DNA from: Bacillus sp. EAC
Lineage (GTDB): Bacteria > Bacillota > Bacilli > Bacillales > Bacillaceae_G
Reading direction: 5' to 3'
Assembly (NCBI RefSeq): GCF_002156875.1
Contig: NZ_NCSY01000015.1
Span: forward strand, 1 to 62,142
Length of the DNA: 62,142 bases
Shown: positions 1 through 62,142 of the stretch, one piece after another
Numbering within the stretch: position 1 is the first letter of the stretch
Layout: the number at the start of each line of letters is the position of its first letter
The notes under the pieces: model-generated
Told to the model about the DNA's origin: nothing
Databases searched by the model: none
The model's input: the letters and a program-made list of their open reading frames with translations, nothing else
Position numbers and translations under genes: made by a program

Positions 1-264
1 CACCAACTAGCTAATGCGCCGCGGGCCCATCTATAAGTGATAGCCGAAGCCATCTTTCAACAAAGGAACAGGAGTTCCTTTGTGTCATCCGGTATTAGCT
101 CCGGTTTCCCGAAGTTATCCCAGTCTTATAGGTAGGTTGCCCACGTGTTACTCACCCGTCCGCCGCTAACCTGCAGGAGCAAGCTCCTACAAGTCCGCTC
201 GACTTGCATGTATTAGGCACGCCGCCAGCGTTCGTCCTGAGCCAGGATCAAACTCTCCATAATA
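1..264 (-). rRNA. rrs: 16S ribosomal RNA, 5' part (truncated by window edge)
   Basis: The minus strand carries the universal bacterial 16S start, AGAGTTTGATCCTGGCTCAG, at about 237-256, followed by the 5' domain with conserved stretches such as the GGGCCCGCGGCGCATTAGC segment near the window edge. Only about the first 264 nt are present; the rest of the operon lies to the left. The exact mature 5' end is estimated from the usual few nucleotides upstream of the conserved start. The tandem promoters upstream on the same strand support a functional rRNA operon. Confidence 0.97.
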
Positions 265-325
265 GTTAAGTTTAAATCTTGTTTTGCTCTAAAACTAATA
301 ATTGACGTTTTACTTCATGTTTTGT

Positions 326-345
326 TTAGTTTTCAAAGATCACTC
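326..345 (-). promoter_or_regulatory. rRNA leader antitermination-like (boxA region) sequence
   Basis: Downstream of the second rrn promoter the minus strand reads TGATCTTTGAAAACTAAAC, which resembles the boxA-containing leader of Bacillus rRNA operons. Such sites recruit Nus factors that protect untranslated rRNA transcripts from premature termination. Assignment is by resemblance only. Confidence 0.55.
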
Positions 346-367
346 ATCGCTCGTAAGCGACTTTCTT

Positions 368-397
368 ATATTAACATTTCATATAAGAGCTTGTCAA
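368..397 (-). promoter_or_regulatory. rrn promoter P2 (sigma-A)
   Basis: On the minus strand a perfect TTGACA -35 box (392-397) is followed after 18 nt by TAATAT (368-373), roughly 100 nt upstream of the 16S 5' end. This is the downstream member of the tandem pair typical of Bacillus rRNA operons. Confidence 0.8.
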
Positions 398-458
398 CAC
401 AATTTCAAAACTTTATTCTTTCGAAAAGAATTCGTTTGTCTCGTTGACGACGTAGAAT

Positions 459-488
459 AATATATCACGTATCGAAAGTTAAAGTCAA
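459..488 (-). promoter_or_regulatory. rrn promoter P1 (sigma-A)
   Basis: TTGACT (483-488) and TATATT (459-464) lie 18 nt apart on the minus strand, about 90 nt upstream of P2. The arrangement matches the P1-P2 tandem design of rRNA operons. The rest of the 265-672 interval, outside the promoters and leader, shows no gene or repeat that I recognise. Confidence 0.7.
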
Positions 489-672
489 CATAAATTCCGA
501 CTTTTTTTTACATTAAATAAAAACATAGTTGATATTCGATAAAATCCTCTCCCCTTTCCACGGATAAACCACTGATTCACCTAGCTCATACCTCACTCTT
601 TGGTTTCAGCTAATCCGTTTTTTTACAGGGGTCTCGCCGATACAAATCTAGATTAACCTTTAACAAAGCTTT

Positions 673-849
673 TTATAAAGGAAGTCTTATATAAACCTCT
701 TTAAGTATTGTCCTTTTATTCAATAGCTCCGTTTTTAATCTTCCATTTAAATTATCAGTTGCCAATTCATTTTCTAATTCATTGAGTGACTTCAGGATAA
801 GTGATTCAATTTCTAATACATGTTCCTTACCTAAAAGAATGCCAAACAT
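673..849 (-). CDS. Small hypothetical protein, 58 residues
   Basis: This short reading frame lies between the rrn promoters and pdaB and is transcribed divergently from pdaB. Its ATG at 849 is preceded by a strong AAGGAG ribosome binding site with 8 nt spacing, which is the main reason for calling it. The product starts MFGILLGKEHVLEIESL and looks amphipathic and probably helical, with many Leu, Glu, Lys and Asn residues. It has no signal peptide, cysteine or membrane segment. I do not recognise a family and assign no function. It could be spurious, but the upstream signal is as good as that of the neighbouring real genes. Confidence 0.5.
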   Translation of the reverse strand: MFGILLGKEHVLEIESLILKSLNELENELATDNLNGRLKTELLNKRTILKEVYIRLPL

Positions 850-1002
850 TATGATACTCCTTCGTTTTTAGTGTCTTCTCTCTTAGAACAAACTCGGTTT
901 CAATCGCCAAAACACATTTTTTTATATTTTGTTTTAAGCATACAAGCATGTAAAAACTCATATCCTTTAAATAAGAACTTGGACAAGAAAGAAGGGAGAC
1001 TA

Positions 1003-1770
1003 ATGCTATTTTATTTTTATATCACCTCTAAAAAAAAGCTAAAGCAATTATCATTAATTACTATTATTGCATTTTTCACAGCTTGCTTAGTTTATATACA
1101 AGCTCCTAAAACGTTCTCAACATTTTCAACAAATAAAGGTCCAGTGGCAATTTATAAGGGCGATGTTTCTCGAAACAATGTGGCACTAACTTTCGATATT
1201 AGCTGGGGAGATGAAAACGTAGTTAAAGTATTAGATGTCTTACAAAATCAAGGAATTAAAAACGCGACGTTCTTCTTATCCGCTTCTTGGGCAGAACGAC
1301 ACCCAGAAATAGTCGAAACGATTCTCAAACAAGGTCATGAAATCGGGACACTAGGTTATCGATATAAGAGTTACACGCAATTAACCCAAACAGAGATGCA
1401 ACGAGATTTAAATAATTCAGCAGAAGTATTTAAACGATTAGGGGTAAAAAACGTTAAATTATTTAGACCGCCTAATGGTGAATATAATAAAGATGTTATA
1501 AATTTAGCATCTAGAAATAATCTTTCAGTTATACATTGGAGCGTCAATACAGAAGACTGGCGAAATCCAGGGACGAATCAAATATTTAAAAAGGTAAAAA
1601 AAGATACTGACCCAGGTGACATTATTTTACTTCATGCTAGTGACTCAGCATTGCAAACACCAAAAGCCATCCCTTTAATTTGGTCCTATTTAAAGAGTAA
1701 AGGATATAAGAATGTTTCCGTGTCAGAAATGATTTCAAATACAAAGACAAGCACAAAAATTGTTAATTAA
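1003..1770 (+). CDS. pdaB: Polysaccharide deacetylase family sporulation protein PdaB
   Basis: A 255-residue NodB-domain protein needed in B. subtilis to maintain spores after late sporulation; it is thought to act on spore peptidoglycan. The start is the ATG at 1003, preceded by GGGAG; an upstream in-frame GTG at 871 has no such site. A membrane anchor spans about residues 13-33. The first NodB motif is TFDISWGD (63-70) rather than TFDDG, and the second is replaced by a GYRYKSYTQL segment, both as in known PdaB proteins. The RPPNGEYN and LLHASDSALQT motifs follow. The position beside kbaA and an rRNA operon matches B. subtilis ybaN. It is the only clear plus-strand gene in the window. Confidence 0.93.
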   Translation: MLFYFYITSKKKLKQLSLITIIAFFTACLVYIQAPKTFSTFSTNKGPVAIYKGDVSRNNVALTFDISWGDENVVKVLDVLQNQGIKNATFFLSASWAERHPEIVETILKQGHEIGTLGYRYKSYTQLTQTEMQRDLNNSAEVFKRLGVKNVKLFRPPNGEYNKDVINLASRNNLSVIHWSVNTEDWRNPGTNQIFKKVKKDTDPGDIILLHASDSALQTPKAIPLIWSYLKSKGYKNVSVSEMISNTKTSTKIVN

Positions 1771-1995
1771 ATATAGACTATTGTTTTTTCTAAAGAGATT
1801 GTTGTTTTTAAAAAGGTATTGCTAGATCAAGCATTCAATAAAAAGAGTGATTGAAACTGGAGATGTGGGATAATTGAGCCCAGTCGATTTTACGAGATTG
1901 AGACTCTCCACCCGCCCCTTAAAAAAACAGCATTCTAAAGTGGAAATTTTCAAATCTCAATTTTTATAGAAAATAAAATTTACAAAAACTCCTAA

Positions 1996-2030
1996 TAAAA
2001 AAAGCTAAGAGAATTTCCTCTTAGCTTTTT
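1996..2030 (-). terminator. Bidirectional terminator between kbaA and pdaB
   Basis: The inverted repeat AAGCTAAGAG / CTCTTAGCTT is flanked by A/T runs on both sides. It overlaps the kbaA stop codon and can end transcription of convergent kbaA and pdaB. The 1771-1995 stretch before it holds nothing I recognise. Confidence 0.85.
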
Positions 2031-2614
2031 AACGTTCTGTGTAATGTTATTAATTGATACGTATTACAAACAAATAATGGTACTAGCATTAATATTAACC
2101 ATGAAAGATCATTTTGTCTTAATGCAGGGAACCATTCAACAATTGTTACTACGATCATAAAAAATAACGCGGGAATAAAAGCACCTTTATTCGTTTCTTT
2201 ACTTTTTATATATGCAACAACGAGACTACACACGATTAAAACAAGTGGAAATATTAGATAACCTACAAATGATTTACCTTCGCCAAATTTAACAAAACGG
2301 AGATATGCTAAATCAAATAGTGAAAATAATATTAAAACAATTTGGACTGTATTCCATAATTGGCTGGATTTGAAAAATCCCAATCCAAATCTATGAATGG
2401 TTAAATAAGCGAAAAATCCCATTTGACTTACAGCACTAAAAACTAGTCCTAAAATAAACAAAAACGATACTTCAATAAGTAACTTAGTGAAGTGACTATC
2501 TTGTAAGTAATTAAAATACTCCTTATAGCCGTAAAGAATACCCGTGATAATTGTACTAATTGCTCCAACAAGTAATGTTGTTAAAAATAATCGAACCCAT
2601 TTCCGACTCGTCAT
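2021..2614 (-). CDS. kbaA: KinB signalling pathway activation protein KbaA
   Basis: A 197-residue integral membrane protein with about six hydrophobic segments. It matches KbaA, which in B. subtilis is needed for the sensor kinase KinB to feed the sporulation phosphorelay. The start is the ATG at 2614, which has a GGGGAG ribosome binding site about 9 nt upstream and gives nearly the B. subtilis length. A TTG at 2641 would add nine residues but lacks a good site. It sits downstream of salA, but gerD, usually between the two, is missing. Its terminator overlaps its stop codon. Confidence 0.92.
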   Translation of the reverse strand: MTSRKWVRLFLTTLLVGAISTIITGILYGYKEYFNYLQDSHFTKLLIEVSFLFILGLVFSAVSQMGFFAYLTIHRFGLGFFKSSQLWNTVQIVLILFSLFDLAYLRFVKFGEGKSFVGYLIFPLVLIVCSLVVAYIKSKETNKGAFIPALFFMIVVTIVEWFPALRQNDLSWLILMLVPLFVCNTYQLITLHRTLKS

Positions 2615-2726
2615 TCTATTTCTGCTCCCCCATATCCACAAAGCATTATTCGCATTACACTTAATCTAAAAATGCCATATATAAATTGTTTATTAACTTC
2701 CCAGTCGCTTTTTAAACAAAATAAAA

Positions 2727-2822
2727 ATACCCTTTGAATCGTTGTCATGTTTTATATTGGTTAATGAACAATCCATAACCAATACTATCATAAAAAACAT
2801 GCTTAACAAATAGAAAGGGTAT
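2727..2822 (-). repeat. 96-bp nested inverted repeat downstream of salA
   Basis: Three sets of complementary arms nest within one another: ATACCCTTT (2727-2735) with AAAGGGTAT (2814-2822), CATGTTTTAT with ATAAAAAACATG, and ATTGGTTA with TAACCAAT around a short centre. Read on the minus strand the hairpin ends in TTTTTATTTT, so it may terminate salA. Its length and nested shape also resemble a small miniature transposable element. It occupies the interval where gerD normally lies. Confidence 0.7.
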
Positions 2823-2831
2823 TGATTAGAC

Positions 2832-3899
2832 TTATTTATTTAGGGCAATTTTTTCTACTACTTGTTTTGCGATCGTAGTATAAATTTTACCTGTCGGATG
2901 GTCTTTATCATAGATTGATGGTGCAAAGTCCGCTTCATCCCAGTCAGGTTGCTTTAATGGTAATTGACCTAAAAGAGTTGTTTGAAGCTCTTTAGCAAGC
3001 CTTTCTCCTCCGCCTTTTCCAAACACATACTCTTTTTCACCAGTTTTTTCACTTTCGAAATAACTCATGTTTTCTACAACACCAATTATTTCATGGTTTG
3101 TTTTTAATGCCATTACGCCCGCTCTCGCAGCCACAATTGATGCAGTGGGATGAGGTGTAGTAACAATAATTTCTTTACACGAAGGCAGCATGCTATGTAC
3201 ATCTAATGCTACATCTCCAGTTCCAGGTGGTAGATCAAGTAATAAATAGTCTAGATCTCCCCATTCAACTTCAGTAAAAAACTGTTGTAGCATTTTTCCA
3301 AGCATTGGACCTCTCCAAATGATTGGTGAGTTATCTTCTACAAAGAATCCCATTGAAATAACTTTCACGCCAAATCGTTCTACAGGAATAATACGTTCTC
3401 CTCGAATTACAGGTCTTGTTTCGATCCCCATCATATCAGGTACACTAAATCCATAAATATCTGCGTCAATTATCCCAACTTTTTTACCTAATCTAGCTAA
3501 CGAAACAGCAAGGTTTACAGATACAGTTGATTTACCAACTCCACCTTTACCACTTGCAATCGCTAGGAATTGAACTTTTTTATTGTCTAGTAGTGAAAGA
3601 CCAGATACATCTTGCCCTTCTTCGTTCTGATTGAACTGACTTTTCTCTTCTTCAGTAAATTCAGTGAAACGAATACCAACTGTTTCAGCGCCATTTTGTT
3701 TTAATAGTTGAACGATTTGTGTTTGAATTTGCATCTGTTCAGCTGAACCAGTTTTTAACAAAGCAATTTTAACACTTACATGTCTTTTTTCTTCTTTTAT
3801 TGAAATTTCTTTAACTGAGTTAACTTCAGCTAATGATTTATTTAAAAAAGGTTCGTTGATCGTTCCTAAAAGTGATAATACTTGTTCGTTAGTAAGCAT
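2832..3899 (-). CDS. salA: Mrp/NBP35-family P-loop protein SalA
   Basis: A 355-residue protein with an N-terminal DUF59-like (FeS assembly) domain and a C-terminal MinD-type P-loop ATPase with the deviant Walker A motif GKGGVGKS (117-124), DADIYG, and the LPPGTGD switch. In B. subtilis SalA represses scoC and so indirectly raises protease production; Mrp relatives act as iron-sulfur carriers. I chose the ATG at 3899, because the SD-like GAGGTG overlaps a GTG two codons upstream and so favours the ATG. It matches the B. subtilis protein across its length and lies in the conserved cwlD-salA-kbaA order. Confidence 0.94.
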   Translation of the reverse strand: MLTNEQVLSLLGTINEPFLNKSLAEVNSVKEISIKEEKRHVSVKIALLKTGSAEQMQIQTQIVQLLKQNGAETVGIRFTEFTEEEKSQFNQNEEGQDVSGLSLLDNKKVQFLAIASGKGGVGKSTVSVNLAVSLARLGKKVGIIDADIYGFSVPDMMGIETRPVIRGERIIPVERFGVKVISMGFFVEDNSPIIWRGPMLGKMLQQFFTEVEWGDLDYLLLDLPPGTGDVALDVHSMLPSCKEIIVTTPHPTASIVAARAGVMALKTNHEIIGVVENMSYFESEKTGEKEYVFGKGGGERLAKELQTTLLGQLPLKQPDWDEADFAPSIYDKDHPTGKIYTTIAKQVVEKIALNK

Positions 3900-3977
3900 A
3901 TTCACACCTCGTTATCTTAATATACTAAATAGTATAACACATGAAACTTAGATAGTCCTAAGTAACATTATTTAATT

Positions 3978-4011
3978 CTCAAAATGAAAACCACCGATTA
4001 ATTCGGCGGTT
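3978..4011 (-). terminator. cwlD terminator overlapping the stop codon
   Basis: A perfect 9-bp stem (AACCGCCGA / TCGGTGGTT on the minus strand) includes the last codons of cwlD and is followed by a T-rich tract. Confidence 0.8.
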
Positions 4012-4708
4012 CATTTTTGTCTGTATAGTACCGTATGACCCCTCTATAAATAGCTGCAGCGAGCTGATCTTGATACTCTTCTTCTCTCAATTGTTGGCTT
4101 TCTTCATAATTAGATAAAAAACCAACTTCCACTAACGCACCTGGAACTTTTGAATATTTCATTAAATAAACATGATTGATTGTTTTTGCTAAACGATGTG
4201 TATTGTTTAAACTTTCGCGAAGTTCTGCTTGGACATATTTCGCAAACCGTTCATTTTCAATTAATGAACCATAGTAAAATGTTTGTGCACCTTTAGAAGA
4301 AGTACCTGGCAAAGAGTTTAAATGTATTGATAAATACAAATCAGCATTTGAATTATTAATCATTTCTACCCTTTTTCTTAAATCAACACTTTTCCGTCTA
4401 CTATAACCCTTCATACCATCTTCAGCTAAATCATAGTCACCATCTCTTGTCATAATGACAGTAGCACCTTGCTCTTGCAAATAATCCCTTAACTTATTTG
4501 TAATAGATAGTGCGACTATTTTTTCGATGACATCTCCACCCGAAGCCCCACCATCAGGACCACCATGTCCAGCATCTAATACGATTACTTTTCCATCTAA
4601 TGGTAACCCTTTTAATTTCCATGTCTTTGATGTTTTTTGTAATAAAGGTACGCACAAAATCAAACAAACAAAAGTGATAATAATAACAATTAATTGCCAT
4701 CTTTTCAT
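3998..4708 (-). CDS. cwlD: N-acetylmuramoyl-L-alanine amidase CwlD
   Basis: A zinc amidase of the amidase-3 family, 236 residues with an N-terminal membrane anchor (about residues 5-24). In sporulating cells it removes peptide side chains from cortex muramic acid as the first step in making muramic-delta-lactam, later recognised by germination enzymes. Visible active-site residues are His48 in DAGHGGPDGG, Glu62, His129 in SIHLN, and Glu194 in VEVGFLSN. The start at 4708 has a GGGGGAG ribosome binding site 5 nt upstream; an earlier frame start is not supported. It is tightly linked to ybaK. Confidence 0.95.
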   Translation of the reverse strand: MKRWQLIVIIITFVCLILCVPLLQKTSKTWKLKGLPLDGKVIVLDAGHGGPDGGASGGDVIEKIVALSITNKLRDYLQEQGATVIMTRDGDYDLAEDGMKGYSRRKSVDLRKRVEMINNSNADLYLSIHLNSLPGTSSKGAQTFYYGSLIENERFAKYVQAELRESLNNTHRLAKTINHVYLMKYSKVPGALVEVGFLSNYEESQQLREEEYQDQLAAAIYRGVIRYYTDKNEPPN

Positions 4709-4766
4709 TTTTTCTCCCCCTGATTGTCCTATATAAAATATATGGGACAACTAGAGAGAATATGAC

Positions 4767-5198
4767 TTACTTTGATAAGCGAAGTCTATGTCTTCTTTCA
4801 CCTTTTACATATCCGTCTAACCACCAATTTTGTAAAAAGGATTTACATTGATTAAACGGTTCAGTTTGTATATCATCCTTTCGACCAAAGACAGATGAGT
4901 AAAAAAGGTATACTAACCATTCTGCCTCTTTTGCAGATCGATTTTTAACATCATCAATTGTTTCGCCATAAAATCCAAATCGACTATATCTTGCACCGAG
5001 TAAATACGTTTCTACCGCTAACTCAAGACAATAATCTTCTCTCGCTTTTCTTTGCTGGCCTTCAGCTTCTATACAATAGGAAAAGGATTCCTTTAATTGT
5101 GATCTTAAGTGCATTATTTTAAGCTCTTTAAGTAAACATTTTTCAAAGGTAATTTGTTTTTCTCTTCTTTTTTCTCGGAAATTCATAATAACATTCAT
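4767..5198 (-). CDS. ybaK: DUF2521 family protein YbaK
   Basis: A 143-residue, highly charged cytoplasmic protein resembling B. subtilis YbaK (DUF2521), whose function is unknown. The ATG at 5198 follows a strong GGGGAGG site with 7 nt spacing. It begins with a basic stretch (NFREKRREKQITFEKC) and is mainly helical, with no membrane segment. Location directly upstream of cwlD is conserved in Bacillus and suggests co-transcription. The upstream neighbour in B. subtilis, ybaJ, is absent; an accessory insert starts here instead. Confidence 0.85.
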   Translation of the reverse strand: MNVIMNFREKRREKQITFEKCLLKELKIMHLRSQLKESFSYCIEAEGQQRKAREDYCLELAVETYLLGARYSRFGFYGETIDDVKNRSAKEAEWLVYLFYSSVFGRKDDIQTEPFNQCKSFLQNWWLDGYVKGERRHRLRLSK

Positions 5199-5314
5199 TT
5201 TGAAACCTCCCCGTAGCCATAGTCTAAGACGAAAGGCCTCGGTTCATTCAAAAACTACAAACTTAATTTCTTCCATAAAAAAATAATAATTTTCTTACTA
5301 AACTTAGATATGTA

Positions 5315-5353
5315 AATAAATAAAAGCCAATTAAATTATTCATCTAATTGACT
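5315..5353 (-). terminator. Terminator after the homospermidine-synthase-like gene
   Basis: AGTCAATTA and TAATTGGCT pair on the minus strand around a 11-nt loop and are followed by TTTTATTTATTT, just after the stop codon at 5362. Confidence 0.75.
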
Positions 5354-5361
5354 GTGACCGA

Positions 5362-6630
5362 TTAATTTTGATTATATGGTTTCATTCTTTGTAGCAGTGT
5401 TCCATCACTTTTTGCATTCTCTCCATATATAAAATGCGGCATATGGCTTTTTAAATACGTACCATATTGACTATTTGTATTTAAAAGTAACTCATCTACA
5501 AAATACGCTCCATTATCAATGGAATCTAAAAGTAAGCTAGCAACACCAGCGTATACTCCACATGCCACCTGGAGATAAGTAGCATTTGTTCCATATTCAG
5601 CATAAGCATCTTGATTGTTCATGACATTATAAACAAATCTTTCTTTATCAGGATAAACTAATAAAACACCAACTAAATCTTCACCGATTAGAGGAGCTGT
5701 TGAGGGATCTAAAAGCTTTTTATCAAAATCCAATATTTCTGCACTGTTGTTCAAATGATTTCGAATCAAATTTGTCGTATGGTCGTTTACTCGATACAGA
5801 AACCCGCTCTCAAGATTAAATAATCTCCCTATTATAAAAACTTCTTCATGGGGCATAAGACAACCGTAAAATATTTTTTTACCTAATGTAACTTTAAATT
5901 CTACTGAATAAACGTCATTATACAAAAAGATAGGGATATTTTCTTTTACAAACATAGGATAGCTTGTAACTGCTTCTTCAAGAAAACAGTCAGGTGACCA
6001 AGTTGTATAGACAGTATTTTTTTGAGCGAGTGTAGGGTTTTCATAAAAAGAATTATCGTGCTCAACGATATAACATGCTAGAGGGTTTTCAAAGGGGAAT
6101 TGATTCATTAAATCGATTGCCATCCATTGTACAATACCTGGATTCATTCCTGATCCAATAATGGCAGAGGTGTTTTTAAATGTATTTTTATTTTCTTCAT
6201 ATACTCTCAACCGTTCTTTCAAAAGAAAGCCATCATTAAGACCCTCAGCTTCGTCCGATAGAGAACTTTCTAAGGCAGTACTGATATACTTTATCCCATA
6301 TTCATTACAGCAGCTTAAGATTTCAACTGAATCTGCCCTCGAGACATCGATTACTAATTCTGTATTCGTTTGTTCAAGATGATTCTTAAATAATTTAAGG
6401 TCATTAAGATTCATCTCGTGAAAAGTTATACGATCAATTAATTGAGGTAAAAAGCTTTCAAAATAAGAAAGTTCCTTTTGTTTTATATCAATTAAATGGA
6501 AACGCGTTTTTATTAATACATGATGTATAGGGTCATCTTGATCTTGGATCACCTTATTAAAAATTGAAAGTACCGCCTTGGCTACTCCTCCAGAGCTACC
6601 TAAAAGCGTAATTACTGCATCCTTATTCAT
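5362..6630 (-). CDS. Saccharopine dehydrogenase / homospermidine synthase-like oxidoreductase
   Basis: A 422-residue protein with an N-terminal Rossmann segment (LLGSSGGVAKAV, residues 9-20). It shares landmarks with bacterial homospermidine synthase: GMNPGIVQWM (161-170), an acidic HDNSF segment, TTWSPDCFLEEA (209-220), GEDLVGVLL, and a C-terminal ATYLQVACGVYAG block followed by a gap of similar spacing before DEL. Homospermidine synthase uses NAD to join putrescine-derived units, and related saccharopine-type enzymes act on amino-acid conjugates; which substrate is used here cannot be read from sequence. The GSSGG loop departs from the classical GxGxxG. It stands alone between terminators in the ybaK-rpsI insert. 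The family is fairly secure, the reaction is not. Confidence 0.7.
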   Translation of the reverse strand: MNKDAVITLLGSSGGVAKAVLSIFNKVIQDQDDPIHHVLIKTRFHLIDIKQKELSYFESFLPQLIDRITFHEMNLNDLKLFKNHLEQTNTELVIDVSRADSVEILSCCNEYGIKYISTALESSLSDEAEGLNDGFLLKERLRVYEENKNTFKNTSAIIGSGMNPGIVQWMAIDLMNQFPFENPLACYIVEHDNSFYENPTLAQKNTVYTTWSPDCFLEEAVTSYPMFVKENIPIFLYNDVYSVEFKVTLGKKIFYGCLMPHEEVFIIGRLFNLESGFLYRVNDHTTNLIRNHLNNSAEILDFDKKLLDPSTAPLIGEDLVGVLLVYPDKERFVYNVMNNQDAYAEYGTNATYLQVACGVYAGVASLLLDSIDNGAYFVDELLLNTNSQYGTYLKSHMPHFIYGENAKSDGTLLQRMKPYNQN

Positions 6631-6752
6631 ATAAACAACTCCATCATTTCTTTTAGTACATTACATTACTTAGTTTATGAATACTTGGACAATTTTGTTT
6701 GGACAAGAATCTTGATTTGAAGGAACAGTTTAATTTTGGACTTTTTCACTAA

Positions 6753-6787
6753 TAAAAAAGACCATTAACAAAGTACTGTTAACAGCC
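6753..6787 (-). terminator. Probable terminator after the portal gene
   Basis: TGTTAACAGTACTTTGTTAA forms a hairpin on the minus strand, followed by GGTCTTTTTTATT. It lies just beyond the portal-gene stop and separates it from the next gene. Confidence 0.6.
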
Positions 6788-6807
6788 TTTCTTATACAAT
6801 ATTGAAC

Positions 6808-8166
6808 TCATTTTTCTTTTTCCTCTTTCTCAGGAAGCTTCCAGACTTCCTTACAGAATTCCTTACATTCTTCCCTACATCTCTCTCTTTCCTCCTTACA
6901 TTCTTGCCTAAACCTCTCTCTTTCTGCCTTACACTCTTCCATACGCTTCTCTCTTTCTTCTTCTCGCTTCTTTTCTCGCTCACGTTCTAACTCCCATTCT
7001 CTATCTTTTTGTTTCTGATCAATTGGTTCAGTGTCTATTTTTCGAATAGGCGTATTCCCTTGAATAATAGGTCCAAGTGCCATGATTGTTCGCCATTCAT
7101 TCGGTGTTAATGAACCACGGTCAACCATTGCTGAAAGATTTAATTTCGTGGTTAACGAAGCGAACTCCAGATTGGATGTTTCAAATACAATACGATTCCC
7201 ATTACTTCTATCTCTTCTGTTAAAGAATTTCCTCGTATATTCATTTCCTAACTGGATTGCAAGCGGATCGATTACACCTTCGTAATACGTATTCCACTCC
7301 TCTTCATTATAAGTACTTCTGACGATTTTCTCATTTGTATTAAAAAAACTATATATGCGGTTAATTGCTTCAATCGATCGCTCTTCTTCCGGAACATAAC
7401 TATCCGAATCTACTTGTTCTAAGTCATAAGAAGGCTGTGATAATCCTACTTTAACCCCTTCACCAGTATATTTCATATAATTAGTAACAAAATCATCTGC
7501 ATTTTTTTCCATTTCTTCTTGATCAAGTACTTCATTAAAATTTAATAGCCACTTTATTAAGTTGTTACTATTCGTCTTTTCAATCACACTGTCATCAACT
7601 ACATCAATCATTTCTAGAAGTGGCAATAAAGCTTTGTAAGGACTGTCTCCAAAAATATCATTATCATTAAAATCTTGCCTTAAATGGATAATGTCTTCAT
7701 AAGGTAGAGTAACTACTTTACCGGTTCTAAAAGTAAATTTTAATAATATTTCTCCTTGCTTACTTTCAAGCACCTCTACTTTTGTACACGGAATCGGATA
7801 AATTTCTATTGGATAACCATATTCATTTCGTTTTATATAGGCGAAAGCATTATTATTTAGCTCTAATTGCGTGGTGAGTTTTTCTTGAAGCATTTGACCT
7901 GACATGAATTGATTAGGTTCATTAAATAGCATTCGAATCCATGGATCTGGATTAATTTTGCATTCAGTTAGGTTTTCTCTTATATGCTTTGGTATAAGTT
8001 TTCCAATCGCTCTAGCTTTTGGTCTAATACAAGCTCGAATAACATCACTTCTAAATAATTTTTCTCCAAGAGTAAAAAGACCATCTCCCGCATCGTTAAG
8101 TAACTCAATTTTTTGCGAAGTATCCTGGATATTCTTTTTACCAAATATCCTTTCAATCAAACCCAA
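6808..8166 (-). CDS. Orphan HK97-type phage portal protein with cysteine-rich repeat tail
   Basis: A 452-residue product beginning MGLIERIFGKK, as in many phage portal proteins. It has the portal fold landmarks FNEPNQFMSG, NNNAFAYIKRNEYG, YPIPCTKVEV, DIIHLRQDF, a clip/stem region with INRIYSFF and STYNEEEWNTYYEGVIDPLA, and a terminal SLTPNEWR (352-359). Portals are dodecameric rings through which phage DNA is packaged. Start is TTG at 8166, with GGGAGTGAT upstream. From residue 387 a highly charged Glu/Arg/Lys helix is appended, ending in three 11-residue repeats with cysteines 412, 423, 430, 434 and 438. No terminase, protease, capsid or tail gene is nearby, so it is either a prophage relic kept intact or a co-opted protein. 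Confidence 0.85.
   Translation of the reverse strand: MGLIERIFGKKNIQDTSQKIELLNDAGDGLFTLGEKLFRSDVIRACIRPKARAIGKLIPKHIRENLTECKINPDPWIRMLFNEPNQFMSGQMLQEKLTTQLELNNNAFAYIKRNEYGYPIEIYPIPCTKVEVLESKQGEILLKFTFRTGKVVTLPYEDIIHLRQDFNDNDIFGDSPYKALLPLLEMIDVVDDSVIEKTNSNNLIKWLLNFNEVLDQEEMEKNADDFVTNYMKYTGEGVKVGLSQPSYDLEQVDSDSYVPEEERSIEAINRIYSFFNTNEKIVRSTYNEEEWNTYYEGVIDPLAIQLGNEYTRKFFNRRDRSNGNRIVFETSNLEFASLTTKLNLSAMVDRGSLTPNEWRTIMALGPIIQGNTPIRKIDTEPIDQKQKDREWELEREREKKREEEREKRMEECKAERERFRQECKEERERCREECKEFCKEVWKLPEKEEKEK
6841..6939 (-). repeat. 33-bp tandem repeat encoding 11-residue units in the portal tail
   Basis: Three imperfect 33-nt units encode EECKAERERFR, QECKEERERCR and EECKEFCKEVW (residues 410-442). 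The purine-biased repeat keeps parallel frames open, creating a spurious overlapping frame on the same strand. Confidence 0.85.
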
Positions 8167-8270
8167 CTGAGATCACTCCCAACATAATAAAATAAGTGAG
8201 AAGTTAAGAGGCTTAAATATTAAGTATTTATATCTTGTTAATTTATTAAAAAATTTTAATTTTCATTATA

Positions 8271-8299
8271 AATAATATGAAAATGAATATCATATTATT
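8271..8299. promoter_or_regulatory. 10-bp perfect inverted repeat upstream of the portal gene
   Basis: AATAATATGA and TCATATTATT are separated by 9 nt, about 105 bp upstream of the portal start. It could be a regulator site. The minus strand also offers an ATAAT / CATATTAT pair loosely like a sporulation-sigma promoter. Neither reading can be settled from sequence. Confidence 0.4.
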
Positions 8300-8319
8300 C
8301 GTTCCTCTTCGTGCAATCC

Positions 8320-8356
8320 AAAAAGACTCCCAACCAAAAATGGTTGAGAGTCTTTT
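8320..8356 (-). terminator. aspA terminator
   Basis: AGACTCTCAACCA and TGGTTGGGAGTCT pair on the minus strand with a short loop, followed by TTTTT. A T run on the other side could make it work in both directions. Confidence 0.88.
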
Positions 8357-8452
8357 AAACAAAATTAATTTTTTAGAACGAAAGAGCTCTACTTGAGGCA
8401 CATTTAAGCAAGAACTGGCTTCTACGACAATTTTTTGCTTAACATGAACAAC

Positions 8453-9889
8453 TTATTGTCTTTCTAAAAGAACTGCACCAGCAATTCCAGGGTGAGTCAT
8501 TTCATAAGGATCCAAAATTAAATCAAGCTCTTCTTCTGATAATACGTCATATTTTAAGCATAATTCGCGAATTGGCTGACCTGTTAAAATTGCTTCTCTC
8601 GCAATTCTTGCTGCAACCTCATAGCCTATATGCGGATTAACAGCTGTAATAATACCAGCGCTTTTTTCAACATATTCCTTCATTCTTTCTTCATTTGCTT
8701 CGATACCCTTTAAGCAGTAATCTGTAAATGCACGGAATGCATTATTCATAATGTTGATTGATTGAAGTAAATTAAATACGAGTACAGGCTCCATAACATT
8801 TAGTTCTAGCTGTCCAGCTTCAGATGCTAGGCAAATTGTATGATCGTTTCCAATTACTTGGAATGCCACTTGATTAATAACTTCAGCCATAACAGGATTA
8901 ACCTTACCAGGCATAATAGAAGAACCAGGTTGGCGTGCAGGCAATGTAATCTCACCAAGTCCCGCACGAGGTCCAGAAGCCATTAAACGTAAATCATTGG
9001 CTATCTTAGACATATTCATCATACAAACTTTAAGTGAAGCTGACACTTCCGTGTACGCATCTGTGTTTTGAGTTGCATCAATAAGGTCCTCAGCACCAAC
9101 AAGTGATAAACCACTAATGTCAGCAAGATGCTTGACTACAAGTTCGATGTAGCGAGGATCAGCGTTCAAGCCAGTTCCCACGGCAGTCGCACCCATATTT
9201 ACTTCATATAAGTGCTGGCGAGATTGTTTAATACGCTTAATGTCTCGAGAAAGCACACGAGAGTAAGCTTTAAACTCTTGACCTAAACGAATCGGAACAG
9301 CATCCTGTAAGTGAGTTCGCCCCATTTTGATCACATGATCAAATTCTTTTGCTTTCGTCTCGAAAACACCATACATATTTTCCATTGTATTCAATAATTT
9401 TTCTAACATATTTAACGTTGCAATGTGAATAGCAGTAGGGAATGCATCATTTGTTGACTGCGACATATTCACATGACTGTTAGGACTTATACAGAAATAG
9501 TCCCCTCTTTCTTTACCAATTAACTCAAGCGCACGATTAGCGATAACTTCATTTGCATTCATGTTCATTGATGTCCCTGCTCCACCTTGAATTGGGTCGA
9601 CTATGAACTGGTCATGCCATTTTCCATCAATGATTTCTTGAGCGGCACGCGCAATTGCCATGGCATTTCCTTCATACAAGCGCTTTGTTTCCATATTTGC
9701 AAGTGCTGCCGCTTTCTTTACAATTGCCAAGCTTTTAATTAGTTCCTCGTGTATTTTATATCCTGTAATAGGAAAGTTCTCAACAGCACGTAAAGTTTGT
9801 ATACCGTAATAAGCATCTACGGGTAACTCTTTTTCCCCTAAAAAATCTTTTTCAATTCGTATGTTTACTTTCTTTTCAGTAGCTGTCAT
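8453..9889 (-). CDS. aspA: Aspartate ammonia-lyase (aspartase)
   Basis: A 478-residue member of the fumarase/aspartase superfamily that reversibly converts L-aspartate to fumarate and ammonia. Conserved blocks are present: NMNANEVIANRA (109-120), SQSTNDAFPTA (143-153), GRTHLQDAVP (190-199), and the mobile signature loop GSSIMPGKVNP (322-332). Length and sequence match B. subtilis AnsB (475 residues) better than class II fumarase. There is no ansA asparaginase beside it, unlike B. subtilis. Instead a broken symporter remnant lies just upstream, which suggests that an aspartate uptake-and-breakdown pair once stood here. It has its own terminator. Confidence 0.93.
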   Translation of the reverse strand: MTATEKKVNIRIEKDFLGEKELPVDAYYGIQTLRAVENFPITGYKIHEELIKSLAIVKKAAALANMETKRLYEGNAMAIARAAQEIIDGKWHDQFIVDPIQGGAGTSMNMNANEVIANRALELIGKERGDYFCISPNSHVNMSQSTNDAFPTAIHIATLNMLEKLLNTMENMYGVFETKAKEFDHVIKMGRTHLQDAVPIRLGQEFKAYSRVLSRDIKRIKQSRQHLYEVNMGATAVGTGLNADPRYIELVVKHLADISGLSLVGAEDLIDATQNTDAYTEVSASLKVCMMNMSKIANDLRLMASGPRAGLGEITLPARQPGSSIMPGKVNPVMAEVINQVAFQVIGNDHTICLASEAGQLELNVMEPVLVFNLLQSINIMNNAFRAFTDYCLKGIEANEERMKEYVEKSAGIITAVNPHIGYEVAARIAREAILTGQPIRELCLKYDVLSEEELDLILDPYEMTHPGIAGAVLLERQ

Positions 9890-9908
9890 TTCATTTTTCT
9901 CCTATCTC

Positions 9909-10141
9909 TTACGCAACTTTACATTCTTTTAAAAAATCCATGTACTGTTGCGCTTTGTCTTTATCAAATTCGCTTTCCAATTCCGCTATTGAGATAGCTG
10001 AAGATGAATTCCCTACTACACCGGCCACAGAACAGATCTAAAGTTAATACTTGTGATTAATGTGACTTCCTTAAAAAGGAGCCTCATTAAACCTATTGTT
10101 GCCAGCATAATAATGAACGATGCGCATAATACTCCGCCATA
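9909..10141 (-). pseudogene. Frameshifted C-terminal remnant of a dicarboxylate/amino-acid:cation symporter
   Basis: Two minus-strand frames join into a decayed transporter end. The upstream one (from 10141) reads YGGVLCASFIIMLATIGL and later TLITSINF. The other (to the stop at 9909) reads CSVAGVVGNSSSAISIAELE and then SEFDKDKAQQY. Together these resemble the GGGxxML..VGLPLEG...I..D, NVVGN and xxVAKWEGEFD elements at the end of DAACS (GltP/DctA) symporters. There is no start and no upstream body. It lies immediately upstream of aspA, which fits aspartate uptake. The call rests on remembered family motifs, so confidence is moderate. The remaining bases to rpsI hold only its terminator. Confidence 0.5.
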
Positions 10142-10263
10142 CCTTTTGAAGTCAGTATGAGGAAAATTATAATCTAAGCAGTTTCATATACGACATTTGT
10201 ATTATACATCTGCTCAGGAAATTATGCAGTAAGTTTCATATTAAAAAAACATGTTTCCTAAAC

Positions 10264-10297
10264 AAAAAAACTCCTCCCCACAAAGTGGAAAGGAGTT
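10264..10297 (-). terminator. rpsI terminator
   Basis: Minus-strand stem AACTCCT..CCAC / GTGG..AGGAGTT, followed by TTTTTTTG, directly after rpsI. Confidence 0.85.
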
Positions 10298-10312
10298 TTG
10301 AACGTATATAAA

Positions 10313-10705
10313 TTAACGTTTTGAGAACTGAGGAGCTCTACGTGCACCTTTAAGACCGTATTTTTTACGCTCTTTCATACGTGCATCACGAGTTAATAAT
10401 CCAGCGCGTTTTAAAGTTCCGCGGTATTCAGGATCAACTTGTAATAATGCTCTAGAGATACCGTGACGAATTGCACCAGCTTGACCAGTGTATCCACCGC
10501 CGTTAACGTTTACTAGAATATCATAGCTACCTAAAGTTTCAGTTGCAACAAGTGGTTGTTTAACAACTTCTCTTAATGCAGCGAATGGGATGTAATCTTC
10601 AAAATCACGACCGTTAATGATAACGCGTCCTTCGCCAGGAACTAAACGTACACGAGCTACTGAGCTTTTACGACGTCCTGTGCCATAGTATTGTACTTGT
10701 GCCAT
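10313..10705 (-). CDS. rpsI: 30S ribosomal protein S9
   Basis: A 130-residue protein with the family hallmarks [12 protein letters not shown] near the N terminus and the invariant C-terminal [16 protein letters not shown]. The last Lys-Arg residues reach the ribosomal P site and contact tRNA. It lies 21 bp downstream of rplM, forming the conserved rplM-rpsI operon. Confidence 0.98.
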
Positions 10706-10726
10706 GTGAATGCCCTCCTTTTATTA

Positions 10727-11164
10727 TTATCCGCGAAGTTCGTAAACTTCTGGTTTTTGTGCTTGGTGTGGATGCTCGTTACCAGCATACACGTGTAATT
10801 TTTTAACTTGAGCACGTCCAAGACGTCCTTTTGGAAGCATACCTTTAACAGCTAATTCAAGCATTTTAACTGGGTAGTTAGTACGCATTTCTAAAGCAGT
10901 ACGCTCTTTTAAACCACCAGCATACATTGTGTGACGGTAGTAAATTTTGTTGTTTAATTTATTTCCTGTTAATTCAACCTTCTCAGCGTTGATGATGATT
11001 ACGTTATCACCTGAATCAACGTGTGGTGTGAAAGTTGGTTTGTGTTTACCACGAAGTAAAGTAGCTACTTCAGTTGCAAGACGACCTAATGTTTTACCTT
11101 CAGCGTCTACAACGAACCACTTACGTTCAACTTCGCTAGCTTTTGCCATATAAGTTGTGCGCAT
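10727..11164 (-). CDS. rplM: 50S ribosomal protein L13
   Basis: A 145-residue early-assembly 23S rRNA-binding protein. Recognised by [31 protein letters not shown] and the C-terminal [15 protein letters not shown]. The MRTTYMAK start corresponds to the B. subtilis one and has a GGAGG site. It is first in an operon with its own promoter and structured leader. Confidence 0.98.
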
Positions 11165-11222
11165 TCTATTTTCCTCCTAATACAATATACATAAAGTAAA
11201 ATTGTTTTTATTGTTTATCTTA

Positions 11223-11250
11223 ACACGATTGGTTCCGGGGCTAATCGTGG
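11223..11250 (-). promoter_or_regulatory. L13 leader hairpin
   Basis: In the rplM leader, CACGATT and AATCGTG pair across a GC-rich loop. Firmicutes rplM transcripts carry an L13-binding leader for autoregulation, and this element lies in the expected position. Assignment is by location and shape. Confidence 0.6.
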
Positions 11251-11273
11251 TTCTTAAAACAATACCGTATTTA

Positions 11274-11302
11274 ATATTAAACAATCTACCTTCTAATGTC
11301 AA
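11274..11302 (-). promoter_or_regulatory. rplM-rpsI promoter (sigma-A)
   Basis: TTGACA (11297-11302), 17 nt, TAATAT (11274-11279) on the minus strand, just beyond the truA stop. Confidence 0.85.
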
Positions 11303-11320
11303 GCAAATGTTACACCAGGA

Positions 11321-12064
11321 TTAGTTGTTATAATCTACTTTCCATAAAAACAAGCCATTGGCCGGTGCAGTCTTTCCAGCAGTGCCTCGATCACGGGCAG
11401 TTAGAGCATTTTTCAAACTTAAAATTTCACGTTTTCCTTGGCCAACTTCAATCAAAGTGCCCACAATTATTCGTACCATATTATATAGGAATCCATTTCC
11501 TACAAGAGCGATAACAATACCATTATTTTCTTTGGTGATGGTTCCTTTATAAATCGTACGAACTTTGTCCTTTATATCTGTATTTGATGCACAAAAAGAA
11601 CTAAAATCGTGAGTACCCATTAGTAATTGAAGTGCTTCTTGCATTTTCTCAATATTTAACTCAAATGGAAAGAAATAATGCTGACTTCTTGAAAACACAT
11701 CTTCATCTTTTTCATTCCATATTACATAACGGTATTCTTTTTGAACAACATCAAATCGAGCATGAAAATCCGGTTCAACTAGTTCAACAGATTTTATATA
11801 GATATCTTTTGGCAATTGAGCATTTAAAGCCTTCTTCCATTGTTCTGCTTCAAGGTTATATTCACTATCAAAATGAATAACTTGTCCGACAGCATGTACA
11901 CCAGTATCTGTTCTTCCCGAAGCATGTATTCGGATTGGTTTTCCTTTATGCATTCTTGTTAGAACGTTCTCAATATCTGTTTGTACAGTACGTTGATTCG
12001 GCTGAACTTGGTAACCATTAAAAAGTGTACCATCATATGCAATTATACATTTAATTCGATTCAT
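11321..12064 (-). CDS. truA: tRNA pseudouridine(38-40) synthase TruA
   Basis: A 247-residue enzyme that isomerises uridines 38-40 in the tRNA anticodon arm. The catalytic aspartate lies in the conserved GRTDTGVHA block near residue 53; YDGTLFNGYQ and the C-terminal NGFLYNMVRIIVGTL are also family signatures. It follows ecfT by 12 bp, as in the B. subtilis cluster, and ends before the rplM promoter. Confidence 0.96.
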   Translation of the reverse strand: MNRIKCIIAYDGTLFNGYQVQPNQRTVQTDIENVLTRMHKGKPIRIHASGRTDTGVHAVGQVIHFDSEYNLEAEQWKKALNAQLPKDIYIKSVELVEPDFHARFDVVQKEYRYVIWNEKDEDVFSRSQHYFFPFELNIEKMQEALQLLMGTHDFSSFCASNTDIKDKVRTIYKGTITKENNGIVIALVGNGFLYNMVRIIVGTLIEVGQGKREILSLKNALTARDRGTAGKTAPANGLFLWKVDYNN

Positions 12065-12076
12065 TTCAATTCTCCA

Positions 12077-12871
12077 TTATTTACGTAAAAACAATAATAA
12101 TAAAAATAGTATAAGTAAAATGATAAGACATAGTGTATCACGAAGTTTCCAATTCATAATTCGAAACTTTGTTCTTCCTTCTCCTCCTTGGTACCCTCTT
12201 GCTTCCATCGCAATAGCTAAGTCCTCTGCTCGTTTAAAGGAGTGTATAAATAATGGAACTAATAATGAAACAATAGCCTTTAATCTTTCTTTTAAAGGGC
12301 CAGATGAAAAATCGACTCCTCTAGACGATTGAGCTTTCATTATTTTCTCTGTTTCCTCCATTAGAGTAGGTATAAAGCGTAATGAAATTGACATCATAAG
12401 TGCCATTTCATGAACAGGTAAGCCGAGTTTCTTAAAGGGATGAAAAAGTGATTCTAACCCATCAGTTATTTCAATCGGGTTTGTTGTGAGTGTTAAAAGT
12501 GTCGTAATTGATACTAGAAGGAAAAATCGTATTGAAATAAAAATACCTTGTACAATTCCTTCTTTGTGAATTTCCACCCATCCAAATTGGTATAGTAATG
12601 GACCTTCCTTATTTGTAAAAACATGCAAAATAAATGTAAATAATACTAGCCACCACACCGTTTTCAATCCATTAAAATAATAATTGAGAGGAACTTTAGA
12701 TAATAGAACCGTTACAATTACAAAGAGAAATAATATGCTATATGTCACTAGATTATTTGCAAAAAAAACGATAAAGATAAATAAAAACATCGTTAAAAGT
12801 TTCGCCCTCGCATCTAAACGATGGATAAGCGACTCAATCGGTATATATTTGCCTATTATTAAACCATTCAT
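12077..12871 (-). CDS. ecfT: Energy-coupling factor transporter transmembrane protein EcfT
   Basis: A 264-residue membrane protein with several hydrophobic spans and the cytoplasmic coupling helices that bind the EcfA ATPases. The Ala-Arg-Gly signatures appear as KAQSSRGVDF and AMEARGYQGG. EcfT joins the ATPase pair to interchangeable substrate-binding S components for vitamin uptake. It overlaps the end of ecfA2 by 4 bp, indicating translational coupling. Confidence 0.95.
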   Translation of the reverse strand: MNGLIIGKYIPIESLIHRLDARAKLLTMFLFIFIVFFANNLVTYSILFLFVIVTVLLSKVPLNYYFNGLKTVWWLVLFTFILHVFTNKEGPLLYQFGWVEIHKEGIVQGIFISIRFFLLVSITTLLTLTTNPIEITDGLESLFHPFKKLGLPVHEMALMMSISLRFIPTLMEETEKIMKAQSSRGVDFSSGPLKERLKAIVSLLVPLFIHSFKRAEDLAIAMEARGYQGGEGRTKFRIMNWKLRDTLCLIILLILFLLLLFLRK

Positions 12872-13734
12872 ATTGTTTCCCCATTGTAAAGTCTCGCGAT
12901 AGTTTCTGCGAGTTGTTCGAGTGTTAAACTAGTAGCTTTTTCTTTTCTACCTAATTTTTGTAGTAATTCTTGATGAAATTTTAAGGATAGTGGAATTTGC
13001 AATCCAATCGCTTCTAATTCCTTCTCATATGAAAATACTTCTAAAGGACTTCCTTTAAGGTAAGTTGTTCCTTTTTGAAGTACATGAATCGTATCTGCGT
13101 ATCTTGCAGCGTCTTCCATACTGTGTGTTACTAGAATGATCGTTAAGCCCTTTTCTTTATGAAGTTGATAAAACATATCCATTAAAGCTTTCTGTCCACT
13201 AGGATCAAGTCCAGCAGTAGGTTCATCCAAAACTAGAACTTCAGGCTCCATTGCCAATACCCCTGCTATAGCAACCCGTCTCATTTGCCCACCACTTAAT
13301 TCAAATGGTGATTTCATAAGGTATTCCTCAGTTAATCCTACTTGTTCAATTAAAACTTTTGCTCGTTTTGTTGCTTCTTCTTCAGAAACGCCAAAATTCA
13401 TTGGCCCAAAACAAATATCTTTTTCTACTGTTTCTTCAAATAATTGTTGCTCAGGAAACTGAAAGACTAATCCTACTTTTTTTCTTAAAGTTTTTAACTT
13501 CTTATTCTTTTTATCCGATACAAGCGTAATATCATCAATTTTTGCGATTCCTTCAGTTGGTTGTAAGAGGCCATTTAAATGTTGTAGAAAAGTTGATTTA
13601 CCTGAGCCTGTGTGACCAATTACAGCATAATAAGAGCCTTCTGGTATCGTTACATCAATATCATGTAAGGCACGATATGAAAATGGTGTATTTGGCTGAT
13701 ATGTATATCCTACTTTTTCGAAAGTAATTTGCAT
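12868..13734 (-). CDS. ecfA2: Energy-coupling factor ATP-binding protein EcfA2
   Basis: A 288-residue ABC ATPase with Walker A GHTGSGKST, Q-loop FQFPEQQLF, signature LSGGQMRRVAIA and Walker B VLVLDEPTAGLD, followed by the switch histidine in VTHSMEDAA. The FPEQQLFEETVEKDI form is typical of EcfA2. It pairs with EcfA1 to power vitamin import. The reading frame overlaps ecfA1 by 25 bp and ecfT by 4 bp. Confidence 0.95.
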   Translation of the reverse strand: MQITFEKVGYTYQPNTPFSYRALHDIDVTIPEGSYYAVIGHTGSGKSTFLQHLNGLLQPTEGIAKIDDITLVSDKKNKKLKTLRKKVGLVFQFPEQQLFEETVEKDICFGPMNFGVSEEEATKRAKVLIEQVGLTEEYLMKSPFELSGGQMRRVAIAGVLAMEPEVLVLDEPTAGLDPSGQKALMDMFYQLHKEKGLTIILVTHSMEDAARYADTIHVLQKGTTYLKGSPLEVFSYEKELEAIGLQIPLSLKFHQELLQKLGRKEKATSLTLEQLAETIARLYNGETI

Positions 13735-14555
13735 AATTCGTTCACCAAGCTTTCTTGCTCTAAATGGTCCTGCTTCAAGGGTAAACCCTTTTCTATGAGA
13801 AGCTTTGAAAGGTTATTTGTAAAAGGAGACGCTAATCCAAGCGATTCTAGAGAATATTCCGTTGTAAGAAGCTCCTTAGGTGTTACACTTTGAATTAGAT
13901 GACCATCATGCATAATCAATATTCGATCGGCATGTATTGCTTCTTCAATATCATGTGTAATTGATATTACTGTCATATTAATATCTTTATGTAAATTTCG
14001 GATTGTTTCAATTACTTCTTTCCTACCAAAAGGATCTAACATTGACGTAGCTTCATCAAGTATTAAGATACTTGGCTGGATTGCAAGAGCACCTGCAATA
14101 GCCACTCTCTGTTTTTGTCCACCAGAAAGAGAATGAGGTTCATGTAATTTAAACTCATTCATATTAACAATATTTAAAACTTCTTGTACTCTACGATCCA
14201 TTTCTTCTTTTTCAATCCCATGGTTCTCAAGACCAAAAGCGATATCATCAATTACCGTTGTTCCTACAAATTGATTATCGGGATTTTGGAAAACCATCGC
14301 TATCTTTTTTCGCACTTCCCATATCGTTTCTTCAGAAAGGATTACTTCATTGTCAATTTCGATTTGGCCTTCTTCAGGAAGAATCAATCCATTTAAAAGC
14401 TTTGCTAAAGTTGATTTTCCTGAACCATTTCGCCCCACTATAGCAATCCATTCGTTTTCTTTTATATCAAAAGATACGGTGTGAACTGCATTTGTTTGTG
14501 CGTTTGGATATTTAAAGGATATATTATCTACTTTAATACTATCTTTTCTCATCAT
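13710..14555 (-). CDS. ecfA1: Energy-coupling factor ATP-binding protein EcfA1
   Basis: A 281-residue ABC ATPase: Walker A GRNGSGKST, Q-loop FQNPDNQFVG, signature SLSGGQKQRVAIA, Walker B ILILDEATSMLDP, and ISITHDIEEA. The NPDNQFVG motif marks EcfA1. It opens the ecf module after the rplQ terminator; a weak A/T-rich promoter region lies between. The module serves whichever S components the cell makes elsewhere. Confidence 0.95.
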   Translation of the reverse strand: MMRKDSIKVDNISFKYPNAQTNAVHTVSFDIKENEWIAIVGRNGSGKSTLAKLLNGLILPEEGQIEIDNEVILSEETIWEVRKKIAMVFQNPDNQFVGTTVIDDIAFGLENHGIEKEEMDRRVQEVLNIVNMNEFKLHEPHSLSGGQKQRVAIAGALAIQPSILILDEATSMLDPFGRKEVIETIRNLHKDINMTVISITHDIEEAIHADRILIMHDGHLIQSVTPKELLTTEYSLESLGLASPFTNNLSKLLIEKGLPLKQDHLEQESLVNELCKLLSKK

Positions 14556-14607
14556 TTCACCTATAATTCTTGATTGTTTATAGATATATAATAGTCTAAA
14601 AGTAAAT

Positions 14608-14653
14608 ATAAAAAAAGGGCAACGACATGTTTACAATAAACGTCGAGCCCTTT
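14608..14653 (-). terminator. rplQ terminator (end of alpha operon)
   Basis: A long imperfect stem with GGGC / GCCC at its base and CGACGTTT / AAACATGTCG above, followed by TTTTTTT on the minus strand. Confidence 0.85.
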
Positions 14654-14664
14654 AGTAACGAATA

Positions 14665-15027
14665 TTAAACTAATTCGATAACAACCATTGGTGCTGCGTC
14701 TCCACGACGAGGACCAATTTTAGCGATACGAGTGTATCCACCTTGGCGCTCAGTGTAACGAGGAGCAATGTCAGCGAATAATTTTTGTAATGCGTCTTGA
14801 CCAGTCTCAGCGTTAGCAACTTCATTACGGATGTAAGCAGCAGCTAGACGACGAGCGTGTAAGTCTCCACGTTTACCTAAAGTAATCATTTTTTCAACTA
14901 CAGAACGTAATTCTTTCGCACGAGTTTCAGTAGTTTGAATACGCTCGTTGATGATTAAGTCAGTAGTTAAATCACGTAGCATAGCTTTACGTTGTGAACT
15001 AGTACGTCCTAATTTTCTGTATCCCAT
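14665..15027 (-). CDS. rplQ: 50S ribosomal protein L17
   Basis: A 120-residue protein of the bacterial L17 family: [20 protein letters not shown] at the start and the C-terminal [18 protein letters not shown]. The short form is usual in Firmicutes. It is the last gene of the alpha operon, after rpoA. Confidence 0.98.
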
Positions 15028-15114
15028 TTCTAGTTCCCTCCTTTGTAGGTAGTATCAAAATTGGGTCATATAGACTAGATGAAGAGAACGCCTCTCCCTT
15101 TATCAAAGCAACAG

Positions 15115-16059
15115 TCAGTCTTCTTTACGTAGGCCTAAACCTAATTCTTCTAACTTGTGTTTCACTTCTTCTAAAGACTTACGACCTAAGTTACGTACTT
15201 TCATCATGTCTTCTTCTGTCTTATTAGCAAGTTCTTGTACTGTATTAATACCAGCTCGCTTTAAGCAGTTATATGAACGAACAGAAAGATCAAGTTCTTC
15301 AATCGTCATTTCAAGAACTTTATCTTTTTGATCTTCTTCTTTTTCGACCATGATTTCAGCATTCTTTGCTTCGTCAGTTAAACCTACAAAAATGTTTAAG
15401 TGTTCAGTTAGAATTTTTGAACCAAGAGCAATTGCATCTTTAGGTCCAATGCTTCCATCAGTCCAAACATCAAGTGTTAACTTATCGAAATTTGAAACCT
15501 GTCCCACACGTGTATTTTCTACTTGGTATGTGACACGAGACACTGGAGTATAAATCGAGTCGATAGGAATAACACCTATTGCTTGATCCTCTCTTTTATT
15601 ACCATCTGCAGGGATGTATCCACGACCACGTCTAGCAATTAGACGGATACGAAGATGAGCATCTTTAGCTAGAGTCGCAATATGAAGATCTGGATTCAGA
15701 ACTTCAACATCGCTATCATGCGTAATATCAGCTGCAGTAATCGGCCCTTCACCGCGTACATCAATTTCTAATGTTTTGTCTTCCTCAGAATAAATCTTAA
15801 GAGCAAGCTTTTTAACATTAAGAATAATTGTTGTAACGTCTTCTACAACTCCTTCAACTGTAGAAAACTCATGTAACACACCATCAATTTGGATAGCAGT
15901 TACAGCGGCACCAGGAAGTGAGGATAAAAGGATACGACGTAAGGAGTTACCTAGCGTTGTACCATATCCACGCTCAAGTGGTTCAATAACGAATTTACCG
16001 TACTTGGAATCGTCACTGATCTCAACCGTTTCGATTTTCGGCTTTTCGATTTCAATCAT
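15115..16059 (-). CDS. rpoA: RNA polymerase subunit alpha
   Basis: A 314-residue protein with an N-terminal dimerisation domain ([21 protein letters not shown]) that nucleates core polymerase, a linker rich in Glu/Asp/Lys, and a C-terminal domain ([28 protein letters not shown]) that binds UP elements and regulators. It matches the B. subtilis length of 314. It lies between rpsK and rplQ in the alpha operon. Confidence 0.98.
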
Positions 16060-16091
16060 TTTATAAACCCTCCTTCAAAACGTCGAAACCC

Positions 16092-16115
16092 TCGGTTAGA
16101 CGAATTGCTAACCGA
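16092..16115 (-). other. Stem-loop in the rpsK-rpoA intergenic region
   Basis: TCGGTTAG and CTAACCGA form a perfect 8-bp stem with an 8-nt loop, about 35 nt upstream of the rpoA start. No T run follows. The 168-bp gap is long for this operon and may include a processing or regulatory element. Confidence 0.5.
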
Positions 16116-16227
16116 AAGTCCCCATTAGGCAGTTCCTAATTGTGCACAACAAGAGATGTCTGTTAATATTTGCCAAACATATATCATAATCCATTATAGA
16201 CAATTTTTGAAAATTTATACAGACAAA

Positions 16228-16632
<405 letters not shown>

Positions 16633-16646
16633 TTACTTAATATTTA

Positions 16647-17012
16647 TTATTTCTTCTTGTTCGCTACCGTACGGCGTGGGCCTTTACGAGTACGAGCATT
16701 GTTTTTAGTGTTTTGACCACGAACAGGTAAGTTACGACGGTGGCGGATACCACGATATGAACCGATTTCGATAAGACGTTTAATGTTTAAAGAAACTTCA
16801 CGACGAAGATCTCCTTCAACTTTTAACTTGTCAACTAATTCACGAATTTTACCTAATTCTTCTTCCGTTAAATCACGTACACGAGTGTCTTCTGAAATAC
16901 CAGCTTCAGCTAAGATTTTTTCAGAAGTTGGACGACCGATACCGAATACATAAGTTAAAGAAATAACCACGCGTTTTTCGCGAGGAATATCTACACCAGC
17001 AATACGAGCCAT
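16647..17012 (-). CDS. rpsM: 30S ribosomal protein S13
   Basis: A 121-residue head protein that contacts the P-site tRNA and bridges the subunits. [21 protein letters not shown], and [17 protein letters not shown] are characteristic; the basic tail ends in [21 protein letters not shown] ribosome binding site precedes it. Confidence 0.98.
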
Positions 17013-17033
17013 TTAGGTGCACCTCCTTCTTTA

Positions 17034-17404
<371 letters not shown>

Positions 17405-17560
17405 TAGGGCATTCTCCTTTCTTCAAATCAGTAGCTTGCTTTTAGGCAAACATACGCATAGGAACATTAAGCCAAAGTGCTCTGATATGTTGGAGATTTA
17501 TTGGCCTACTAAGTAAGAAAATCTTGCCTTTAGTAGTATAGGAATTAACCTATCACCAAA

Positions 17561-17590
17561 ATTGTACAAGTATATCTTATTTAATATCAA
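17561..17590 (-). promoter_or_regulatory. Probable infA promoter
   Basis: TTGATA (17585-17590) and TACAAT (17561-17566) on the minus strand with 18-nt spacing, in the adk-infA gap. No open frame of note lies in this gap. Confidence 0.6.
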
Positions 17591-17690
17591 TCGTTCCAAG
17601 CGAAGCTATGTTTAGCATTCATTACAGTATAAGTTTTGACGAAACGACAAAACGTCATACCCATGAAACGACGATCATCTCGTTCGTTTA

Positions 17691-18353
<663 letters not shown>

Positions 18354-18401
18354 TCAAAATTAGGTGAGCAAGAGGGAAATTTTTTACTTCCCTAACGCTC
18401 G

Positions 18402-19703
18402 TTATTTTATAAAGCCTTTGTAGTTTCTCTTTACAAGCTGACTTTCTAATTGCTTCATTGTTTCTAATGCTACGCCGACAACGATTAGTAAACTTGTTCC
18501 TCCAATTTGAGCTGAAGGAGGTAAGTTTGCAATTTTACCAAAAGCAATTGGTAATAATGCAATGAAAGCTAAGAAAATTGATCCCACAAACGTTAAGCGA
18601 TATAAGACTTTGATTATATATTCTTGTGTGCTCTTACCTGGGCGAATACCTGGGATGTAGCCACCTTGCTTCTGTAAATTTTCAGCCATTTGCTCAGGAT
18701 TAGCCTGAACAAAAGTATAAAAATATGAGAAAGCAATAATTAAAACTAAATAAAATGCCATTCCCCATGGATTATTATACGTAAAATGCGTTTTAATCCA
18801 ATCAGTTACATTGTTACTTGGTAGGAACGATGCAATTGTTGATGGAGTGATTAAAAATGAAACAGCGAAGATTACCGGAATAACCCCAGCACCATTTACT
18901 TTTAATGGCAAGTGAGTTGATTGTCCTCCGACATAGCTATTCCCGTTACCATTGCTACGTTTCGCATACTGGATTGGAATTTTACGAGTAGCTTGTTGAA
19001 TGTAAATTACAGCAACAATAACTAATAGTAAAACCAATGCCACTAAACCAACTTTAACAATGTTTAAAAATAGCGCATCTCCAGCACCTTTAAATTGTTG
19101 CTGATAGACTTGTGAAATCGTATTAGGTACAGCAGCAACGATACCACCAAAGATGATGATTGAAATTCCGTTCCCAACACCTTTAGCGGTAATCTGCTCA
19201 CCTAACCACAATAAGAAAGCTGTACCAGCTGTTAGTACAGTTGCTATATATAGATAGGTTGACCAACCTGGATTTTCAATTAACATTCCGCCAGTAACGT
19301 TGTTCATACTGATCGACAAACCAATTGCTTCAATAAAACCAAGAATAATTGTGATATATCTAGTCAGTTGAGTTAATTTACGTCTACCAATCTCACCTTG
19401 CTTCGACCATTCAGTTAATTTTGGAACAACGTCCATTTGAAGTAACTGAATTATGATTGAAGCAGTAATGTAAGGCATTATACCCATTGCAAAAATCGAG
19501 AACTGTTTAAGGGCTCCTCCACCGAATGTATTTAACACTCCAAAGACGCTCAGTGAGCTATCTTGAGAAGCAAGTACATCAGCGTTGACGCTTGGAACAG
19601 GTATAAACGTTCCAATACGAAATACAATTAACATTAATAACGTGAAGAAAATCTTTCTTCTAATATCTGCAACGCGCATAAAGTTGGAGATTGTCCGGAA
19701 CAT
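18402..19703 (-). CDS. secY: Preprotein translocase subunit SecY
   Basis: A 433-residue protein with ten predicted transmembrane helices, forming the pore of the Sec translocon with SecE and SecG. Visible landmarks are the N-terminal TISNFMRVADIRRKIFFTL, the pore-side SIFAMGIMPYITASII, and the KQGGYIPGIRPGKST loop that meets SecA or the ribosome. It lies 2 bp after rplO. Confidence 0.98.
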   Translation of the reverse strand: MFRTISNFMRVADIRRKIFFTLLMLIVFRIGTFIPVPSVNADVLASQDSSLSVFGVLNTFGGGALKQFSIFAMGIMPYITASIIIQLLQMDVVPKLTEWSKQGEIGRRKLTQLTRYITIILGFIEAIGLSISMNNVTGGMLIENPGWSTYLYIATVLTAGTAFLLWLGEQITAKGVGNGISIIIFGGIVAAVPNTISQVYQQQFKGAGDALFLNIVKVGLVALVLLLVIVAVIYIQQATRKIPIQYAKRSNGNGNSYVGGQSTHLPLKVNGAGVIPVIFAVSFLITPSTIASFLPSNNVTDWIKTHFTYNNPWGMAFYLVLIIAFSYFYTFVQANPEQMAENLQKQGGYIPGIRPGKSTQEYIIKVLYRLTFVGSIFLAFIALLPIAFGKIANLPPSAQIGGTSLLIVVGVALETMKQLESQLVKRNYKGFIK

Positions 19704-19705
19704 TA

Positions 19706-20146
19706 TTAGATCACCTCAGTTTTTCCACCAGCTGCTTCGATTGCCTCTACTGCAGTAGATGAGAACTTATGAGCTTTTACTGTAAGTTTAACTTCTAACT
19801 TACCTTTACCTAAAATTTTAATACCAGCTAATTCTTTACGAACTATACCAGATTCAATCAGTAACTCAGGAGTTACTTCAGTTCCGTTTTCGAAGCGGTT
19901 TAACGTTTCAACATTAACAATTGCGTATTCTTTACGGTTGATGTTAGTGAAACCACGTTTTGGTAAACGACGGAATAAAGGAGTTTGACCACCTTCAAAT
20001 CCAAGACGAACACCGCCACCTGAACGAGCGTTTTGTCCTTTATGACCTTTACCAGCAGTCTTACCAGTACCAGAACCGATACCACGACCGATACGTTTCG
20101 ATACTTTACGAGAACCTTCTGTAGGTTTTAATTCATGAAGTTTCAT
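19706..20146 (-). CDS. rplO: 50S ribosomal protein L15
   Basis: A 146-residue protein with the long basic glycine-rich N-terminal extension ([19 protein letters not shown]) that threads into 23S rRNA, then [18 protein letters not shown]. It ends two bases before secY, the usual spc operon arrangement. Confidence 0.98.
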
Positions 20147-20176
20147 TAGGGCACCTCCTTACTTATTCATGTTTCA

Positions 20177-20359
20177 TTAAATTTCTTTTACAGTTACAAG
20201 GTGAGAAACTTTGTTAATCATCCCACGCATTGCAGCGTTATCTTCTTTTACAACAGTTTGATTCGTTTTAGTAATACCTAAAGCACGAACTGTTGCGATT
20301 TGATCTTGTTTACGACCAATAACACTACGAGTAAGGGTAATTTCTAACTTTTTAGCCAT
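20177..20359 (-). CDS. rpmD: 50S ribosomal protein L30
   Basis: A 60-residue protein starting [20 protein letters not shown] with the L30 core [26 protein letters not shown] site precedes the start. Located between rpsE and rplO as in other spc operons. Confidence 0.97.
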
Positions 20360-20374
20360 CGTTATCCCTCCTTA

Positions 20375-20875
20375 TTAACCTAGTAATTCTTCTACAGATT
20401 TACCGCGTAATTTTGCAACTTCATCCGCACGTTTAAGGTTACTTAAACCTTCGATTGTAGCACGTACAATGTTTACTGGTGTGTTAGAACCAAGAGATTT
20501 AGATAAGATATCATGTACTCCAGCAAGTTCTAATACCGCACGAACAGGACCTCCTGCGATAACTCCAGTACCGGCAGAAGCAGGTTTTAAGAATACTTCA
20601 CCAGCTCCAAAACGACCTGTAATTACGTGAGGAATTGTAGTTCCAACGATTGGTACATTAATTAGATTTTTCTTAGCATCTTCAACAGCTTTACGGATTG
20701 CATCAGGTACTTCTTGAGCTTTACCAGTACCAAAACCTACATGACCGTTTTTGTCACCAACGACAACTAATGCTGCAAAACGGAAACGACGACCACCTTT
20801 TACAACCTTTGCAACACGGTTGATCGTAACTAGGCGTTCTTCAAGCTCTAATTTATTAGGATCAATGCGACGCAT
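20375..20875 (-). CDS. rpsE: 30S ribosomal protein S5
   Basis: A 166-residue protein with the double-stranded RNA-binding-like N-terminal domain ([20 protein letters not shown]), the [17 protein letters not shown] loop, and [19 protein letters not shown]. It shapes decoding fidelity at the mRNA entry channel. No deviation is visible in the loop where spectinomycin-resistance changes occur (VKGGRR). Confidence 0.98.
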
Positions 20876-20895
20876 GTATGTCCCTCCTTCTTTTA

Positions 20896-21258
20896 TTAAA
20901 ATTGTAAACCAGCTTCACGAGCAGCTTCAGCTAAAGCTTTTACGCGACCATGATATAAGTAACCACCGCGGTCGAATACAACTTCAGTAACACCTTTATC
21001 AGTAGCGCGTTTAGCAACTAAACCACCAACTAATTTTGCTGCATCGATATTACCAGTACCATTTAAAGTTAATTCTTTATCTAAAGTTGATGCACTTGCT
21101 AATGTTACACCATTAACATCATCAATGATTTGAGCATAGATATGGTTGTTTGAACGATAAACGTTTAAACGTGGACGTTCTTGAGTACCAGATAATTTAG
21201 TACGAACACGAGCATGTCTCTTTTTACGTACTGCATTTTTATCAGCCTTAAAGATCAT
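20896..21258 (-). CDS. rplR: 50S ribosomal protein L18
   Basis: A 120-residue 5S rRNA-binding protein with [32 protein letters not shown] and [24 protein letters not shown] start at the ATG at 21258, which is 8 nt after AAGGAG; a GTG three codons upstream overlaps that site. The resulting length equals B. subtilis. Confidence 0.97.
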
Positions 21259-21289
21259 CTTGGTCACTCCTTTCTCTTATCTAGTTAGA

Positions 21290-21826
21290 TTACTTCGCAG
21301 TTTTACCTTCTTTACGACGAACCATTTCGCCTTCGTAACGAATACCTTTACCTTTATAAGGCTCTGGTGGACGTACTTGACGAATGTAAGCAGCAAGTGC
21401 ACCTACACGTTCTTTGTCGATACCTTTGATACTGATTTTAGTATTTGAAGGTACTTCGATTTCAACACCATTTTCAGGAGTGATTTCAACTGGGTGAGAA
21501 TAACCAACGCTAAGAACAAGTTTGTCACCTGTTTTAGTAGCACGGTAACCTACCCCAACTAGTTCAAGGTTACGAGTATAACCATTAGTTACACCTTCAA
21601 CCATGTTCCCTAAAAGGGCACGAGTTGTACCATGAAGAGCACGGTGCTCTTTGTTATCAGTTGGACGTACAACTGTTAATACGTTCTCGTTTAATTCGAT
21701 TTGCATATCAGAACTAAAAGTACGAGTTAACTCGCCTTTAGGTCCTTTTACTGTAATAGTATTGTTGTTATTAGTAAGAGTAACTCCTGCAGGAATTACA
21801 AGTTCTTTTTTACCAACACGAGACAT
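21290..21826 (-). CDS. rplF: 50S ribosomal protein L6
   Basis: A 178-residue protein with two related domains near the sarcin-ricin loop. Signature blocks are [32 protein letters not shown] and the C-terminal [16 protein letters not shown]. It is flanked by rpsH and rplR. Confidence 0.98.
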
Positions 21827-21856
21827 TCACTACACCTCCATTCTCTCTGTCGTTTA

Positions 21857-22255
21857 TTACCAAACGTATGCTAAGATTTCGCCACCAGTTTTAGCTTGGC
21901 GAGCTTCTTTATCTGTCATTACACCTTTTGAAGTTGAAAGAATTGCAACACCTAAACCATTAAGTACACGTGGTACTTCATCAGCTTTAGCGTAAACACG
22001 TAAGCCAGGCTTAGAGATTCTTTTTAATCCAGTGATAACACGTTCGTTGTTCACACCATATTTTAAGAAAATACGGATGATACCTTGTTTTTCGTCTTCA
22101 ATGTACTCAACGTCACGGATAAAACCTTCACGTTTTAGAATTTCAGCAACTTCTTTCTTTAGGTTAGAACCTGGGAATTCTAATTTCTCGTGACGTACCA
22201 TGTTCGCATTACGAATGCGAGTAAGCATATCTGCAATAGGATCTGTCATGACCAT
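21857..22255 (-). CDS. rpsH: 30S ribosomal protein S8
   Basis: A 132-residue central-domain protein: [16 protein letters not shown] near the start and [20 protein letters not shown] at the end. The MVM start matches B. subtilis; GGAGG lies 10 nt upstream. In E. coli the homologue represses the spc operon; no matching site was identified here. Confidence 0.98.
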
Positions 22256-22288
22256 GTTCAGATAACCTCCTTCCTAATATCTATTGAA

Positions 22289-22492
<204 letters not shown>

Positions 22493-22508
22493 TTAGCGCT
22501 GGCTTTCA

Positions 22509-23048
22509 TTATTTTTGAAAAGGCATTCCAAATAATGTTAGCATTTCACGAGCTTCTTCATCAGTATTTGCAGTAGTTACAATAACGATGTCCATACCAC
22601 GTACTTTATTTACTTTATCATAATCGATCTCTGGGAAGATTAATTGTTCTTTAACACCTAAAGTGTAGTTTCCACGGCCATCGAATGCTTTTTTAGAGAT
22701 TCCACGGAAGTCACGTACACGAGGTAATGTTACAGATACTAATTTCTCAAAGAATTCGTACATACGCTCACCACGTAATGTAACTTTAGCACCGATAGGC
22801 ATTCCTTCACGAAGACGGAATTGAGCGATTGATTTTTTAGCTTTAGTAACAACAGGTTTTTGACCTGCGATTAAAGTTAATTCTTCAACAGCAGTATCTA
22901 ATGCTTTTGAGTTAGAAACAGCCTCACCAACACCCATGTTGATAACGATCTTTTCAATTTTAGGTACTTCCATAACTGATTTATAGTTAAACTTACTCAT
23001 TAGAGCAGGAGTAATTTCTTTTTGATATTTCTCGACTAGGCGGTTCAT
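22509..23048 (-). CDS. rplE: 50S ribosomal protein L5
   Basis: A 179-residue protein that binds 5S rRNA and touches P-site t[32 protein letters not shown] and the C-terminal [21 protein letters not shown] identify it. It follows rplX. Confidence 0.98.
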
Positions 23049-23076
23049 TCAGTTGACCTCCTTTCATAAATTTCTA

Positions 23077-23388
23077 TTATTTATCAAGTAATTCGCCTGA
23101 TTTTTTAGCAATACGTACTTTTTTACCATCCACTAATTGGTAACCTACACGTGTAGGTACTCCAGTTTTTGGATCTAATGCCATAACATTAGAAACATGG
23201 ATTGGTGCTTCTTTCTCGATGATGCCACCTTGTGGGTTAGCTTGAGTAGGTTTTGAGTGTTTTTTAATGATGTTAACACCTTCAACTAGTACGCGGTTAT
23301 TCTTTGGAAATGAAGCAAGGATAACGCCTTGTTTTCCTTTGTCTTTGCCAGAGATAACTTGAACTTTATCACCTTTTTTTACATGCAT
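23077..23388 (-). CDS. rplX: 50S ribosomal protein L24
   Basis: A 103-residue assembly initiator with a KOW motif at the start ([21 protein letters not shown]) and the [21 protein letters not shown] block. The gene lies between rplN and rplE. Confidence 0.98.
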
Positions 23389-23444
23389 CTTCTTCGTGCA
23401 CCTCCTTAATAAGGCTTTCTGAAGTATTTATTGTAGTTCATTAA

Positions 23445-23813
23445 TTATAGTACTTCTGGAGCTAATGATACGATTTTCATGAAGTTGCTATCACGTAATT
23501 CACGTGCAACTGGTCCGAAAATACGAGTACCACGTGGGCTCTTATCATCTTTAATGATAACAGCTGCGTTTTCATCAAAACGAATGTAAGTACCGTCTGG
23601 ACGACGAACACCGCGCTTCGTACGAACGATAACGGCTTTAACTACATCACCTTTTTTAACAACGCCACCTGGTGTTGCTTGTTTCACTGTACATACGATG
23701 ATATCACCGATGTTGGCAGTTTTACGGCCTGAACCACCTAATACTTTAATAGTAAGTAATTCACGAGCACCTGAATTGTCAGCAACTTTTAAACGAGTTT
23801 CTTGTTGGATCAT
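23445..23813 (-). CDS. rplN: 50S ribosomal protein L14
   Basis: A 122-residue protein at the subunit interface. [18 protein letters not shown] and [18 protein letters not shown] are family signatures. It follows rpsQ. Confidence 0.98.
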
Positions 23814-23859
23814 GTCAAATTGACCTCCTTTCGGATTAGGAATAATATCCGATCATCTA

Positions 23860-24123
23860 TTAGATAATAACAGCTTCTTCTACAATTTCAATTAAACGGA
23901 AACGTTTTGTAGCTGATAATGGACGAGTCTCCATGATTTTTACGATATCGCCAACTTTTGCTTGGTTTAGCTCATCGTGCGCTTTATATTTCTTAGAATA
24001 TCTAACGCGTTTTCCGTATAGCTTGTGTGTTTTATAAGTTTCAACTACAACCGTAATTGTCTTATCCATTTTATCAGAAACTACACGTCCTGTGTAAACT
24101 TTACGTTGGTTACGTTCGCTCAC
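23860..24123 (-). CDS. rpsQ: 30S ribosomal protein S17
   Basis: An 87-residue OB-fold protein of the 16S 5' domain: [19 protein letters not shown] and [24 protein letters not shown]. Located after rpmC in the S10 operon. Confidence 0.98.
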
Positions 24124-24144
24124 TGTGCAAACCTCCCCTCATGA

Positions 24145-24769
<625 letters not shown>

Positions 24770-24771
24770 AA

Positions 24772-25431
24772 TTAATTTCCTCCTTCCTCAGAAGCTTTCT
24801 TTTTTGTAGGAAGAACTTCACCTTTGTAAATCCATACTTTTACGCCAAGTTTACCGTATGTTGTATCTGCTTCTGCAGTTGCATAATCGATATCTGCACG
24901 TAATGTATGAAGTGGCACTGTACCTTCGCTATATGATTCAGAACGAGCAATATCTGCTCCGCCAAGACGACCAGAAACTTGTGTTTTGATACCTAATGCA
25001 CCAGCACGCATAGCACGTTGAAGTACTTGCTTTTGAGCACGACGGAAAGAAACACGGTTTTCTAATTGACGAGCGATGTTTTCAGCTACTAATTTAGCAT
25101 CAAGATCTGCTCTTTTAATTTCAATGATGTTGATATGAACACGTTTACCAGTAAGGTTGTTTAAAGCTTTACGAAGTGCTTCAACTTCAGAACCACCTTT
25201 ACCGATTACCATACCAGGTTTAGCAGTGTGAACAGTGATGTTTACACGGTTAGCAGCTCTTTCGATTTCTACTTTAGAAACAGCAGAATCTTTTAAACGA
25301 GTGCTGATATATTCACGAATTTTAATATCTTCATGTAAAAAGTCTGCGTAATCTTTCTCTGCATACCATTTAGATTCCCAATCTTTGATTATACCGACAC
25401 GAAGTCCGACTGGATTTACCTTTTGACCCAT
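24772..25431 (-). CDS. rpsC: 30S ribosomal protein S3
   Basis: A 219-residue protein with a KH domain ([18 protein letters not shown]) and the C-terminal [12 protein letters not shown] domain, placed at the mRNA entry tunnel where it helps unwind mRNA. Two bases separate it from rplP. Confidence 0.98.
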
Positions 25432-25434
25432 CGA

Positions 25435-25776
25435 TTATCCCTCCTTCTTCTCTGATACCACGATTGTAATGTGGCTTGTGCGTTTATTGATCGCGCTAGC
25501 ACGTCCTTGTGCACGTGGGCGGAAACGTTTTAATGTTGCACCTTCATCAACGAATACTTTCTCGATGAATAAGTTGTTAACATCCATATCATAGTTATGT
25601 TCTGCATTTGCAATAGCAGATTTTAATAATTTTTCTACAACAGGAGAAGCAGTTTTTGGTGTGTGTCGAAGGATTGCGATCGCTTCGCCAACTTGTTTAC
25701 CTCGGATTAAATCGACTACTAGACGAACTTTACGAGGAGCGATACGAACTGTTCTCAGTACAGCTTTTGCTTGCAT
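25435..25776 (-). CDS. rplV: 50S ribosomal protein L22
   Basis: A 113-residue protein whose beta hairpin lines the peptide exit tunnel. [20 protein letters not shown] and [20 protein letters not shown] identify it. The ATG at 25776 lies 7 nt after GGAGG; six codons upstream, the earlier start has no site. No insertion is seen in the hairpin loop tied to macrolide resistance. Confidence 0.97.
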
Positions 25777-25793
25777 TGGAGTGCCTCCTCTCA

Positions 25794-26072
25794 TTATCTT
25801 CTAGTTTTCTTGTCATCCGCATCGTGACCTTTATAAGTACGAGTTGGAGCAAATTCACCAAGTTTGTGACCTACCATATCTTCTGATACATATACAGGTA
25901 CGTGTTTACGACCATCGTACACTGCTATAGTATGTCCGATAAATTGTGGGAAAATAGTCGAACGACGTGACCAAGTTTTTACAACTTGCTTTGAGTCAGT
26001 TTCGTTTAATTTCTCAACTTTTGCTAATAAGTGATCATCAATAAATGGACCTTTTTTCAGGCTGCGTCCCAT
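25794..26072 (-). CDS. rpsS: 30S ribosomal protein S19
   Basis: A 92-residue head protein that pairs with S13: [36 protein letters not shown] and [12 protein letters not shown]. It lies between rplB and rplV. Confidence 0.98.
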
Positions 26073-26129
26073 TGTGGTACCTCCCTTCGTGATTGACCTA
26101 CGGTTCTAGTGAACCGTAGCACAACCGCG

Positions 26130-26960
26130 TTATTTTTTACGACGACGTACGATAAACTTGTCTGACGCTTTGTTTTTCTTACGAGTTTTGTAACCAAGAG
26201 TTGGTTTACCCCATGGAGACATTGGTGATTTACGTCCGATTGGAGAGCGTCCTTCACCACCACCGTGTGGGTGATCAACTGGGTTCATTACAGATCCACG
26301 TACAGTTGGGCGTTTACCCATCCAACGAGAACGACCTGCTTTACCGATGTTAATAAGTTCGTGGTGCTCATTACCTACTTGACCTACAGTCGCGCGGCAT
26401 GTAGCTAATACCATACGTACTTCACCAGAGTTTAAGCGAACAAGTACATAACGATCTTCTTTACCTAATACTTGAGCAGAAGTACCAGCTGAACGTACTA
26501 ATTGTCCTCCACGACCAGGTTTTAATTCGATATTGTGGATTGTTGTACCAACTGGAATGTTTACAAGTGGTAAAGCGTTACCTACTTTAATATCAGCTTC
26601 AGGACCTGAAATAATTTCCATTCCAACAACTAAGTTTTTAGGTGCAAGAATGTAACGTTTTTCTCCATCAGCATAGTTAATTAATGCAATGTTAGCAGAA
26701 CGGTTTGGATCATACTCGATTGTAGCAACGCGTCCTGGTATACCATCTTTATCTCTTTTGAAATCGATAATACGGTATTGACGTTTATGTCCACCACCTT
26801 GGTGACGAACAGTAATTTTACCTTGGTTATTACGGCCAGCTTTTTTACTAAGTGGTGCTAGTAATGATTTTTCTGGTTTGTCAGTAGTGATCTCAGCAAA
26901 GTCATTAGTAGTCATTCCACGACGACCGTTTGTGGTTGGTTTATACTTTTTGATTCCCAT
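26130..26960 (-). CDS. rplB: 50S ribosomal protein L2
   Basis: A 276-residue protein needed for subunit joining and peptidyl transfer. [17 protein letters not shown] starts it; the essential histidine lies in [15 protein letters not shown] near residue 230, and the tail ends KFIVRRRKK. Conserved position after rplW. Confidence 0.98.
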
Positions 26961-26991
26961 CGTAAGTTCCCTCCTTTTCTAGTAGTTAGTT

Positions 26992-27282
26992 TTAAACGCC
27001 TTCGAATAATTGAATATCTTGGCTATCAGCAGTTAATTTAACGATTGCTTTTCTACGACGGTTAGTGAAACCAGCATGTTTACCCATACGTTTAAACTTA
27101 CCTTTGTAGTTCATAATGTTAACTTTTTCTACTTTAACACCGAAGATTGCTTCAACAGCATCTTTAACTTCAGTTTTATTAGCTCTTACATCAACTTCGA
27201 AAGTGTATTTTTTCTCTGATATAGCATCCATAGAAGCTTCAGTGACAACCGGGCGTTTGATAATATCACGAGGATCCTTCAT
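26992..27282 (-). CDS. rplW: 50S ribosomal protein L23
   Basis: A 96-residue tunnel-exit protein that docks the signal recognition particle and trigger factor. [31 protein letters not shown] and [18 protein letters not shown] are present. Its start overlaps the rplD stop by one base. Confidence 0.98.
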
Positions 27283-27905
27283 TACGCAAGCACCTCCTCT
27301 ACTTTTTCCACCGCAGCTTTAGTCATGATTAAAGTATCATGATGTAAAACGTCGATTACATTAACTTCATTTGCTGCAAGTACTGTAATTCCTTGGATAT
27401 TGCGAGCAGATAAAGCTACGTTTTCATTTAAGTCAGCTGTAACGATTAAGACTTTCTTTTGTACAGATAAGCCTTGTAATACAGTAACCATATCTTTTGT
27501 TTTTGGCGCGTTTAACACTAAATCTTCAAGCACTAACATGCTTTGCTCTAATACTTTCGTAGATAAAGCAGATTTAATTGCTAAGCGACGTACCTTTTTA
27601 GGTAATTTATAAGCGTATGATCTTGGAGCTGGACCGAATACGATACCACCACCACGCCATTGTGGAGAACGGATAGAACCTTGACGAGCACGTCCAGTTC
27701 CTTTTTGTTTCCATGGTTTACGACCACCACCACGTACTTCAGAACGTGTTTTTACTTTGTGTGTACCTTGACGTAATGACGCACGTTGCATCATTACAGC
27801 GTCAAATAAAACGTGTTCGTTTGGAGCGATTCCGAAAACAGCATCTGCTAATTCGATTTCTCCTACTTGAGCACCAGTTTGATTAAACATAGTAACTTTA
27901 GGCAT
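27282..27905 (-). CDS. rplD: 50S ribosomal protein L4
   Basis: A 207-residue protein with the long loop [19 protein letters not shown] that reaches the exit tunnel wall, and [15 protein letters not shown]. In E. coli L4 also represses the S10 operon; no similar leader is evident here. Confidence 0.98.
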
Positions 27906-27931
27906 TTGGTTTCCTCCTTTCTTCTAATTAA

Positions 27932-28561
27932 TTAGTTAGATTTAACCGCAGAACGGATTGTTACGTAAGATTTTTTAGCACCTGGTACATTACCTTTTAC
28001 TAATAGTAAGTTACGCTCAGCGTCAACTTTAACAATTTGTAAGTTTTGTACAGTTACTTTTTCTCCACCCATACGTCCTGGTAATGCTTTGTTTTTAAAT
28101 ACGCGGTTTGGAGCTACAGGACCCATTGACCCTGGACGACGGTGGTAACGAGAACCGTGAGACATTGGTCCACGAGATTGTCCGTGGCGCTTAATGCTAC
28201 CTTGGAATCCTTTACCTTTTGAAGTACCAGTTACATCAACGATGTCACCATTTGCAAATATATCTACCTTGACTTCTTGACCAACTTCATAAGCTGACAT
28301 ATCAGCATTACGAATTTCACGAACGAAGCGCTTAGGTGCAGTGTTTGCTTTAGCAGCGTGGCCTTTTTCAGGTTTGTTAGCGATTTTATCACGTTTATCA
28401 GCAAATCCGATTTGGATTGCTTCATATCCGTCAGTTTCAGCAGTTTTCTTTTGTAAAATCACGTTTGAAGCTGCTTCGATAACAGTTACTGGAATTAACT
28501 CACCATTTTCAGCAAATACTTGTGTCATACCGATCTTTTTCCCTAAGATTCCTTTAGTCAT
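27932..28561 (-). CDS. rplC: 50S ribosomal protein L3
   Basis: A 209-residue early assembly protein. [18 protein letters not shown] near the start and the loop [19 protein letters not shown] that approaches the peptidyl-transferase centre are conserved. It follows rpsJ. Confidence 0.98.
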
Positions 28562-28593
28562 AAGTCACACCTCCTGAATTTTCTATATTGTTA

Positions 28594-28926
<333 letters not shown>

Positions 28927-28944
28927 TTATATAATAGACATACT

Positions 28945-28973
28945 CCATGGAAATTTCCTTACACTCGCCATGG
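28945..28973 (-). other. Stem-loop in the rpsJ leader
   Basis: CCATGG ends pair across an interior containing GGAAATTTCC on the minus strand, about 43 nt before rpsJ. It may be a regulatory or stabilising structure in the S10 leader. Confidence 0.4.
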
Positions 28974-29034
28974 CAAAGCGGCCGGGTGTATCAGCAACCT
29001 TCCATTTCTACGCAGTCAAAGACCAACATCAACT

Positions 29035-29063
29035 ATTATACATAAAAAATAATGCCTTTGCAA
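29035..29063 (-). promoter_or_regulatory. S10 operon promoter P2 (proximal)
   Basis: TTGCAA (29058-29063), 17-nt spacer, TATAAT (29035-29040) on the minus strand. Confidence 0.82.
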
Positions 29064-29118
29064 GCATTAGTTATAAGTTTAATTTAGATAGTGATTTTGT
29101 CGTCTTTTGTACTTTGTT

Positions 29119-29147
29119 ATTATATTATCTCTACAAATGAAAATCAA
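29119..29147 (-). promoter_or_regulatory. S10 operon promoter P1 (distal)
   Basis: TTGATT (29142-29147), 17-nt spacer, TATAAT (29119-29124) on the minus strand, about 84 bp upstream of P2. The 337-bp tuf-rpsJ gap thus holds the tuf terminator, two promoters and the S10 leader. Confidence 0.75.
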
Positions 29148-29192
29148 GCAAGAATCAGTTTCTTCTATTGTATTAAATATTTCCAGTTTACA

Positions 29193-29229
29193 AATAAAAA
29201 AAGCTTAGAAGATATTATCTTCTAAGCTT
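29193..29229 (-). terminator. tuf terminator
   Basis: Stem AAGCTTAGAAGATAA / TATCTTCTAAGCTT followed by TTTTTTATTTG on the minus strand, overlapping the end of tuf by no coding bases. Confidence 0.9.
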
Positions 29230-29239
29230 GTAAGTTTAA

Positions 29240-30427
29240 TTATTCAACGATTGTAGCAACTACGCCAGCGCCTACAGTACGTCCACCCTCACGGATAGAG
29301 AACTTAGTTCCTTCTTCAACAGCGATTGGGTTGATTAACTCAACTGTCATTTCGATGTTGTCGCCAGGCATAACCATTTCAGTACCTTCTGGTAATTGGA
29401 TGATTCCAGTTACGTCAGTTGTACGGAAGTAGAATTGTGGACGGTAGTTAGCGAAGAATGGAGTGTGACGTCCACCTTCTTCTTTTGATAAAACGTAAAC
29501 TTCAGCTTTGAACTTTGTGTGTTGTTTAACTGAACCTGGTTTAGCTAAAACTTGACCACGTTGGATATCGTCACGAGCAACCCCACGAAGAAGTGCACCG
29601 ATGTTGTCTCCAGCTTCTGCTTGATCAAGAAGTTTACGGAACATTTCAACACCTGTTACAGTAGTTGATTTTGGCTCTTCAGTGAAACCGATGATTTCGA
29701 TTACTTCACCGACTTTAACTACACCACGCTCAACACGTCCAGTAGCAACTGTTCCACGACCAGTGATTGAGAATACGTCCTCAACTGGCATTAAGAAAGG
29801 CTTGTCAGTTTGACGAACTGGTGTTGGGATATAAGAATCAACTTCAGCCATTAATTCATGGATTTTAGCTTCCCAAGCTTCATCACCTTCAAGAGCTTTA
29901 AGTGCAGAACCTTTGATTACAGGAATGTCATCGCCAGGGAATTCATATTCAGATAAAAGATCACGAATTTCCATTTCAACTAATTCAAGTAATTCTTCGT
30001 CGTCAACCATGTCACATTTGTTCATGAATACAACTAGGTATGGTACACCTACTTGACGAGATAAAAGAATGTGCTCACGAGTTTGAGGCATTGGACCATC
30101 AGCAGCAGATACTACTAAGATACCACCGTCCATTTGAGCAGCACCAGTGATCATGTTTTTAACATAGTCAGCGTGACCCGGGCAGTCAACGTGTGCATAG
30201 TGACGAGTTTCAGTTTCATACTCAACGTGTGCAGTAGAGATTGTGATTCCACGTTCTCTTTCTTCTGGAGCACCATCGATTTGATCGTAAGCACGAGCTT
30301 CTGCTCCACCTACTTTAGCTAATACAGTTGTAATAGCAGCAGTTAATGTAGTTTTACCATGGTCAACGTGTCCGATTGTACCAATGTTAACGTGTGGTTT
30401 TACACGTTCAAATTTAGCTTTACCCAT
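29240..30427 (-). CDS. tuf: Elongation factor Tu
   Basis: A 395-residue GTPase delivering aminoacyl-tRNA to the ribosome. GHVDHGKT (18-25), [17 protein letters not shown] and the C-terminal domains are intact. The start [10 protein letters not shown] at 30427 is preceded by GGAGG; the frame extends 22 codons further without a site. It has its own promoter and a terminator-like hairpin in the leader, besides read-through from fusA. Confidence 0.98.
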
Positions 30428-30481
30428 TGTAAAAATCCTCCTTATAATTAAGAAAATTAATTTTAGTTTTATTATTATGCC

Positions 30482-30504
30482 ATAAAGGGGCAATTCCCCT
30501 TTAT
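30482..30504 (-). terminator. Terminator-like hairpin in the tuf leader
   Basis: Perfect 9-bp stem ATAAAGGGG / CCCCTTTAT with 5-nt loop, between the tuf promoter and start. The following sequence TTTATGGC has only a weak T run, so it may attenuate, stabilise or mark a processing site. Confidence 0.6.
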
Positions 30505-30518
30505 AGCTAACATAAATA

Positions 30519-30547
30519 GTTATACATGATGAGAACTAAATAATCAA
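30519..30547 (-). promoter_or_regulatory. tuf promoter
   Basis: TTGATT (30542-30547), 17-nt spacer, TATAAC (30519-30524) on the minus strand, directly after the fusA stop. B. subtilis also uses an internal promoter for its tuf gene. Confidence 0.7.
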
Positions 30548-32626
30548 TTACTCACCTTTATATTTTTTGATAATTTCTTCAGAGATTGATTTTGGTACAT
30601 CTTCGTAATGGTCAAATACCATTGAGAACGTTCCACGTCCTTGAGTGTTAGAACGTAATGAAGTTGCATAACCAAACATCTCAGAAAGAGGTACCATTGC
30701 ACGTACTACTTGTGCGTTACCGCGAGCTTCCATACCTTCAACGCGTCCACGACGAGAAGTAATATCACCCATGATATCTCCTAAGTATTCCTCAGGGATA
30801 ACAACTTCTACTTTCATAAGTGGTTCAAGTAGAACTGGGTTACATTTCTTAACAGCATTTTTAAGAGCTAATGAAGCTGCTACTTTAAACGCCATCTCAT
30901 TCGAGTCAACATCATGGTAAGAACCGTCAAATAGACGAGCTTTAATGTCGATTAGTGGGAATCCAGCTAATACACCATTTTTAAGAGAATCTTCAAGACC
31001 TGCAGCAACTGCTGGGATGTATTCACGAGGAACAACACCACCAACGATACCGTTTTCAAACTCAAAGCCTTTTCCTTCTTCGTTTGGAGAGAATTCAATC
31101 CAAACGTGTCCGAATTGTCCACGTCCACCAGATTGACGAACGAATTTACCTTCTACTTGTGCAGAAGAACGGAAAGTTTCACGGTATGCTACTTGAGGAG
31201 CACCAACGTTAGCTTCAACTTTGAATTCACGACGCATACGGTCAACAATGATATCAAGGTGAAGTTCACCCATACCACCGATGATTACTTGACCAGTTTC
31301 TTGATCAGTATGTGCACGGAAAGTTGGATCTTCTTCTGTTAATTTAACTAATGCTTGACCCATTTTATCTTGGTCAGCTTTAGATTTTGGTTCGATTGCA
31401 ATGTGAATAACTGGCTCAGGGAATTCCATAGACTCAAGAATAACTAAATTCTTTTCATCACATAGAGTATCTCCAGTTGTAGTGTCTTTAAGACCTACAG
31501 CAGCAGCGATGTCTCCAGCATATACTTTCGAAATCTCTTGACGAGAGTTAGCATGCATTTGTAGGATACGTCCTACACGCTCACGCTTACCTTTCGTAGA
31601 GTTTTGAACGTAAGAACCAGATTCTAACGTACCTGCGTAAACACGGAAGAACGTTAATTTACCTACATAAGGGTCAGTCATGATTTTGAATGCTAATGCA
31701 GCGAAAGGCTCGTCGTCACTTGAAGGAACAACTTTTTCTTCATCAGAATCAGGAATAGTTCCCATAATTGCAGGTACATCTAATGGTGATGGTAAGTAGT
31801 CAATTACTGCATCAAGCATTAATTGAACACCTTTATTTTTGAAAGCAGATCCACATACTACTGGGTAGAATTGAACTGAACAAGTCGCTGTACGAATTGC
31901 AGCTTTTAATTCTGGAATAGTAATTTCTTCGCCTTCTAAATATTTAATCATTAATTCTTCATCTAGCTCAGCTACTGCTTCGATTAATCTTCCGCGGTAT
32001 TCTTCAGCTAGTTCTTGATATTCTTCAGGGATTTCGATTGTTTCAATGTCAGTTCCTAAGTCGTTGTTGTACTTAATAGCTTTCATTTCAACAAGGTCAA
32101 CAATACCCCAGAAATTATCTTCAGCACCCATTGCTAATTGAATTGGGTGTGCGTTAGCTTGTAAACGATCATGCAATGTTCCTACAGAGTATAAGAAATC
32201 CGCGCCGATTTTATCCATTTTGTTAACGAATACTACACGTGGAACTCCGTAAGTAGTTGCTTGACGCCATACTGTTTCAGTTTGAGGCTCAACACCTGAT
32301 TGAGCATCAAGAACTGCTACTGCGCCATCAAGTACACGTAAAGAACGTTCAACTTCTACAGTGAAGTCTACGTGACCTGGAGTATCAATGATATTTACAC
32401 GGTGGTTGTTCCATTGAGCTGTTGTAGCAGCAGAAGTGATAGTGATACCACGCTCTTGCTCTTGCTCCATCCAGTCCATTTGTGAAGCTCCTTCATGAGT
32501 TTCACCGATTTTGTGAATACGACCAGTGTAATAAAGGATACGCTCAGTTGTTGTTGTTTTACCAGCATCGATATGAGCCATGATCCCGATATTACGAGTA
32601 TTATTTAAGGAGAACTCTCTTGACAT
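30548..32626 (-). CDS. fusA: Elongation factor G
   Basis: A 692-residue translocation GTPase with five domains. [14 protein letters not shown] (17-30), [23 protein letters not shown] and the domain [15 protein letters not shown] are present. No residue stands out as a known fusidic-acid change on inspection. It is separated from rpsG by an unusually long 234-bp gap with a strong hairpin. Confidence 0.98.
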
Positions 32627-32764
32627 AAGGGTTCTTTCTCCCTTCCAATTGTAAGTAGGATTTTTTTTAGTATAAGAAAAAGTTATTCCTATACATATTT
32701 CATGTTATAGAGTTAAGTACTACAAGCAAAGAACTTTCATGTCATCCTAAGTTATGTAATCCGA

Positions 32765-32811
32765 CGTTCACCTATTTAAACTAGGGTAGCTAGTTTGAAA
32801 ATAGGTGAACG
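32765..32811 (-). other. 47-nt perfect hairpin between rpsG and fusA
   Basis: CGTTCACCTATTT (32765-32777) pairs perfectly with AAATAGGTGAACG (32799-32811); inside, AAACTA and TAGTTT add six more pairs around a 7-nt loop. No T run follows, so it is not a classical terminator. Confidence 0.75.
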
Positions 32812-32860
32812 ACTTAACCAACATTCATTATGTGCAGAAATAACTAAATTGCTTTTAATC

Positions 32861-33331
32861 TTACCAACGGTAGTGAGCAAACGCTTTGTTCGCTTCTGCC
32901 ATTTTGTGTGTATCTTCACGTTTCTTAACTGCAGAACCTGAGTTGTTAGCTGCATCAAGAATTTCGTTAGCTAAACGCTCTTCCATCGTTTTTTCTCCAC
33001 GAAGACGAGAATAGTTTACTAACCAACGAAGACCTAAAGTTGTACGACGCTCTGGACGTACCTCAACTGGTACTTGGTAGTTAGAACCACCAACACGACG
33101 AGCTCTAACTTCTAGAACCGGCATGATATTTTTAAGAGCTGCTTCGAATACTTCCATTGGTTCTTTACCAGAACGTTCTTGGATTAATTCGAATGCTCCG
33201 TATAAGATAGCTTGAGATTTCCCTCTTTTTCCGTCAATCATCATTTTATTGATTAAACGAGAAACTAATTTTGAATTATAAAGTGGATCTGGCAATACAT
33301 CTCTTTTTGCAACAGGACCTTTACGTGGCAT
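32861..33331 (-). CDS. rpsG: 30S ribosomal protein S7
   Basis: A 156-residue head-nucleating protein that contacts the E-site t[49 protein letters not shown] and [21 protein letters not shown]-type tail identify it. The ATG at 33331 follows AAAGGAGG; the frame upstream has no better start. Confidence 0.97.
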
Positions 33332-33363
33332 GTTATTTCCTCCTTTCAACTAGTTGATATTTA

Positions 33364-33786
33364 TTACTTCTTAGCTGCTTTTGGTCTCTTAGTTCCGTAT
33401 TTAGAACGACCTTGCATACGGTTGTTAACACCTGCAGTATCTAACGCTCCACGAACGATGTGGTAACGTACCCCCGGTAAATCTTTTACACGTCCTCCAC
33501 GAATAAGAACAACACTGTGCTCTTGTAAGTTGTGTCCGATACCTGGGATATAAGCAGTAACCTCGATTTGGTTAGTTAAACGTACACGAGCATATTTACG
33601 TAATGCTGAGTTCGGTTTCTTTGGAGTCATTGTACCAACACGAGTACAAACACCACGTTTTTGTGGAGCTGATAAATCAGTTGATTTTTTCTTTAATGAG
33701 TTGAAACCTTTGTTTAATGCTGGTGATTTTGATTTCCATACTTTAGAAGTACGTCCATTACGCACTAACTGGTTAATAGTAGGCAT
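33364..33786 (-). CDS. rpsL: 30S ribosomal protein S12
   Basis: A 140-residue decoding-centre protein starting [12 protein letters not shown]. The streptomycin-sensitive loop [11 protein letters not shown] shows lysine in the wild-type place. The second loop [20 protein letters not shown] is also standard. The ATG at 33786 is 8 nt after GGGAGG. It heads the str operon; ybxF, which precedes it in B. subtilis, is missing. Confidence 0.98.
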
Positions 33787-33854
33787 GAGTTTTCCTCCCT
33801 TCACATATTTATAAGACCACACATCCAGGTGGTTCATAATTAGTTGAAAACAAA

Positions 33855-33894
33855 GTTTTTGCAAGAAGGAAGAAGCCTTCCTTCTCACAAAAAC
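33855..33894 (-). other. Long hairpin in the str operon leader
   Basis: On the minus strand GTTTTTG / CAAAAAC and AGAAGGAAG / CTTCCTTCT form a 16-bp stem with one small internal loop and a 4-nt apical loop, followed by TTTGTTTT. It is about 70 nt upstream of rpsL and may be an attenuator or ribosomal-protein site. Confidence 0.6.
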
Positions 33895-33977
33895 AGTTTT
33901 AACTGTATATTCCTAAATTAGCCCCGGGTCTAACCTGCTAAGATTAGCAGTGCTATTGTCTAGGAGCAACCTTGAAT

Positions 33978-34007
33978 ATCTTATCATTTTTCATCAAATG
34001 ATGTCAA
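33978..34007 (-). promoter_or_regulatory. str operon promoter
   Basis: TTGACA (34002-34007) and TAAGAT (33978-33983) with 18-nt spacing on the minus strand, between rpoC and rpsL. Confidence 0.75.
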
Positions 34008-34031
34008 CTCAAGTTTTAAAATATTTTAAGT

Positions 34032-37000
34032 TTATTTTTCAACTAATACTTCTTCATTCGTTTCAACTGATGCATGTAGCTCTTTAACAAGATCTACTCT
34101 GCGGTATCTATTCATACCTGTTCCAGCTGGAACCAACTTACCTATAATAACATTCTCTTTTAATCCTAGCAACTCATCACGTTTTCCTTTAATCGCAGCG
34201 TCAGTTAATACACGCGTTGTTTCTTGGAATGATGCGGCTGATAAGAATGAGTCTGTTTCTAATGATGCTTTTGTAATACCTAGTAGTAACGGACGAGCAG
34301 TCGCTGGTTGTTTACCTGCAAATAAAGCTTCTTTATTCGCTTCAGTAAACTGATGTAATTCTAGTAATGTTCCAGGTAATAATTCTGTTTCACCAGCATC
34401 CATTACACGAACTTTCTTCAGCATTTGACGAACCATTACTTCTACGTGTTTATCACCAATTTCTACCCCTTGCATACGGTATACTTTTTGAACTTCACGC
34501 AGTAAGTATTCTTGAACAGCATTTGTACCTTTTACTTTTAAAAGTTCTTTTGGATCAATTGAACCTTCAGTCATTACTTGACCACGTTCGATTGATTCAC
34601 CATCTTGAACTTTAAGTCTAGCGCCATAAGGAACTGGATAGCTTCTAGATTCAACAGTACCTTGAACAACAATTTCTTGTTTATCTTTCGCATCTGTTTG
34701 AATCGAGATAATACCATCAATTTCAGAAATAACTGCTTGACCTTTAGGATTACGCGCTTCAAATAACTCTTGAATACGAGGTAAACCTTGAGTGATATCG
34801 TCCCCTGCTACACCACCTGTATGGAATGTACGCATCGTTAACTGAGTACCTGGTTCACCGATTGATTGAGCAGCGATAATACCTACTGCCTCACCAACTT
34901 CTACTTCAGCACCTGTAGCTAAGTTGCGACCATAACATTTTTTACATACTCCATGGTTAGTATTACATGTGAACGCAGAACGGATATTAACTTCTTCAAT
35001 ACCAGCGTCGATAATTTCGCGAGCTAAGTCTTCAGTAATTAAATCGTTCTCTTGAGCCATTAATACACCTGTTTCTGGGTGACGTAAAGTAGCACGTAAA
35101 TGACGACCTACTAAACGATCGTAAAGAGATTCGATAATTTCGTTACCTTCTTTAATAGCTTTAACATGTAATCCGCGATCTGTACCACAGTCATCTTGAC
35201 GAACAATTACATCTTGTGCAACGTCAACTAGACGACGAGTTAAGTAACCAGAATCGGCTGTTTTAAGCGCTGTATCAGCAAGACCTTTACGAGCACCATG
35301 TGTTGAGATGAAGTATTCAAGTACTGTTAAACCTTCACGGAATGAAGATTTAATTGGTAACTCGATAATACGACCAGCCGGGTTGGCCATCAGACCACGC
35401 ATACCTGCAAGCTGAGTGAAGTTCGACGCGTTACCACGGGCACCAGAGTCACTCATCATAAAGATTGGGTTACGTTTATTTAATGAAGCCATCAGTTTTC
35501 CTTGAATTACATCCTTCGCATCACTCCAAATTGCGATTACACGATCATAACGCTCTTCTTCAGTGATTAAACCACGACGGAATTGTTTCAGAACTTTATC
35601 TACTTTTTCTTGAGCTTCAGCAATAATTAATTGCTTTTCAGGTAATACGATGATATCGGAAACACCAACAGTAATACCAGCTTTAGTAGAATATCTAAAT
35701 CCAAGATCCTTCATGCGGTCAAGCATTTTTGATGTTTCAGTAATTTTGAAACGTTTAAATACTTCAGCAATGATATTTCCAAGGATTTTCTTTTTGAAAG
35801 GAGCAATTTCTTCTCTACTTTCAATAATTTCTTTAATATTTGCGCCTTTAGAAGCAAAATACATCTGCGGAGTTTCCTTTTCAAGGTTACTCTGAGTTGG
35901 TTCATTAATAAACGGGAACGATGTAGGTAAGATTTCATTGAAGATAAGCTTACCAACAGTTGTGATTAATAATGAGTTATTTTGTTCTTCAGTAAATGTT
36001 TCGTTATTTAACGTACCAGCTGCAACAGCAACACGAGAATGTAAATGTACATAACCGTTTTGGTATGCAACTAATGCTTCATTGATATCTTTAAATACCA
36101 TACCTTCACCGACAGCGCCTGCACGCTCAAGAGTTAAGTAATAGTTTCCTAATACCATATCTTGAGATGGTGTAACTACTGGTTTACCATCTTTCGGGTT
36201 AAGGATGTTTTGTGCTGCAAGCATCAGGATACGAGCTTCTGCTTGAGCTTCACTTGATAATGGAACGTGAACAGCCATTTGGTCACCGTCAAAATCGGCA
36301 TTGTATGCTGTACATACAAGCGGATGTAGACGAATCGCACGGCCTTCTACTAAAGTAGGTTCGAACGCTTGAATACCAAGTCTGTGAAGAGTCGGGGCAC
36401 GGTTTAATAACACCGGATGCTCACGGATAACTGATTCTAATACATCCCAAATCTCTGGATGTAAACGTTCAATTTTACGTTTTGCACTCTTAATGTTATG
36501 TGCTAACCCACGTTCAACTAATTCTTTCATCACGAATGGCTTGAATAACTCAATCGCCATTTCTTTTGGTAGTCCACATTGATACATCTGTAAGTTGGGT
36601 CCTACTACGATTACCGAACGACCAGAGTAGTCAACACGTTTACCAAGTAAGTTTTGACGGAAACGTCCTTGCTTACCTTTAAGCATGTGAGAAAGAGATT
36701 TTAATGGACGGTTACCAGGTCCAGTAACTGGACGGCCACGACGACCATTGTCTATTAACGCATCAACAGCCTCTTGAAGCATACGTTTTTCGTTTTGAAC
36801 GATGATGCTTGGTGCACCTAGATCTAATAAACGTTTTAAACGGTTGTTACGGTTAATTACACGACGATATAAATCATTTAGATCCGAAGTTGCAAAACGT
36901 CCACCATCCAATTGAACCATTGGACGTAATTCAGGTGGAATTACTGGTAGTACATCAAGGATCATCCATGATGGCTCATTACCAGAATTACGGAATGCTT

Positions 37001-37640
37001 CTAACACTTCTAAACGTTTAATTGCTCTAGTACGACGTTGACCTTGAGCAGTTTTTAATTCTTCTTTTAAAGAATCAACATCTTTTTCAAGATTAATGTC
37101 GCTTAAAAGCTTTTTAATTGCTTCAGCACCCATAGATGCTTGGAAAGATTGACCGTAGCGCTCACGATAAGCACGGAATTCTTTCTCAGAAAGTAATTGT
37201 TTCTTTTCTAAAGGAGTATCTCCCGCTTCTGTTACAACGTAAGAAGCAAAGTAGATAACTTCTTCCAGAGCACGAGGGGACATGTCTAAAACAAGTCCCA
37301 TTCGGCTTGGAATACCTTTGAAATACCAAATATGTGATACTGGAGCAGCTAATTCAATATGACCCATACGCTCACGACGTACTTTTGCGCGAGTTACTTC
37401 AACTCCACAACGATCACATACTACACCTTTATAACGTACACGCTTGTATTTACCGCAATGACATTCCCAATCTTTTGTAGGTCCAAAAATACGTTCACAA
37501 AAAAGACCATCTTTTTCAGGTTTTAATGTACGGTAGTTAATTGTTTCAGGTTTTTTAATTTCCCCGTATGACCACGAGCGAATTTTGTCAGGCGATGCAA
37601 GTCCGATCTTCATATACTCGAAATTGTTTACATCTATCAA
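34032..37640 (-). CDS. rpoC: RNA polymerase subunit beta'
   Basis: A 1202-residue catalytic subunit. The N-terminal zinc site uses Cys60, Cys62, Cys75 and Cys78; the metal-binding [12 protein letters not shown] active site lies near residue 450; a second cysteine cluster ([13 protein letters not shown]) follows later. The start is TTG at 37640, nine bases after GGGAGG, as in B. subtilis. It is 46 bp after rpoB. Confidence 0.98.
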
Positions 37641-37686
37641 GGGGCCTACCTCCCTTTCTGTCCTAAGGTTTTACCCTATATAATCC

Positions 37687-40600
37687 TTATTCCTTAACGT
37701 ATTCCATATCCATCGCTAAATGTTCTGAAGCTTGATCATCATCATCTTCAGTATCACGCATTTCGATTTCTTGATCTGTAGCAGACATCATCTTAACATC
37801 CATACCAAGTGACTGTAATTCTTTAATTAATACTTTGAATGATTCAGGCACACCTGGTTCTGGTACATTTTCACCTTTAACGATTGCTTCGTATGTTTTT
37901 ACACGACCAACAACGTCATCAGATTTAACTGTTAAGATTTCTTGTAGCGTATAAGCAGCACCGTAAGCTTCAAGTGCCCAAACTTCCATCTCACCAAAAC
38001 GTTGTCCACCAAATTGTGCTTTACCACCAAGTGGTTGTTGCGTTACAAGTGAGTATGGTCCTGTTGAACGAGCATGTAGCTTATCGTCAACCATGTGCGC
38101 AAGTTTAATCATGTACATTACACCTACAGATACACGGTTATCGAATGGCTCACCTGAGCGTCCATCATATAAAACTGTTTTAGCATCACGCGCCATACCA
38201 GCTTCTTCAATTGTTCCCCAAACATCTTCCTCACGTGCTCCGTCAAATACTGGTGAAGCAACATGAACGCCAAGATATCTAGCAGCCATACCTAAGTGTA
38301 GCTCTAAAACCTGACCGATGTTCATACGAGAAGGTACACCTAATGGATTTAACATGATGTCAACTGGTGTTCCATCAGGTAAGAACGGCATATCCTCTTC
38401 TGGTAAAATACGAGAAATAACCCCTTTATTACCATGTCGTCCAGCCATTTTATCCCCTTCAGAAATCTTACGTTTCTGAACGATATAAACACGTACAAGT
38501 TGATTTACTCCTGGTGGTAATTCATCACCGTTCTCACGAGTGAATACTTTCACATCAAGAATAATTCCGCCTCCACCATGTGGAACACGTAAAGATGTAT
38601 CACGAACTTCACGAGCTTTTTCACCGAAGATAGCATGTAGAAGACGTTCTTCAGCAGTTAACTCAGTAACCCCTTTAGGTGTTACTTTACCAACTAATAA
38701 ATCTCCATCTTTTACTTCTGCACCAATTCGGATAATTCCGCGTTCATCAAGATTCTTAAGAGCATCTTCACCAACGTTTGGAATATCACGAGTGATTTCT
38801 TCAGGTCCTAACTTCGTGTCACGAGCTTCTGATTCATATTCTTCAATATGAACTGAAGTATAAACATCTTCTTTAACAAGACGGCGACTCATAATGATCG
38901 CATCCTCGTAGTTATAACCATCCCATGTCATGAATGCTACTAACACGTTACGTCCTAGAGCTAATTCACCTTTTTCCATAGAAGGTCCATCTGCAAGAAT
39001 TTCGCCTCTTACTACTTCATCACCAACACTTACGATTGGGCGTTGGTTATAACAAGTACCTTGGTTTGAACGTACGAATTTTAACATACGGTATTTATCA
39101 AGGTCACCTTTTACTTTTTGTCCATCAACTTCTGAATATCTACGAACCCAAACTTCTTTCGCTTCAACACGTTCTACGATACCTGGGTGTTTACAAATTA
39201 CTGCAGCACCTGAGTCTTTCGCTGAAACGTATTCCATACCTGTACCTACAATTGGAGATTCAGGGTTTAATAATGGAACTGCTTGACGTTGCATGTTTGC
39301 TCCCATTAACGCACGGTTTGAATCGTCGTTTTCTAAGAAAGGTATACATGCTGTCGCAGCTGATACTACTTGTTTTGGAGATACGTCCATATAGTCGATA
39401 CGTTCACGTTTAATAACGGTATTGTCTCCACGGAAACGAGCAACTATATCTTCATCTAAGAAACTACCATCTTCACCTAAACGAGCATTCGCTTGGGCTA
39501 CAACGTAGAGATCCTCTTCATCAGCAGTTAAGTAATCAATTTTATCAATTAGACGGCCAGTTTCAGGGTCTACTCGACGATATGGAGTTTCAATGAAACC
39601 AAATTGGTTTACTTTTGCATAAGAAGAAAGTGAGTTAATTAATCCGATGTTCGGTCCCTCAGGCGTCTCAATCGGACACATACGACCATAGTGTGAGTAA
39701 TGAACGTCACGAACTTCAAAGCCTGCACGTTCACGTGTTAAACCACCTGGTCCTAGTGCTGATAGTCTTCGTTTGTGAGTTAATTCTGCTAGTGGGTTTG
39801 TTTGGTCCATGAATTGAGATAGCTGTGAGCTACCAAAGAATTCTTTTATTGAAGCAATTACAGGGCGGATATTAATTAACGCCTGTGGAGTAACTGCATT
39901 TGTATCTTGTATTGACATACGTTCACGAACAACACGTTCCATACGAGATAAACCGATACGGAACTGGTTTTGAAGTAATTCTCCAACTGAACGTAAACGA
40001 CGGTTACCTAAATGGTCGATGTCGTCAGTGTCACCTACGTTATGTAGCAGGTTAAAGAAGTAAGATATCGAAGCGATAATGTCAGCTGGTGAAATATTTT
40101 TCACACTTTTACTTACATTAGCATTTCCAATCACTTGAATTACTTGTTCGCCATCACCTTCAACCGGTGCGTAAATTTTGATAGATTGTAAAGAAATCTC
40201 ATCTGCTAATACACCACCAGCAGGTTGAGCAACTTTTTCACCGATATTCTTCTCTAAGAACGGAATAATACGATCTAACGTACGGCGATCGAGAGTTGTC
40301 CCTTTTTCTACAATAATTTCACCAGTTTCTGGATCCACTAATGTTTCAGCGATACGTTGATTAAATAATCGGTTTTTAATGTGTAATTTTTTATTGATTT
40401 TGTAGCGTCCTACGCTAGCTAAATCATAACGCTTCGGATCAAAGAAGCGAGTAATTAATAAATTTTTAGCGTTTTCTACAGTAGGTGGTTCACCTGGACG
40501 TAATCTTTCATAGATTTCAAGAAGCGCTTTTTCAACGCTATCTGTGTTATCTTTTTCTAACGTATTACGCAGGTATTCATTTTCGCCTAACAAGTCCAGA

Positions 40601-41223
40601 ATCTCTTGGTCTGTACCAAATCCAAGCGAACGAAGTAAGACAGTAACAGGTAATTTTCTAGTGCGGTCAATACGTACATAAACTACGTCTTTCGCATCCG
40701 TTTCGTACTCTAACCAAGCACCACGGTTTGGAATTACAGTAGCTGTGTAACCTTTTTTACCATTCTTGTCTATCTTTCCACTGTAGTACACACTTGGAGA
40801 ACGTACTAACTGTGAAACGATAACACGCTCAGCACCATTAATAATAAATGTGCCCGTGTCCGTCATTAATGGGAAATCTCCCATAAAAACATCTTGCTCT
40901 TTAACTTCGCCAGTTTCCTTATTTAATAGGCGAACTTTTACGCGAAGTGGAGCTGCGTAGTTTACATCACGCTCTTTCGATTCTTCTACAACATACTTCG
41001 GCTCACCTAGGCTGTAATCAATGAATTCTAATGATAGATTACCTGTGAAATCCTCAATTGGAGAAATATCTTGGAACATTTCTCTCAAACCTTCATCTAA
41101 AAACCATTGGTAAGATGCTGTTTGGATTTCAATTAAGTTAGGTAACTCTAAAACTTCACTGATACGAGCATAACTTCTGCGTTGGCGGTGTCGTCCATAT
41201 TGAACTAGTTGACCTGTCAACAT
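37687..41223 (-). CDS. rpoB: RNA polymerase subunit beta
   Basis: A 1178-residue catalytic subunit. The rifampicin-binding stretch reads [17 protein letters not shown] then [18 protein letters not shown], the wild-type form. [14 protein letters not shown]-like and [19 protein letters not shown] blocks are intact. Start may be ATG at 41223 or the next codon, TTG, both behind AAGGGGTG; B. subtilis uses the TTG. The acidic tail ([11 protein letters not shown]) is shorter than in B. subtilis. Confidence 0.97.
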
Positions 41224-41298
41224 ATTCACCCCTTAAATTAAGAGTATTTAAAACAAAAAAATAGTAACAAATAAGCACAAAAACCCTTACTTGTTAAA

Positions 41299-41335
41299 CA
41301 AAAAATAAAATGGTTTCAAAAATGAAAACCATTTA
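41299..41335 (-). terminator. ybxB terminator
   Basis: AAATGGTTTTCA and TGAAACCATTT pair on the minus strand, followed by TATTTTTTG. It separates ybxB from rpoB; the remaining 235-bp gap should contain the rpoB leader and a promoter that I could not place securely. Confidence 0.8.
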
Positions 41336-41464
41336 TTAAACTCAACGACAGTCATTTTACTATCATTTCCAAAGAATATAGAAATATACTTACTTTCAAA
41401 AATTCATTTTCAAAAATAAATATATATTGGCATTTAATAATGCTATCACAAACAAAAATTAGAG

Positions 41465-42064
41465 TCAATCTTTTTTACATTGTATGATATAATACCCTTT
41501 TTCTTTTTTTACCACTTCTACTTCATTAAAAAGAGTTTTTAATAATTCTAACGCTGAAGGCGCTCCTTGTTTCTTTTGGATGACTACCCATAGCTCACCA
41601 CGTGAAAGTAATTTTTCATATGCGCCTTTTAAAATCCCATGAACTACTTCTTTCCCAGCTCTAATAGGTGGGTTTGTTAAAATTGCAGCGTATTGTCCAT
41701 TTACGTTTTCATAAATACTACTTTCATAGATTCGAACATTTTCAATATTATTTTCTTTCGCATTACTTTCAGCTAATTCAATCGCTCTTAAGTTTACATC
41801 TACCATTTCAATGATCCGATTCGGTTCACTTTTTGCAATCGAAAGCCCGATCGGTCCGTATCCGCAACCCACATCTAGGATATTCCCTTCAATTGCAGGC
41901 GGGGTATATGTTTCGATTAATACACGCGAACCAAAATCAACTTCATTTCGTGAAAACACACCGGAATCCGATTGGAATTTCAAATCGTTCCCTTTTAAAG
42001 TAAATGAAAATACTTTTTTATCAGTTTTACTACTTGGTTTGTTTGTAAAATAATGATCCGCCAT
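41465..42064 (-). CDS. ybxB: Class I SAM-dependent methyltransferase YbxB (RsmC-like)
   Basis: A 199-residue protein of the RsmC/RlmG small methyltransferase-like family. SAM-binding motif ILDVGCGYGPIGLSIA lies near residues 62-77, and the catalytic NPPIRAGK (NPPxRxGK) near residue 130 is the form used for guanine-N2 methylation of rRNA. Position between rplL and rpoB is conserved in Bacillus. The exact target in Bacillus is not certain. Confidence 0.92.
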   Translation of the reverse strand: MADHYFTNKPSSKTDKKVFSFTLKGNDLKFQSDSGVFSRNEVDFGSRVLIETYTPPAIEGNILDVGCGYGPIGLSIAKSEPNRIIEMVDVNLRAIELAESNAKENNIENVRIYESSIYENVNGQYAAILTNPPIRAGKEVVHGILKGAYEKLLSRGELWVVIQKKQGAPSALELLKTLFNEVEVVKKEKGYYIIQCKKD

Positions 42065-42126
42065 TTAAATCCTTCTTCCATTTAAATTCTTATCTAATAG
42101 TCTTTCCAAAAACAACTCTATATGTA

Positions 42127-42156
42127 CAAAAAAAGCTCGCATAAATGCGAGCTTTT
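42127..42156 (-). terminator. rplL terminator
   Basis: AAAGCTCGCAT / ATGCGAGCTTT stem with a 2-nt-centred loop and a run of T residues on the minus strand. Confidence 0.88.
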
Positions 42157-42173
42157 GTAAAAACTATTAGAAA

Positions 42174-42536
42174 TTATTTAACTTCAACAGAAGCGCCAAC
42201 TTCTTCAAGTTTAGCTTTCATTTCTTCAGCTTCTTCTTTACTGATTCCTTCTTTAATAGCTTTAGGAGTGTTATCAACTAATTCTTTAGCTTCTTTTAAT
42301 CCTAAACCAGTTAATTCACGAACTACTTTGATAACCTTGATTTTTTGGTCGCCAGCGCCAGCTAATACAAGATCAAATTCAGTTTGTTCAGCAGCAGCTT
42401 CAGCACCGCCACCAGCCATCATAGCCATAGGAGCAGCAGCAGTTACGCCAAACTCTTCTTCGATAGCTTTTACTAAGTCATTTAATTCTAATACAGTCAT
42501 GTTTTTAACTGCTTCAATGATTTGTTCTTTAGTCAT
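42174..42536 (-). CDS. rplL: 50S ribosomal protein L7/L12
   Basis: A 120-residue stalk protein with an N-terminal dimer domain, an Ala/Gly-rich hinge ([16 protein letters not shown]) and a factor-binding C-terminal domain ([20 protein letters not shown]). It lies 52 bp after rplJ. Confidence 0.98.
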
Positions 42537-42588
42537 TGTAATTTCCTCCTTATTTATACCTTCAATAATTTTTTATGAAATTTTGGCA

Positions 42589-43089
42589 TTATGCGCCTTG
42601 TTCTTCTTTTTGTTCTGCAACTGCTTTTGTTGCAAGAGCAAGGTTGCGGATTGGTGCTTGTAGCACGCTAAGCAACATAGAAAGTAAACCTTCGCGAGAT
42701 GGAAGTTCGGCAAGAGCTTTCACTTCACCAGCTGTAGCAACGTTTCCTTCGATTACACCAGCTTTAATTTCTAAAGCTTCGTGTTTTTTAGCGAAATCGT
42801 TGATTACTTTAGCAGGAGCAATTACATCCTCCATACTAAACGCGATTGCGTTTGGACCAGTTAATGCTTCATTTATACCAGCTAAGCCAGCTTCTTCAGC
42901 AGCACGACGAGTTAATGTGTTTTTGTAAACTTTGAACTCAACGCCAGCTTCACGTAATTGCTTACGTAATTCAGTTACTTCAGAAACATTTAAACCACGG
43001 TAGTCAACAACGATTGTTGATTTACTGTCACGTAATTTAGCTGCAATTTCAGTAACAACTTGTTTTTTAGCTTCTAATACTGCGCTCAT
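42589..43089 (-). CDS. rplJ: 50S ribosomal protein L10
   Basis: A 166-residue stalk base that carries L7/L12 dimers on its C-terminal helix. [21 protein letters not shown] and [12 protein letters not shown] are characteristic. It is preceded by its autoregulatory leader and a consensus promoter. Confidence 0.97.
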
Positions 43090-43119
43090 TTATTACACCT
43101 CCTGTGGATTTTAGTGTGT

Positions 43120-43278
43120 TTACCGCAAAAGTGTAACCCATAGCAAAACCTCCACGAATTTTCAAAAAAGACATGGAGGTTGTATATGCACGAATTTATC
43201 AGTTATACACCTCGGTAGGATATTTAAGCATAAGCACCTACTGTCTACGGTAGTCTATTTAATTAGCAAGACAATCTC
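43120..43278 (-). promoter_or_regulatory. L10 leader
   Basis: The structured leader of rplJ. It includes paired segments around CTACCGTAGACAGTAG and, near the end, a hairpin AACCTCCA (rc of 43174-43181) / TGGAGGTT followed by TTGC. Bacillus rplJ leaders bind L10 with L7/L12 to shut off the operon; position and shape agree. Confidence 0.75.
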
Positions 43279-43279
43279 C

Positions 43280-43308
43280 ATTATAGAGAGCTCTCGACGA
43301 ATTGTCAA
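43280..43308 (-). promoter_or_regulatory. rplJ-rplL promoter, full consensus
   Basis: TTGACA (43303-43308), 17 nt, TATAAT (43280-43285) on the minus strand: a perfect match to the sigma-A consensus. Confidence 0.92.
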
Positions 43309-43319
43309 CTTAGTTTTTC

Positions 43320-44009
43320 TTAGAAACTAGCAGGGTCAACCTTAACACCAGGGCCCATAGTAGAAGTGATTGCTACATTCTTCATGTATGTTCCTTTAGC
43401 TGCTGCAGGTTTAACTTTTACCATTGTTTCAAAGATTGTTGTAAAGTTTTCTACTAACTTTTCGTTTTCGAATGAAACTTTACCGATTGGAACGTGAATG
43501 TTACCCGCTTTATCAACACGGTATTCAACTTTACCAGCTTTGATTTCGTTAACAGCTTTTGTTACATCAAATGTAACAGTACCTGTTTTAGGGTTTGGCA
43601 TTAAACCTTTAGGTCCTAATACACGTCCTAATTTACCAACTTCAGCCATCATGTCTGGAGTAGCAACGATTACATCAAAGTCGAACCAACCTTTTTGGAT
43701 TTTAGCGATCATTTCTGCATCGCCTACGAAATCAGCACCAGCAGCTTCAGCTTCTTTTGCTTTTTCGCCTTTAGCAAATACTAATACACGTTGTACTTTA
43801 CCAGTACCGTGTGGAAGAACTACTGCACCACGAATTTGTTGGTCAGCTTTCTTAGGGTCAACTCCTAAACGGAATGCCACTTCAACAGTTGCATCGAAGT
43901 TAACTGTTGTTGTTTTTTTAACAAGTTCTACAGCTTCACTTACAGGGTAAGCAGCTGTACGATCTACTAATTTAATAGCTTCTTGGTACTTTTTACCTTT
44001 GTTAGCCAT
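43320..44009 (-). CDS. rplA: 50S ribosomal protein L1
   Basis: A 229-residue protein of the mobile L1 stalk that guides E-site tRNA release. [30 protein letters not shown] and [16 protein letters not shown] are present. It follows rplK after a gap holding a stem-loop. Confidence 0.98.
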
Positions 44010-44058
44010 GTTTATTTCCTCCTAATGTGGTTTTAACGGTTTTACCTCCCACGAATAA

Positions 44059-44096
44059 AGGTTGCGATATTACACCAAAAGCGATGCTCGCAACCT
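44059..44096 (-). other. Stem-loop in the rplK-rplA gap
   Basis: AGGTTGCGA and TCGCAACCT form a 9-bp stem around a 20-nt loop on the minus strand. L1 represses rplK-rplA in many bacteria by binding mRNA that mimics its rRNA site; whether this is such a site is unproved. Confidence 0.5.
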
Positions 44097-44124
44097 CCTC
44101 AATCACACCTTATTGAAGATGGGA

Positions 44125-44550
44125 TTAGTCTTCAATAACGATACCCATACTACGTGCAGTACCTTCAACCATACGCATAGCAGCTTCTACAGAAGCAGCG
44201 TTTAAGTCAGGCATTTTAGTTTCAGCAATCTCACGTACTTTATCGCGTTTTACTGTTGCTACTTTTTTACGATTTGGTTCACCTGAACCAGACTCAATAC
44301 CAGCCGCTACTTTAAGAAGAACAGCAGCAGGAGGAGTTTTCGTAATAAATGTAAACGAACGATCTTCGAATACAGTGATTTCAACAGGGATAATTAGACC
44401 AGCTTGGTCAGCTGTACGAGCGTTGAACTCTTTACAGAATCCCATGATGTTAACACCTGCTTGTCCTAATGCAGGACCAACTGGCGGTGCTGGGTTTGCT
44501 TTCCCTGCAGGAATTTGCAATTTTACCATTTTAATTACTTTTTTAGCCAC
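44125..44550 (-). CDS. rplK: 50S ribosomal protein L11
   Basis: A 141-residue protein of the GTPase-associated centre. [19 protein letters not shown] and the rRNA-binding MKMPDLN-type segment [19 protein letters not shown] identify it. The start is GTG at 44550, eight bases after AAGGAGG, equal in length to B. subtilis; the frame also opens three codons earlier. Confidence 0.97.
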
Positions 44551-44716
44551 GAGACACACCTCCTTAAGTCCGTGATGTGGTAATAGGGATTCACCCTCCC
44601 ACTCATATCGTTTGCATTCTCATGCATATTCTTATACAGAAGTTAATATCATCTTTTCGATGCATATTGACCTTTAAAAGTCTAACACTTTCATTCTAAA
44701 AATGCAAGGTTTAGTA

Positions 44717-45250
44717 TTATAATTTTTCAACAAGATGTAAATCCAGTTCTACTGGAGTTTCTTTATTAAAGAATTCTACAAGTACTGTAACTTTTTTCTT
44801 TTCGAAATCAACTTCTTTAATTGAGCCTGTGTAGTTAGCAAATGGACCCTCTTTCAGACGAACAACTTCATTAATTTCTAAATCGATATCAATTACTTGT
44901 TCATCAAGACCCATATGTTTTAGAATATGTGTAATTTCTTCCTCTAAAAGAGGCGTTGGCTTAGAGCCTGATCCTGCAGATCCTACGAAGCCAGTTACAC
45001 CCGGAGTATTACGTACTACATACCAAGAATCATCCGTCATAACGATTTCAACTAATACATAACCAGGAAACACCTTACGTTTTGTAACTTTTTCTTTACC
45101 GTTCTTCATTTCTACTTCTGTTTCTTCTGGAACAATTACTCTGAAAATTTTATCTTGCATTCCCATAGTTTCTACACGTTTTTCTAGATTTGCTTTTACT
45201 TTATTCTCATATCCCGAATAAGTATGAACTACATACCAACTTTTTTCCAT
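44717..45250 (-). CDS. nusG: Transcription termination/antitermination factor NusG
   Basis: A 177-residue factor with an N-terminal NGN domain (WYVVHTYSGYENKVK, PGYVLVEIVMTDDSWYVVRN) that rides RNA polymerase and a C-terminal KOW domain (VRLKEGPFANYTGSIKEVD). In B. subtilis it promotes pausing and stimulates intrinsic termination. Its leader contains a short intrinsic-type terminator. Confidence 0.97.
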   Translation of the reverse strand: MEKSWYVVHTYSGYENKVKANLEKRVETMGMQDKIFRVIVPEETEVEMKNGKEKVTKRKVFPGYVLVEIVMTDDSWYVVRNTPGVTGFVGSAGSGSKPTPLLEEEITHILKHMGLDEQVIDIDLEINEVVRLKEGPFANYTGSIKEVDFEKKKVTVLVEFFNKETPVELDLHLVEKL

Positions 45251-45299
45251 GTTAGAGGACTACTGTCCTTCCCTCCCCGGTCAACTTTCTTTGCAAATT

Positions 45300-45323
45300 A
45301 AAAAACCCGTTTCCGGGCTTTTC
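45300..45323 (-). terminator. Intrinsic terminator in the nusG leader
   Basis: AAAAGCCCGGAAACGGGTTTTTT on the minus strand: CCCG / CGGG around a GAAA tetraloop, flanked by A and T runs. It lies between secE and nusG, only about 50 nt before the nusG start. Confidence 0.7.
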
Positions 45324-45338
45324 GTTAAACATTATCAT

Positions 45339-45347
45339 TCATTATAG
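45339..45347 (-). promoter_or_regulatory. Possible extended -10 promoter for nusG
   Basis: TGCTATAAT on the minus strand is an extended -10 element lying after the secE stop and before the terminator. A TTGAAT lies 19 nt upstream as a weak -35. Confidence 0.5.
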
Positions 45348-45363
45348 CACAATTAGTTTTAAC

Positions 45364-45546
45364 TTATTCAAGAATAAGTCGAATTAACTTAGAAATACCA
45401 GTATCGATTACAGAGAAGAATAAAACAAAGAAGATCACTGTAGCTAAAACTGTAATCGTTGAATTAACTATTTCTTTTCTTTTAGGCCAAGAAACTTTTT
45501 TCATTTCGCTTTTTATTTCGCGAAAAAACTTACCGATACGACCCAT
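45364..45546 (-). CDS. secE: Preprotein translocase subunit SecE
   Basis: A 60-residue single-span Sec subunit that clamps SecY. It has the amphipathic helix KSEMKKVSWPKRKEI followed by one transmembrane helix to the C terminus. The ATG at 45546 follows GGGGG; the frame runs 21 codons further without a site, and the chosen length agrees with B. subtilis (59). Confidence 0.95.
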   Translation of the reverse strand: MGRIGKFFREIKSEMKKVSWPKRKEIVNSTITVLATVIFFVLFFSVIDTGISKLIRLILE

Positions 45547-45684
45547 TGACGCAACCCCCAATATATACTTGTTTAGAGAAATGCGTAAACGTCCCGCTTG
45601 TCCGTACAAATAAAGCGTTTTTACAATACTGTATACAGAAAAGCAATGATGATAAACCGATCAAGGACACCCGCAATTATTCAT

Positions 45685-45831
45685 TTATTTTGTTTCTTTA
45701 TGTGTGGTGTGTTCATTACACGTTTTGCAGAATTTTTTCATCTCCAAGCGTTCTACTGAAGTAGAATTTTTCATCGTGGAGTAGTTTCTATTATTGCAAG
45801 TAGTGCACGACAGGACAACTTTTTTTCTCAT
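45685..45831 (-). CDS. rpmG: 50S ribosomal protein L33
   Basis: A 48-residue protein starting [12 protein letters not shown]. It carries the two zinc CxxC pairs (Cys9/Cys12 and Cys35/Cys38) and ends THKETK. The ATG at 45831 follows an AGGTGG site. It lies between sigH and secE as in B. subtilis. Confidence 0.93.
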
Positions 45832-45916
45832 GATGACACCCACCTAGTTTATATAATTATCCATTAAAAATGTAACATGTGTCCTCAAAACTGTCAAACT
45901 GAATTATCAAAACGCT

Positions 45917-46567
45917 TTACACAGATAACTCTCGAATTTCCATGTATCGTTCAAGCTTTCTTTTCACTCGTTGTAAGGCATTATCTATCGACTTCACATG
46001 TCTATTTAACTCTTCTGAAATCTCTTGATAAGAACGACCATCTAAATAGAGTGATAATACTTTTCTTTCTAAATCGCTTAATAATTCTGACATTTTAAGT
46101 TCTATGTCTATATTCTCTTCTTGGTTAATAACAAGTTCTTCTGGATCCATGTTTTTTGTCTCAGTTAAGACATCTAATAATGTGCGATCAGACTCTTCAT
46201 CATAAATTGGCTTGTCCAACGAAACATAAGAGTTAAGTGGGATGTGCTTTTGTCTAGTTGCCGTTTTGATAGCTGTAATAATTTGTCTAGTAATGCATAA
46301 TTCTGCAAACGCCTTAAAGGACGAAAGCTTGTCTTCTTTGTAATCACGAATTGCTTTGTATAAACCTATCATTCCTTCTTGAATGATATCCTCACGGTCA
46401 GCACCGATTAAAAAATAAGATCTGGATTTTGCTTTAACAAAATTACGGTATTTTTGGATTAAAAAGGTTAGTGCATCTTGGTCTCCCTCTCGAACATATT
46501 CGAGTATTGCCTCATCTTCTAAAGGACCATATTCTACCATTAGCTTCAATTCCTGTTCAACGTTCAA
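45917..46567 (-). CDS. sigH: RNA polymerase sigma factor SigH
   Basis: A 216-residue sigma-70 family factor that drives transition-phase, competence and early sporulation genes. Region 2 reads ALTFLIQKYRNFVKAKSRSYFLIGADREDIIQEGMIG in consecutive parts, and region 4 includes LDGRSYQEISEELNRHVKSI. It starts at TTG 46567, placed eight bases after GGAGG, since no ATG is well sited. It follows rae1. Confidence 0.96.
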   Translation of the reverse strand: MNVEQELKLMVEYGPLEDEAILEYVREGDQDALTFLIQKYRNFVKAKSRSYFLIGADREDIIQEGMIGLYKAIRDYKEDKLSSFKAFAELCITRQIITAIKTATRQKHIPLNSYVSLDKPIYDEESDRTLLDVLTETKNMDPEELVINQEENIDIELKMSELLSDLERKVLSLYLDGRSYQEISEELNRHVKSIDNALQRVKRKLERYMEIRELSV

Positions 46568-46599
46568 AATTAGCACCTCCGACCGTACAATTTTTCTTA

Positions 46600-46628
46600 A
46601 TTATACAGCACAAAGAAGAAGGAAACAA
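46600..46628 (-). promoter_or_regulatory. sigH promoter (sigma-A)
   Basis: TTGTTT (46623-46628), 17 nt, TATAAT (46600-46605) with a nearby TG upstream, on the minus strand. Confidence 0.8.
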
Positions 46629-46632
46629 TAAG

Positions 46633-47157
46633 TCATCGTTCCCCTCTTCGCCATTTTTCTAAAATTTCTGTTTGTTTTGAATTTAATTTTGTGCTAATTG
46701 TCAGTCTTTGATCAGGTATTTCGTTAATTTGGCTACTTATCATTTTTTTATTTTGAGTAACCGAAAGATAAAGTTCCATTGCTGGTATTCGAAGTGCACC
46801 TTGTCCAAATATTTGCCCTTGCTCTGTAAAGTCAGATGTTGCGACATAGATTTGATGGTTAACATGACGGAGTTCGATCGCCATTTTTTCTATTTTTTCA
46901 TCAGCAGATTGATTTTTGCGCGTAAAAATTACTTCTACTTTGGAATGCTTGTCTACTTTTTCAATCCCGTTTACAAAGTGAGCATCGAAAACGACAATAA
47001 TATACATACCAGTGGACGCTTTATACTCTGCAAGTAAAGTAATTAGATGATCTCGGGACTTATCAAAATCTATGTCCCGAAGTTTTCTTAAATTTGGCCA
47101 AGCTCCAATCATGTTGTAACCATCAACAATTAATATTTCTTTCTTTTTATGATCCAA
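46633..47157 (-). CDS. rae1: Ribosome-dependent mRNA endonuclease Rae1 (YacP)
   Basis: A 174-residue NYN/PIN-like nuclease that cleaves mRNA at the ribosomal A site in B. subtilis. ILIVDGYNMIGAWP (9-22), VVFDAHFV and YVATSDFTEQ carry the acidic residues of the fold. The start is TTG at 47157, inside the last codons of rlmB, with only a weak upstream site; a slightly different start is possible. Confidence 0.92.
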   Translation of the reverse strand: MDHKKKEILIVDGYNMIGAWPNLRKLRDIDFDKSRDHLITLLAEYKASTGMYIIVVFDAHFVNGIEKVDKHSKVEVIFTRKNQSADEKIEKMAIELRHVNHQIYVATSDFTEQGQIFGQGALRIPAMELYLSVTQNKKMISSQINEIPDQRLTISTKLNSKQTEILEKWRRGER

Positions 47158-47890
47158 GTGGATGTCTCTTACGGTGAATTTCGTACATTAATAAACTTGC
47201 CGCAACAGAAGCATTTAACGACGTAACCTTACCTACCATTGGCAGTTTAATTAGGAAATCACATTTTTCTTTTAAAATCCTACTCATGCCTTTACCTTCA
47301 CTGCCAATAATTAATCCAAGTGAGATTTCGCCATCCATGTTCCGATAGTCATCAGCACCTTTTGCATCCGTACCAAAAATCCAGACTCCTCTTTGCTTTA
47401 AATCATCCACAGTTCTTGCTAAGTTTGTTACTCTAGCTACCGGGATGTATTCAATTGCACCAGTAGAAGATTTCGCAACCGCTGCTGTTAATCCTACCGC
47501 TCTTCGTTTTGGAATGATAATTCCATGCGCTCCAACTGCATCGGCAGTACGCATGATCGAGCCTAAATTATGAGGATCTTCTATTTCATCTAGGATTAAA
47601 AAGAAGGGTTGTTCATTACGACTACTTGCAACTTCAAATAAATCATCGATCTCCACATATTCATATGCAGCAACCTGAGCTACAACTCCTTGATGATTTC
47701 CTTGGACCATGCCATCCAGCTTTTTATTCGGAGCAGTTTGAACGATTACTTTATTTTCATTAGCTAATTCTAAAAGCTTATGAATTTGTCCTTTATTTGC
47801 TCCCTCACTAACCCAAATTTTATTAATATCTCTACCTGAACGAATAGCTTCCATTACTGGATTACGCCCAATTATAAATTCTTCTGACAT
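47147..47890 (-). CDS. rlmB: 23S rRNA (guanosine-2'-O-)-methyltransferase RlmB (SpoU family)
   Basis: A 247-residue TrmH/SpoU methyltransferase with an N-terminal L30e-like RNA-binding domain and a trefoil-knot domain. FIIGRNPVMEAIRSG, LDEIEDPHNLGSIMRTADA, IIGSEGKGMSRIL and KLPMVGKVTSLNASVAA are motifs 1-3. The ATG at 47890 follows AAGGAG. Confidence 0.94.
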   Translation of the reverse strand: MSEEFIIGRNPVMEAIRSGRDINKIWVSEGANKGQIHKLLELANENKVIVQTAPNKKLDGMVQGNHQGVVAQVAAYEYVEIDDLFEVASSRNEQPFFLILDEIEDPHNLGSIMRTADAVGAHGIIIPKRRAVGLTAAVAKSSTGAIEYIPVARVTNLARTVDDLKQRGVWIFGTDAKGADDYRNMDGEISLGLIIGSEGKGMSRILKEKCDFLIKLPMVGKVTSLNASVAASLLMYEIHRKRHPLGS

Positions 47891-47891
47891 A

Positions 47892-48305
47892 TTATACTCC
47901 TTTTTCACTCTCGATAAATTCAATAGAAAATTGAACAATTGTCTTGAGTCTTTCTTCGTTTTTTAATAAGTAATGATATCCAATTAATGCCTCAATAGCA
48001 GTTGCATATCGATATGTTTGAACATCTGTATTTTTTGGAACCGTACCTGATTTTGCATTACGGCCTCTTTTAACAACTGCAATCTCTTCCTCAGACAGGA
48101 ACTCAGTTGATAACATTTCTCTTATTACTTTTGCTTGTCCCTTCGCAGATACAAAACTAGTTGCTGCCCTGTGAAGTTGATTAGGGCGAACAGATCCTTT
48201 CTCAAGGAGGTGATGGCGCACATAAATTTCATATACAGCATCACCAATGTAAGCAAGTGCTAAACTGTTTAACTGTTTCACATCAATATTACTACTTTCA
48301 ATCAT
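47892..48305 (-). CDS. mrnC: Mini-ribonuclease 3 (MrnC)
   Basis: A 137-residue RNase III catalytic domain without the double-stranded RNA-binding domain; it matures 23S rRNA ends. The metal-binding helix [18 protein letters not shown] near residues 12-29 is conserved. The ATG at 48305 follows AGAGGA and lies 4 bp after cysS. A longer upstream frame overlaps cysS and is rejected. Confidence 0.95.
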
Positions 48306-48309
48306 GAAG

Positions 48310-49710
48310 TTATCCTCTTTTCCAACGAATACCTTGAGGAGTATCTTCAATGATAATGTTTAATTCTTTTAATTGGTCACGAATTTGATCAGCTAAAGCA
48401 AAATCACGGTTTTTGCGAGCATCCGTACGTTTTTGAATTAAAGCTTCAATTTCTTCATCTAAAATTGCTTCATCTTTTACTAAATTAATTCCAAGAACTG
48501 AAGATAATTCATCAAAAGTACGTAAAAACTCATTTATAACTTCTTTAGAAGTGTGTGATTCCATTAAATATTGGTTTGATAATTTTGCTAACTGATATAA
48601 TACTGAAATAGCATTTGCTGTGTTAAAATCATCATCCATCACCTTATTAAACACTTGCTTTTCATCAGAAATTTCTTTTAACCATTTCTCATTTTCTTCA
48701 GTTAAATTCGTACTACTTTCTAAACGATGTTTAAGGTTTTGATAAGCGGTTTGTATACGCTCAAAACCATTTTTCGCTTCTTGTAATAACTCTTCGCTAT
48801 AGTTAATTGGATGACGATAATGCACAGATAACATAAAGAAACGTAATAACATCGGATCAATTAATTTAATAATGTCGTGTACTAACACAAAATTACCAAG
48901 TGATTTAGACATCTTTTCATTATCAATATTTATATAACCATTATGCATCCAGTAATTTGAGAATGTTTTGCCACTAAGTGCTTCTGACTGCGCAATTTCA
49001 TTTTCATGATGTGGGAATGATAAGTCTTGGCCCCCTGCATGAATATCTATCGTCTCACCTAAATACTTTTTAGCCATTGCAGAGCACTCGATATGCCAAC
49101 CTGGTCTACCTTTCCCCCATGGACTTTCCCAAGAAATTTCTCCTGGTTTAGCTGCTTTCCAAAGAGCAAAGTCTAAAGGATCTTCTTTCTTTTCACCAAT
49201 TTCAATTCTTTCTCCGATGCGAAGGTCATCAATCGACTGGTGAGATAGCTTTCCGTATCCATCAAATTCTTTTGTTTTGAAATACACATCGCCCTCGGAT
49301 TCATATGCATATCCTTTTTTGATTAGTTCATCAATAAACTCGATAATGTTATCCATATTGTCCATTACACGTGGGTGATTTGTAGCCGTTTTGCAACCTA
49401 ACGCTTGAACATCCTCGAAATAAGCATTAATAAATTTATCAGCAATCGTTGGTACATCCGATCCTAGTTCATTTGCAGCTTTTATTAACTTATCGTCAAC
49501 ATCAGTGAAATTTGATACATAGTTTACTTCATATCCACGATACTCAAGATAACGTCTAACCGTATCAAACACGATTGCAGGCCTTGCATTACCAATGTGA
49601 ATGTAATTATATACGGTCGGCCCACATACATACATTTTCACTTTTCCTTCTTCTAAAGGTTTGAAATCTTCCTTTTTCCTTGATAATGTATTATAAATTT
49701 GAATAGCCAT
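48310..49710 (-). CDS. cysS: Cysteinyl-tRNA synthetase
   Basis: A 466-residue class I synthetase. [17 protein letters not shown] (28-44) combines the first zinc cysteine and the HIGH-type motif; KMSKSLGNF is the second signature, near residue 265. The zinc set is completed by later Cys/His residues ([22 protein letters not shown]). It follows cysE closely, under the T-box. Confidence 0.98.
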
Positions 49711-49716
49711 TTTATT

Positions 49717-50355
49717 CTACTTCCTTTCAGATATACTCATTAAACTTTTTAATTCTTGTATCTCCGCTTCTAGTTGAAGCAATCTATCCGCAACCGGGTC
49801 CGGTAAATCGCAGTGATCAAACTGGTTATTCACTCTAATTCCATCTTGAACAACAATCTTTCCAGGTATACCAACGACTGTTGTATTATTTGGAACATCT
49901 TTCAAAACAACTGAGTTAGCACCAATCTTCGCATTTTCTCCAATTGTTATTGAACCCAATACTTTCGCTCCAGTAGCAACAAGCACTCCATTTAATAATG
50001 TTGGGTGTCGTTTACCTTTTTCTTTACCTGTTCCTCCTAGTGTTACCCCTTGATACAAAGTAACATCATCACCTATTTCACAAGTTTCTCCAATTACAAC
50101 TCCAGCACCGTGATCGATAAAGAACCGTCTTCCTATCTTTGCGCCTGGATGAATTTCGATTCCTGTTAAGAATCGAGCAAACTGTGAAATACTTCTCGCA
50201 ATAAAGTACCATCTTCTACGATAGAAATAATGTGCAAATCGATAAAGCCATATTGCATGTAGACCAGCATACGTAAGAATAACTTCTAAATAGCCAGTAG
50301 CGGCTGGATCACGTTCGAATATCGTCGCTACATCTTCCTTCATGTAGTTTAGCAT
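49717..50355 (-). CDS. cysE: Serine O-acetyltransferase
   Basis: A 212-residue left-handed beta-helix enzyme that acetylates serine for cysteine synthesis. Hexapeptide repeats begin at [19 protein letters not shown], and [17 protein letters not shown] holds the catalytic loop. The N-terminal helical domain is shorter than in E. coli, as in Bacillus. It is under T-box control, together with cysS. Confidence 0.96.
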
Positions 50356-50422
50356 CCTTCATTTCCCCTTAAAGAATTTATTAAGATATTACTTTTTATT
50401 CATTTTTAATTATGCAGAAAAT

Positions 50423-50665
50423 AAAAAACGCCCCTGTGTAATTAATACACAGAGACGCTTATTTGCGCGGTTCCACTCTGTTTAGATAATAAAAATTATC
50501 TCAACTCAAGTAATATAACGGTTTCCACCGCCTTAACCTACTAAAACGATATCGTTCGGTTAAGGACTCAAGGGGGCACTTCCATGTTGAACGTTAAAAT
50601 CACTTTCAGCAATGTGATTCTCTCTGTATAACGTTTGAACATTTACTTTTCCCTATCAACATTTT
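50423..50665 (-). promoter_or_regulatory. T-box leader (cysteine) of cysE-cysS
   Basis: The minus strand holds the T-box sequence AGTGGAACCGCG (near 50465-50478) and a terminator GCGTCTCTGTGT / ACACAGGGGCGT with TTTTTT (50423-50460). The upstream stem I region includes GGAAGTGCC, consistent with a TGC cysteine specifier. Uncharged tRNA-Cys would favour read-through into cysE and cysS. The 355-bp gap is largely this leader. Confidence 0.88.
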
Positions 50666-50710
50666 ACCTATATGAATGTTATTTATATATATTACGTTAT
50701 TAAAAAAATG

Positions 50711-52171
50711 TTAACCAATTATTTGCTGTAAACGTGAAATAACTTTTTCTTTCCCTAATAAAGTCATCGCAGCTGGAAGTTCTGGTCCATGACATTGACC
50801 TGTTGTAGCTACACGAATTGGCATAAATAATTTTTTACCTTTTTGTCCAGTTGATTTCTGTACATTCTTCATAGAAGCTTTAATTGAATCAACTGTAAAC
50901 TCATCAGAAGCGTTAAGTTCTTCAACTAATGCAGAAAGCACTTCCTTCACTTGTTCTTCTGAAATTACTGCTTGTTCTTCTTCTCCAAAAGTTAATTCAT
51001 CTTTGAAGAATAAACCTGAAAGCTCTACAATTTCAGCACCAAAACTCATTTGGTCTTGATATAAAGCAACAAGATTAGTAACCCAAAGATTTTCTTCTGC
51101 AGATCGCTCTTCATTTACATAACCAGCTTTAATTAAATGTGGTAATGAAATTTCTACAACTTTTTCTAATGGTTGTTCTTTAATGTATCGGTTATTAATC
51201 CACGTTAATTTTTGCTTATCAAACATCGCTGGAGCAGAACTTAAACGGCTAGGATCGAAAATTTTAATAAATTCTTCCTTACTGAAAATTTCTTCTTCAC
51301 CAACTGGTGACCAACCAAGAAGTGCAATAAAGTTAAATAATGCTTCTGGTAAGTACCCAAGGTTTTGATATTGCTCAATAAATTGTAATACAGATTCATC
51401 GCGTTTTGAAAGTTTTTTACGGTTTTCATTAACGATAACTGCCATATGACCAAACTCAGGAGCATCCCAATTTAACGCGCGATATACCATTAATTGCTTA
51501 GGTGTATTTGAAATATGCTCTTCTCCACGAAGAACATGACTAATCTTCATTAATGCATCATCTACTACTACAGCATAGTTATAAGTAGCAATGCCATTCT
51601 TTTTCACTAGTACCCAATCACCAATATCTTTTGATTCGAACTTGATGTTTGAACGTACAATGTCTTCCCACTCATATGTTTCATTTGCTGGTACGGCGAA
51701 GCGAATCGTATATTCCGCTCCATTTACTTCTTTTGTAGCTCTTTCCTCGGCTGTTAAATGACGACACTTACCACTATAACGAGTAGTTGGAAGTCCAGAA
51801 GCTAATTGAGCTTCGCGTTCAGCTGTAAGCTCTTCTTCCGTACAATAACATTTATAAGCATGGCCTTTTTCAATAAGGTCATAAGCGTGTTGCTTATATA
51901 AGTCTAATCTTTCTAATTGACGATAAGGGCCATATTCTCCACCTTTATCTGGACCTTCATTCCAATCAATACCTAGCCAATGTAGATACTTTGCTTGGCT
52001 CTCTTCTCCGCCTTCAACATTTCGCTCGATATCTGTATCTTCAATACGCAAAACCATATCTCCATCAAAATGTTTAGCAAATAAATAAACATATAGTGCT
52101 GTACGTGCGTTTCCAATATGTAAATGCCCTGTAGGACTAGGCGCATAACGAACTCTTACTCTATTTGACAT
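50711..52171 (-). CDS. gltX: Glutamyl-tRNA synthetase
   Basis: A 486-residue class I synthetase. The HIGH-type motif reads [14 protein letters not shown] and the KMSKS-type is KKLSKRDES near residue 255. Four cysteine-type zinc residues are partly visible ([15 protein letters not shown]). In Bacillus the enzyme also charges tRNA-Gln for later amidation. It lies ahead of the cysteine T-box. Confidence 0.97.
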
Positions 52172-52213
52172 TTAAGACACTCTCCACTGAATAATTAATT
52201 ATACTTTATTAGT

Positions 52214-52693
52214 TTAAGCCTTCTTCTGTAACAATACAACTGCTTGAGAAGCAATTCCTTCTTTTCTTCCTGTGAAACCTAATTTTTCAGTTGTAGTTGC
52301 TTTTACATTGATTCGATCAGACGATGTCTCTAGTAATTCTGCTATTCTATTTCTCATTGATTGGATATACGGTGCCATTTTTGGTGCTTGCGCAATGATT
52401 GTACAATCTGCGTTTACCAACTCATAGCCTTTGTCTTTAACTAACTGATAAACATGTTCTAGCAATTTTGCAGAATCAGCGTCCTTAAAAGCAGGATCAG
52501 TATCGGGGAAATGTCTACCTATATCCCCTTCACCGATAGCACCTAACAATGCGTCAGAAATTGTATGAAGAAGCACATCGGCATCAGAATGCCCTAATAA
52601 ACCGAGCTCATAAGGGATTTCAATTCCCCCTATAATTAATGGGCGATTTTCTGCAAATGCATGAACATCAAACCCTTGTCCAACTCTAAACAT
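52214..52693 (-). CDS. ispF: 2-C-methyl-D-erythritol 2,4-cyclodiphosphate synthase
   Basis: A 159-residue trimeric enzyme of the MEP isoprenoid pathway. GFDVHAF (zinc Asp8/His10), [13 protein letters not shown], and [13 protein letters not shown] are conserved, as is [15 protein letters not shown]. It follows ispD by 11 bp. Confidence 0.97.
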
Positions 52694-52704
52694 GTTAACA
52701 CCTT

Positions 52705-53391
52705 CTAATCTCGATATTGTTCATAAATTGTTTCAGCAAAAAACAGATCTTCTTTTGTTGTTACTTTAATATTATTATAGTCTCCGTTTACTACTAAAAC
52801 CTTACTGCCATTCCATTCAACTAAACTTGCATCATCAGTACCTAAGAAACCTTTTGCTTTAGCCTTACTATGAGCATCAAGTAAACATTGGTACGAGAAT
52901 GCCTGTGGAGTTTGTACTCCCCACAGTGTGGAACGATCAATTGTTTGAACAACAACTTGATCGACCACTTTTTTAATTGTATCTTTCATTGGAACAGCGC
53001 ATATAACCGCATTTTGTTCATTCATTTTTTCAAGAATCCGCTCTATTACCGCTTCTGTGACAAACGGTCTTGCTCCATCATGTACAAGAATATAACTATT
53101 TTCGTCCTTTATTGCCAATAAGCCATTATAGACACTCTCTTGTCTCTCCGAACCACCTTGTACAAAAGTGATTTTTTGTTTAATATGGCTAGGCAAATTT
53201 AATGAATCAAATAACTGCCTTTCATCATCCTTAATCGATAAAATGATTTCATTACAGGCTTTATCTTCACCAAATACTCGTATCGTTAATTCAATAATAG
53301 GCGTATTTTTTATTTTAAGAAATAATTTATTAAAGCCTGCTCCCATTCGAGAGCCTGATCCCGCCGCAGGGATGATGACCTTATATTGCAT
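52705..53391 (-). CDS. ispD: 2-C-methyl-D-erythritol 4-phosphate cytidylyltransferase
   Basis: A 228-residue CTP-using enzyme of the MEP pathway. [18 protein letters not shown] forms the nucleotide loop; [11 protein letters not shown] and TPQAF are family motifs. It is paired with ispF for successive steps. Confidence 0.97.
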
Positions 53392-53409
53392 GTCATGAAT
53401 GCCCCTTTA

Positions 53410-54480
53410 TTACTTTACTTTCGCAAAAATCATTCGACCAGCAGAAGTTTGTAGTACACTCGTTACGATTGTCTCAACGCGCTTTCCAATCGATTCTTTT
53501 CCATCTTCAACAACAATCATTGTTCCGTCATCAAGATACGCAACACCTTGTAACTTTTCCTTACCTTCTTTTACAACAAATGCAGTAATTACTTCACCTG
53601 GTAGTACTACAGGCTTGATTGCATTAGCTAAATCATTTATATTCCATACTTTAATTTGTTGTAGTTCACTTACTTTATTCAAATTAAAATCATTTGTTAC
53701 TAAAATTCCATTTCTAAGCTTAGCTAGCTTTACTAACTTCGCATCAACTTCAGGAACATCTTCAAAATCACCTTCATAAATTTCTACTTTCATAGCTAGT
53801 TCTTTTTGAATTCGATTTAAAATATCCAACCCTCTTCTTCCTCTATTACGTTTTAACGTATCAGATGAATCTGCTATGTATTGCAATTCTGCTAATACAA
53901 ATTGTGGAATGACAATTGTTCCTTCTATAAATCCTGTTTGACAAATATCTGCAATACGGCCGTCTATGATTACACTCGTATCTAATATTTTCACAGGAAT
54001 ATCTAATGACTCTTGATCTTCAGATGTTTTTCTTTTTGATGAACGCGAAGATAATGTAAATAAAGCAATTAGTTCTTCTCGCTTTTTAACACCAATTTGT
54101 AAACCTAAGTAACCACAAAAAATCGTAATAACAATTTGAATGATTGATGAAACAGAATGTAATCTAATTAAATCAAGCGGATAGGAAATAAGATATGCAA
54201 GAATAAGTCCAAAAACAAGTCCTAAACTACCGAATAAAATCATTGATATTGGAGCCTTTAATAATTTTTCCTCAATATATCTAATAAATGCTACTGTTGG
54301 ATCAACTAACCAAAGCGATAAAACGAAAAAGATCACTGCCCCACTTAAAGCTTGAACGTAAGAGCTAGATAAAATGCTAGGCATCTCAGTTTTAAAGATA
54401 TTATCTAAAAGTGGAAATAAGACTAAACCAAGTGTACTCCCTACAAAGATGTAAACAACCTGTACAATCCTTTTTATCAC
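53410..54480 (-). CDS. yacL: PIN/TRAM-domain membrane protein YacL
   Basis: A 356-residue protein with four N-terminal transmembrane segments, a PIN nuclease-like domain (KILDTSVIIDGRIADI, LVTNDFNLNKV) and a C-terminal TRAM domain (VLPGEVITAFVVKEGKE). Its function is not established. The start is the GTG at 54480, seven bases after AGGAGG; the ATG six codons upstream overlaps this site and is rejected. Confidence 0.93.
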   Translation of the reverse strand: MIKRIVQVVYIFVGSTLGLVLFPLLDNIFKTEMPSILSSSYVQALSGAVIFFVLSLWLVDPTVAFIRYIEEKLLKAPISMILFGSLGLVFGLILAYLISYPLDLIRLHSVSSIIQIVITIFCGYLGLQIGVKKREELIALFTLSSRSSKRKTSEDQESLDIPVKILDTSVIIDGRIADICQTGFIEGTIVIPQFVLAELQYIADSSDTLKRNRGRRGLDILNRIQKELAMKVEIYEGDFEDVPEVDAKLVKLAKLRNGILVTNDFNLNKVSELQQIKVWNINDLANAIKPVVLPGEVITAFVVKEGKEKLQGVAYLDDGTMIVVEDGKESIGKRVETIVTSVLQTSAGRMIFAKVK

Positions 54481-54559
54481 TTCGCCACCTCCTGTCATAA
54501 ATATAATTACAAATATTAGCTAGTTTAATTGTAATTAATTCTATCTTAGTCGATAGAAC

Positions 54560-55633
54560 TCAATTATGTCTATTTATATACAATTGTTCTTGAATACGCT
54601 TAAGACCCTCTTTTATTTTTTTAGCACGTATTTCACCAATTCCATCAACATCATCTAACTCACCTAGTGAAGCCCTATAGATACCTTTTAAGTGTTTGAA
54701 ACGTTGTGTTAAGTTTTCGATAACTAGTGGAGGTAATCTAGAAATTTTCATTAACATTCGATAACCTCTAGGTTCTACCATCTCTTCTAGATTCGTGTGA
54801 TTTGGGAAACCTAGTAATTTTATAATGACATGATCCTCTAAAAGTTCCTCATTTGCTAATTCTTGAAGTTTTTGCAATATCTGTCTAGGATCCTGTTCCT
54901 TATTATAATGATAATCTTTTATTAAGAGTAATGCCTCCTCCTCAAGGTCCGAAATAATTTCAATTAATTGTAATTCGATTAATCTTCCCTCGTCTCCGAG
55001 CTCGATTACATAATTATTTATTTCATTTTTGATACGAAGCACCATTTCTACGCTATGTAAAACATTGACCACTTCAAATAAAGTAACCAACTCTTCGAAT
55101 TCTAGAATACTCAGTGAAGTAATCCCTTGATTCCAGACACTTTTATATTTTTCAAGTGTTTGAATTGCCTGGTTTGCTTTCGTTAAAATAACGCCAATGT
55201 CTCGAAGGGTATAGCGAAACACCCCTTTATATAATGTAATAACATTTCTTCTTTGTGAAATAGCAACAACTAAATTTCCAGTTTGTCTTGCAACGCGTTC
55301 CGCTGTTCGATGACGCATACCAGTTTCTTTTGTAAAAATAGATTGATCTGGAATTAATTGTGCATTAGCCAAGAGAATTTTCGAACCATTTTCATTTAAT
55401 ATGATTGCTCCATCCATCTTCGCTAACTCGTATAAACTTGCTGGTGAAAAAGGATCATTAATATGAAATCCCCCATCGACCATTTCCTTTGTTTGATCAT
55501 TGAAGCCAAGTACGATTAAACCACCAGTTTGCGCTCTTAATACGTTATCAATGCCATCTCTTAATGGCGTTCCTGGCGCAATCATCTCTAGCACTGGCAG
55601 CATTAACTTAGCCCTTTGTTTTAGATCTTCCAT
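54560..55633 (-). CDS. disA: DNA integrity scanning protein DisA, diadenylate cyclase
   Basis: A 357-residue protein that makes cyclic di-AMP and scans DNA before sporulation. The DAC domain holds DGA (74-76) and RHRTAE (107-112), a central helical spine follows, and the C terminus has helix-hairpin-helix repeats ([13 protein letters not shown]). It pairs with radA, whose product inhibits it in B. subtilis. Confidence 0.97.
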
Positions 55634-55635
55634 TT

Positions 55636-57012
55636 CTAACCTCCTAACACATGCTTTAATGCCTCTTGAACCGTATTAATACCTATTATTTCCATTCCTT
55701 CAGGAAAACTCCAGCCTCCGATATTTTTTGAAGGAATAATTGCACGTTTAAATCCAAGTTTCGCCGCTTCCTGAACTCTTTGTTCTATTCTGGATACCCT
55801 TCGAACTTCTCCTGTAAGGCCTATTTCACCTATTACAACATCTGTTGGTTTGGTCGGCTTATCTTGAAAACTTGAAGCTATACTTACAGCAACTGCTAAA
55901 TCAACTGCTGGCTCGTCTAATTTTAAACCACCCGCAACTTTTAAATATGCATCTTGATTTTGAAGTAATAAACCAACTCTTTTTTCTAAAACAGCCATGA
56001 TTAATGAAACACGATTATGGTCTATTCCAGTCGCCATTCTTCTAGCATTTCCAAAGCTTGTTGGTGATACAAGTGCTTGTAATTCAACTAATACAGGTCT
56101 TGTACCTTCCATTGAAGAAACGACAGTAGAACCAGCAACGCCAAATGGACGTTCCTCTAAGAATATCTCAGAAGGATTTAAAACTTCTACTAACCCTAGC
56201 TCCTTCATTTCAAATATCCCTGTCTCATTTGTAGAACCGAAACGATTTTTGACCGCTCTTAGTATACGATATGTATGATGTCGTTCACCTTCAAAATATA
56301 ATACAGCATCTACCATATGTTCTAATAAACGAGGTCCAGCAATCGCTCCCTCTTTCGTAACATGACCTACTATGAAGATTGGAATACCTTTTGTTTTAGC
56401 AATTTTCATTAATTCAGAAGTACATTCTCGTACCTGAGTAACACTTCCCGGTGCGGAAGTTACTTCTTGTAAATAAATCGTTTGAATCGAATCAATTACA
56501 ACGAAATCTGGAGCCATTTCGTCCATATATCTAGCTATGTAAGATAAATCTGTTTCAGATAGTACATATAGGTTTTGGGTTACAACGCCTAAGCGTTCCG
56601 CTCGAAGCTTAATTTGTTTTTGGGACTCTTCACCTGAAACGTATAGAACTTTATGATCTTTTTTTGCCAATTGTGAAGAAACCTGCAAAAGCATGGTCGA
56701 TTTTCCGATACCGGGGTCCCCACCAATTAATACTAAAGAACCTAAAACAATACCACCGCCTAGAACTCGGTTAAATTCCTCAAAAGATGTTTCAATTCGT
56801 GTTTCTGACCCTATTTCAACTTCCATTATCGATATTGGCTTTGAACCCTCAACAGAGGAATCTGTATTAAATGTAAGCCTCCTAGAACTAGCAGGTTGTT
56901 CAACGAACTCTACCATTGTATTCCACTCGTTACAAGCAGGACATTTACCAATCCATTTTACTGATTCGTAGCCACAAGATTGACAAACGAACTTGGTTTT
57001 CTTTTTAGCCAT
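55636..57012 (-). CDS. radA: DNA repair protein RadA (Sms)
   Basis: A 458-residue RecA-like helicase. A zinc motif C10-x2-C13...C24-x2-C27 opens the protein, followed by the Walker A loop [10 protein letters not shown], the KNRFG motif characteristic of RadA, and a Lon-like C-terminal domain. It drives branch migration in recombination. The start MAKKKTKF at 57012 is preceded by AGAGGT; longer frames have no site. Confidence 0.96.
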
Positions 57013-57091
57013 ATGTAAGGTACCTCTCATGAACAATGTTATTTTTAGATTTGAGTTGTATGTATAGTAAGTCTATCCTACCCTTTTTATG

Positions 57092-57122
57092 GAAAAAGAA
57101 AAAGGGCTTAACGCCCTTTTTC
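57092..57122 (-). terminator. clpC operon terminator
   Basis: AAAAGGGC / GCCCTTTT stem with short loop followed by TCTTTTTCC on the minus strand. Confidence 0.85.
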
Positions 57123-57192
57123 AAAAATTAGATAATTATTTAGTAAAATGTTCAATTATCCTTTTTTAAAAGGTCTGAACTAGAGAAATAAA

Positions 57193-59634
57193 TTACTGAT
57201 TTACAGTTTCAGCCGCTGGATTAATGACATATTCATTTTCTCTTACATCAAGAACAACTTTTTGACCTTTTTCAACTGTACCCTTTAATAACTCTTCAGA
57301 TAAACGATCCTCAACTTGTTTCTGAATTGCTCTTCTTAATGGTCGAGCACCGTATTCAGGATCGAATCCTTCATCAGCAATTTTATCAATTGCAGTATCT
57401 GTTAGCTCTAAATCGATTTCTTGTTCCTTTAATCGTTTAGTCAAACTATTTACCATTAAGTGAACAATTTCCTTAATATGTTTTTTCTCTAATGCATGGA
57501 ACACGATTGTTTCATCGATACGGTTAAGGAATTCTGGTCGGAATGCTTTTTTCAATTCCTCCATTACTTTAGCCTTCATATCTTTATAATCTTTGGCACC
57601 ATCATTAATATTAAACCCGACATATTTATTTGTTTTTAATGCACTTGCACCAACGTTAGACGTCATAATAACAAGTGTATTTCTAAAATCGACAGTTCGG
57701 CCTTTTGAATCTGTTAATCGACCATCTTCTAAAACTTGAAGCAAGATATTGAATACATCTGGATGAGCCTTTTCAATCTCATCTAAAAGAATGACAGAGT
57801 ATGGTTTACGTCTAACTTTTTCAGTTAATTGACCACCTTCATCATATCCAACATAACCTGGAGGTGCACCTACTAATCGAGAGGTTGCATGTTTCTCCAT
57901 GTACTCTGACATGTCAATGCGAATCATTGCATCCTCATCTCCAAAGATTGTTTCAGCTAGCGCTCGAGCTAACTCAGTTTTACCAACCCCAGTTGGGCCC
58001 AAGAAAATGAATGAGCCAATTGGACGTTTTGGATCTTTTAACCCTGCTCTTGCACGACGAACTGCTTTTGAAACTGCTACTACTGCTTCTTCTTGACCAA
58101 TTACACGATTGTGTAAAACACTTTCCATGTTTAACAATTTGTCAGCTTCTGTTTGTGCCAGTTTAGTAACAGGAATATTCGTCCATGATGAAACTACATT
58201 TGCGATATCCTCAACAGTAACCTCAGAATTTTCTTTTCCTTGTTTTTCTTTCCATTGGCGTTTCGTATCTTCTAATTGCTCACGTAATCTTTGCTCAGAA
58301 TCTCTTAAAGAAGCTGCCTTTTCAAATTCTTGACTTTGTACAGCTGCATCCTTTTCTTTACGGACTTCTTCTAATTTAACTTCTAATTCCTTTAAGTTTG
58401 GTGGCGTTGTAAAGCTACGTAAACGCACTTTTGAACCTGCTTCATCGATTACATCAATTGCTTTATCTGGTAAGAAGCGATCTGTAATATATCGATCAGA
58501 TAGTTTTACCGCTTCAATAATTGATTGATCAGAAATTGAAACTCTGTGGTGAGCTTCGTATCGATCTCGAAGCCCTTGTAGTATTTGAATTGATTCTTCT
58601 ACAGTTGGTTGCTCAACTTGAATTGGTTGGAATCGACGCTCTAATGCTGCGTCTTTTTCAATATATTTACGATATTCATCAATAGTAGTAGCACCAATAC
58701 ATTGTAATTCACCACGTGCCAATGAAGGTTTTAAGATATTTGAAGCATCTATCGCTCCTTCAGCGCCACCTGCACCAATTAAAGTATGAAGCTCATCAAT
58801 GAATAGAATAATATTCCCTGCTTGTCGAATCTCATCCATAACCTTTTTCAAGCGGTCCTCAAATTCACCACGATACTTAGTACCTGCAACTACTGTGCCC
58901 ATATCTAGAGTCATTACTCGTTTATCACGTAAGATTTCAGGCACTTCATTATTTACAATTTGTTGAGCTAATCCTTCAGCTATAGCTGTTTTACCAACCC
59001 CAGGCTCACCGATTAGAACCGGATTATTTTTTGTACGTCGACTTAATACCTCAATTACACGTTGAATTTCTTTACTACGTCCAATAACTGGGTCTAAGCG
59101 ACCTTCTCTAGCAGATACAGTTAAATCACGAGCTAAGCTATCTAGAGTTGGTGTGTTTGCTTGATTAGCTGATCCATTTTGATGATTAGATGAACTTTCA
59201 TTACTACCTAATAGCTGTAATACTTGTTGACGAGCTTTATTTAGACTTACACCAAGATTATTTAATACTCTTGCTGCAACTCCTTCTCCTTCACGAATTA
59301 GCCCAAGTAAAATATGTTCTGTTCCTACATAAGAGTGACCTAATTTTCGAGCTTCATCCATTGATAATTCAATGACTTTTTTAGCCCTAGGAGTGTAATG
59401 TACTGTTTGCGCTACTCCTTGACCACGTCCGATTAATGTTTCTACTTCCTGTTGTACTTTTTCGGGACTTAATCCAAGAGCAAGTAATGCTTTAGCAGCG
59501 ATACCTTCTCCTTCACGAACAAGCCCTAATAATATATGTTCTGTTCCTATATTTGAGTGTCCAATTCGGATTGCCTCTTCTTGAGAAAGAGCTAATACTT
59601 TTTGAGCACGTTCTGTAAATCGACCAAACATCAT
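57193..59634 (-). CDS. clpC: ATP-dependent Clp protease ATPase subunit ClpC
   Basis: An 813-residue AAA+ unfoldase. Two Clp-N repeats occupy about 1-145, Walker A sites are GEPGVGKT (209-216) and GPTGVGKT (near 550), and a middle domain lies between. McsB tags substrates with phosphoarginine for ClpC-ClpP, and the MecA adaptor binds the N and M domains. Starts MMFGRF after GGGAGG. Last gene of the CtsR operon. Confidence 0.98.
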
Positions 59635-59654
59635 AATTGGTTCCTCCCATATAA

Positions 59655-60722
59655 TTAGTTATTTTTGTTAGATAGACTTTCTCGTATTAGTGACGCTCTT
59701 CTTACATCCCTTTCTTCTGGGCCAAGTTGGTCACCTACGAATTGTTGTAAAACTCCTGGTTGTGTTAAAATCATTAGTTCATTTAAAAAATTTTTTGATA
59801 AACCATTTATTAGGCCTAAATCTATACCTAATTGTACATCTGATAAACATTGTGCACTTTCTTTCGTCTCTATTATTCTTCCGTATTTCAGTATACCGAG
59901 AGAACGATAGATACGATCTTCAAGTTTGATTAATGAAGTTTTTACTAGAGCATCTCTTGCTGATTTTTCATGTTTAATCAACTGTTGAACAATCGTAGTT
60001 AAATCTTCAATAATCTCTTCTTCAGATTTTCCTAGAGTAATTTGATTTGAAATCTGAAATATATTACCTAAAGCTTCGCTACCTTCACCGAAAATTCCTC
60101 TTACTACTAATCCAAGTTGGTTAATAGTTGGTATTAAACGATTAAATTGTTTCGTTAAAACAAGCGCTGGTAAATGCATCATCACTGATGCTCTTAAACC
60201 TGTTCCTACATTTGTAGGACAACTTGTTAAATAACCTATCGTTTCATCAAAAGCATACTCTAGCTGACTTTCAATATAATTATCTATATGATTCGCTTGC
60301 GTTAATGCTTCTCTAAGCTGTAATCCAGGGTATAGAGCTTGAATTCGCAAATGATCTTCTTCATTAATCATAATGCTTATTTGCTCGTTTTGAGATAGGA
60401 TGCAAGCACCGTGTACAGATTCTTGCACCAAATTTGGACTAATCAAATGTTTTTCAATTAATACCCTTTTTTCCACTGGTTCTAACTTATTAATTTCAAT
60501 ATATTCAAAAGGTCCATTTGGTAAAGCTGTACTACCTTCAAAATAATGTTTTACTAAGTGACAAATTTCTTTAGCCTTATCTTGGCTTAACATAGTTGGA
60601 TATAAATAAGCACTGAAATTCCTTGCCAGCCTAATACGACTACTTAACACAATATCATCATCCGGACCTTCTTGTTTCATCCAAGGACTAATTGCTTCGT
60701 TTATAATACGATGAATAGACAT
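59655..60722 (-). CDS. mcsB: Protein arginine kinase McsB
   Basis: A 355-residue phosphagen-kinase-like enzyme that phosphorylates arginines on proteins for degradation by Clp[11 protein letters not shown] (27-36), NEEDHLR (120-126), the active-site Cys168, and NVGTGLRAS (171-179) are present. It inactivates CtsR under heat stress. Confidence 0.97.
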
Positions 60723-60727
60723 ATAAC

Positions 60728-61276
60728 TTACTCCCCCTCCACATGAAGGATCTGTAAATCTTTTTCGATTGTTCGAATTTCATCCCGAATTTTTATCGCG
60801 TGTTCAAAATCTTCTTTTTCAATATAATCCTGCATTTGAGCCTTTAAATCTTTTAACTTTCTCTTTAACGAAATTTCTCCGCTAATTTTTTGAGGTAATT
60901 TCCCTGTATGCGAAACATTTCCACTATGAATTCTTTTTACAATTGGTTTCATTTGATCTTTGAATGTTTCATAACAAGTAGAACAACCTAAACGTCCTAT
61001 TTTGGTGAATTTTTGAAATGTCATTTTACATCGAGGACATTCAATTTGTTGTTCTTTATGGAATGAATTTTTTTTCATTTCATAAATACCATTATTGCCT
61101 TTAAATAATCCAGCTAACAAATCATTTACAGAATATCCACCGATTTCAGAGAAAATATATTTATTGTTTGATTCTCCAGCACATTTCTCACATAAATGAA
61201 TATCTGTTTTTTCACCATCTACAACCTTAGAATAGTGTAATGTTGCCGGACGTTCTTGACACTCTTGACAGATCAT
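60728..61276 (-). CDS. mcsA: Zinc-finger activator of McsB, McsA
   Basis: A 182-residue protein with two zinc fingers, Cys3/Cys6/Cys29/Cys32 and Cys80/Cys83/Cys98/Cys101, and a C-terminal UVR coiled coil. It activates McsB. The frame lies 5 bp before mcsB. Confidence 0.97.
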
Positions 61277-61296
61277 TTGCCAACAACCTCCATATT

Positions 61297-61758
61297 CTAT
61301 TTATATTTTAAACTTCTTAACATTGCCTTTAACATTCTTGCTCTTAACTCGTCACGATATGGTAAGTTAACCATTAAAACAGAACGATCTAATACACTAA
61401 GCATCATTTTTGCTTCTCGCTCCGTTATTACATTTTTTTCTAATAATAGATGAATATAGTCGTCTGAGCTAGATTGGGCAATATTATTACTAAAACTATT
61501 CAGAATCTGATCAATAACACTTGCTTTGTCATGAAATTGCACTTTAATAATTCGAATATAGCCTCCACCACCGCGTTTACTCTCTACTACATATCCTCTT
61601 TCCAAAGTAAACCTCGTATTAATTACATAATTAATCTGTGATGGTACACAATCAAATTTATTTGCAATCTCACTTCTTTTTATCTCGACATATTCTTTGT
61701 CTGATATGTCAAAGTATTGCATTAGATATTGTTCAATAATATCCGAAATATTCTTCAT
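61297..61758 (-). CDS. ctsR: Class III stress gene repressor CtsR
   Basis: A 153-residue winged-helix repressor of clp and heat-shock genes. The helix-turn-helix segment (SEIANKFDCVPSQINYVI) is followed by the beta-wing ESKRGGGGYIRI; Arg62 lies in the wing target for McsB. The ATG at 61758 follows AGGGTGG. A CtsR site precedes its own operon. Confidence 0.97.
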   Translation of the reverse strand: MKNISDIIEQYLMQYFDISDKEYVEIKRSEIANKFDCVPSQINYVINTRFTLERGYVVESKRGGGGYIRIIKVQFHDKASVIDQILNSFSNNIAQSSSDDYIHLLLEKNVITEREAKMMLSVLDRSVLMVNLPYRDELRARMLKAMLRSLKYK

Positions 61759-61780
61759 AAATTTTACCACCCTTACTGAC

Positions 61781-61797
61781 TTTGACTATCTTTGACT
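61781..61797 (-). promoter_or_regulatory. CtsR operator
   Basis: The minus strand reads AGTCAAAGATAGTCAAA, a direct heptad repeat AGTCAAA-NNN-AGTCAAA matching the CtsR consensus exactly. It overlaps the region just downstream of the -10 box and so would block initiation. Confidence 0.93.
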
Positions 61798-61800
61798 ATT

Positions 61801-61828
61801 ATTATATTCCTTTCATAAAAAATTTCAA
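61801..61828 (-). promoter_or_regulatory. ctsR operon promoter (sigma-A)
   Basis: TTGAAA (61823-61828), 16 nt, TATAAT (61801-61806) on the minus strand. No clear sigma-B promoter was found further upstream. Confidence 0.8.
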
Positions 61829-61984
61829 CTAATTTCTCTTTTACCATTTTTACCAATCTAATGACCAAATAATCTTACATGTAGTATATAAATATATATG
61901 TATTTCAAATTTTATTATGAAGTCATTTTTACCTTGCTACTTTTATTGGTGCTTTTAACTTTTTTGTTATTTAATATTACAAAA

Positions 61985-62019
61985 CACAAAAAACATCAGC
62001 TTATAGGCTGATGTTTTTC
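61985..62019 (-). terminator. rRNA operon terminator
   Basis: Stem ACATCAGC / GCTGATGT with an A/T loop and following T run on the minus strand, 3' of the 5S gene. Confidence 0.88.
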
Positions 62020-62022
62020 AAT

Positions 62023-62142
62023 TAATCAGGCGACGTTCTACTCTCACAGGGGGAAACCCCCAACTACCATCGACGCTGAAGAGCTTAACTGCCGTGTTCG
62101 GTATGGGAACGGGTGTGACCTCTTCGCTATCATCACTTGATT
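62023..62142 (-). rRNA. rrf: 5S ribosomal RNA (right-hand rRNA operon, upstream edge clipped)
   Basis: Minus-strand sequence holds the 5S core GAAGAGGTCACACCCGTTCCC, read in two parts, and AGTTAAGCTCTTCAGCG. The terminal AATCA and TGATT pair across the two ends, supporting the limits. Only the last base or so of the 5' end may be lost at the window edge. The rest of the operon lies to the right. Confidence 0.93.

Follow-up and report, generated by a model that had tools for sequence, protein, structure and literature searches.

What is an intact portal gene of the HK97 type doing beside ribosomal protein genes in a Gottfriedia chromosome: is it what remains of a prophage, or a gene that the host has made its own? 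The gene lies on contig NZ_NCSY01000015.1 of Bacillus sp. EAC, and the window, that is, the whole stretch of DNA analysed, comprises 62,142 nucleotides. The gene and the element that follows it are:

6808 to 8166, minus strand: solitary HK97-type portal gene, 452 amino acids, TTG start, defined by its reading frame and its Pfam and PHROG matches, with same-site orthologues in 11 other genomes of the genus
6754 to 6787, minus strand: terminator-like hairpin with a T-run (T6), between the portal stop and the next gene, absent from the terminator scan output

The reading frame runs from a TTG start at 8166 to a stop ending at 6808 on the minus strand and contains no internal stop, and the plus strand over the same positions contains many stops. 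The product matches Phage_portal (PF04860) over residues 42-361 (160.3 bits, E 8.6e-47), passing the curated cut-off of 39.1, and the PHROG 12 portal family over residues 1-442 (E 2.9e-60); the cut-off of the NCBIfam equivalog TIGR01537, for which the L033 orthologue was scanned, was not reached (96.7 vs 112.05). A sequence-only reading of this DNA had described an intact 452-residue portal frame with a TTG start supported by a Shine-Dalgarno sequence and a terminator of its own, and all of these features stand. A GGGAG run that resembles a Shine-Dalgarno sequence, read by eye from the sequence, is located 5' of the TTG, which is the start codon in 10 of the 12 orthologues; the orthologues of G010 (L034) and G008 (L041) start with ATT and CTG, respectively. 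The hairpin past the stop, although missing from the scan output, has a predicted energy of -21 kcal/mol (71 nt folded), and hairpins with T-runs occupy the interval between the portal and the next gene in all three genomes folded. The same reading had seen no terminase, prohead protease or capsid gene in the window, and this was borne out: profiles of these proteins (both terminase subunits, small and large) built from related prophages found no match among the window's 321 frames of at least 50 amino acids at E 1, and the portal profile built in the same way matched the 6808-8166 gene alone.

On one side, the portal is flanked by aspA (8453-9889), followed by rpsI and rplM, and on the other side, by a saccharopine-dehydrogenase-like gene, DUF2521, cwlD, salA, kbaA and pdaB. 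The neighbourhood is ribosomal, as had been observed, but incidentally so, the portal being part of an inserted block that has rpsI on one side and DUF2521-cwlD on the other. In all 6 genomes from three sister genera, rpsI directly precedes DUF2521, with only frames shorter than 65 amino acids between them, so that the portal-bearing block is an insertion of Gottfriedia. An intact orthologue at the same site was found in 12 of the 13 Gottfriedia genomes, counting the window genome; among the 12 others searched, 11 yielded full-length open matches with 61-72% identity, and in each of these, the portal lies between a malic enzyme/two-component block and the saccharopine-dehydrogenase-like gene. 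The family search gave matches in 13 of 19 genomes, every one of them Gottfriedia, with Gottfriedia solisilvae, G. acidiceleris and G. luciferensis among the named ones. In G004, where the region upstream of DUF2521 is rearranged, the match is weak (E 5.2e-7) and belongs to a portal with adjoining capsid and terminase genes.

In the window species, gltP is missing together with the malic enzyme and the sensor kinase/YcbB-type regulator pair (positions 8167-8452 and 9890-10312), all of which flank aspA in the 11 other portal-carrying genomes of the genus, most likely a local loss. A SelO-family gene is located directly upstream of the solitary portal in G001 (L032, 9242-10714) and is not there in the other loci compared. 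The gap between kbaA and salA (2641-2832) is missing gerD, which is found between these two genes in the sister genera. GerD-family matches were detected in none of the 13 Gottfriedia genomes and in all 6 sister-genus genomes as well as Bacillus subtilis, the control. All 13 Gottfriedia genomes encode spoIVA, and germination may differ in this genus, presumably spore-forming, which has spoIVA but no GerD.

The sequence-only reading had left two alternatives, a recent remnant or a co-opted protein, and had named same-site orthologues, dN/dS and stop codons in relatives as the observations that would decide between them. All of these came out in favour of co-option and against a remnant. The orthologues share the site in 12 of the 13 genomes; no internal stop interrupts the portal in any of the 12 carriers, whose synonymous divergence extends almost to saturation; and dN/dS, at 0.057-0.119 in all 45 pairs of the 10-genome main clade, points to purifying selection, the 21 pairs with G000 or G001 being left out of this range because their synonymous sites are almost saturated (pS 0.66-0.77). 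Mean dN/dS of the neighbours is 0.032 for aspA, 0.086 for the saccharopine-dehydrogenase-like gene, 0.032 for cwlD, 0.061 for salA (compared in 11 of the 12 genomes) and 0.068 for DUF2521, and the synonymous divergence of the portal follows that of the neighbour genes (r 0.78-0.90). The portal is constrained and vertically inherited, with a rate of evolution above those of aspA and cwlD. Recent phage debris that is intact by chance might look like this, an isolated phage gene adjoining housekeeping genes, with conserved clip residues lost, but it is hardly credible given that every carrier is intact at such divergence, that dN/dS is low in all measurable pairs and that the gene descended vertically at one site, and dN/dS together with synteny led us to reject it. 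Because synteny in nearly all genomes of the genus, the lack of stops and purifying selection coincide, the portal is almost certainly a co-opted host gene.

The surroundings of related portals are different. We examined all 73 loci of a named genome collection that carry a relative with one of two peptide patterns: the 9 Gottfriedia-type loci contain no terminase, protease or capsid gene up to 6 kb on each side (one of them, L065, has less than 3 kb of sequence on one side), whereas at the other 64, without exception, the portal is preceded by a terminase gene and followed by a capsid gene. A working phage portal is located between terminase and protease or capsid genes, and the solitary portal is not. 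The nearest portals outside Gottfriedia are 49-57% identical over about residues 1-385 among the matches listed (the best 120 of 3349, from a search that scored the 8000 candidates with most common words), and in 50,697 phage records, every match was less than 60% identical, the top-ranked one reaching 52%. In a tree of 60 proteins, built from a shallow alignment (A3) of 10 of the 12 genus proteins (without G008 and G010), five database proteins classed as solitary on sequence alone (P0002-P0006) and 45 others, the 15 portals counted as solitary form a single clade with 100/100 support. The stem of this clade has a length of 0.71 changes per column, which fits a single capture and then a phase of rapid change.

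The portal could, in principle, belong to a scattered gene transfer agent or satellite, with the other parts encoded elsewhere in the genome. The PF05065 capsid was detected in 3 of the 13 genus genomes and the PF03354 terminase in those same 3; neither of these two families was found in 10 of the 12 genomes with the solitary portal (the window genome is one of the 10), and in these, no HK97-type head is visible for it to serve. G002 and G007 encode both families, but together with additional portals. The constraint on the clip is relaxed as well, and a scattered particle is thus very unlikely; a split phage or gene transfer agent part was rejected for the two families searched.

What the protein has kept and what it has released can be read from its predicted model and from alignments with other portals, in which two parts stand out:

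7390 to 7596, minus strand: clip of the portal (residues 191-259), placed by the predicted model, where residues conserved in related portals are lost most often
6841 to 7017, minus strand: lineage-specific tail (residues 384-442), a single long charged helix with Cys according to the alignment and the predicted model

The model contains the wing, stem, clip and tunnel loop in portal order and matches, among the structures listed, the known portals 8cez, 8fql and 9i8c over about residues 13-376, with low pLDDT in the clip and at the end of the tail; sequence searches of the PDB reached at most four portals. Across 60 Gottfriedia-type and other portals, 29 alignment columns are invariant. Sites conserved in related portals are retained at 9 of 22 positions in the stem helix and clip and at 81 of 98 in the remaining body, relative to 38 comparison portals (25 from loci shown as prophages and 13 database proteins whose surroundings are unread, the 7 most distant of 45 having been left out), with a weak control for clip divergence consisting of the 15 of these 38 rows that have no long stem. 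As far as the model and these counts go, the wing core and the tunnel loop appear to have been kept, and the clip appears to have changed most. The dN/dS values by region are 0.038 for residues 41-180, 0.141 for 181-270, 0.077 for 271-385 and 0.086 for the tail, the last value implying that the tail is under constraint. A charged C-terminal tail of 45-71 residues is present in all 12 orthologues and absent from the 5 non-Gottfriedia portals aligned. It contains four cysteines in all 10 main-clade genomes, five in the window and one in G001, so that cross-linking would not be general.

A protein of this kind could also act against phages, as a decoy that mixes with the portals of HK97-type phages, whether infecting or resident, and poisons the phage heads. 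Retention of the portal fold and wing core is compatible with such a role, as is the occurrence of phage-type portals within the genus (G002, G004, G007), and purifying selection would fit a host defence gene too. However, with at most 57% identity to non-Gottfriedia-type portals, among the best 120 of 3349 matches, the formation of mixed rings is doubtful. Defence genes are usually patchy in distribution, unlike this gene with its fixed site in 12 of 13 genomes, and its dN/dS is low. Furthermore, G002 carries the solitary portal alongside three other portals, and the upstream pattern described below resembles a sporulation promoter. A known defence gene was rejected because PADLOC yielded no family at E 0.1. 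Altogether, we consider the decoy improbable.

The region upstream of the co-opted gene contains a candidate promoter:

8272 to 8300, minus strand: sigma-E-type promoter box GAATA-N16-CATATTAT, a consensus match, 134 nt 5' of the start codon

The strict pattern ATA-N16-18-CATAnnnT, which we take to be the sigma-E-type promoter consensus, occurs upstream of the portal in 10 of the 12 genomes, 120-156 nt before the start, and the box as such lies 120-158 nt from it, which is rather far; first-order Markov simulations gave an expectation of 0.46 and a maximum of 4 in 300. A relaxed form (GAATA, spacer 15-17), defined post hoc, fits 11 of the 12: G011 matches in this form only, and G002 has no such box. 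The strict pattern was calibrated on spoIVA, where it is found at -96 in all 13 genomes. It was absent from all 121 control stretches, which lie 5' of the genes of 12 other families at the locus and many of which are less AT-rich or coding. The pattern precedes two spore genes, pdaB in 7 of 11 genomes and cwlD in 1 of 12, and occurs 15 times on both strands of the 62-kb window. Passages of PMC517825 give the published sigma-E and sigma-K spacings without consensus letters. The box is common to three deep lineages (G000, G001 and the main clade), and much other upstream sequence has diverged; because the 12 upstream regions are related, they count in support of the promoter as about three independent lineages and not as twelve. 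Sigma-G, sigma-F, sigma-K, sigma-B and simple sigma-A patterns were each found upstream of the portal in 0 of the 12 genomes, and the same holds for SpoIIID-like sites, whose assumed consensus does not appear as letters in PMC517825. Judging from the upstream sequence, the portal is fairly probably used in the mother cell during sporulation. The earlier guess at reuse in the spore is borne out in part, as far as the shared sigma-E-type promoter pattern goes.

The next gene has a candidate promoter of its own:

5362 to 6630, minus strand: saccharopine-dehydrogenase-like gene, 422 amino acids, adjoining the solitary portal in all 12 carriers
6671 to 6698, minus strand: sigma-K-type promoter box of the saccharopine-dehydrogenase-like gene, a consensus match in 12 of 12 genomes
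6701 to 6707, minus strand: CTTGTCC, complement of the SpoIIID-like GGACAAG, adjoining the sigma-K-type box in 12 of 12 genomes

The sigma-K-type pattern AC-N16-17-CATAnnnTA precedes this gene in all 12 genomes, or in 11 if the start of the G008 copy is taken from the longest frame. GGACAAG is what we assume to be the SpoIIID-like consensus, and a broader SpoIIID-like pattern has 16 matches in the 62-kb window. Given the separate sigma-E-type and sigma-K-type boxes and the hairpins between them, the portal and the next gene each appear to have their own mother-cell-type promoter. Pfam searches of the saccharopine-dehydrogenase-like gene returned weak matches for the L033 copy and none for the window copy. 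Within the order, the gene has a patchy distribution (22 of 299 genomes, of which eight are Gottfriedia), copies without a portal exist in other genera, and extra copies are present in G001, G009 and G011. We took 16 of the 17 other copies listed, a 126-aa fragment in G070 being left out: no portal lies in the stretch of roughly 7 kb with any of them and no copy has the strict sigma-K pattern, whereas 4 have the relaxed sigma-K pattern and 3 have CTTGTCC. The pairing is therefore positional in Gottfriedia and not general, and with this patchiness and the 16 copies without a portal, a functional pairing with the portal was rejected.

A co-opted portal might have a vegetative role unrelated to spores, for example, as a ring that grips nucleic acid or is associated with the membrane. 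In the window, the sigma-E-type box shares positions with a sigma-70-like site (10 of 12 letters), such sites being no commoner there than in shuffles; the promoter evidence comes from few independent lineages; and in the 11 other genomes, the upstream genes are metabolic or regulatory (malic enzyme, two-component pair). On the other hand, the sigma-E pattern calibrated on spoIVA is common to all three deep lineages, and the downstream gene has the sigma-K pattern in 12 of 12 genomes. A vegetative role is possible, and we give it a substantial minority share.

The explanation that we favour, a captured portal that now serves as a mother-cell spore-envelope ring, has, taken as a whole, about an even chance of being right. 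The portal gene of an HK97-type Bacillota prophage would have entered the ancestor of most Gottfriedia species in a single capture and would have lost its phage neighbours while becoming a host gene. With the sigma-E-type promoter driving transcription in the mother cell as the spore forms, the protein would assemble into a ring, as portals do, with the tail helices forming a bundle in which cysteines could cross-link; disulfide cross-linking is common in the spore envelope. Such a ring would no longer be shaped for docking of the packaging motor, and its crown of charged, mostly cysteine-bearing helices might act as a scaffold or anchor, making it a component that builds or anchors the developing spore envelope and not one that packages DNA. 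The specific proposal of a lone domesticated portal, freed from packaging and with a cysteine-bearing helical crown, as a spore-envelope ring made by the mother cell is tentative, with rather less than an even chance.

The case is a clean one, with a single clade, nearly genus-wide presence, purifying selection and absence of the gene at this site in the sister genera. It also amounts to a natural experiment on the use of a portal without packaging, in which the parts that were kept (wing core, tunnel loop) can be set against the one that was released (clip). If the link with sporulation is true, a bacterial developmental programme has gained a viral ring among its components; if the envelope-ring reading is true as well, this would be a single-protein exaptation of a viral DNA gate in spore building.

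Among known systems, the HK97-family portals (PF04860; PDB 8cez, 8fql) share with the Gottfriedia portal the fold over about residues 13-376 and the 29 invariant columns; they differ in that the Gottfriedia portal has no adjoining terminase, protease or capsid gene, has lost the conservation of the clip, and has an extra charged, Cys-bearing helix and a host sporulation-type upstream pattern. Portals of Bacillota prophages and phages are the nearest outside the genus (Caldibacillus phage CBP1, 49%; Clostridioides phage phiCD08011, 52%), but their 64 contig loci adjoin terminase and capsid genes, whereas the Gottfriedia portal is solitary. A gene transfer agent retains a set of head and tail genes. 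Unlike the portals of such agents (PDB 6toa, 6tba, 6te8), the Gottfriedia portal stands alone, with no head or packaging gene up to 6 kb on each side in 9 of 9 named loci, and most of its carriers have neither PF05065 nor PF03354. In the open-access literature, a title and abstract search found no report of a lone retained, co-opted or domesticated portal, of a portal in a spore proteome, or of a Gottfriedia portal, and we are aware of no described case in which a lone portal ring was reused. Capsid shells, tails and whole phage particles are reused by cells. That cells take over a phage structural fold is known in general; a lone portal would be, to our knowledge, an undescribed form of such reuse. 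Encapsulins, along with other single proteins of phage origin that hosts have kept, are comparable: in each case, cells have reused a single phage structural fold, the capsid shell fold in the encapsulins and a portal in Gottfriedia.
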